NCBI GenBank assembly: GCA_913030785.1
Contig: CAJWER010000003.1
Span: 1 to 34,145, forward strand
Source of the DNA: an uncultured Chloroflexota bacterium
Lineage (GTDB): Bacteria; Chloroflexota; Dehalococcoidia; Lucifugimonadales; CAJWER01
Direction of reading: 5' to 3'
DNA: 34,145 bases
Part shown: piece by piece, positions 1-34,145 of the stretch
Layout: every line of letters begins with the position of its first letter
Numbering within the stretch: position 1 is the first letter of the stretch
The notes under the pieces: generated by a model
What the model was told of the DNA's origin: nothing
What the model saw: only the letters and a program-made list of their open reading frames with translations
The model's database searches: none
Translations under genes and position numbers: made by a program

Positions 1-108
1 CTCTGTGCCCATGCCGAAATCGCCAAGCCGCATCACTGCGCCCTGGCCGAATTCGCGGTCGATCTGGCCCATCGCCAGCTCCAGAGCCTTCGCCTTCTGT
101 GTGCTCAT
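1..108 (-). CDS. recA: RecA recombinase, N-terminal 36 aa (runs off left edge)
   Basis: Reverse complement of 1-108 reads MSTQKAKALELAMGQIDREFGQGAVMRLGDFGMGTE, the typical RecA N-terminus (KALE.A..QI...FG.G..MRLGD); purine-rich gaaggga lies upstream of the ATG. Confidence 0.9.
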   Translation of the reverse strand, partial: MSTQKAKALELAMGQIDREFGQGAVMRLGDFGMGTE

Positions 109-161
109 CTGGTTCCCTTCAGTATTTGCGATGTCGGATTGTGGATGAACGCGCGAATTGT

Positions 162-175
162 AGCACGTATGTTTC
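162..175 (-). promoter_or_regulatory. Possible LexA/SOS-box-like dyad upstream of recA
   Basis: Reverse strand GAAACATACGTGCT shares the AACATAyGT core with the Gram-positive type SOS box CGAACRNRYGTTYG; imperfect match. Confidence 0.25.
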
Positions 176-326
176 TAATTTACAACAGCATCTGTGCGTT
201 GGGCGCGTCCAACTCGCGTGCATGCTCGAAGCCCTTCCGGTTACAATTTAACAGGGTCAACCGGATAGCCCTGTCCAGCCAACGAACCGTACCAAAATCA
301 CCCGACCCGTAGAGGTAGACGACCCT

Positions 327-947
327 ATGCCAACAGGCCTCTCCGTCATCATAGCTGCCCCTTCCGAAGACACAAAGCCCCTCGCTGACGCCGTGCAGCG
401 GGCAGGCGGCTCACCACTGGCTCTATCGCAAGACTCCCTGCACTCCGATCGGAACGCCCTCGTCGGGGGCCATGCCCTCGTGCTCGCCGAAGATGGCGAC
501 CCTGGCCATGTCGCGCTGGCGAAGGCAGCACTTGAGATGGACATGCCGCTGCTGGCAATCGGTGATGGGCTCCATACCCTCAATCTTGCCCTCGGAGGCG
601 CGCCGGCTGCCCCGGTCGAGGGGCATGGTCCCGAGGGCGATAGCTCCTCCTACCACCGCATCTACATCGCCCCAGGATCGAAGCTGGCTGCGGTGGTTGG
701 CTCCGGTGGGTTCGTGAGGGTGAACAGCCGCCACGATTTGAGCGTAAACGAGATCGGTAAGTCGCCGTATCTGCTGGCGTCCGCATACTCCCTGGAAGAC
801 GGCAAGATCGAGGCCCTCGAGAGCCCCGACCACGGCTGGATAATCGGCGTGCAGTTCAGGCCGGAGCGACGCCTGGAGATACCGCCCCACTTTGACCGCC
901 TATTCCAGAGCCTAGTCGAGCGTGGCGAGCGCAACGCCGTAGACTGA
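327..947 (+). CDS. Class I glutamine amidotransferase / peptidase C26-like protein lacking the catalytic Cys and His
   Basis: Motifs MPLLAIGDGLHTLNLALGG (cf. GICRGxQxLNxxxGG), RVNSRHD, DGKIEALE and GWIIGVQFRPE (cf. GVQWHPE) align to the PuuD/GATase1 pattern. Confidence 0.7.
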   Translation: MPTGLSVIIAAPSEDTKPLADAVQRAGGSPLALSQDSLHSDRNALVGGHALVLAEDGDPGHVALAKAALEMDMPLLAIGDGLHTLNLALGGAPAAPVEGHGPEGDSSSYHRIYIAPGSKLAAVVGSGGFVRVNSRHDLSVNEIGKSPYLLASAYSLEDGKIEALESPDHGWIIGVQFRPERRLEIPPHFDRLFQSLVERGERNAVD

Positions 948-999
948 TATCGGTCCTAAAGAACCCGGGCGGGTTCCATTTTGAATCTTGCTGTCCGCG

Positions 1000-1737
1000 T
1001 CAACCGCCGCTCTGAACCGTCTCCGTCGCGTACCCCTTAGTCAGGTCGATCAGCGACAGCACAAATTTCCGGTCGCTCTCTGAGATCTGGAACAGATCGA
1101 CGGCCACACTCAGCGTAACGGTGCCGCCGCTCTCCAGGCTCACAACAGTCTGGTTCGCACTCCCCCCGGGGACGGATGCGGCAGGAGTGGCGGCGACCGG
1201 TCTAGGGTCCGTCGATGTCGCCTGAGTTCGCCTGGCCTCGACCCGGTCCTGTGGGGGTGGGGCAGGCTGGCGAGCGGGCCGTCCCTTCGCCATCTTTCGG
1301 ACTCCATTGGACATCGGCAAGTCCGCCTCTTTCGCGGCGCTCACGAAGAAAGAGATGGCCTTGCGGAGCGTGTGGCCGTCCACTGGGTAGGCTCGGAACC
1401 AGCCGCGGACCATCGCAGGTGTGGCACGTGGCAGCTCGTCGAATGGCACGGCGGTGTATGAGTCATGGAGAAGCTCGGCGAGTAGGAATCTCCACTCTGC
1501 GGTGGTTGCCTCTGCCATGCGCTCCATGCCCTGCTGCGGCTGCTCCCGATCGAGGAGGCCAAGGAAGCGGAGCGCAGCCACGAGCTGTGTGCCGGTGCTG
1601 CCACTAAACTTGGATTCCCAGAAAGATCTGTCGAATCTAAGTGGCACGCCTTCGTCGCCAAGCCATTCTCGCAGTGTCCTGAAGGTGCTAAAGCTGACGT
1701 AGGGCGGTGGCATAGCCACGTCCACTCTCTGTTCCAT
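1000..1737 (-). CDS. DUF5343-like protein with Pro/Ala-rich linker and C-terminal extension
   Basis: N-terminal PPYVSFSTFRTLREWLGDEGVPLRFDRSFW...GSTGTQLVAALRFLGLLD resembles DUF5343; long ORF with no competing ORF of better quality. Confidence 0.6.
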   Translation of the reverse strand: MEQRVDVAMPPPYVSFSTFRTLREWLGDEGVPLRFDRSFWESKFSGSTGTQLVAALRFLGLLDREQPQQGMERMAEATTAEWRFLLAELLHDSYTAVPFDELPRATPAMVRGWFRAYPVDGHTLRKAISFFVSAAKEADLPMSNGVRKMAKGRPARQPAPPPQDRVEARRTQATSTDPRPVAATPAASVPGGSANQTVVSLESGGTVTLSVAVDLFQISESDRKFVLSLIDLTKGYATETVQSGG

Positions 1738-2080
1738 TCGAACCCCCGTGCACGTGGTGTTTATGCGGCCTTTGGGCCGACGCGACCGACGTCAAAGGCC
1801 GTGCCACAACGATTCTACCACCATGTGTTCCGTAATGCCACAAACAAATGGCACAGCGACGGACAAAACTTGAAACAGGGTTGTGGCATCTATAAACTTG
1901 TACCGTGTTGGCTGCAATGCCAATACCCCCCAACGGTACTCCGACACTCTGCTGAGAGGTGCTCGGAGTGCCCCCAACAGCGCCCCGGGGAGGGTCACCA
2001 AGGCCATTCCCGGGGCGGTTAACGAAAACCGCTGAATTGTGCGTACGTGTCTTGGCCAAGTATCGGAAAACAACCAGATA

Positions 2081-2090
2081 GTGATATAAT
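2081..2090 (+). promoter_or_regulatory. Extended -10 promoter (TGATATAAT) of gyrA
   Basis: TGA-TATAAT at 2082-2090, 82 nt upstream of the gyrA ATG. Confidence 0.5.
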
Positions 2091-2103
2091 ATTAGGACCA
2101 ACT

Positions 2104-2123
2104 ACCGGTCCGCCAGGACCGGT
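2104..2123 (+). promoter_or_regulatory. Perfect 8-bp stem / 4-nt loop hairpin at the start of the predicted gyrA leader
   Basis: ACCGGTCC-gcca-GGACCGGT, starting about 7 nt downstream of the predicted TSS. Confidence 0.5.
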
Positions 2124-2171
2124 CTGCAACGTTATTCCGCAACGCGAACAAGACACCCTCAGGAGCCATAG

Positions 2172-4691
2172 ATGGTAACGAAGACGGAGTTCGGCTTCAT
2201 ACGCCCCAAGCTGCTCGAAGAGGAGATGCGCAGTTCGTATCTCGAGTATGCGATGAGCGTCATCGTCGCAAGGGCCCTGCCGGACGTCCGTGACGGCCTG
2301 AAGCCGGTGCAGCGAAGAATCCTCTACTCGATGCATGGGCTGGGAATGAGACCCAACTCGTCGTATAAGAAGAGCGCCCGTCTCGTCGGCGAGGTCATGG
2401 GCAAGTACCACCCCCACGGCGACAGCGCGATCTACGATGCAATGGTCCGAATGGCCCAGCCATTCTCCCTGAGAGCCCCGCTCGTGGACGGCCAGGGAAA
2501 CTTCGGCAGCGTCGACAATGACCCACCCGCGGCCATGCGTTATACCGAGGCCCGGTTGAGCCGCGTTGCCGAAGAGGTCCTGGCGAATCTCGACCAGGAA
2601 ACCGTCGACTTCGTCGATAACTTTGACAGCAGCCTGCGCGAGCCCTCTGTCATGCCCGCCAGGCTCCCCAATATGCTGCTAAACGGCGCCTCGGGAATCG
2701 CCGTGGGCATGGCCACCAATATCCCTCCGCAAAACCTCTCAGAACTCTGCGACGCCATTTACTTGCTCCTCAGAAATCCCGAGGCCACCGTCGACCAGCT
2801 CATGAAGCGCATCAAGGGCCCCGACTTTCCCACCGGCGGGACCATCATGGGCACCGACGGCATCCGCAGCGCATACGAGACCGGCAGAGGCCAAATCATC
2901 GTCCGTGCCGTGGCCGGGATTGAGGAGATGAAGCGGTCCAGCAGGATGCAGATCGTGGTCACGGAGCTTCCGTACCAGGTCAATAAGGCAACCCTTATCG
3001 AGAAGATCGCCGGCCTGGTCAAGACCAAACGACTGGAAGGAATCTCGGAGCTTCGTGACGAGTCTGACCGGAAGGGCATGCGCATCGTAATGGAGTTGCG
3101 GTCCGGGGCACAGAGCCTCGTGATTCTCAACAACCTGTACAAGTTCACGGCGATGCAAAGCTCCTTCTCCGCCAATATGCTCGCCATCGTCGACGGGACG
3201 CCCAAGGTTGTCTCCCTCGCGACGGCGCTGCTGGAGTTCATCAAGTTCAGGCGCGAGGTCATCACCCGGCGTTCCCGCTTCGAGCTCAAGAAAGCCAAGG
3301 GCAGAGCCCACATCCTCGAAGGCTTGCGTATAGCCCTGGCCAACCTGGACGCCATCATCGCACTCATCCGAGGCGCCGAAGATTCGGACGCCGCCCGGAC
3401 TAGCCTGATGCAGTGGTACAGCCTGGACGAGGCCCAGGCCAAGGCGATCCTGGACATGCAGCTACGTCGCATCGCCGCCCTTGAGCGCGAGCGCATCGAG
3501 AACGAGTACAACGAGCTACAAACGCTCATTCGTGAGCTCGAGGAGTTACTGGCGAGTCCTGAGAAAATTGATGCCGAAATCAAAAAAGAAACTCAGACGC
3601 TGAAGAGGCAGCATGGCGAGGATCGGCGCACTGAAATCGGACCACCCCTCCAGGAGTTCAGGCGTGAGGAGCTTGAGCCCCACGAGCAGGTCGTCGTCAC
3701 CCTTAGCAAGGGCGGCTACATCAAGCGCATCCTGGCCAGCACATATCGCAACCAGCACCGCGGAGGCAAGGGCGTCAGCAGCATGCGGACACGCGATGAC
3801 GACCCGGTGCGCCACATCATCGTGGGTGACTCCCACGATATGCTGCTTTTCTTTACAAATACAGGGCGCGTGCTTGCCCTCAGGTCCTTTGAGCTCAGGA
3901 GCGACACGTCCAGGAACACCCGGGGTGTCCCTGTCGTGAACGTCATACCCCTCGCCGACCGAGAGCGTGTGAATGCCATCGTCGGCGTCCGCACCCTCCA
4001 CAGGGAGGATCTGTTCCTGGTCATGGCCACCCGCCAGGGCGCCGTCAAGCGTGTAGCCCTGGAGGCCATTGCCAACATCCGTCGTGCCGGGCTTATCATC
4101 ATGAACCTGAAACCCAAGGATGATCTCGTTACCGCCCGGCTCACCGGCGAAGACGACGACATCATGATGGTTACCGAGCAGGGCATGTCCATTCGATTCC
4201 CGGTCTCCGCGGTATCTCCCAGGCTCAGAGGCGCCGGAGGTGTCAGGGGAATGACGCTGCGCGAGAAAGACCGGATCGTAGGCATGGACATCGCCGTTTC
4301 CAACAGCAAGCTTCTGGTCATCAGCAGGAAGGGCTTCGGCAAGCTCACCGACCTGAAGCGGTACCGAATACAGGGCAGGGGTGGATCGGGCATCAAGACC
4401 CTCAACATCACGCGGAAGACAGGCAATGTAGCCGCCGCCCAGGTCATCGCCGACAGCGACGAGGTATACCTGGTGTCCGAAAAGGCCCAAGTGCTGCGTA
4501 CCAGCCTGTCGGAAATTCGCAGCACCGGCCGGGCGACCCAGGGCGTTACGATATTCAGGATGGATGCGGGCGACAACGTCGCTTCGATCGCGTGTGTCGA
4601 GCACTTCGAAGATACGCAGGCCACCCTCGACATTTCGCCACCCGCCGCCACCGGCACAAGCAACGGTAGCGCTCCCACCAAGGGAGCATAG
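2172..4691 (+). CDS. gyrA: DNA gyrase subunit A
   Basis: 839 aa; [56 protein letters not shown] catalytic Tyr, GyrA-box-like QHRGGKG. Confidence 0.97.
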
Positions 4692-4727
4692 CCCGGAGTC
4701 AGGCGCCTAACCAGCGTAGACGAGCGG

Positions 4728-4759
4728 ACGGACAGACCTCGCGAGGTCTGTCCGTTTTT
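4728..4759 (+). terminator. Rho-independent terminator of gyrA
   Basis: Perfect dyad ACGGACAGACCTCG/CGAGGTCTGTCCGT followed by TTTTT. Confidence 0.9.
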
Positions 4760-4811
4760 GCGTATGATCGCTGGAGGCCGCACCGCTCACCGACCACGGC
4801 GCACCTAACAA

Positions 4812-6308
4812 ATGCGACACTATGCGATAAAATTAGACACTTTTCCCTGCCCCCAGGTGGGCGCGAACGTTAACCAATCCAAAAGTCCCCCACCGTCGTT
4901 CTACCCACTGAGGAGCGCCAACTTGACCCTTTCCATACTACGATTAATCAGATTTCTTACTATCGCGATCCTGCCGGTGGCCATCGCCTGTGGCGGGTCT
5001 TCGGACTCGGCTGACACCCCCGCTGTGGCTTCGCAGCAGCTCACGGTCGCGGCTGTGACCCCCGAGCCGACTGCCACGGCTGTACCCGAGCCTTCGGCGA
5101 CCGCCACGGCCGAGCCCGTCCGCAGCGTACTGGATGAAGGTCCTCTAAAGGATCGGGTCGCCAGGTTCTCGGACGAAGCATGGAACTTCCTGGTCGATCT
5201 GAGCGAGAACTACAGCCCGCGTGAGACGGCGACCGACGAGGAGGCGGAAGCGGCATTCTTCATACTGGATCGTTTTGTGGATATCGGCTATCAAGCAGGC
5301 CTACAGCTCTTCGATTTCCAGCTCGTCGACGACGAAGTCGAGCCGCTGACTGTGGTGATGGATGCCCCCCCAGCGGTGCAGGGAATGCCACTGTCGCGTT
5401 CTGTCGAGGGGGTTGTTACAGGGCCACTGATCAAAGTCGGCTTTGCCCTGCCTGAGGATATCCCCGTGGACGGCCTTGCCGGAAAGGTTGCCTTCATACA
5501 ACGCGGAGAGATTACATTCGAGGAGAAGGTGATCAGGGTCCAGGAGGCGGGCGCCATCGCCGCAATTATCTACAACAACCTTCCGGGCCCCTTCCGCGGT
5601 TCCATGATTACCGAGTCCACCATACCGGCGGTAACAGCGTTGCAGGAAAGTGGCGTCTTGCTGTCGGATCTGATGGATACTGGTGAGGTCGAGGTCACCA
5701 TCTCCGTGGTGATAGAGACCTTCAGCTCTCGAAACGTGATCGCCGAAAAGCCCGGTACCGACCCCGAAGCGGGAACCGTCGTCATCGGAGCCCACTTCGA
5801 CACAGTGGCCGGTGTTCAGGGCGCCAACGACAATGGCTCGGGCGTGGCCGTCTTGATGACCCTGGCCCAGGAAATATTCGAAAGCTCATTCCCGTTCGAC
5901 CTGCAGATTGTTGCATTCGGCTCTGAGGAGGCGGGGCTGCGTGGGAGTCGCTTCTACGTAACCTCCCTATCCGTGGAGGAGCAGGACGATCTCATGGCGA
6001 TGCTCAATTTCGATGTGTCCGGCACCGGCGACTTTGTCGAGCTTCAGGGCGATCCTGGAATGTCCCTCCGGGTCCGCAACTACGGTGAGGTCAACAGAAT
6101 TCGGGTAATTCGCGGCAACCTCGACACCGGTGGGAGCGATCATGAGTCCTTCGAAGTTCACGACGTGCCTGTCCTATTCTTCTTCGGAAACGACATATCC
6201 CGCATCCACACGACTGAAGATACGACAGATTTCATCAACCCCGAACTGCTGGGGACCACAGTCGCCCTGGGCAAGTTTGCCCTGGATGACCTCGCTGCAG
6301 GGCAGTAA
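4812..6308 (+). CDS. Secreted/lipoprotein M28-family metallopeptidase with PA domain
   Basis: Lipobox-like PVAIAC^GG; GAHFDTV, GANDNGSG, FGSEEAGLRGS zinc-peptidase motifs. Start may be the TTG at 4923 instead. Confidence 0.85.
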   Translation: MRHYAIKLDTFPCPQVGANVNQSKSPPPSFYPLRSANLTLSILRLIRFLTIAILPVAIACGGSSDSADTPAVASQQLTVAAVTPEPTATAVPEPSATATAEPVRSVLDEGPLKDRVARFSDEAWNFLVDLSENYSPRETATDEEAEAAFFILDRFVDIGYQAGLQLFDFQLVDDEVEPLTVVMDAPPAVQGMPLSRSVEGVVTGPLIKVGFALPEDIPVDGLAGKVAFIQRGEITFEEKVIRVQEAGAIAAIIYNNLPGPFRGSMITESTIPAVTALQESGVLLSDLMDTGEVEVTISVVIETFSSRNVIAEKPGTDPEAGTVVIGAHFDTVAGVQGANDNGSGVAVLMTLAQEIFESSFPFDLQIVAFGSEEAGLRGSRFYVTSLSVEEQDDLMAMLNFDVSGTGDFVELQGDPGMSLRVRNYGEVNRIRVIRGNLDTGGSDHESFEVHDVPVLFFFGNDISRIHTTEDTTDFINPELLGTTVALGKFALDDLAAGQ

Positions 6309-6416
6309 TGTCTTCGGACGGACACACCTAGAGGTGCTGGCTGCCTCACAGTAGGTCGGTGGCGAGGACTAGTTCCGTCTCGTTCCTGGGTGGGTGTGCA
6401 GATGGGTGCCGCCCCT

Positions 6417-6453
6417 AGCGGGTAGTGTGAGGGTGTGCCTCACACTACCCGCT
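6417..6453 (+). terminator. Strong hairpin after the M28 peptidase gene (probable terminator)
   Basis: AGCGGGTAGTGTGAGG-gtgtg-CCTCACACTACCCGCT, perfect 16-bp stem, weak downstream T-tract. Confidence 0.65.
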
Positions 6454-6575
6454 ACTGCTTGCTTTCATCAATGAGAGGGTGCAGGCGCGCCTGCCTGTCT
6501 TGACCCCTTCGTGGGACGGCCCATAGAATCATAGGTAAGCTAGGCGGTTTCAGCCCCCACGTGACGGAGGGACCT

Positions 6576-7907
6576 GTGTTCGAAAACCTGTCTGACAAGT
6601 TAAATGGCGTGTTCCGGAGCCTTGGCAACAAAGGCCGACTGACGGAAAAAGACGTCGACGCTGCACTACGCGAGATTCGACTCGCGCTGCTTGAGGCCGA
6701 TGTCAACTTCAAGGTTGCCAAGAGCTTTGTGGCGCGTATTCGTGAGCGGGCCCTGGAAGAGAACGTACTCCAGAGCCTCAGCCCGGGCCAGCAGGTCATC
6801 AAGATCACCGCCGAGGAGATGGCGACCCTCCTCGGCGGTGGTGTCCAAAAACTGACAGCCGGTCCGCAGCCGCCATCCGTGATTCTGATGATCGGCCTGA
6901 ACGGCTCAGGCAAGACGACGACGTCCGCAAAGCTCGCCCGACACCTGAAGGGGACGGGCAAGACACCATTGCTGGTCGCCGCCGATCTCCACCGCCCTGC
7001 TGCCATTCAGCAGCTAACCACCCTCGGAGGCCAGATTGATGTCGAGGTCTACTCCGAGGCGGGCGCATCTGACGTGGTGGCTGTGGCGCGGCAGGGTGTA
7101 CGTCGGGCAGCCGAAGTGGGTGCTGCCTGGGCCATCGTAGACACGGCCGGTCGATTCCAGATAGACGATGATCTGATGTCCGAGTTGGAGGAGATAAAGA
7201 AGGCAGTCTCGCCAGCCGAGACGCTGCTGGTCGTAGACGCCATGACCGGTCAGGATGCGGTGAACGCCGCCACCGATTTCGACGAGCGGATCGGTGTTAC
7301 TGGACTGGTGCTTTCAAAACTGGATGGCGACGCACGCGGTGGCGCGGCCCTATCGGTTGTATCGGTGACTGGGGTGCCCATCAAGTTCCTTGGCACGGGA
7401 GAGCGCGTCGACGCCCTGGAGGAGTTCTTTCCGGACAGGCTGGCCTCACGGATACTCGGGATGGGCGACATGCTCACCCTGATCGAAAAGGCCCAGGACA
7501 ATTTTGACGAGGACGAGGCCATCAAGCTCGAGAAGAAGGTCCGCCAGGCAACCTTCGATCTCGATGACTTTCTTGGTCAGTTGCAGCAGCTCAAGAAGAT
7601 GGGCTCTATAGGGCAAATTATGGACATGATACCGGGCATGTCATCCGTCAAGAAGAAGCTGCCCACCGGGGAGATCGACGACAATCAGATAGTGAAAATC
7701 GAGGCGGTCATCCACTCAATGACACCCTACGAGCGGAGTCGCCCAGAAATCATCGGCGGGAGCCGCAGGCGCCGCATCGCAAAGGGAAGCGGCACCACGG
7801 CTCGGGACGTAAACCAACTCCTCAACCAGTTTACTCAGACTCGCAAGCTAATGCAGAAGATGTCGACCGGTAAGGGCCTGAAGGACATCACCAGGATGTT
7901 CCAGTAG
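6576..7907 (+). CDS. ffh: Signal recognition particle protein Ffh (SRP54)
   Basis: FENLSDKLNGVFR...GLNGSGKTTTSAKLA...DTAGR...TKLDGDARGGAALS-like G motifs; M domain. GTG start at 6576 preceded by GGAGGG. Confidence 0.95.
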   Translation: MFENLSDKLNGVFRSLGNKGRLTEKDVDAALREIRLALLEADVNFKVAKSFVARIRERALEENVLQSLSPGQQVIKITAEEMATLLGGGVQKLTAGPQPPSVILMIGLNGSGKTTTSAKLARHLKGTGKTPLLVAADLHRPAAIQQLTTLGGQIDVEVYSEAGASDVVAVARQGVRRAAEVGAAWAIVDTAGRFQIDDDLMSELEEIKKAVSPAETLLVVDAMTGQDAVNAATDFDERIGVTGLVLSKLDGDARGGAALSVVSVTGVPIKFLGTGERVDALEEFFPDRLASRILGMGDMLTLIEKAQDNFDEDEAIKLEKKVRQATFDLDDFLGQLQQLKKMGSIGQIMDMIPGMSSVKKKLPTGEIDDNQIVKIEAVIHSMTPYERSRPEIIGGSRRRRIAKGSGTTARDVNQLLNQFTQTRKLMQKMSTGKGLKDITRMFQ

Positions 7908-8035
7908 GGCGCGCCGGCGGCCTACTTCGACGTCCGGAACGCTTTGAGCGCACCCTTTCCTGTTGTAGACGCTGAGGGGTCCGACCCTTTTCGAACGCAA
8001 GTAATGAGATGGATTGTGCCACGGAGGCATGAATT

Positions 8036-9073
8036 ATGAAACTGCGATTCGGTGTTACCGGCGTCGGCCATAGGGGGATGACGCTGGCGCGGACGCTGGC
8101 GCGGATGGACGACGCGGCCATAGTTGGTCTCGCTGACCTGGACGCGGGCCGCCTCGACGCGGCAGCCAGCGAGTTCGGGGTTGATCAGACTTTCTCACTG
8201 GTCAGCGAGATGGTGGACTCGATGGATCTTGATGCCGTGCTGGTGCTCACACCGGACGCGGCCCACCATCCCCAGACGATCAGGTGCCTGGAGGCAGGCG
8301 TCCACGTGCTGGTCGAAAAGCCTCCGGCTTACACGGTTGCCGAGACGAGGGAGATGGCCGCGGCTGCCGACAGTGCCGGCAAATATCTGATGGTCGGGTG
8401 GAACCGCACCTACGCCCTGCAACGGGTAAAGGAGCTTTTTGGAGATGAGCCTCCATCTGTTGTGATGGCGGACTTCGTGCGCCCTGACCCCGCATTTCTC
8501 GGGCTGATACGCAACCACCTGGTGGACCCGCTGTACTACCTCTGCGGCGTTCCGGACCAGATCGTCGCCGCTGGCAACATGGCTGACGAGGCGAGGGAGG
8601 GGAACACGGTGGCCTCGGTGCGCTTCAAGGGGGGCTCATTGGGGCAGGTGACGCTCAGTCTGGGGGCAGGTGGGCGTAGTGAAAGCCTGACCGCCTTCGG
8701 CAACGGCTATTCGGTATTCATCGACTCCACCAGTACCGGTGCCGGAACTGTTGTACGCGGCGGAAAGGTCGTTGAGACTCTTGAGACGGTGGACTCCATT
8801 GAGCTTCAGATACGCCACTTCATCGATTGCATCAGAGAGGATCGGGAACCGCTGACCTCAGGCGGTCGTGCCGTCGAGATCATGGAATTCATCCAGGGGA
8901 TCATGGACGCGGCCGGAACAACAACAACGTCGTTTGCGCCGGATTCTGGGGATGGCTGGATAACATGGTGCGGTTGCGGAGACAAGATCGTGCCCGGTCT
9001 GGACTCATGCCCAAATTGCGGCCAGGGATGGGAAGGCTGGTCTATGCCGGTCGAGCAGGTTCGCCGAGCCTGA
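8036..9073 (+). CDS. Gfo/Idh/MocA family oxidoreductase with C-terminal zinc ribbon
   Basis: GVTGVGHRG Rossmann motif, VLVEKPPAYTVAET EKP motif; C-terminus CGCGDKIVPGLDSCPNCG. Confidence 0.85.
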   Translation: MKLRFGVTGVGHRGMTLARTLARMDDAAIVGLADLDAGRLDAAASEFGVDQTFSLVSEMVDSMDLDAVLVLTPDAAHHPQTIRCLEAGVHVLVEKPPAYTVAETREMAAAADSAGKYLMVGWNRTYALQRVKELFGDEPPSVVMADFVRPDPAFLGLIRNHLVDPLYYLCGVPDQIVAAGNMADEAREGNTVASVRFKGGSLGQVTLSLGAGGRSESLTAFGNGYSVFIDSTSTGAGTVVRGGKVVETLETVDSIELQIRHFIDCIREDREPLTSGGRAVEIMEFIQGIMDAAGTTTTSFAPDSGDGWITWCGCGDKIVPGLDSCPNCGQGWEGWSMPVEQVRRA

Positions 9074-9120
9074 CCCCCGCGGGGGTTGTGTGTGGGGTGA
9101 GTTTGATGAGTGATCGAGCG

Positions 9121-9146
9121 TGGTTCGACGGGCTCACCATGAGCGG
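9121..9146. repeat. REP-like intergenic repeat unit (single copy seen in window)
   Basis: TGGTTCGACGGGCTCACCATGAGCGG resembles the dispersed TTCGACaGGCTCAccacGAGCGG-type intergenic element seen in many bacterial genomes. Confidence 0.4.
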
Positions 9147-9189
9147 TCCAACGACCTCTCATCGCTAGAAATTCAAAGGAGCGTCCGTG

Positions 9190-10869
9190 ATGCCAAGTTA
9201 TGAAGTGGATATGCGGCTCAACGTCAAGGTGCCCATGCGGGACGGAGTCGAGCTGTCGGCTGACCTGTACCTGCCTCGTGCATCGGGCACATTTCCGACG
9301 GTCCTGATGCGCACGCCATATAGCAACAACATGGACGTGACCATCGAGAGGGCCCGCGTGCTTGCCAATGATGGTTACGCATGCGTGATCCAGGATATAC
9401 GGGGACGGTGGGACTCCGACGGCGACTACTACCCGTTCCATCCCGACGTCGATGATGGCTTCGACACCCAGGAGTGGGTCGGCCAGCAGGAGTGGAGCAA
9501 CGGCAAGATCGGCATGGCCGGCAGCTCCTACCTGGGGCTGGTGCAGTGGCTCAGCGCGCCCCTGCGCAGTCAGTATCTGACGTGCCTCGCGCCGCGGGTG
9601 ATCTGCGGCGACTTCTACAACGGTCTGGTATATCCAGGTGGCGCACTCCAACTCAACGTTGTGATGACCTGGGGTATGCGTACGAATGGACGTACGGGCC
9701 AGAGCATCGACTACCACGACTGGACCAATGCATTCCGGGCGCTTCCGGTGGGAGATGCAGACCTGTCGGCAGGTCGGGCTCTGGGCTTCTTTAAGGATTG
9801 GATCGAGCACCCTGCATACGACGACTACTGGAACGCCATCGATGTCGAAGACAAGTGGAACGAGATTGATGTCCCGGCCTTCAGCATGGGCGGCTGGTTC
9901 GACCTGTATTCGGCAGATGCCTTCACCAACTTCAACGGTATTCGGAAAAATGGTCGTACCCCGGAGGCTCGCCAGAGCCGGCTGATCGTAGGACCTTGGC
10001 CCCACGCCCTCAGCACCTCGTCCAAGACCGGTGATGTCGACTTCGGCGCGGGGTCGCTGGCGGATCTCGACGGCGAGGAGACGCGCTGGTTCGACTATTG
10101 GCTCAAGGGCATCGACAACGGGATCGTGGACGAGCCTCCGCTCCGGTTGTTCATAATGGGCATTAACGAGTGGCGTGACGAGCACGAATGGCCTCTGGCG
10201 CGAACCGACTGGCAGCGGTGGCACCTGCACTCCGACGGCGACGCCAACAGCGTTCGGGGCGGCGGACGTCTATCCATCGACACGCCCACCGATGAACCGG
10301 AGGACCGGTTTGTCTACGACCCCGAGTTCCCTGTGCAGACGGTGGGAGGCAACAACTGCTGTTCCCCTGACATCGTGCCCTGGGGGCCTTATGACCAGCG
10401 GGCGGTGGAGATGCGCTCTGACGTGCTGGTGTACACGTCCGATCCATTCGAGGAGGACATGGAGGTGACGGGACCGATCAAGGTGGTTCTCTATGCTGCC
10501 ACGGACGGCCCGGACACGGACTGGACGGCGAAGCTGGTGGACGTGTCTCCGACGGGTTACGCAATGAACCTGTGTGACGGCATCTTTCGCGCGCGGTATC
10601 GCGAGAGCAGGTCTGAGTCACGGCTCCTGGAGCCAAACCGCGTCTACGAGTACGAGATCGACGTGGCGGTTACCGGCAACGTATTCCAGAAGGGCCACTC
10701 GGTCCGCATCGAGATATCGTCGTCTAACTTCCCTCGATTCGACCGCAATCTGAACACGGGCAAGGACTACGGTAAGGACGGCGAGATGCGAGTGGCCAAC
10801 CAGGCGGTCTACCACTCGCGCGAGTACCCATCCCATGTGCTGCTGCCGGTGATCCCACTCGCTCCCTAG
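9190..10869 (+). CDS. CocE/NonD (X-Pro dipeptidyl-peptidase S15-like) alpha/beta hydrolase
   Basis: VPMRDGVELSADLYLP, QDIRGRWDSDG, GMAGSSYLG nucleophile elbow, VGPWPH. Confidence 0.9.
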   Translation: MPSYEVDMRLNVKVPMRDGVELSADLYLPRASGTFPTVLMRTPYSNNMDVTIERARVLANDGYACVIQDIRGRWDSDGDYYPFHPDVDDGFDTQEWVGQQEWSNGKIGMAGSSYLGLVQWLSAPLRSQYLTCLAPRVICGDFYNGLVYPGGALQLNVVMTWGMRTNGRTGQSIDYHDWTNAFRALPVGDADLSAGRALGFFKDWIEHPAYDDYWNAIDVEDKWNEIDVPAFSMGGWFDLYSADAFTNFNGIRKNGRTPEARQSRLIVGPWPHALSTSSKTGDVDFGAGSLADLDGEETRWFDYWLKGIDNGIVDEPPLRLFIMGINEWRDEHEWPLARTDWQRWHLHSDGDANSVRGGGRLSIDTPTDEPEDRFVYDPEFPVQTVGGNNCCSPDIVPWGPYDQRAVEMRSDVLVYTSDPFEEDMEVTGPIKVVLYAATDGPDTDWTAKLVDVSPTGYAMNLCDGIFRARYRESRSESRLLEPNRVYEYEIDVAVTGNVFQKGHSVRIEISSSNFPRFDRNLNTGKDYGKDGEMRVANQAVYHSREYPSHVLLPVIPLAP

Positions 10870-10898
10870 TCGCGGAGCGGAGCCAGAGGCTTGATGAG

Positions 10899-11627
10899 AT
10901 GCCAACTTCGGCTGTGACCACGATATTCCTGGACGATGGCGGGGTGATGAATGACAACACCCTGAGGGGCCCAGAGTGGCAGCGCCTTGTCGGCGAATAC
11001 CTCTCGCCAAGGCTAGGGGGAAGTCTTCAGGCCTGGGGCGACGCCAACCAGGTCATCGCGACACGGGAGTTCAAGCTGTACAAGGACCACAATTGGGGTA
11101 CGGGTGAGCTAGACTTCCTGGCGTTTAGAGAGCAGTCTGATCGGGACTGGCTCCTGGGGATGACCGAGATGCTTGGTGTAGAAGCGCCTGAAGGAGACGC
11201 GTGCCTGAGACTCGCCCGCGAAGCCTATGGTTTCGTAACCAGGCGTGTACGCTCGGCCTTCCCGGGGGCTGTTGATGCGATACGGCAACTACACGTTACA
11301 GGCTATCCGCTTTACATCGCCTCTGGAGAGGACTCTGACCATCTCGATGGCTACCTCGAAGGGATGGGTGTTCGAGATCTCTTCCGGACACTCTACGGCC
11401 CAGATATTGTGAACACCGCGAAAGAGGTGCCAGAGTACCACTCCCGAATTCTTGATCACGCCGGGGTAGAGCCCGGTGAGGCTGTTGTCGTGGATGACTC
11501 GCCTCAAGTAGTGGCGTGGGCAAGGGACACTGGCGCGATGGGAGTGCTCGTATCGGCCGAAGGTGAGGGTGCTGGCCCGGTCATCCCAAACCTGGCTGCA
11601 CTGCCCGCCTTTCTGGCCTCGCTCTGA
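10899..11627 (+). CDS. HAD-superfamily hydrolase
   Basis: IFLDDGGVMND motif I, YIASGEDSDHLDGYLE motif II region, VVVDDSPQVVAWARDTGAMGVLV motif IV. Confidence 0.8.
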   Translation: MPTSAVTTIFLDDGGVMNDNTLRGPEWQRLVGEYLSPRLGGSLQAWGDANQVIATREFKLYKDHNWGTGELDFLAFREQSDRDWLLGMTEMLGVEAPEGDACLRLAREAYGFVTRRVRSAFPGAVDAIRQLHVTGYPLYIASGEDSDHLDGYLEGMGVRDLFRTLYGPDIVNTAKEVPEYHSRILDHAGVEPGEAVVVDDSPQVVAWARDTGAMGVLVSAEGEGAGPVIPNLAALPAFLASL

Positions 11628-11663
11628 GTGTGATCAGATCAGGATTGCGTAAGGAGTGGCGGT

Positions 11664-11906
11664 ATGCTTACAGCGTTTGGCTCGGTGGCCGTCGGCATCA
11701 TGTTCCTGTCCTACTGGCTGGAGCCTCGCTCCAGGTGGTATGTAATGGTATTCGCAGTAGCCAGCGCGATGACTGCGCTATATAGCGGGCTGGCTCATGT
11801 GTACCCGATAATGGTCGTCGAGGCTCTGTGGGCGGCGGTGGCCCTGCGGCGCTTTGTGACCCGCTCGCGGGTTGAAGGGCGGAATGTTGTGGCGGGCGCT
11901 GTATGA
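11664..11906 (+). CDS. Small integral membrane protein
   Basis: 80 aa, hydrophobic segments, sits directly upstream of ctaA in the same orientation. Confidence 0.55.
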   Translation: MLTAFGSVAVGIMFLSYWLEPRSRWYVMVFAVASAMTALYSGLAHVYPIMVVEALWAAVALRRFVTRSRVEGRNVVAGAV

Positions 11907-11915
11907 ACGGCGGAT

Positions 11916-12974
11916 TTGCTCGCGGTCGATATCGATTATACTGTTGCGAGAAAATTTTCACGAACGAGATCAAAGACATTGCTGGCAGCGTTGAAGAGAG
12001 CATTTGGTGGTGGTGATAACGGGGGCAACACAGCCTTCCGAATTGTGATAGTGGCGGCGATTATAGCTGCGGTGGGGCAGGTAGCCCTCGGCGGGGTGGT
12101 CCGGGTGACTGACTCCGGCCTCGGATGTCCCGATTGGCCGCTCTGCCACGGCAGGCTTATCCCGCCCTTTGAGCTGCACACCCTGATCGAATATTCTCAC
12201 CGGCTTTCGGCCAGCACGCTTGGGTTTCTGGTTTTAGCCGCGACGATCATCGTGTGGCGAGACCCCTGGCGCAGTACCTTGGCTGTCGGCGCCACTACCG
12301 GCGCTCTGATTCTGGTGGGTGTGGCAGCGGTCCTTGGCGGCATCACAGTCTTGACCGAGCTTGCATGGTGGGTGGTCCTATTCCACCTCGGAATCGCCGA
12401 GGGGGTGGTCGCGAGCCTCGTAATAGCGGCAGTGGCCGGATGGAGGGGCGGACCTGTCCTGGAGCCGGCCAGGGATGATATCTTTTCCTTGCGTATGCGA
12501 TGGCTGACGGGTCTGGCGCTGGGGGGTACCCTTTTGCTGATCCTATCGGGCTCCTACATGGTGGGGCGGGGTTTTGGCTCTTCGTGCTCTACCTGGCCGA
12601 CGTGTCTGGGCAGTTTGCTGCCCTCGGGAGAGGTCTATATGGTCCACATGTCCCACCGCTACGTCGCAGGGCTCGCTGGGCTGCTGGTGCTGGCGCTGAC
12701 TGCATCAGCCTGGCTTGAGGCGGTCCGGCCCAGCGTCAGGTGGACTACACTGGCTGTCCTGGTGGTGTTTGTGGTCCAGGGTTTGGTCGGAGCCGTGACT
12801 GTGTGGTCGGAGTTTGCGGCGGGGATGAAGGCAGCCCACCTTGCGGTGGCAACCGTCTTGTGGGTCGCGCTCGTGTACGTGGCTATGCTACAAATGCCCG
12901 AGTGGCCTGTCACGAATAGGCGGGCCGAAAGGAACCCGGACCCCGTGTCTGGGCTGGAAGGTGCTAGCTCTTGA
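11916..12974 (+). CDS. ctaA: Heme A synthase (COX15/CtaA)
   Basis: VRVTDSGLGCPDWPLCHG, EYSHRLSAS, MSHRYVAGLAG His-containing motifs. Start codon uncertain (TTG). Confidence 0.9.
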   Translation: MLAVDIDYTVARKFSRTRSKTLLAALKRAFGGGDNGGNTAFRIVIVAAIIAAVGQVALGGVVRVTDSGLGCPDWPLCHGRLIPPFELHTLIEYSHRLSASTLGFLVLAATIIVWRDPWRSTLAVGATTGALILVGVAAVLGGITVLTELAWWVVLFHLGIAEGVVASLVIAAVAGWRGGPVLEPARDDIFSLRMRWLTGLALGGTLLLILSGSYMVGRGFGSSCSTWPTCLGSLLPSGEVYMVHMSHRYVAGLAGLLVLALTASAWLEAVRPSVRWTTLAVLVVFVVQGLVGAVTVWSEFAAGMKAAHLAVATVLWVALVYVAMLQMPEWPVTNRRAERNPDPVSGLEGASS

Positions 12975-13858
12975 TTGCTCAAGTGGTGGAGCCACGCGGT
13001 TTGATTCGTGACTACGTTTCACTCACCAAGCCGCGCATCCTGTCGATGCTGCTGCTCACAGCCCTTTGCGCAATGTTTCTGGCCGAGGGTGGGGTGCCGG
13101 AGCTTTCCCTGATTGCACTGGTACTCGGGGGAGGCGCTTTGGCTGCAGGAGGAGCCCACGCCCTCAACCACTACATTGAGAGAGACTCGGACTCGTTGAT
13201 GCGTAGGACCAAGAAGCGTCCTGTGGCCTCAGGGCGTGTATCGCCACAGGAGGCGATGTGGTTTGGGATTGGGCTGAATGTCATCGCGTTCGTTTTGCTG
13301 ACTGTCCTGGTCAATCCGCTGGCGGCGGCCCTGACGCTCAGTGCGACACTTTTCTACGTGTTCGTATACACCATCGCTCTGAAGCGCAAGACGCCTCAGA
13401 ATATTGTGATAGGGGGCGCTGCTGGGGCAGTGCCGCCCCTGGCTGCCTGGGCCGCTGTGACCGGCACCGTGGAGCTGCCGGCTATCTATCTGTTTGCCAT
13501 CATCTTTTTTTGGACACCTCCACACTTCTGGGCCCTGGCACTCATGATTAAGGACGACTATTTGAGCGCAGGCATCCCGATGATGCCGGTGGTGACAAGC
13601 GTTGCGGAGACCAAACGACAGATACTGCTCTACACGTTTATCTTGGTGGCGCTGACGCTGATGTTCGTCACGACATCGGCTGTCGGCTGGTTCTACTTCG
13701 CGACAGCCGCAGGATCAGGACTCGTGTACATCTACTACACGTGGCGGCTCTATAGGCTACCGGAGATCAGTGGAGCGAAGAGCGCGTATTTGTACTCGCT
13801 GTTGTACCTGGCTTTGATATTTGTTGGGGTTGTGGCAGACGTATACGTGAGATTCTAG
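12971..13858 (+). CDS. ctaB: Protoheme IX farnesyltransferase (heme O synthase)
   Basis: LTKPRI, NHYIERDSDSLMRRTKKRP, FFWTPPHFWALAL; overlaps the ctaA stop. Confidence 0.95.
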   Translation: MIAQVVEPRGLIRDYVSLTKPRILSMLLLTALCAMFLAEGGVPELSLIALVLGGGALAAGGAHALNHYIERDSDSLMRRTKKRPVASGRVSPQEAMWFGIGLNVIAFVLLTVLVNPLAAALTLSATLFYVFVYTIALKRKTPQNIVIGGAAGAVPPLAAWAAVTGTVELPAIYLFAIIFFWTPPHFWALALMIKDDYLSAGIPMMPVVTSVAETKRQILLYTFILVALTLMFVTTSAVGWFYFATAAGSGLVYIYYTWRLYRLPEISGAKSAYLYSLLYLALIFVGVVADVYVRF

Positions 13859-13915
13859 CCAGACCCAACGCTGGACGCTTTGTGCCATTTGTCACAATCC
13901 GCCCCTCGTGGGTGC

Positions 13916-13944
13916 TTGACCATTCGTCGATCCGTCTGTTAAAT
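13916..13944 (+). promoter_or_regulatory. Candidate sigma70-type promoter for the cox operon
   Basis: TTGACC-17 nt-TTAAAT upstream of coxB. Confidence 0.5.
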
Positions 13945-14002
13945 TCTTGACCGGCGCCCCAGACGTACCGATTTCCCTGGAAGGGAGACCCAGCCCCTAC
14001 CG

Positions 14003-15073
14003 ATGTCAACCACAAGCAGCCGCTCTAAGATTTATCTGGGAGTACTGCTACTACTTTCAACCATTGCCCTGCTGACTGGCTGCACTCCTGACGATCCCCA
14101 GTCGACCTTTGACACCGTAGGACCCGTGTCGCGGTCCCAACTTGTCCTGTTCTACTGGATATTCTGGGCCGCAGTCGTCGTGTTCATCGTCGTCGGCGCG
14201 GTGCTCGCATATACGAGCCTCCGTTTTCGGCGGAAGCCCTCCGACGCCATGCCTCCGCAGACGCACGGTCATACGCCGATGGAGATAGCGTGGACCATCG
14301 TTCCTGCACTGGTCCTGGCCGTCGTGGCGGTGCCGACAGTCCTGACCATTTTTGACAACGCCAACTCGCCTGAGCCCGGCGCCTTGACCGTCGAGGCCGT
14401 GGGCCGCCAGTGGTGGTTTGAGTTCAAGTACCCGCACCCTACCGATCCCGACGAGCAGGTAGTGACTGCCAACGAGCTTCACATACCGGTCGGCGAGGTC
14501 GTCAACATCAACCTCGCGTCGAGGGACGTGCTTCACAGCTTCTGGATCCCGAAAATCGCCGGCAAGGTCGACATGGTGCCCAATAATGCGAATACCATTT
14601 GGATTCAGTCGGACGAGGCAGGGGAGTTCTTTGGCCAGTGCGCGGAGTTCTGCGGCGAGGCACATGCCCTGATGAGGTTCCGGGTGATCGCCGAGCCGCG
14701 GGAGGAGTACGACGCCTGGCTTTTGGCCCAGGCCGAACCGGCGGCGGACGCGGTCGAGCCGTTGGCTGCAGAGGGTCAGGCCCTGTTCGAGGGCAACGCC
14801 GCTGGGTGCTGGGCTTGCCACACGATCTCGGGCTCGGCGAAGTCGCGAGGGTCTGTGGGGCCAAACCTTACCCACGTTGCCAGTCGAGGCCTCATCGCAG
14901 CCGGGATCATAGAGAACGACCAGGCGGGCCTCCGGACATGGCTGACAGATCCCTGCGAGGCGAAGCCAGGTAATGTGATGTGCACAGGTGCAGCGGTGTA
15001 CAACAACCCGGACAAGTCGCTCGACGAGAAGCAAATCTCGGCGCTCGTAGCGTACCTGCGGGGCCTAGATTGA
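14003..15073 (+). CDS. coxB: Cytochrome c oxidase subunit II with fused C-terminal cytochrome c (caa3 type)
   Basis: Lipoprotein-like N-terminus LLTGC; CuA motif GQCAEFCGEAHALM; heme c site CWACH. Confidence 0.95.
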   Translation: MSTTSSRSKIYLGVLLLLSTIALLTGCTPDDPQSTFDTVGPVSRSQLVLFYWIFWAAVVVFIVVGAVLAYTSLRFRRKPSDAMPPQTHGHTPMEIAWTIVPALVLAVVAVPTVLTIFDNANSPEPGALTVEAVGRQWWFEFKYPHPTDPDEQVVTANELHIPVGEVVNINLASRDVLHSFWIPKIAGKVDMVPNNANTIWIQSDEAGEFFGQCAEFCGEAHALMRFRVIAEPREEYDAWLLAQAEPAADAVEPLAAEGQALFEGNAAGCWACHTISGSAKSRGSVGPNLTHVASRGLIAAGIIENDQAGLRTWLTDPCEAKPGNVMCTGAAVYNNPDKSLDEKQISALVAYLRGLD

Positions 15074-15143
15074 TGAACTCTCTCTTCACCAAGGGCAGCC
15101 AGGTAACATCAACTATTAGCTACCGAAAAGTCGGAGGCCTAGG

Positions 15144-17012
15144 ATGACAACCATATCGCTTCCTATCCCGAAGCGTCCGGTCCATCCCACCGGTGTTTGG
15201 TCTTGGATCACCACCGTCGACCACAAGCGAATCGGGATCCTGTACGGGGTCACCGCCTTCATAATGTTCATGACCGGCGGGCTCGAGGCGATGTACATCC
15301 GCGCCCAGCTTGCCCGGCCTGGCCAGGATCTGGTTAGCCCCGAGGTCTACAACCAGCTATTCACGATGCATGGCACGACCATGATCTTCCTGGCGATTAT
15401 GCCGATGGGAGCGGCGTTCTTCAACTACATAATCCCGCTGCAGCTCGGCGCCAGGGACGTGGCGTTCCCACGGCTCAACGCCTTCAGCTACTGGACCTTT
15501 TTGGCCGGGGCGCTGATGCTCAACCTTAGCTGGGTCCTGGGCGGGGCGCCCAACGCCGGCTGGTTCGGATACGCTCCTTTGACAAGCAGCGCCTTCAATC
15601 CCGGCGCTGGCATCGACTTCTGGATACTAAGTCTCCAGATACTCGGTATCGCGTCGCTGGCTGCCGCCTTCAACTTCATCGTGACCATCATTAATATGCG
15701 GGCTCCAGGCATGTCACTCATGCGAATGCCCCTGTTCACCTGGATGACGCTGATAACCTCGTTCCTGCTGATCCTGGCGTTCCCGGTGATAACCGTTGCG
15801 CTGATACAGCTCCTATTTGACCGTCAGTTTGGGGCCAACTTCTTCGTGCCCGGGGCCGGCGCGAGCCCGGTGCTCTGGCAGCACCTGTTCTGGATATTTG
15901 GCCATCCGGAGGTGTACATTCTGATCCTGCCCGCGATGGGGATCGTCTCGGAAATTATCCCGACGTTTTCGAAGAAGCCGCTATTTGGCTATCCGGTGGT
16001 TGTCCTGTCAGGCTTGGTGATCGGATTCATGGGGTGGATGGTCTGGAGCCACCACATGTTTACGGTGGGACTGGGGCCGGTGGCGAACTCGGTCTTCGCC
16101 CTCACCACCATGGCGATAGCGGTGCCCACGGGGGTCAAGATATTCAACTGGATGGCCACTATGTGGCGGGGTTCTATCGATTTCAAGACGGCCATGCTCT
16201 TCGCGGTGGGATTCATCTGGCTGTTCATCATCGGTGGCCTAAGCGGTGTAATGCACTCGTCCGCCGCCTCCGATGCACAGCAGCAGGACACATACTTCAT
16301 CGTCGCCCACCTGCACTACGTTCTCTTCGGCGGGAGCATCATGGCGCTGCTGGGCGGAATCTACTATTGGTTCCCCAAGTTCACCGGCCGCCTCATGGAT
16401 GAGACCGTAGGGAAGATCAACTTCTGGCTTGTGTTCATCGCCATGAACATCACCTTCTTCCCAATGCACTTCACCGGACTCAACGGGATGCCCCGTCGGA
16501 TCTATACCTACGACTCGGGCATGGGTTGGGACCTATGGAACGCGGTCTCTTCTGCGGGCGCGTTTATGCTGGGTGCGGGGATACTCTTGTTCCTGTACAA
16601 CGCGATCAAGAGCGCCAGAAGCGGCGAGATCGCGTCGGCTGACCCCTGGGACGGCCGCACGCTGGAGTGGTCCATCTCCTCACCGCCGCCGGAGTACAAC
16701 TTCGAGCAGATCCCGGTGGTTCAGGGGCGTGACCCGTTCTGGGCCCAGAAGTACGAGGGCGTTGCCATGGTTCCGGTCGCGGGAGGCTCGGGTGAAGATG
16801 GTGGCCATTCGATACATCTGCCACAGCCATCCTATTGGCCGTTCGTGGCCTCCATAGGCATATTCATCGGCAGCTTTGGCGTCCTATACATCAACGCCGC
16901 GTCCTGGATCGGGGTGGCTGTTGCAGTGATCGGCGCATTAATCACGATGATCGCCGTCTATGCCTGGTCCCTGGAACCTGTCAATGACCCTGACGATGGC
17001 GCAGCATACTAA
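15144..17012 (+). CDS. coxA: Cytochrome c oxidase subunit I
   Basis: WIFGHPEVYILILPAMG, WSHHMFTVG, HLHYVLFGG. Confidence 0.97.
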   Translation: MTTISLPIPKRPVHPTGVWSWITTVDHKRIGILYGVTAFIMFMTGGLEAMYIRAQLARPGQDLVSPEVYNQLFTMHGTTMIFLAIMPMGAAFFNYIIPLQLGARDVAFPRLNAFSYWTFLAGALMLNLSWVLGGAPNAGWFGYAPLTSSAFNPGAGIDFWILSLQILGIASLAAAFNFIVTIINMRAPGMSLMRMPLFTWMTLITSFLLILAFPVITVALIQLLFDRQFGANFFVPGAGASPVLWQHLFWIFGHPEVYILILPAMGIVSEIIPTFSKKPLFGYPVVVLSGLVIGFMGWMVWSHHMFTVGLGPVANSVFALTTMAIAVPTGVKIFNWMATMWRGSIDFKTAMLFAVGFIWLFIIGGLSGVMHSSAASDAQQQDTYFIVAHLHYVLFGGSIMALLGGIYYWFPKFTGRLMDETVGKINFWLVFIAMNITFFPMHFTGLNGMPRRIYTYDSGMGWDLWNAVSSAGAFMLGAGILLFLYNAIKSARSGEIASADPWDGRTLEWSISSPPPEYNFEQIPVVQGRDPFWAQKYEGVAMVPVAGGSGEDGGHSIHLPQPSYWPFVASIGIFIGSFGVLYINAASWIGVAVAVIGALITMIAVYAWSLEPVNDPDDGAAY

Positions 17013-17026
17013 CGGAGCCTGTTAAT

Positions 17027-17644
17027 TTGGCCGAAGCAACCGCGGCAATACACGCAGAGCACGAAGAGACCTCCACGGGTCTGAATAGCAGGAAGTTGCT
17101 CATGTGGGCCTTCCTGGGTTCAGACTGCATGTTCTTTGGCTCGCTCATCGCGACATACGTGGTCTACCAGGGAAAGAGCCTCAAGGGCCCGTTCCCTGAA
17201 GATGTATTCAGTATCCCTGTCACGTCTGTGAGCACATTCGTGCTGCTGATGAGCAGTATGAGTATGGTTCTGGCCTACGCGGCGCTCAGGCAGGGGAGTA
17301 TCAAGTCGTTCCGCATCTGGATATTCTCGACGGCGATCCTGGGCATGACCTTCCTGGGCTTTCAGGTCTTCGAGTTCCGGGACTTTGTGCACGAGGGTCT
17401 GACACTGAAGACCAACCTGTTCGGAACGACCTTCTTTACCCTGACGGGGTTCCACGGCGCCCACGTTACGCTTGGAGTGATCTGGCTGCTTTCCCTGGGA
17501 TTCCACTCCTTCAAGGGCGGAATAACACCCGATAATCACCTTGACGTCGACTTGGCAGCGCTGTACTGGCATTTTGTGGACGTTGTTTGGATCATCATAT
17601 TCACAGTGGTGTACCTGTTCGGGGTGTTCCCCGGGCTAAATTAG
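17027..17644 (+). CDS. coxC: Cytochrome c oxidase subunit III
   Basis: TGFHGAHVTLGVIWLL, ALYWHFVDVVWIIIFTVVYL. Confidence 0.95.
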   Translation: MAEATAAIHAEHEETSTGLNSRKLLMWAFLGSDCMFFGSLIATYVVYQGKSLKGPFPEDVFSIPVTSVSTFVLLMSSMSMVLAYAALRQGSIKSFRIWIFSTAILGMTFLGFQVFEFRDFVHEGLTLKTNLFGTTFFTLTGFHGAHVTLGVIWLLSLGFHSFKGGITPDNHLDVDLAALYWHFVDVVWIIIFTVVYLFGVFPGLN

Positions 17645-17743
17645 TAGTGATGTACTGAGGGAGATGGTTCCGACCTGATCTCTCGATGGCGAGACCTCCG
17701 AGCAGACGGTTTCAGGACGGCAGCGTAAGGAAGCAAGCGCGAC

Positions 17744-18064
17744 ATGGCACAAGAACCAGGAACAGAAGCACAGGGAGCAGCGGTCCATACGGGGCACCCA
17801 ACGCCTTTCACCTATTTCAAGGTGGCGATGATCCTGTCGACTATTACCGCCGTTGAGGTCGGTATTTTCTACATTGAGGATCTGGGGAAAGGGATCATAC
17901 CGATCCTCGTTGTCCTCTCCGCCGCTAAGTTCGCGCTAGTCGCGATGTTCTACATGCACCTGCGGTACGACTCTCGGATATTCACTGGGCTGTTCGTCGG
18001 GGGCATCGCCCTGGCGATCTCCGTCACCCTTGCGGTTCTGGGGCTGTTCCAGTTCTTCGTATAG
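17744..18064 (+). CDS. Cytochrome c oxidase subunit IV (CoxD/CtaF-like)
   Basis: YFKVAMILSTITAVEVGIFY...AAKFALVAMFYMHLRYDSRIFTGLFVGG. Confidence 0.85.
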   Translation: MAQEPGTEAQGAAVHTGHPTPFTYFKVAMILSTITAVEVGIFYIEDLGKGIIPILVVLSAAKFALVAMFYMHLRYDSRIFTGLFVGGIALAISVTLAVLGLFQFFV

Positions 18065-18098
18065 CGACCAACGGCGAGGTCGAGGAGGAGCGTACCAC

Positions 18099-18929
18099 GT
18101 GGCGGGGTCGATCTGGTTTCATTGGCATGCCCACCCTGACGCTCTGATCGGTCTGGCGATCGTCCAAGGCCTGTATCTCTTTGGAGTTGGTCCTTTGAGG
18201 CAGAGATACGGCCTCGCCGAGAGTGTCGAACCGCGGCAGGTTGCCACCTTTACGGTTGGCATCATGGTCATCTTCGTGGCGCTGCTTTCGCCACTTCATG
18301 TCCTGAGCGACAGCTACCTGTTCAGCGCCCATATGGTTCAGCACGTGTTGCTGACCCTGGTGGCGCCCCCGTTGCTCATACTGGGCACACCGGATTGGCT
18401 GGTGCGCCGTATCTTGCGGCCCGATCCCTTATTCATCGCCGCCCGCATCGTCACTCACCCGATTGTGGCGATCGTCCTGTTCAACATCATTTTCTCCCTC
18501 TTTCACATGCCCTCGCTGTATAACGTGTCAGTGACGAACCACCTGATCCACATTGTGGAACACCTCGTATTCATAGGCGCTGCGTTGATAATGTGGTGGC
18601 CGCTCGTTAGCACCATGCCAGAGCTACCGCGTCTCTCGTACCCACTTCAGATGGTGTACCTGTTCGGCATGTCGGTGGCCCAGATCGTGGTATTCGGGCC
18701 GGTGACTTTCTCGCAGGAGCCGTTATACCAGTGGTACGTCGATGCGCCACGGCTGTGGTCGCTTACGGCCCTGTCGGACCAGCAAATTGGCGCAGTGATC
18801 ATGAAGGTGGGTGGAGGCGTTCTGTTCATGACGCTGCTGATTGTCGCTTTCTATCGTTGGTACAAGAGTGCGGAAGAGGAGACCGAGCCGGAGCCAGATT
18901 CCCGTGAGCTCTCTCTCCAGCGACACTAG
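18099..18929 (+). CDS. CtaG/caa3-type cytochrome c oxidase assembly protein
   Basis: HWHAHPDALIGL, SAHMVQHVLLTLVAPPLLILG, HMPSLYNVSVTNHLIHIVEHLVFIGAALIMWWPL; GAGGAGGAG RBS before GTG 18099. Confidence 0.85.
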   Translation: MAGSIWFHWHAHPDALIGLAIVQGLYLFGVGPLRQRYGLAESVEPRQVATFTVGIMVIFVALLSPLHVLSDSYLFSAHMVQHVLLTLVAPPLLILGTPDWLVRRILRPDPLFIAARIVTHPIVAIVLFNIIFSLFHMPSLYNVSVTNHLIHIVEHLVFIGAALIMWWPLVSTMPELPRLSYPLQMVYLFGMSVAQIVVFGPVTFSQEPLYQWYVDAPRLWSLTALSDQQIGAVIMKVGGGVLFMTLLIVAFYRWYKSAEEETEPEPDSRELSLQRH

Positions 18930-19049
18930 CGCTCGGGTCTGGGGGCGTTTAGGGAAACAAGCTATCTTGAAGCGACAGGATCACCGTTGCGCAAACGATG
19001 AACAATGATAAGGGGCCCATCAAGAGGCTCGGCGAAAGGAAAGAAATCG

Positions 19050-19247
19050 ATGAAGATGAACAATAGAGCGTTGTTATTTCCCTTGCTGTCGATACTAGTA
19101 GTGGCCGTCTTTGCTGTGGGGTTGGGTGTCATCTTCATTTTGCTCCATGAGATATCTGAGTGGGCAGTGATTGGACTAGGATCGGCGTTGGTGGTTGTAG
19201 TTCCCGCGGCCGCTGCCCTGGGGCAACGGATGGTGGAGAAGGCCTAG
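19050..19247 (+). CDS. Small membrane protein within the oxidase locus
   Basis: MKMNNRALLFPLLSILVVAVFAVGLGVIF..., two hydrophobic segments; purine-rich RBS region before 19050. Confidence 0.6.
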   Translation: MKMNNRALLFPLLSILVVAVFAVGLGVIFILLHEISEWAVIGLGSALVVVVPAAAALGQRMVEKA

Positions 19248-19264
19248 CCTCGGCCAGCGCCGGT

Positions 19265-19915
19265 ATGCGCCTGCTGCCCGTATTGGTTATTGTCGCCTCG
19301 CTGTTTGCTTTGGTCGCCGCTGCCTGCTCCAGTGATGAGCCGCTGCAAGGCACGGTGCTGGATGGCGACGAGGCTCCTCCCTTTAAGCTCCGGAACCATC
19401 TCGATGTGCCGAAGTCACTTGATGACTACACCGCCGACGTCGTTCTGGTGAGCTTCCTCTACACCTACTGCCCTGATCTGTGCCCGGCAATAACGGGCCA
19501 CCTGCGCACTGCCCACGAGTTGCTCCTTGACGATGCGACGCGGGTGGACTTCGTCGTCATCAGTGTCGATCCCGAGAGGGACACCGTAGAACGAGCCCAT
19601 GAGTATTCTGAGCAGTGGAGCATGCTCGACAGGTGGGACTTCCTCGTGGGCGAGGCGGATGTGCTGGCACCAATCTGGGCGAACTACTTCCTGGACCCCC
19701 AGCAGTTCGAATGGACTCGGACAGAGCCTGCAGCTCCGGCAGGGCAGTCTGAGGCTAGCGCTGACTCGCTCAGACGCCAGATCGCTACGCAATACGAGGT
19801 TGGTCACCAGGCGCCCGTCTACCTGCTGGATAAGCAGCATCGCATGCGAGTCCTGTTCACATCGCCGCTGAACCCGCGCGAAATCGTCCACGACATCCAA
19901 GCACTGCTGGACTAG
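19265..19915 (+). CDS. SCO1/SenC family copper chaperone lipoprotein
   Basis: AAACSSDE lipobox; YTYCPDLCP CxxxC; ISVDPERDT; downstream H in YEVGHQAPVYLLD. Confidence 0.9.
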   Translation: MRLLPVLVIVASLFALVAAACSSDEPLQGTVLDGDEAPPFKLRNHLDVPKSLDDYTADVVLVSFLYTYCPDLCPAITGHLRTAHELLLDDATRVDFVVISVDPERDTVERAHEYSEQWSMLDRWDFLVGEADVLAPIWANYFLDPQQFEWTRTEPAAPAGQSEASADSLRRQIATQYEVGHQAPVYLLDKQHRMRVLFTSPLNPREIVHDIQALLD

Positions 19916-20065
19916 CGCTACGACGCTGCGGCGCTGCGCGCGCTTAGGGGGGCGGGGCTGGTGCTTACGTGATCTGGGCTCGTGTCGCGTGTTGTGATTC
20001 CAATGAACTTTTTCACGATTCAGATATCTGACGGGACGGCGCTGGACGTGAATCGAAGTGAGGTG

Positions 20066-20710
20066 ATGATGACCGACCTGAGCACCACGTTGTTGCTGGT
20101 TCGGCACGGCCAGGCGAGGGCTGAGGATGGGTCATACGGGCCAGATACGCCGCTTAGTGAGCTGGGTGTGCGCCAATCAGAGGCGCTGGCGGACGCGTTG
20201 GCGGGGGATGCCGCCCTCACACATGTCTATGCAAGTCCACTTCCTCGTGCTGCGCAGACCGCAGGGCCGCTATGCGAGAGGCTTGGACTAGTTGCGCGGC
20301 TCGATGAGCGCCTGGCCGAGTTCGAGTTTGGAGTGACCACAGTGTCGGCGATGGGGCAGAGACCGGATCTGCTTTTTTGGCGTCCCGAGCAATCGGGAAC
20401 CGATGGGGGAGAGACACTCGGGGCGTTCGCCATCCGGGTAGCGGACTTCCTCGACGAGGTGGTCTCGCGGCACGCCGGAGAGTGCGTGGCAGTCGTTTCT
20501 CATGCCGGTGTAATCGACGCGAGTCTCAGGTGGGCTGTTGGCCTCGGCCCCGATACGTTATGGCAGCACGAGTTCGAGATAGACAATTGTTCCATTGCCG
20601 AGTTGCAGGTGTGGAATGGGGGCCGTATCAGCGGAGGTTCGCCACGCTATGTATCCGTGCGCCGTGTGGGCGACGTAGCGCACCTGGGTGAACTGGTCAG
20701 CGGGGTGTAG
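20066..20710 (+). CDS. Histidine phosphatase (phosphoglycerate mutase-like)
   Basis: LLVRHGQARAED, DTPLSELGVRQSEALADAL, VVSHAGVI. Confidence 0.9.
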   Translation: MMTDLSTTLLLVRHGQARAEDGSYGPDTPLSELGVRQSEALADALAGDAALTHVYASPLPRAAQTAGPLCERLGLVARLDERLAEFEFGVTTVSAMGQRPDLLFWRPEQSGTDGGETLGAFAIRVADFLDEVVSRHAGECVAVVSHAGVIDASLRWAVGLGPDTLWQHEFEIDNCSIAELQVWNGGRISGGSPRYVSVRRVGDVAHLGELVSGV

Positions 20711-20739
20711 CCCCCACTGGCCAGAAACGCGATGCACTT

Positions 20740-20761
20740 ATCCTAGTCAGTCGACTAGGAT
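20740..20761. terminator. Bidirectional hairpin between convergent genes, overlapping the minus-strand stop codon
   Basis: ATCCTAGTC-agtc-GACTAGGAT, perfect 9-bp stem. Confidence 0.55.
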
Positions 20762-20973
20762 GGAGAAATCCCATCTGAGTCGGATGGGTAGAAGCCGCAT
20801 TGCATGCACTGCACGTAGGTTTCTTCCATGTCCGAGGCTGAGACGAGGTCGCCCCCGCAACGAGGGCAGCCCTTGAGCCAGAACGCCGCAGTTTCCCTGA
20901 TGACCGGTACGCGGGATACAAGCGTCTCTTTGGCTAGCTCTGTGTCGATTCCGATGGTTGCTGTCTCATTCAT
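20755..20973 (-). CDS. Small zinc-ribbon protein (72 aa)
   Basis: MNETATIGIDTELAKETL...GCPRCGGDLVSASDMEETYVQCMQCGFYP; two CxxC knuckles. Internal Met favoured over the longer ORF. Confidence 0.65.
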   Translation of the reverse strand: MNETATIGIDTELAKETLVSRVPVIRETAAFWLKGCPRCGGDLVSASDMEETYVQCMQCGFYPSDSDGISPS

Positions 20974-21217
20974 GATGCGATCATATTGCACCCATGCTCG
21001 CCGGTTCGCATCACCCAATAGGGCGATTGTGAGGGGTGAGGATAGGGCTAGCCCTCCACGACGACACCTACTCTCCCGCCATTCAGCCCAGCCCTTTGGG
21101 TGAGCGCAGCACCCATTGACAGCGAATTGGGCCGTCGGTATCGTTGTTTTGCTCACGAGGAGCGACTCGAAAACCTCGTGAGACAAACCGGCGCGGATGC
21201 CGGCCCTGAGGAATCCT

Positions 21218-23008
21218 ATGTCACGCACCTCTACCTTTGTCCTGTCAGCTACCGTGGACTTCCCCGATGACGTCGGATATGGCACTTACACACCCGAGCT
21301 GCTCAACCAGATGATGGCGCAACTCAAGGAGCTTGGCGTGACTCGGGTCTACTGGCTCTATTACGGTGACGTGGACCAGGACTCGTACGGGGCTGGGAAC
21401 CTGATCGACCACTCGATTTTTCCGTACGGCACGCAGACGCTCGCTAATATCGGTGAACCACTAAAGGCCGCCGTGCCGTTCGCCCATGCCCACGGCCTGG
21501 AGATTTACGGAGTACTCAAGCCCTATAACGGCGGTATCGCAGGCACATATCCCGAGGGCGCCAAGGAAAGCAGCGCATCGACTGTGACGCGAATAGGCGG
21601 CTCTCTATGGCAGGCGATCCCATTCGTGGAGCGGCACCCTGACACGCGAGTGCGCCGACGACCGCTGGCTGCCCCGCCTGACCTGGAGTCGACGGCGATC
21701 CGCAAGATACGGCTTCTCAAGCGTGACGACTCGCCGACCAGGGTACGAGGAGAGGACATCCAGATATGGACCAGCGAGAGCAATTTCAGATATCAGCGCA
21801 AACTGATCGATTTCAGCGTGACGGAGGCTGTGGAGCCCGCGCCTCGTGACGTGAGGGACTACTACGGCGACCTGGTCACGGCGAAAGGCGCGCCGGTGCG
21901 CACCCTTACCATCGAGGGACTGGACCTATCGGAGAGGTACGTCGCGGTCACAACGGGCCTGAAGGGCCAGGGCGATTTCGTCAACACTGCCGTGGGGATG
22001 GTGGAAGCCTACGGTCCTGGGCCAGAGCCGCTGCCGGTGGTCGTGGCAACCCGAGGAGCGATATGGGGCAGGCCCCGCGACTTTCGGGAGTACGGCCTCG
22101 ATTTCGACTGCGGACTGGGGACGCACCCGATGCCCTTCGACGACCAGAACGACGCGGGGGATGATAGCAGTCGATGGAGCTCGATGTTGACCGGGGGGCT
22201 GATAGCCTTCGCCCGTGGGAAGAATGAGTACCTGGCGTGCACCCCTTGCGAGGCCTACCCGGAAGTCAGGCGCCTGTGGTCCGGATGGGTTCAGAGCTTA
22301 ATAGACGCGGGCGTGGATGGTATCGACGTTCGAATCTCGGCCCATGGGAGCCTGACGGACGAGTCCGCCGAGTACGGGTACAATCCACCTATTGTCGAGG
22401 AGTTTACGGAGCGGTATGGCGTTGGGCCCACGGGTAGTGCCACAGACCTGGCGAGGCTGGCGGAGTTGCGCGGCGATCACTTCACTTCGTTCATCCGGGA
22501 GACGAGCGAGGCGATACGTGGTGCTGGAGGCAAGATGCAGATCCACGTTCACACCGAGGCTTTCGGCCCCGATCCTTGCCACGGGCAGATGATGGGTTTC
22601 CCTGACAACATCCGCTTTGACTGGAAATCGTGGGTAGAGGACGGACTGCTCGACGGGGTTACATATAGAATGAGTTGGTTCGAGGGCCTTGAAGACCCGC
22701 CTGAGAGCCCCCCGGAGCGGAGCCGTCTAGTCAACGCGCTGGCCGAACCCTACGCGGCGGAGTCTCTGGACGCTCTGGTGGACGCAGGGGTTCCTGCATA
22801 CCTGAATCGCTATATAGACCGGTCCGTGGGAGTCGAGGAGTACCTATCAGATCTGGAGCAGGTCTACGGCGACGAGCGGTTTAGCGGATTCGATCTGTAC
22901 GAGTTCTCGCTAATGGCACAGGCTGCGCCTGATGGAACTGCGCTGAACTCCTACAAGGGGCGCATGGAGATGATCCGTGACAAGGCAAGCGAGTTGGGGC
23001 TGGTGTAG
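21218..23008 (+). CDS. TIM-barrel glycoside-hydrolase-like protein
   Basis: Long ORF; FVLSATVDFPDDVGYGTYTPELLNQMMAQLKELGVTRVYWLYYGD, AHAHGLEIYGVLKPY, SLIDAGVDGIDVRISAHG, family assignment tentative. Confidence 0.6.
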   Translation: MSRTSTFVLSATVDFPDDVGYGTYTPELLNQMMAQLKELGVTRVYWLYYGDVDQDSYGAGNLIDHSIFPYGTQTLANIGEPLKAAVPFAHAHGLEIYGVLKPYNGGIAGTYPEGAKESSASTVTRIGGSLWQAIPFVERHPDTRVRRRPLAAPPDLESTAIRKIRLLKRDDSPTRVRGEDIQIWTSESNFRYQRKLIDFSVTEAVEPAPRDVRDYYGDLVTAKGAPVRTLTIEGLDLSERYVAVTTGLKGQGDFVNTAVGMVEAYGPGPEPLPVVVATRGAIWGRPRDFREYGLDFDCGLGTHPMPFDDQNDAGDDSSRWSSMLTGGLIAFARGKNEYLACTPCEAYPEVRRLWSGWVQSLIDAGVDGIDVRISAHGSLTDESAEYGYNPPIVEEFTERYGVGPTGSATDLARLAELRGDHFTSFIRETSEAIRGAGGKMQIHVHTEAFGPDPCHGQMMGFPDNIRFDWKSWVEDGLLDGVTYRMSWFEGLEDPPESPPERSRLVNALAEPYAAESLDALVDAGVPAYLNRYIDRSVGVEEYLSDLEQVYGDERFSGFDLYEFSLMAQAAPDGTALNSYKGRMEMIRDKASELGLV

Positions 23009-23035
23009 GCGGCTCTCAGTCGCGTGTCCAATTCG

Positions 23036-23944
23036 CTATACCACCACTACGTCGTTCTCCAGCGTGCCGATGCCCTGAATCTCGATAGTCACGATATCAC
23101 CCTCTGCCAGAGTGAAGTCGGGCGGCGGCACGACGGGCGTGCCGGTGAGGACAGCGGTCATGTTGGGGATGGTGTTGTGACGGTGGAGCCAGTCCGACAG
23201 CTCTTCGCACGTCCGCGCCATCAGCGATGTTGATGTTTCCCCGCTGAATACCTCAGCCCCGTCCCTTGACACGATGCAGCGCACCGACAGGTCGTGGGGG
23301 TCACCGATGGCCTCTGGAGTAACGAAACAGGGGCCGATGGCGCAGGATCGGTCGTACACCTTGGCCTGGGGCAGGTACAGCGGATTCTCTCCCTCGATGG
23401 ACCGACTGCTCATATCGTTGCCTATGGTATATCCGACGATCTCGCCCTTGTACGTTACGAAGGCCAGCTCCGGCTCGGGGACGTTCCATGCCGAGTCCGG
23501 GCGTATGCCGACGGACTCAAATGGGCCGAGACATCGCTCGGAGGTGGCTTTCAGGAACAACTCCGGCCGTTTGGCCGCGTAGACTTTGGAGTAGACATCG
23601 GGTGTGTCGGACTCTCGTCTCCGCTCCATCTCACTGCTCTTGTACGTGACGCCGGCGGCCCAAACCTCTGGGGGATCGAAGGGCCGGTCTAGTAGGAACT
23701 CGCCGCTTCCGTTTCGGGAGTCCTCGATGACTTGGGCAAGGTTGTGGGTCTCGGCGCTCGTCCCCTCAAGGAGTCGACCTGTCAGAGCGTCGATGCCTAG
23801 GCCTGACAGCGAAGATACGCGTACGAGCTCCTCGACATCGATTATGTCATCGTCTGCCGATGTCAGGTCGTACAGTTGGCCGTCTCCATTCTCAACGGCC
23901 AGTCTTTGTGAGCCTGCGGTGTCGATCAGCCTGTAGAATTTCAT
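23036..23944 (-). CDS. Fumarylacetoacetate hydrolase family protein
   Basis: WAAGVTYKSSEMERR, FLKATSERCLGPFE, VPEPELAFVTYKGEIVGYTIGNDMSSRSIEGENPLYLPQAKVYDRSCAIGP. Confidence 0.93.
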   Translation of the reverse strand: MKFYRLIDTAGSQRLAVENGDGQLYDLTSADDDIIDVEELVRVSSLSGLGIDALTGRLLEGTSAETHNLAQVIEDSRNGSGEFLLDRPFDPPEVWAAGVTYKSSEMERRRESDTPDVYSKVYAAKRPELFLKATSERCLGPFESVGIRPDSAWNVPEPELAFVTYKGEIVGYTIGNDMSSRSIEGENPLYLPQAKVYDRSCAIGPCFVTPEAIGDPHDLSVRCIVSRDGAEVFSGETSTSLMARTCEELSDWLHRHNTIPNMTAVLTGTPVVPPPDFTLAEGDIVTIEIQGIGTLENDVVVV

Positions 23945-24311
23945 GGGTTGCTCCGCCAGATGGATGTCGTATGGGACCGTGTCTTTCCTTATGTAAAGGA
24001 GACTGGGGATGATTGGCTGCCTACAGCGGTGTTGTCAGGCTCATCGCAGGATCCGCACGCTTTTCTCAACCATCATACCAGGGCATTTGCTTATTTTTGG
24101 GTCGCGAGCTTGCTCGGCCTGGGAATTTACCGCTACAAACTCCACCAGACTGGCGGCGAGTGTTCTTGGCAGGCAGGTGTGTCCGTGTTGATCGGCGCGT
24201 GCAGCGCCGTTGACATTGGGTTAGTTGGGGGCTATCATCTTGCCAGTATTCAAGGGGTGCTAGGGTTGTGACTTCGGTCTATTTCGCCAACTGCGCCGAG
24301 GTTTTGAGTTA

Positions 24312-24330
24312 GATGGCTGGTGCAGCCATC
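24312..24330 (+). promoter_or_regulatory. Hairpin in the pyrG upstream region
   Basis: GATGGCT-ggtgc-AGCCATC, perfect 7-bp stem. Confidence 0.35.
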
Positions 24331-24434
24331 GTGTGTAAGCGCCTCCCCTTCTCGGACCATCCCCAAAAGCCCTGCAGCCCCCGACCCCTTTTCCGCCCTC
24401 TCGATACTTTGGCGTGTCACGCGGTGGTTGTTCT

Positions 24435-26090
24435 ATGACAAAGTTCATCTTCGTGACCGGGGGCGTGGTTAGCTCCGTTGGCAAGGGGATCACTGTCGCC
24501 TCGATCGGTCGCCTGCTGAAGAGCCGCGGGATATCGCTGTCGGTCCTCAAACTCGACCCCTACCTGAACGTGGACCCGGGAACGATGTCCCCCTACCAGC
24601 ACGGCGAGGTTTTCGTGACGACGGACGGAAGCGAGACCGACCTGGACCTGGGCCACTATGAGCGGTTCATCGATATCGACCTGACACGGTCATCCAACGT
24701 CACAGCCGGCCAGATATACAGCGATGTTATAGCACGAGAGCGCCGTGGCGAGTATCTCGGAGGCACGATCCAGTCGGTGCCCCACGTTACGGACGCCATC
24801 AAACAGCGTATCCGCGGGCTCGCGACGGAAAGTGAGGCGGAGGTCATAGTCGTTGAGGTCGGGGGCACAGTCGGCGACATCGAGGGCCTGCCATTCCTCG
24901 AGGCCATCCGGCAAATGCGAAATGAAGTGGGGAGAGATAACGTTTTCTATGTCCACGTTACTTATCTTCCGTTCATATCTGCCACCGGGGAGCTCAAGAC
25001 TAAGCCGACACAGCACAGCGTACGGGAGTTGCGGGGAATAGGGATCCAGCCGGACTCCATCGTGTGCCGCAGCGACGAAGTCATCGACGATGGCATCAAG
25101 GATAAGATCGCCGTTCACTGCGATGTGTCCAGGAGAGGCGTGATCGGTATGCCGACCGTCTCGACCGTGTATGAGGTGCCCTTGTTGTTGGAAGAGGAGG
25201 GCCTCGGCGAGTTGATCGTGGAGAGTCTCGATCTGCCCACTACGCCGAAGGACCTGACCTGGTGGCGCGAGATGGTCGAGCGTGTCCAGAAACCGAAGAG
25301 AGTGCTATCGATCGCCATTGTCGGCAAGTACGTCGATCTGCAGGACTCATATCTGTCGGTCAAGGAGGCGCTCCATCATGCCGGGCTCGCTCATGGCTGC
25401 GAGGTGAACCTGAGTTGGGTAGCGGCCGAGGACGTGACCGAAAACGGGCCCGACGAGTACTTGAGCTCGGTGAGTGGCATAGTTGTACCTGGCGGATTTG
25501 GCGCTCGAGGTATCGAGGGCATGATAGACACGGTTCGGTATGCCAGAGCCAACGAGGTGCCATACCTCGGCCTCTGTCTCGGCATGCAGGTGATGGTGGT
25601 GGAGGCAGCCCGTACGATGTTGGGTCTGCCGGAGGCCAATTCCACGGAGTTTGACCCCGATACGCCGGATCCAGTCATAGACCTGATGCCGGACCAACGA
25701 GACATAACAGAGATGGGCGGCACGATGCGGTTGGGCGTGTACCCTTGCCGGGTAGAGGATGATAGCTTGGCGCAGCGCGCCTACGGTGAATCCCTGGTTC
25801 ACGAGCGCCATCGCCATAGGTATGAGGTTAATAATAGCTATCGCGAAGCCTTCGAGTCAGCAGGGATGTGGCCAACCGGGCTTTCGCCGGATGGCAGGCT
25901 GGTAGAGATCATGGAGTGGTCGGACCACCCGTTCATGGTGGGGGTACAGTTTCACCCAGAATTTCTGTCCAGGCCGGATAAGCCACACCCTCTGTTCCGC
26001 GAGTTCATAGGGGCTACCATCGGAACCCTGCGAGAGGGCGGCCAGCACGCATTGCCACTTGACGCGCCGAAATCAGCGCAAAAGGTATAG
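24435..26090 (+). CDS. pyrG: CTP synthase
   Basis: MTKFIFVTGGVVSSVGKGITVASIGRLLKSRG; LGLCLGMQ amidotransferase Cys; GVQFHPEF. Confidence 0.97.
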   Translation: MTKFIFVTGGVVSSVGKGITVASIGRLLKSRGISLSVLKLDPYLNVDPGTMSPYQHGEVFVTTDGSETDLDLGHYERFIDIDLTRSSNVTAGQIYSDVIARERRGEYLGGTIQSVPHVTDAIKQRIRGLATESEAEVIVVEVGGTVGDIEGLPFLEAIRQMRNEVGRDNVFYVHVTYLPFISATGELKTKPTQHSVRELRGIGIQPDSIVCRSDEVIDDGIKDKIAVHCDVSRRGVIGMPTVSTVYEVPLLLEEEGLGELIVESLDLPTTPKDLTWWREMVERVQKPKRVLSIAIVGKYVDLQDSYLSVKEALHHAGLAHGCEVNLSWVAAEDVTENGPDEYLSSVSGIVVPGGFGARGIEGMIDTVRYARANEVPYLGLCLGMQVMVVEAARTMLGLPEANSTEFDPDTPDPVIDLMPDQRDITEMGGTMRLGVYPCRVEDDSLAQRAYGESLVHERHRHRYEVNNSYREAFESAGMWPTGLSPDGRLVEIMEWSDHPFMVGVQFHPEFLSRPDKPHPLFREFIGATIGTLREGGQHALPLDAPKSAQKV

Positions 26091-26202
26091 ACTTGCGTTT
26101 CGGCGTTGTGCTATGCTCATGATGTTCACCTCGCCCATCTTCCCTTTACGGTTGATACCCGGAGCGCATCGCTTAGCATCCAAGTCGGGCCTCCGGCACC
26201 CA

Positions 26203-26216
26203 CCTAACATGTTAGG
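26203..26216. promoter_or_regulatory. 14-bp perfect palindrome (operator-like)
   Basis: CCTAACATGTTAGG in the 0.45-kb pyrG-rho intergenic region. Confidence 0.35.
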
Positions 26217-26569
26217 ACGGCGTTCGCCCACGACCCCTTAATGTCAAAAGTCGTGAATGGGCCCTCCAGATAAGCACAGCTGATGACAATTCTGCAATTC
26301 CATGCGAAAGCCCCCAAGATCGTTCGATGATACTTGTCGCGGCGAGTGCGGGTTGGGCAGAGGGATTGTGGCGATGCCACCGCAGAATCTCGCGTGATAG
26401 CGTCCCAAAAGAGTCCCCAGGCACGGGGAGCACGTGTTCCTTCGCTGGGTACAGGGTTTCACAGCCTCCCGATCAGACTAGATTTTGGAGTATAAGATGA
26501 ACAGTAGCAATATGAGGGTACAAGTATCGGCGCCATCATCTGCGCGTGGCCCAGGTAAAAGGAACTGAG

Positions 26570-27736
26570 ATGACTGAGAGCAACGGGCATGTGGTATCGA
26601 GAGGCATCCTTTCCAAGACCAATGACGGCTACGGATTCTTGAAATCCGATAAGTCGGATAGGACCTCGGACCCTAACAAACAGGGTTCCAACGGGGATGT
26701 CTATGTTTCCCAGTCCCAGATCCGGAGGTTCGGCCTCAGGTCCGGAGACCAGGTGGCAGGGCAGGTTCGACCTCCAAAAGATGGTGAGCGCTATTTCAGC
26801 CTGATTCGGGTCGAGACTATCAACGACATCGATCCGGACGCTGCCAGAACCCGTCCTCACTTCGAGGAGTTGGTCCCGATCTTCCCGGAGGAGCGCATTG
26901 TTCTCGAGACCGAGCCGGATGAGCTTTCGACACGGGTAATCGACATGATTTCGCCGATAGGCCTCGGCCAGCGCGGCTTGATTGTCTCTCCGCCCAAGGC
27001 GGGCAAGACGACCCTCCTCAAGCAGATAGCCCACGGAATCTCCAAGAACTCCCCCGATATTCACTTGATGGTAGCTCTGATAGGGGAGCGTCCAGAAGAG
27101 GTCACGGACATGAGCCGGTCTGTCGCTGGCGAGGTGTTCAGCTCGACCTTTGATGAGCCAGTGGAGGACCATTGCAGGGTGGCGGAGCTAGCGCTGGAGC
27201 GTGCGAAGAGGCTTGTTGAGGCGGGACGGGACGTTGTGGTGCTCCTCGACAGCCTGACTCGTCTGACTCGAGCATACAATCTGGCGGTGCCTACCAGCGG
27301 CAGGACCCTGTCCGGCGGCATCGATCCCGTTGCTTTGTATCCGCCGAAGCGCTTCTTCGGAGCGGCCCGTAACGCCGAGAATGGCGGGAGTCTGACGATC
27401 GTCGCCGCATGCCTGATAGATACCGGCAGCCGAATGGACGACGTTATCTACGAGGAGTTCAAGGGCACCGGCAACATGGAAGTGCACCTGGACCGCAAGC
27501 TTTCGGAGAAGCGGGTATTCCCTGCGATCGACATCCCCAGAAGCGGCACACGCCGTGAGGAACTGCTACTTGATGAGTACGAGCTCAAGCAGGTGTGGCT
27601 ACTGCGCCGTATGGTGAGCATGATCAGCACCGATTCAGTCCAGAGCGCCGAGGCTACGGCCAAGGTGATTGAGCGATTGAAGAAGACCAAAACCAACAAG
27701 GACTTCCTCGACAATCTTGGCAAGGACGCTGCGTAG
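26570..27736 (+). CDS. rho: Transcription termination factor Rho
   Basis: GYGFLKSDK...[22 protein letters not shown]-binding region; [12 protein letters not shown]-loop; [29 protein letters not shown]. Confidence 0.96.
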
Positions 27737-27781
27737 CGGCTCCATCGGTGTCAACCCAAGAAATAAAGGCAAAAAACCTTA

Positions 27782-27811
27782 TTGACAACGTAGGATTAGC
27801 TAAGATATAGT
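27782..27811 (+). promoter_or_regulatory. Candidate promoter P1 upstream of the S-layer-like gene
   Basis: TTGACA-18 nt-TATAGT. Confidence 0.55.
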
Positions 27812-27917
27812 TGCGCTTGATTTCACAGAGCAGCGTCCCGGTGTCATTGACGTACATGGAACGCCTTAGCTGCTGAGGCGGCTAGTGGTAATTTGTGCAA
27901 GTGGCCTCTGCCGCTAC

Positions 27918-27946
27918 TTGACAACATATGGTGCATGGTGTACAAA
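27918..27946 (+). promoter_or_regulatory. Candidate promoter P2 upstream of the S-layer-like gene
   Basis: TTGACA-17 nt-TACAAA. Confidence 0.5.
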
Positions 27947-27979
27947 CTAAACGGCTCAATCGAAGGAGAGAGTGAGGCT

Positions 27980-28080
27980 TTAACGGCGCCGTTAAGCGCT
28001 GCGCTGAGGGCAGGGCCTCCGGCGCTTCCTGGGAGACAAGTTCGTCCCGGGATTTTCTTTGTTGTAAACGAAATCCCAGT
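27980..28080 (+). promoter_or_regulatory. Structured 5' leader with overlapping hairpins
   Basis: Palindrome TTAACGGCGCCGTTAA; AAGCGC...GAGGgcaggGCCTC...GCGCTT; CCTGGGA...TCCCGGG overlapping GGGATTT...GAAATCCC. Confidence 0.5.
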
Positions 28081-28119
28081 TCAAGTTGTAGTAAGCGGAA
28101 ACACTAAGGGGGTAGGCTT

Positions 28120-30981
28120 GTGAAGTATCCATTGAGAACTCTGTCCATCGTAGTGGCTCTGGGGCTGCTGGTGGCTGCCATAGCGGCAGGCCCGGCCTTT
28201 TTAGGGTCACAGCCGGTGGAAGCCGCGACGGTAACCATCGCTGAGAACGACGTCGAGTTCGCCACGGCTGCCGGCGTTGATGTCAGCTCCGCCAAGCCGA
28301 ACTCGACGAGCACGATCTTTATCCGCGACGATGCCCTTGAGACCACCAAGAGTGGTACTGCGGTGTTCAGCGGAATCCCGACGGACTCGAAATTCTTTGA
28401 TATCGCCAACGGTGAGGCGGGTCCTACCGCGGCTAGCTCGACGGCATCAGGTGTGACTGTAGTGCTGACGGCGGCAGATTATGCCTCGTCTTCACCTAGC
28501 ACCACGCCGTTAACGGGCAACCCGACCGCCGTGGTCGGAACGGCCTCTTCTTTCGTCGTCGGCTCTGACGTGGATGCTGGAACGTTCACCGTCCTCGTGG
28601 CCGCTAACGCCACGACCACCGGTACCTTCTCGTATCACGTTCAGGACGTGTGGACCGGTACCGATTCCACTTTGCGGCGGGCCAAGATCATCAGTACCTC
28701 CGACCCCGCGGGCGAGTACGTCACCGTTACTGAGGTAGCGTCGGCCACCGACTCCACGGGCTCTGCAACGTCCAGAGTATTCAGCGGCCTCGTGTTCTTG
28801 TCCTCTGACGCGGCGACCCAGGGCACCAACAGCGACGGCGTGTGGGTACAGGACGCCGACACCCTGACGGTTCAGTACTTGGACTCTGCGGGGACGGTAG
28901 TGGACAGCGACACCGTGACCATTGACGGCGTCAAGCCCACTATCGCGGCAATCGTACCGGCGGACGGGAACGTTACCAACGTGGCGAACCCGACTGTCAC
29001 CTTTGACGTAACTGACTCGGGCTCAGGGATCTCGACGACCAACTTCGCCACCGACCTGACCTTGGCGATCAATGGGACAGCGGTCACGAACATCTCGTTC
29101 CAGGCCATCGCGGACGGGTTCCGAGCCATCTATGCCTCAGGCGTAGCTTGGACGACGGCGACTACTACTCTTGGTGGCTTTGCCATCACGGATAGCACGG
29201 AATTTAGCTTGACGATTACCGCTACAGACCAGGCGGGTAATACCCAGACGGTGGAGACCACCGCTGCTAACATCACGATTGACAAGACCGCTCCGGTCCT
29301 GTCGTCTGCCTCAACAGGCGCGGCGAATACAGCCATCGTGGTGACCTTCAGCGACACCGTGGGACTTGACGCAACGACAGTCGCTGCGTCCGACTTTACA
29401 ATCTCCGGCGGCGTGACCGTATCCGCCGCTGCGGTGGATGCCGACAACAAGAACGTGGTCAATCTGACAGTCTCCGCTATGGCTTCCGATTTGAAGCCAA
29501 CGGTTACAGTGTCGGGCGTTAGCGACACGGCCGGTAACGCGGTCGCTGCCGCCTCTGTGGTGACCGCTACTGACGGTGTGAAGGCTGTCCAGTCTTCAGT
29601 CACCGTTGACAAGAGTCTGGCCATTTTGGCCGATGTGGTGACGACCTCCCTCGGCACTGACGAGAAGATGGCCGTTGACTGGCCCATAATCACGTTCAAC
29701 GGTCCGAGTGGAGCGACCAACAACGGTGCGCTCACTGTGACGTCGCCAACGCCGAACAACTTTGAGGCCGCGGCAACGGTTGTTGCTGGCGATACGACGG
29801 GAACCTTCGGTGTAGCCATCCAGTCCAAGGATCTGGGTAACAACCTGACCGACAACTTGACGGATGTCACGGCGGAGACGCCGAGCATCAGCGGCGCGGT
29901 CCTGACGCTAGCTAACGGCCCTCTAGGTGACACAGACTTCAATGGTACCGTAGGTGCATCCGATGTCACCGTGTTCATGAACGCGACGACTACTGGCGTA
30001 CCATCGATTAGTGCCATTGACGCGAGTGCTAGGACCATCACCCTCGCGAGCCCGGCAACATCGACCGAGGCTTGGACGGTCACGTACAGCTATACGACGG
30101 ACACGGTCGAGATTGATCAGTCCGCCCCTACGGTGACCTTCGACCCCGATGGCACGGCGAGCGTGCAGAACCAGTCGCCGTTTGTCCGCCTCGTCTTTGA
30201 TGAGGATGAGTACCCCGGTGACAGCTACAAGACGGTAACGCTGACAAAGGCCTCGCTTACCGATCCGGCTGGCGTAGTCTCGGACGTCCTAGCCAGCTTC
30301 TCGACCGGTGACAACATTGAGTTCATCTGGTCGGCCACCGACTTGGCCTTGGGCGCCTACACCTTGAAGGTGAGCGCCACGGACACGGCGGGCAACGCCC
30401 TGACCGATGCTACTGGCACGTTTACCATAGCGAAGCGCACGGTTTCGCTGGCTATTAGGCCGGGCTGGAACCTCGTGTCCCTGCCCGATTCGCCGGCAGC
30501 GTCCGCAAACGGCGTGAACGACGTGTTCAGCTCCGATAAGATTGACGTGGTGCTTAGCTACGACGCGATTCGGAACAACTGGTTCAGCGCGACGCGGCAG
30601 TCAGATGGCACCCTGGGCAGGCCTGGTAGCGGCCTCGCTCTCGACACTGTGGCAACCGGCAAGGGCTACTGGGTCCATTCGACGGCGGTTGTATCGCTGA
30701 CGGTAGACGTACCTGGCCTCGCGCCGGGAGCGCCCGCACAGCCGCCGAGCTTTGCACAGACGAGGGGCTGGAACCTGGTGTCCTACACGACATCGGACCT
30801 GAGCGTGACCACGATTGATGTAGACAGCTACTTCACCGGCCTCGATTGGTCGAGGGCCTTTGGTTACGACAACGCGACGAACAAGTTTACGAGCCTGCTG
30901 CCGGATACTGCGGACACGGTGGCTCTGGGCAAGGCATACTGGGTATTCCTGAACAAGGCCGGTACGCTAGTTCCCCCGTAA
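28120..30981 (+). CDS. Large secreted S-layer/adhesin-like protein with Ig-like repeats, one dockerin-like Ca loop and two C-terminal GWNLVS domains
   Basis: Signal peptide LSIVVALGLLVAAIAAGPAFLGSQPVEA; repeated A(D/T)QAGN/TDTAGN Big-type strands; DTDFNGTVGASD; RPGWNLVSLP and TRGWNLVSYT, each followed by GKGYWVHS/GKAYWVFL. GTG start with AAGGGGG RBS. Confidence 0.85.
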   Translation: MKYPLRTLSIVVALGLLVAAIAAGPAFLGSQPVEAATVTIAENDVEFATAAGVDVSSAKPNSTSTIFIRDDALETTKSGTAVFSGIPTDSKFFDIANGEAGPTAASSTASGVTVVLTAADYASSSPSTTPLTGNPTAVVGTASSFVVGSDVDAGTFTVLVAANATTTGTFSYHVQDVWTGTDSTLRRAKIISTSDPAGEYVTVTEVASATDSTGSATSRVFSGLVFLSSDAATQGTNSDGVWVQDADTLTVQYLDSAGTVVDSDTVTIDGVKPTIAAIVPADGNVTNVANPTVTFDVTDSGSGISTTNFATDLTLAINGTAVTNISFQAIADGFRAIYASGVAWTTATTTLGGFAITDSTEFSLTITATDQAGNTQTVETTAANITIDKTAPVLSSASTGAANTAIVVTFSDTVGLDATTVAASDFTISGGVTVSAAAVDADNKNVVNLTVSAMASDLKPTVTVSGVSDTAGNAVAAASVVTATDGVKAVQSSVTVDKSLAILADVVTTSLGTDEKMAVDWPIITFNGPSGATNNGALTVTSPTPNNFEAAATVVAGDTTGTFGVAIQSKDLGNNLTDNLTDVTAETPSISGAVLTLANGPLGDTDFNGTVGASDVTVFMNATTTGVPSISAIDASARTITLASPATSTEAWTVTYSYTTDTVEIDQSAPTVTFDPDGTASVQNQSPFVRLVFDEDEYPGDSYKTVTLTKASLTDPAGVVSDVLASFSTGDNIEFIWSATDLALGAYTLKVSATDTAGNALTDATGTFTIAKRTVSLAIRPGWNLVSLPDSPAASANGVNDVFSSDKIDVVLSYDAIRNNWFSATRQSDGTLGRPGSGLALDTVATGKGYWVHSTAVVSLTVDVPGLAPGAPAQPPSFAQTRGWNLVSYTTSDLSVTTIDVDSYFTGLDWSRAFGYDNATNKFTSLLPDTADTVALGKAYWVFLNKAGTLVPP

Positions 30982-31027
30982 ACCGGGAGCATGATCGAAA
31001 CCGAATTAGTTAACGGGATAGGATAGT

Positions 31028-31068
31028 AAAGCCTCCCTCCTCCGTCATGGGGAGGGAGGCTTTTTTTT
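31028..31068 (+). terminator. Rho-independent terminator of the S-layer-like gene
   Basis: AAAGCCTCCCTCC-tccgtcatg-GGGAGGGAGGCTTTTTTTT. Confidence 0.92.
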
Positions 31069-31078
31069 GAGGAGCAAG

Positions 31079-33010
31079 ATGAGGGGACAGATTGTGGTGC
31101 GGCCAGTAGTGGCGTTTGTTGTGGCGGCGATTGCCGTCAGTGTTCTCGTTGAGGCCGCCATTGCGCAAGTGCCACCCATCCCTGCGATCTATTCGGGCAC
31201 AGCGACTGTTGGAGGCCAACTGGTTCCCGATGGTCAGTTCATCATTGGAAGGGTCGGAAACTACGAATCCGATCCGGCTTTCGTGCGTAGTGGGGCTTTC
31301 GACCTGGTCGTGGCTCCGCAAGACTCGAGTCTGATCAACCAAAAGTTGTCGTTTTTCCTCAGTGGCCAGGTTGAAGCGGACCGAACAGTTAATTTTGTGC
31401 CAGCCTCGGTAGATTTGGACTTTGATCTGGTATTTTCGAAGCTACCTGACCCGACGCCGACCCCGACCGCGACCCCTACGGCCACGCCGCGGACGGCGCC
31501 AACCATTGTCTATTCTGGTTCGATCATCGTTGCGGGAGGTGACGTACCCCCGGGGGCAACACTGGTGGCGAATTTGGGATCCTACCAATCAACTTCAGCC
31601 TCTATTGAAGGAAACAACTACAGGGCTTTGGTCGTTGACCCGCGGGACGGAGAACTGCTCGGTGAGCTGATTGTCTTTACGCTTAATGGATTCTCGGCTA
31701 CACAGGGTGTGACTTACGAAGAGGGCGGCCTGAGCCGCACTATGGATTTGATATTTATTGGATTGTCAGCGCCGACTCCGACATCCACTCCTTCACCTGT
31801 GGCGACGCCGACCCCAACTGCGACGCCTACACCCGTGCCGACACCTCCGGGAATTTTCATTTCTCCATCTGCAATTTCCGTTAATGAGACTGGTACGGGA
31901 AATGTTGGCACATTCACAGTGGCCCTTAATAGCCAGCCGACATCGGAAGTTGTCCTAGCTTTAACGCCGTCTGATTTAAGTGAGCTAACGACTAGCCCAA
32001 ATACAGTGACGTTCACGCAGAACGACTGGGCAGATGGACGAATTATTACTGTTTCTGGGGTTTTTGATGGCGTTAGTGACGGTAATCAGCTTGCTGAGAT
32101 TGAAATTTCAGTGGCCGAGAGTTCAAGCGCAGATGAATATGACAATGTTGGTTCTTCGGTAGTCGATGTTACTATCTTCGACGTTCCATGCGAATCGTCA
32201 GAAGGGTGCTGTGCTTCGCCATCTGCCCCGACACCTACACCATCGGTAGATTTTATAATTGGAGAGGAGGTTTCGGGCGATCTTTCTGTTGTTGGCGAGA
32301 TAGATATTTGGGAGTTCTACGCTGAATCAGAATCTCCGGTCGATATTTACATGTGGACACCTTTAGATGGAGTGCATGTTGATACTCTAGTTCGTTTGAG
32401 AGACCCGAATGGTCGTGAGGTTGCGTCAAATGACGATCGGAGTAGTGCCGTGGAACAAGCATTTACAGAGGGGATACTCAGCGTAGAGCCGTTTGGTCCG
32501 TATAACTCCGCTATTCTTCGTTTTAATCCTTCAGAAACCGGGGTTTATAGTTTATATGCCGGTTCATATGCGAATAGAGACCAGGGTGATTATCTTTTCA
32601 AGGTAGTTTGCGCACTCCCCCCGCCTCCTATTGAGGTACTTCCCATTTCGGTTGGAGAGGAAGTTTCGGGTGATTTGACCAGAAGCGGTGAAACAGACGA
32701 ATGGGCTTTCGAAGCGATAGCGGGTTCATCCGTAACTATTTATATGTGGACTCCAGTAGGTGGGCGATTCGTAGACACTTATTTGAGATTGAAGAACCCT
32801 GAGGGTATGCAAGTGGTATATAACGACGATTTTAGTTCCGCGGTTAACCGTGCCTTCGAGGATGGGTTATTGGCTGTCGGTCCAACGGGTTCGTTAAACT
32901 CAGCTATTATAGAACACCCTATATTGACGACCGGTATTTATACGATTGTTGCCGATACATATAGGAACGTAGGGATCGGGGATTACCGAATTAAATTGAT
33001 AACGCCGTAG
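31079..33010 (+). CDS. Secreted multidomain surface protein: two N-terminal repeats, TPTP linkers, Calx-beta-like domain, two PPC-like domains
   Basis: Signal peptide; DPTPTPTATPTATPRT and APTPTSTPSPVATPTPTATPTPVPTPP linkers; tandem GEEVSGDL...YMWTP...D.L/YLRL..P.G repeats. RBS GAGGAG at 31069, ATG 31079 favoured over upstream TTG 31067. Confidence 0.85.
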   Translation: MRGQIVVRPVVAFVVAAIAVSVLVEAAIAQVPPIPAIYSGTATVGGQLVPDGQFIIGRVGNYESDPAFVRSGAFDLVVAPQDSSLINQKLSFFLSGQVEADRTVNFVPASVDLDFDLVFSKLPDPTPTPTATPTATPRTAPTIVYSGSIIVAGGDVPPGATLVANLGSYQSTSASIEGNNYRALVVDPRDGELLGELIVFTLNGFSATQGVTYEEGGLSRTMDLIFIGLSAPTPTSTPSPVATPTPTATPTPVPTPPGIFISPSAISVNETGTGNVGTFTVALNSQPTSEVVLALTPSDLSELTTSPNTVTFTQNDWADGRIITVSGVFDGVSDGNQLAEIEISVAESSSADEYDNVGSSVVDVTIFDVPCESSEGCCASPSAPTPTPSVDFIIGEEVSGDLSVVGEIDIWEFYAESESPVDIYMWTPLDGVHVDTLVRLRDPNGREVASNDDRSSAVEQAFTEGILSVEPFGPYNSAILRFNPSETGVYSLYAGSYANRDQGDYLFKVVCALPPPPIEVLPISVGEEVSGDLTRSGETDEWAFEAIAGSSVTIYMWTPVGGRFVDTYLRLKNPEGMQVVYNDDFSSAVNRAFEDGLLAVGPTGSLNSAIIEHPILTTGIYTIVADTYRNVGIGDYRIKLITP

Positions 33011-33118
33011 GAACTAAGTAAAAGTCTGAGCCTTGTTTGGCGCGATTTCTAATGGAACTTCAATCTCTAGTTGGTGTCGATACTAGAGGTAAGAGTATCA
33101 ACGTACGTGATATACTTG

Positions 33119-33160
33119 ATAGGCTTAGTTATATTCCTATTGGCCGGCCTTTAAGCCTAT
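33119..33160 (+). promoter_or_regulatory. Hairpin in the archaellin upstream region
   Basis: ATAGGCTTA...TAAGCCTAT perfect 9-bp inverted repeat; a second one, CTCTAGT...ACTAGAG, lies at 33065-33088. Confidence 0.45.
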
Positions 33161-33243
33161 ATTCTGGTTCAGAAACTTTAGTAATTCTTGTTGTAATTGG
33201 TCCGAGGTTAACGCGGATGCAGATTAAGGAGAGGTTATTTTCG

Positions 33244-33891
33244 ATGGTTGACGGTTGTTTAAAAAAGACATTTTCTCGGTTTTGTAAAGATAGGTCAGGA
33301 ATCACAGGGTTGGAAACAGCCATTGTTTTAATAGCCTTCGTAGTCGTGGCGGCAGTATTTGCGTTTACTGTTCTTACGACTGGACTGTTCACATCAGAAA
33401 AAGCAAAAGAAACTGCTTTAGCTGGCGTAGCCACGACATCCTCGTCCATGACTATTAAAGGCAATATTATCGCTCGAGCAACGGCAGGGGCTAATCCAAC
33501 TGTTGAGGTCGTACGCGTGAAAGTGGCTACTGCAACAGGCGTGGAGCCAGTACTATTTGACCCTGAACAGATTTTGGTTACATATCAGGACGATAATAAC
33601 GTCGAGCAGCTTGCCTATCCTGGAGGGGCAACAGGCGTAATAACCACTGCAGCAACTGTAACAGCGTGTAAGAATAGAACTACACACACTTGGTGTTACG
33701 CTCGTGATGGAGCTGATTTATTGTTAGACCCGGGTGAAGTTAACGAACTGTATATATTCGTGGACGACCTTGCGACAAAGCTAGGGGCGAATAAGCAATT
33801 CACTGTAGAGATAATCCCACAAGATGGAGCAGTACTTAAATTTGAACGGAGGACTCCGCTTAGCTTATCTCCGGTGATGAACTTAAATTAA
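33244..33891 (+). CDS. Archaellin (archaeal-type flagellin, ArlB/FlaB-like) preprotein
   Basis: RBS AAGGAGAGG at 33226-33234; class III signal CKDRSG|ITGLETAIVLIAFVVVAAVFAFTVLTTGLFTSEKAKE; the conserved hydrophobic archaellin N-terminus and SSSMTIKGNIIARA follow-on. Confidence 0.9.
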   Translation: MVDGCLKKTFSRFCKDRSGITGLETAIVLIAFVVVAAVFAFTVLTTGLFTSEKAKETALAGVATTSSSMTIKGNIIARATAGANPTVEVVRVKVATATGVEPVLFDPEQILVTYQDDNNVEQLAYPGGATGVITTAATVTACKNRTTHTWCYARDGADLLLDPGEVNELYIFVDDLATKLGANKQFTVEIIPQDGAVLKFERRTPLSLSPVMNLN

Positions 33892-33941
33892 ATATATTGG
33901 TAAGTCTGCTCGTATATTCAATTAAATAGCTGTTCGGTATT

Positions 33942-33975
33942 ATTTAGCCGGGATAAGAATCTATTCCGGCTAAAT
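33942..33975 (+). terminator. Hairpin between archaellin and downstream ORF (terminator/attenuator-like)
   Basis: ATTTAGCCGGGATA-agaatc-TATTCCGGCTAAAT, 14-bp stem including one G-U, 10 outer bp perfect; followed by tgttt. Confidence 0.6.
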
Positions 33976-34016
33976 TGTTTAGACAGATCAAATGGTAATT
34001 ACAACAGAGGTATGGA

Positions 34017-34145
34017 ATGGTTCGTTCAGATGGAAGGCAAGATGATCGGCTTGAATCGCTTGAGTTAGAGTTCAATCTTCTTAAAACGGAGATTAGACAA
34101 ACCTTAATTGACGTAAAAGAGTTCGTCATGAAAGGAAGGTCAGTA
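34017..34145 (+). CDS. Start of a coiled-coil-like ORF, truncated by the window edge
   Basis: AGAGG RBS then ATG: MVRSDGRQDDRLESLELEFNLLKTEIRQTLIDVKEFVMKGRSV, no stop before the window end; heptad-like pattern. Confidence 0.6.
   Translation, partial: MVRSDGRQDDRLESLELEFNLLKTEIRQTLIDVKEFVMKGRSV

Follow-up and report, generated by a model that had tools for sequence, protein, structure and literature searches.

The window analysed here, the whole of contig G000:C3 (34,145 bp, with nothing readable past it), closes with an archaellin gene, arlB, and the first codons of an accessory gene, very probably the first two genes of an archaellum (arl) locus of known type. Both lie in a 2.3-kb tail that probably does not belong to the high-GC genome making up the other 31.8 kb, and that appears to have been joined to it within a TPTP-coding repeat. 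The features concerned are as follows.

31067..33010, + strand: abnormal fusion ORF of 647 aa (homology break, 27 orthologues, PPC match)
31765..31850, + strand: GC-rich TPTP-coding repeat, the likely join point (repeat family D1, codon score, homology break)
31850..34145 (~2.3 kb), no strand: compositionally foreign tail, GC 44%, GC3 0.33-0.45, low-GC codon usage (GC, GC3, 4-mers, codon score)
33244..33891, + strand: arlB, archaellin preprotein of 215 aa (PF01917, TIGR02537, PDB 9i5h, alignment of Chloroflexota ArlB)
34017..34145 (129 bp), + strand: arl accessory gene (ArlCDE-like coiled coil), first 43 codons, cut by the contig end, reading MVRSDGRQDDRLESLELEFNLLKTEIRQTLIDVKEFVMKGRSV (identity to the post-arlB gene of relatives, HMM)

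An earlier note on this DNA had read the ORF at 33244-33891 as an archaellin gene with a class III signal ending KDRSG|, and had named PF01917 as the profile with which to check it. Both readings are borne out. The product matches PF01917 (Arch_flagellin) over profile positions 1-161 of 162 (E=1.3e-27, 97.5 bits against a cut-off of 29.5 bits), and this is the single PF01917 match in bin G000. Likewise, TIGR02537, the archaellin/type IV pilin N-terminal domain, scores 29.3 bits, above its cut-off of 20 bits. The class III leader, MVDGCLKKTFSRFCKDRSG|ITGLETA, leads into a hydrophobic N-terminal helix, with cleavage predicted from sequence and alignment at KDRSG|ITGLETAIVLIAF. A phmmer search of PDB returned archaellins alone, the top match being 9i5h (2.3e-24, titled 'Flagellin'), whose sequence begins ITALETAIILIAF. 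We infer that 9i5h is the Litorilinea aerophila filament because its residues agree with the ones given in PMC12488501. In the cryo-EM structure reported there, L. aerophila ArlB begins at Ile29, in agreement with the KDRSG|ITGLETA cleavage predicted here, and D158/D162/E165 of the contig protein align to D127/E131/E134 of 9i5h, residues that form part of the C-terminal acidic metal site described for L. aerophila ArlB (PMC12488501). Alignment with seven Chloroflexota ArlB sequences gives 27 invariant columns, and identity to the archaellins in our tree reaches at most 47%. By these sequence criteria the product is a genuine Chloroflexota archaellin of the SAR202 type. Two gene fragments of the PilB-like MshEN-T2SSE type are present in the bin and could be taken to favour a pilin of a bacterial type IV or Tad pilus; that reading has almost nothing left to it and is refuted by the sequence, given the full-length PF01917 match, the return of archaellins alone from PDB and the arl gene order.

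That gene order is read from the last 254 bp of the contig, which stops at that distance after arlB. The gene that begins directly downstream, seen for its N-terminal 43 aa only, encodes a product 37-40% identical to that of the gene that immediately follows arlB in relatives including G027, G021 and G054, and also to one gene within the arl locus of G033; the N-terminus aligns with these four with seven invariant columns. An HMM built from the accessory genes of these relatives alone, with the contig copy left out, recovers 34017-34145 at 2.5e-11 among 28,798 ORFs. The C-terminal part of longer accessory relatives matches Arch_fla_DE (PF04659) weakly (E=0.02 and 0.004, below cut-off), and ArlCDE-like is accordingly the best provisional name. 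The accessory gene occurs in 41 loci of the genome collection, of which 30 have 6 kb or more of sequence after its start, and ArlI lies near it in 29 of these 30 (28 on the same strand, 1 convergent). Because the accessory start stands at the contig end and is linked to ArlI so regularly in relatives, the left edge of an archaellum locus, proposed in the earlier note, is well supported. The order in the SAR202 MAG Io17-Chloro-G2 (L073) is arlB, accessory, arlG, arlF, arlH, arlI, arlJ. In L033/L049 (G021:C6) and L113 the arlB-accessory pair is convergent with arlJ-arlI and the genes do not form one operon.

Alternatively, the archaellin gene could be a scattered arlB copy, as found in SAR202 genomes, and not mark a motor locus. 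Scattered flaB copies are reported in strain JH545 (PMC10444878), several relatives carry arlB without ArlI, and duplicates of the accessory gene exist as well, for example on contigs C8 and C9 of G027. Still, the accessory start directly follows arlB here, and its association with motor loci makes a scattered copy improbable.

By homology to L. aerophila and archaea, a class III peptidase would process the prepilin at G19|I20, and ArlI/ArlJ would insert the cleaved ArlB into a growing helical filament. From relatives (PMC12488501), ATP-driven ArlI with ArlH would rotate the filament for swimming, ArlF/ArlG would act as stator, and the accessory protein would probably take the ArlCDE role of linking the motor to chemotaxis. 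The earlier note had placed the motor genes just beyond 34145, which cannot be shown since the contig ends there, nor did the bin supply them. No ArlI was found in G000 by NF058587, no T2SSF match corresponding to ArlJ and no ArlH-like KaiC match. The KaiC-family matches in the bin were set aside as ArlH candidates, being weak or lying in frames that, at 459-516 aa, exceed ArlH in size, and the T2SSE matches on C262 and C266 were rejected as ArlI because of their MshEN domain, a feature of PilB/GspE. The motor genes may merely be unbinned, the bin being fragmented (422 contigs) and 93.5% complete, with 8% contamination. Neither PF01917 nor ArlI was found in G001, the sole same-family genome compared (97% complete, two contigs), and PF01917 is present in 11 of 59 relatives. 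One A24-type prepilin peptidase-like gene of 413 aa lies at 3006-4247 of L157 (G000:C6), with neighbours that by eye are hisA-like and MutL-like ORFs; it is a candidate for ArlB processing only if C6 is native to the organism.

The genes upstream on the contig are bacterial, as the earlier note had described: gyrA, ffh, pyrG, rho and a caa3-type oxidase set were confirmed, with rho 70-77% identical to same-order relatives, while the recA that it also listed was not found among the upstream ORFs (window 1-30981) scanned with Pfam. An Rfam scan of the window gave no match. This neighbourhood is not a safe context for arlB, as the final 2.3 kb depart from it in GC, in codon usage and in 4-mer content and are joined within the abnormal fusion ORF; housekeeping genes on the contig are a weak basis for assigning arlB to a host. 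GC falls from ~59% in the rest of the contig to 44% from about 31.85 kb, and GC3 is 0.37 in arlB as compared with 0.70-0.79 (about 0.73) in the host part. Codon usage in the tail fits low-GC SAR202 better than the host, with a margin of 0.30-0.46 nats per codon (score -0.30 to -0.46), while all host genes score in the opposite direction, towards the host (+0.27 to +0.46 per codon). The 4-mer correlation of the tail to the bin is 0.22 against a mean of 0.67, below every sampled bin window. Furthermore, the GC of arlB minus that of its own flank is -0.14, the most extreme value among the 49 arlB loci whose upstream sequence sufficed for the comparison (mean -0.011, SD 0.029 in the 48 others). 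Low GC alone is no proof of a foreign tail, since 2 of the 20 other bin contigs sampled contain low-GC islands as well. Islands of this kind, at about 2601-6300 of L221 (G000:C20) and about 201-3100 of L227 (G000:C80), have 44-47% GC in a bin of 60% GC and could be mobile DNA or further joins.

The likely position of the join lies inside the fusion ORF. Residues 1-262 of this ORF are a conserved SAR202 surface protein with a TPTP linker, and residues 262-647 are an unrelated PPC-domain protein, the domain match in this 386-residue C-half being below cut-off (3.5e-4). Among the order-wide matches listed for the N-half, homology reaches no further than residue 320 and mostly ends near 260. All 27 recovered orthologues have 337-439 aa, in which the TPTP linker is followed by a short TM tail, and none continues like the contig ORF. 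A search for homologues of the C-half beside arlB in 80 loci found none. The N-half is taken as native because its position after the gene for a 953-aa surface protein is kept in G027 and, with intervening genes, in G001. The homology break and the composition shift both fall within the 31765-31850 repeat, and the cumulative codon score drops steadily from about 31,750. As the N-half score is itself intermediate (0.02), the change does not occur in a single abrupt step. The reading frame is preserved across the join, and a join through two TPTP linkers would itself keep frame, as a natural fusion would.

In the ArlB tree the contig protein falls inside a 25-row clade (support 95) made up entirely of Chloroflexota or same-order genomes, on an end branch of 0.9, and is sister to a marine SAR202 clade (SH-aLRT 85, long branch). 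Locus GC is 34-50% in this sister clade and has a median of 57% in the other loci, and such kinship fits a foreign tail. Two archaellins that nest within Chloroflexota come from records titled Bacteroidetes B25T1L10 (L092) and Acidobacteria B3T1L10 (L100), a mismatch that likely reflects binning contamination. No donor was identified, as the DNA of the tail has no close relative among 250 genomes of the order; the search returned essentially the signal-helix region only, at best 76-79% over about 100 bases. A scan of viral contigs gave one short match only, and therefore no viral link.

The likeliest source of the tail is a SAR202 relative of lower GC, with misassembly a more probable account of the join than recent transfer. 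We lean towards a chimeric contig because the composition of the tail is foreign, the fusion is absent from all 27 orthologues, the kin of ArlB are low in GC, ArlH/I/J were not found in the bin and G001 lacks an archaellin. A correct contig, in which a SAR202 genome recently acquired a low-GC arl locus beside its surface-protein genes and natural recombination made the in-frame TPTP fusion, is a possible but less probable account. The frame kept across the join, the other low-GC islands of the bin, the intermediate codon usage of the N-half and the scattering of archaellum genes over the order's genomes all speak for it, whereas the orthologues, the missing motor genes and the same-family genome just named, together with a break that sits inside a repeat, speak against it. 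That the contig is correct and, specifically, a high-GC SAR202 lineage recently gained the locus from another SAR202 lineage is doubtful; if true, it would be a case of secondary spread of the archaellum from bacterium to bacterium. The contig context of arlB is thus unsafe, and while the join at about 31.8 kb is unchecked by reads this MAG should be scored neither as archaellated nor as an extra transfer event.

In bacterial archaella a motility machine has passed between domains, a striking case but one already published; the earlier note rightly said that archaellum gene clusters were known from some Chloroflexota. Archaellum clusters were described in four cultivated SAR202 strains in 2023 (PMC10444878), and Sivabalasarma and colleagues (2025) found the machinery in 243 Chloroflexota genomes, obtained a 2.7 A filament structure and demonstrated swimming (PMC12488501). 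The contig archaellin is an ordinary case of that kind, to which it adds one divergent member. The likeness to the bacterial Chloroflexota archaellum of L. aerophila extends to homology over the whole mature ArlB, the cleavage site and the acidic metal-site residues, although that organism belongs to another Chloroflexota class and the present contig ends before any motor gene. Ca. Lucifugimonas marina JH545 is, like the organism here, a member of SAR202 (class Dehalococcoidia) with an archaellin gene; in its published cluster six flaB stand in tandem ahead of flaGFHIJ (PMC10444878), whereas the contig has one arlB and an accessory start. The contig ArlB and the ArlB copy of JH1073 sit in different tree branches. 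The locus of Io17-Chloro-G2 shares the succession of arlB and accessory gene, but is complete, while the contig locus is cut after 43 accessory codons.

Two further observations concern proteins encoded upstream of the probable join. The 953-aa protein (28120-30981) is secreted, with weak Ig-like matches and GWNLVS motifs, and is possibly a surface-layer or adhesin protein; its gene lies near that of the TPTP-linker protein in G027 and G001. The stretch 31067-31849, together with orthologues L179-L207, represents a SAR202-wide surface-protein family of about 340-440 aa with two YSG-type domains and a TPTP-rich linker. The domain part of this family has no Pfam family match, and its C-terminal tail, often of the form SGG(x)C..TM..RR, resembles a sorting signal.
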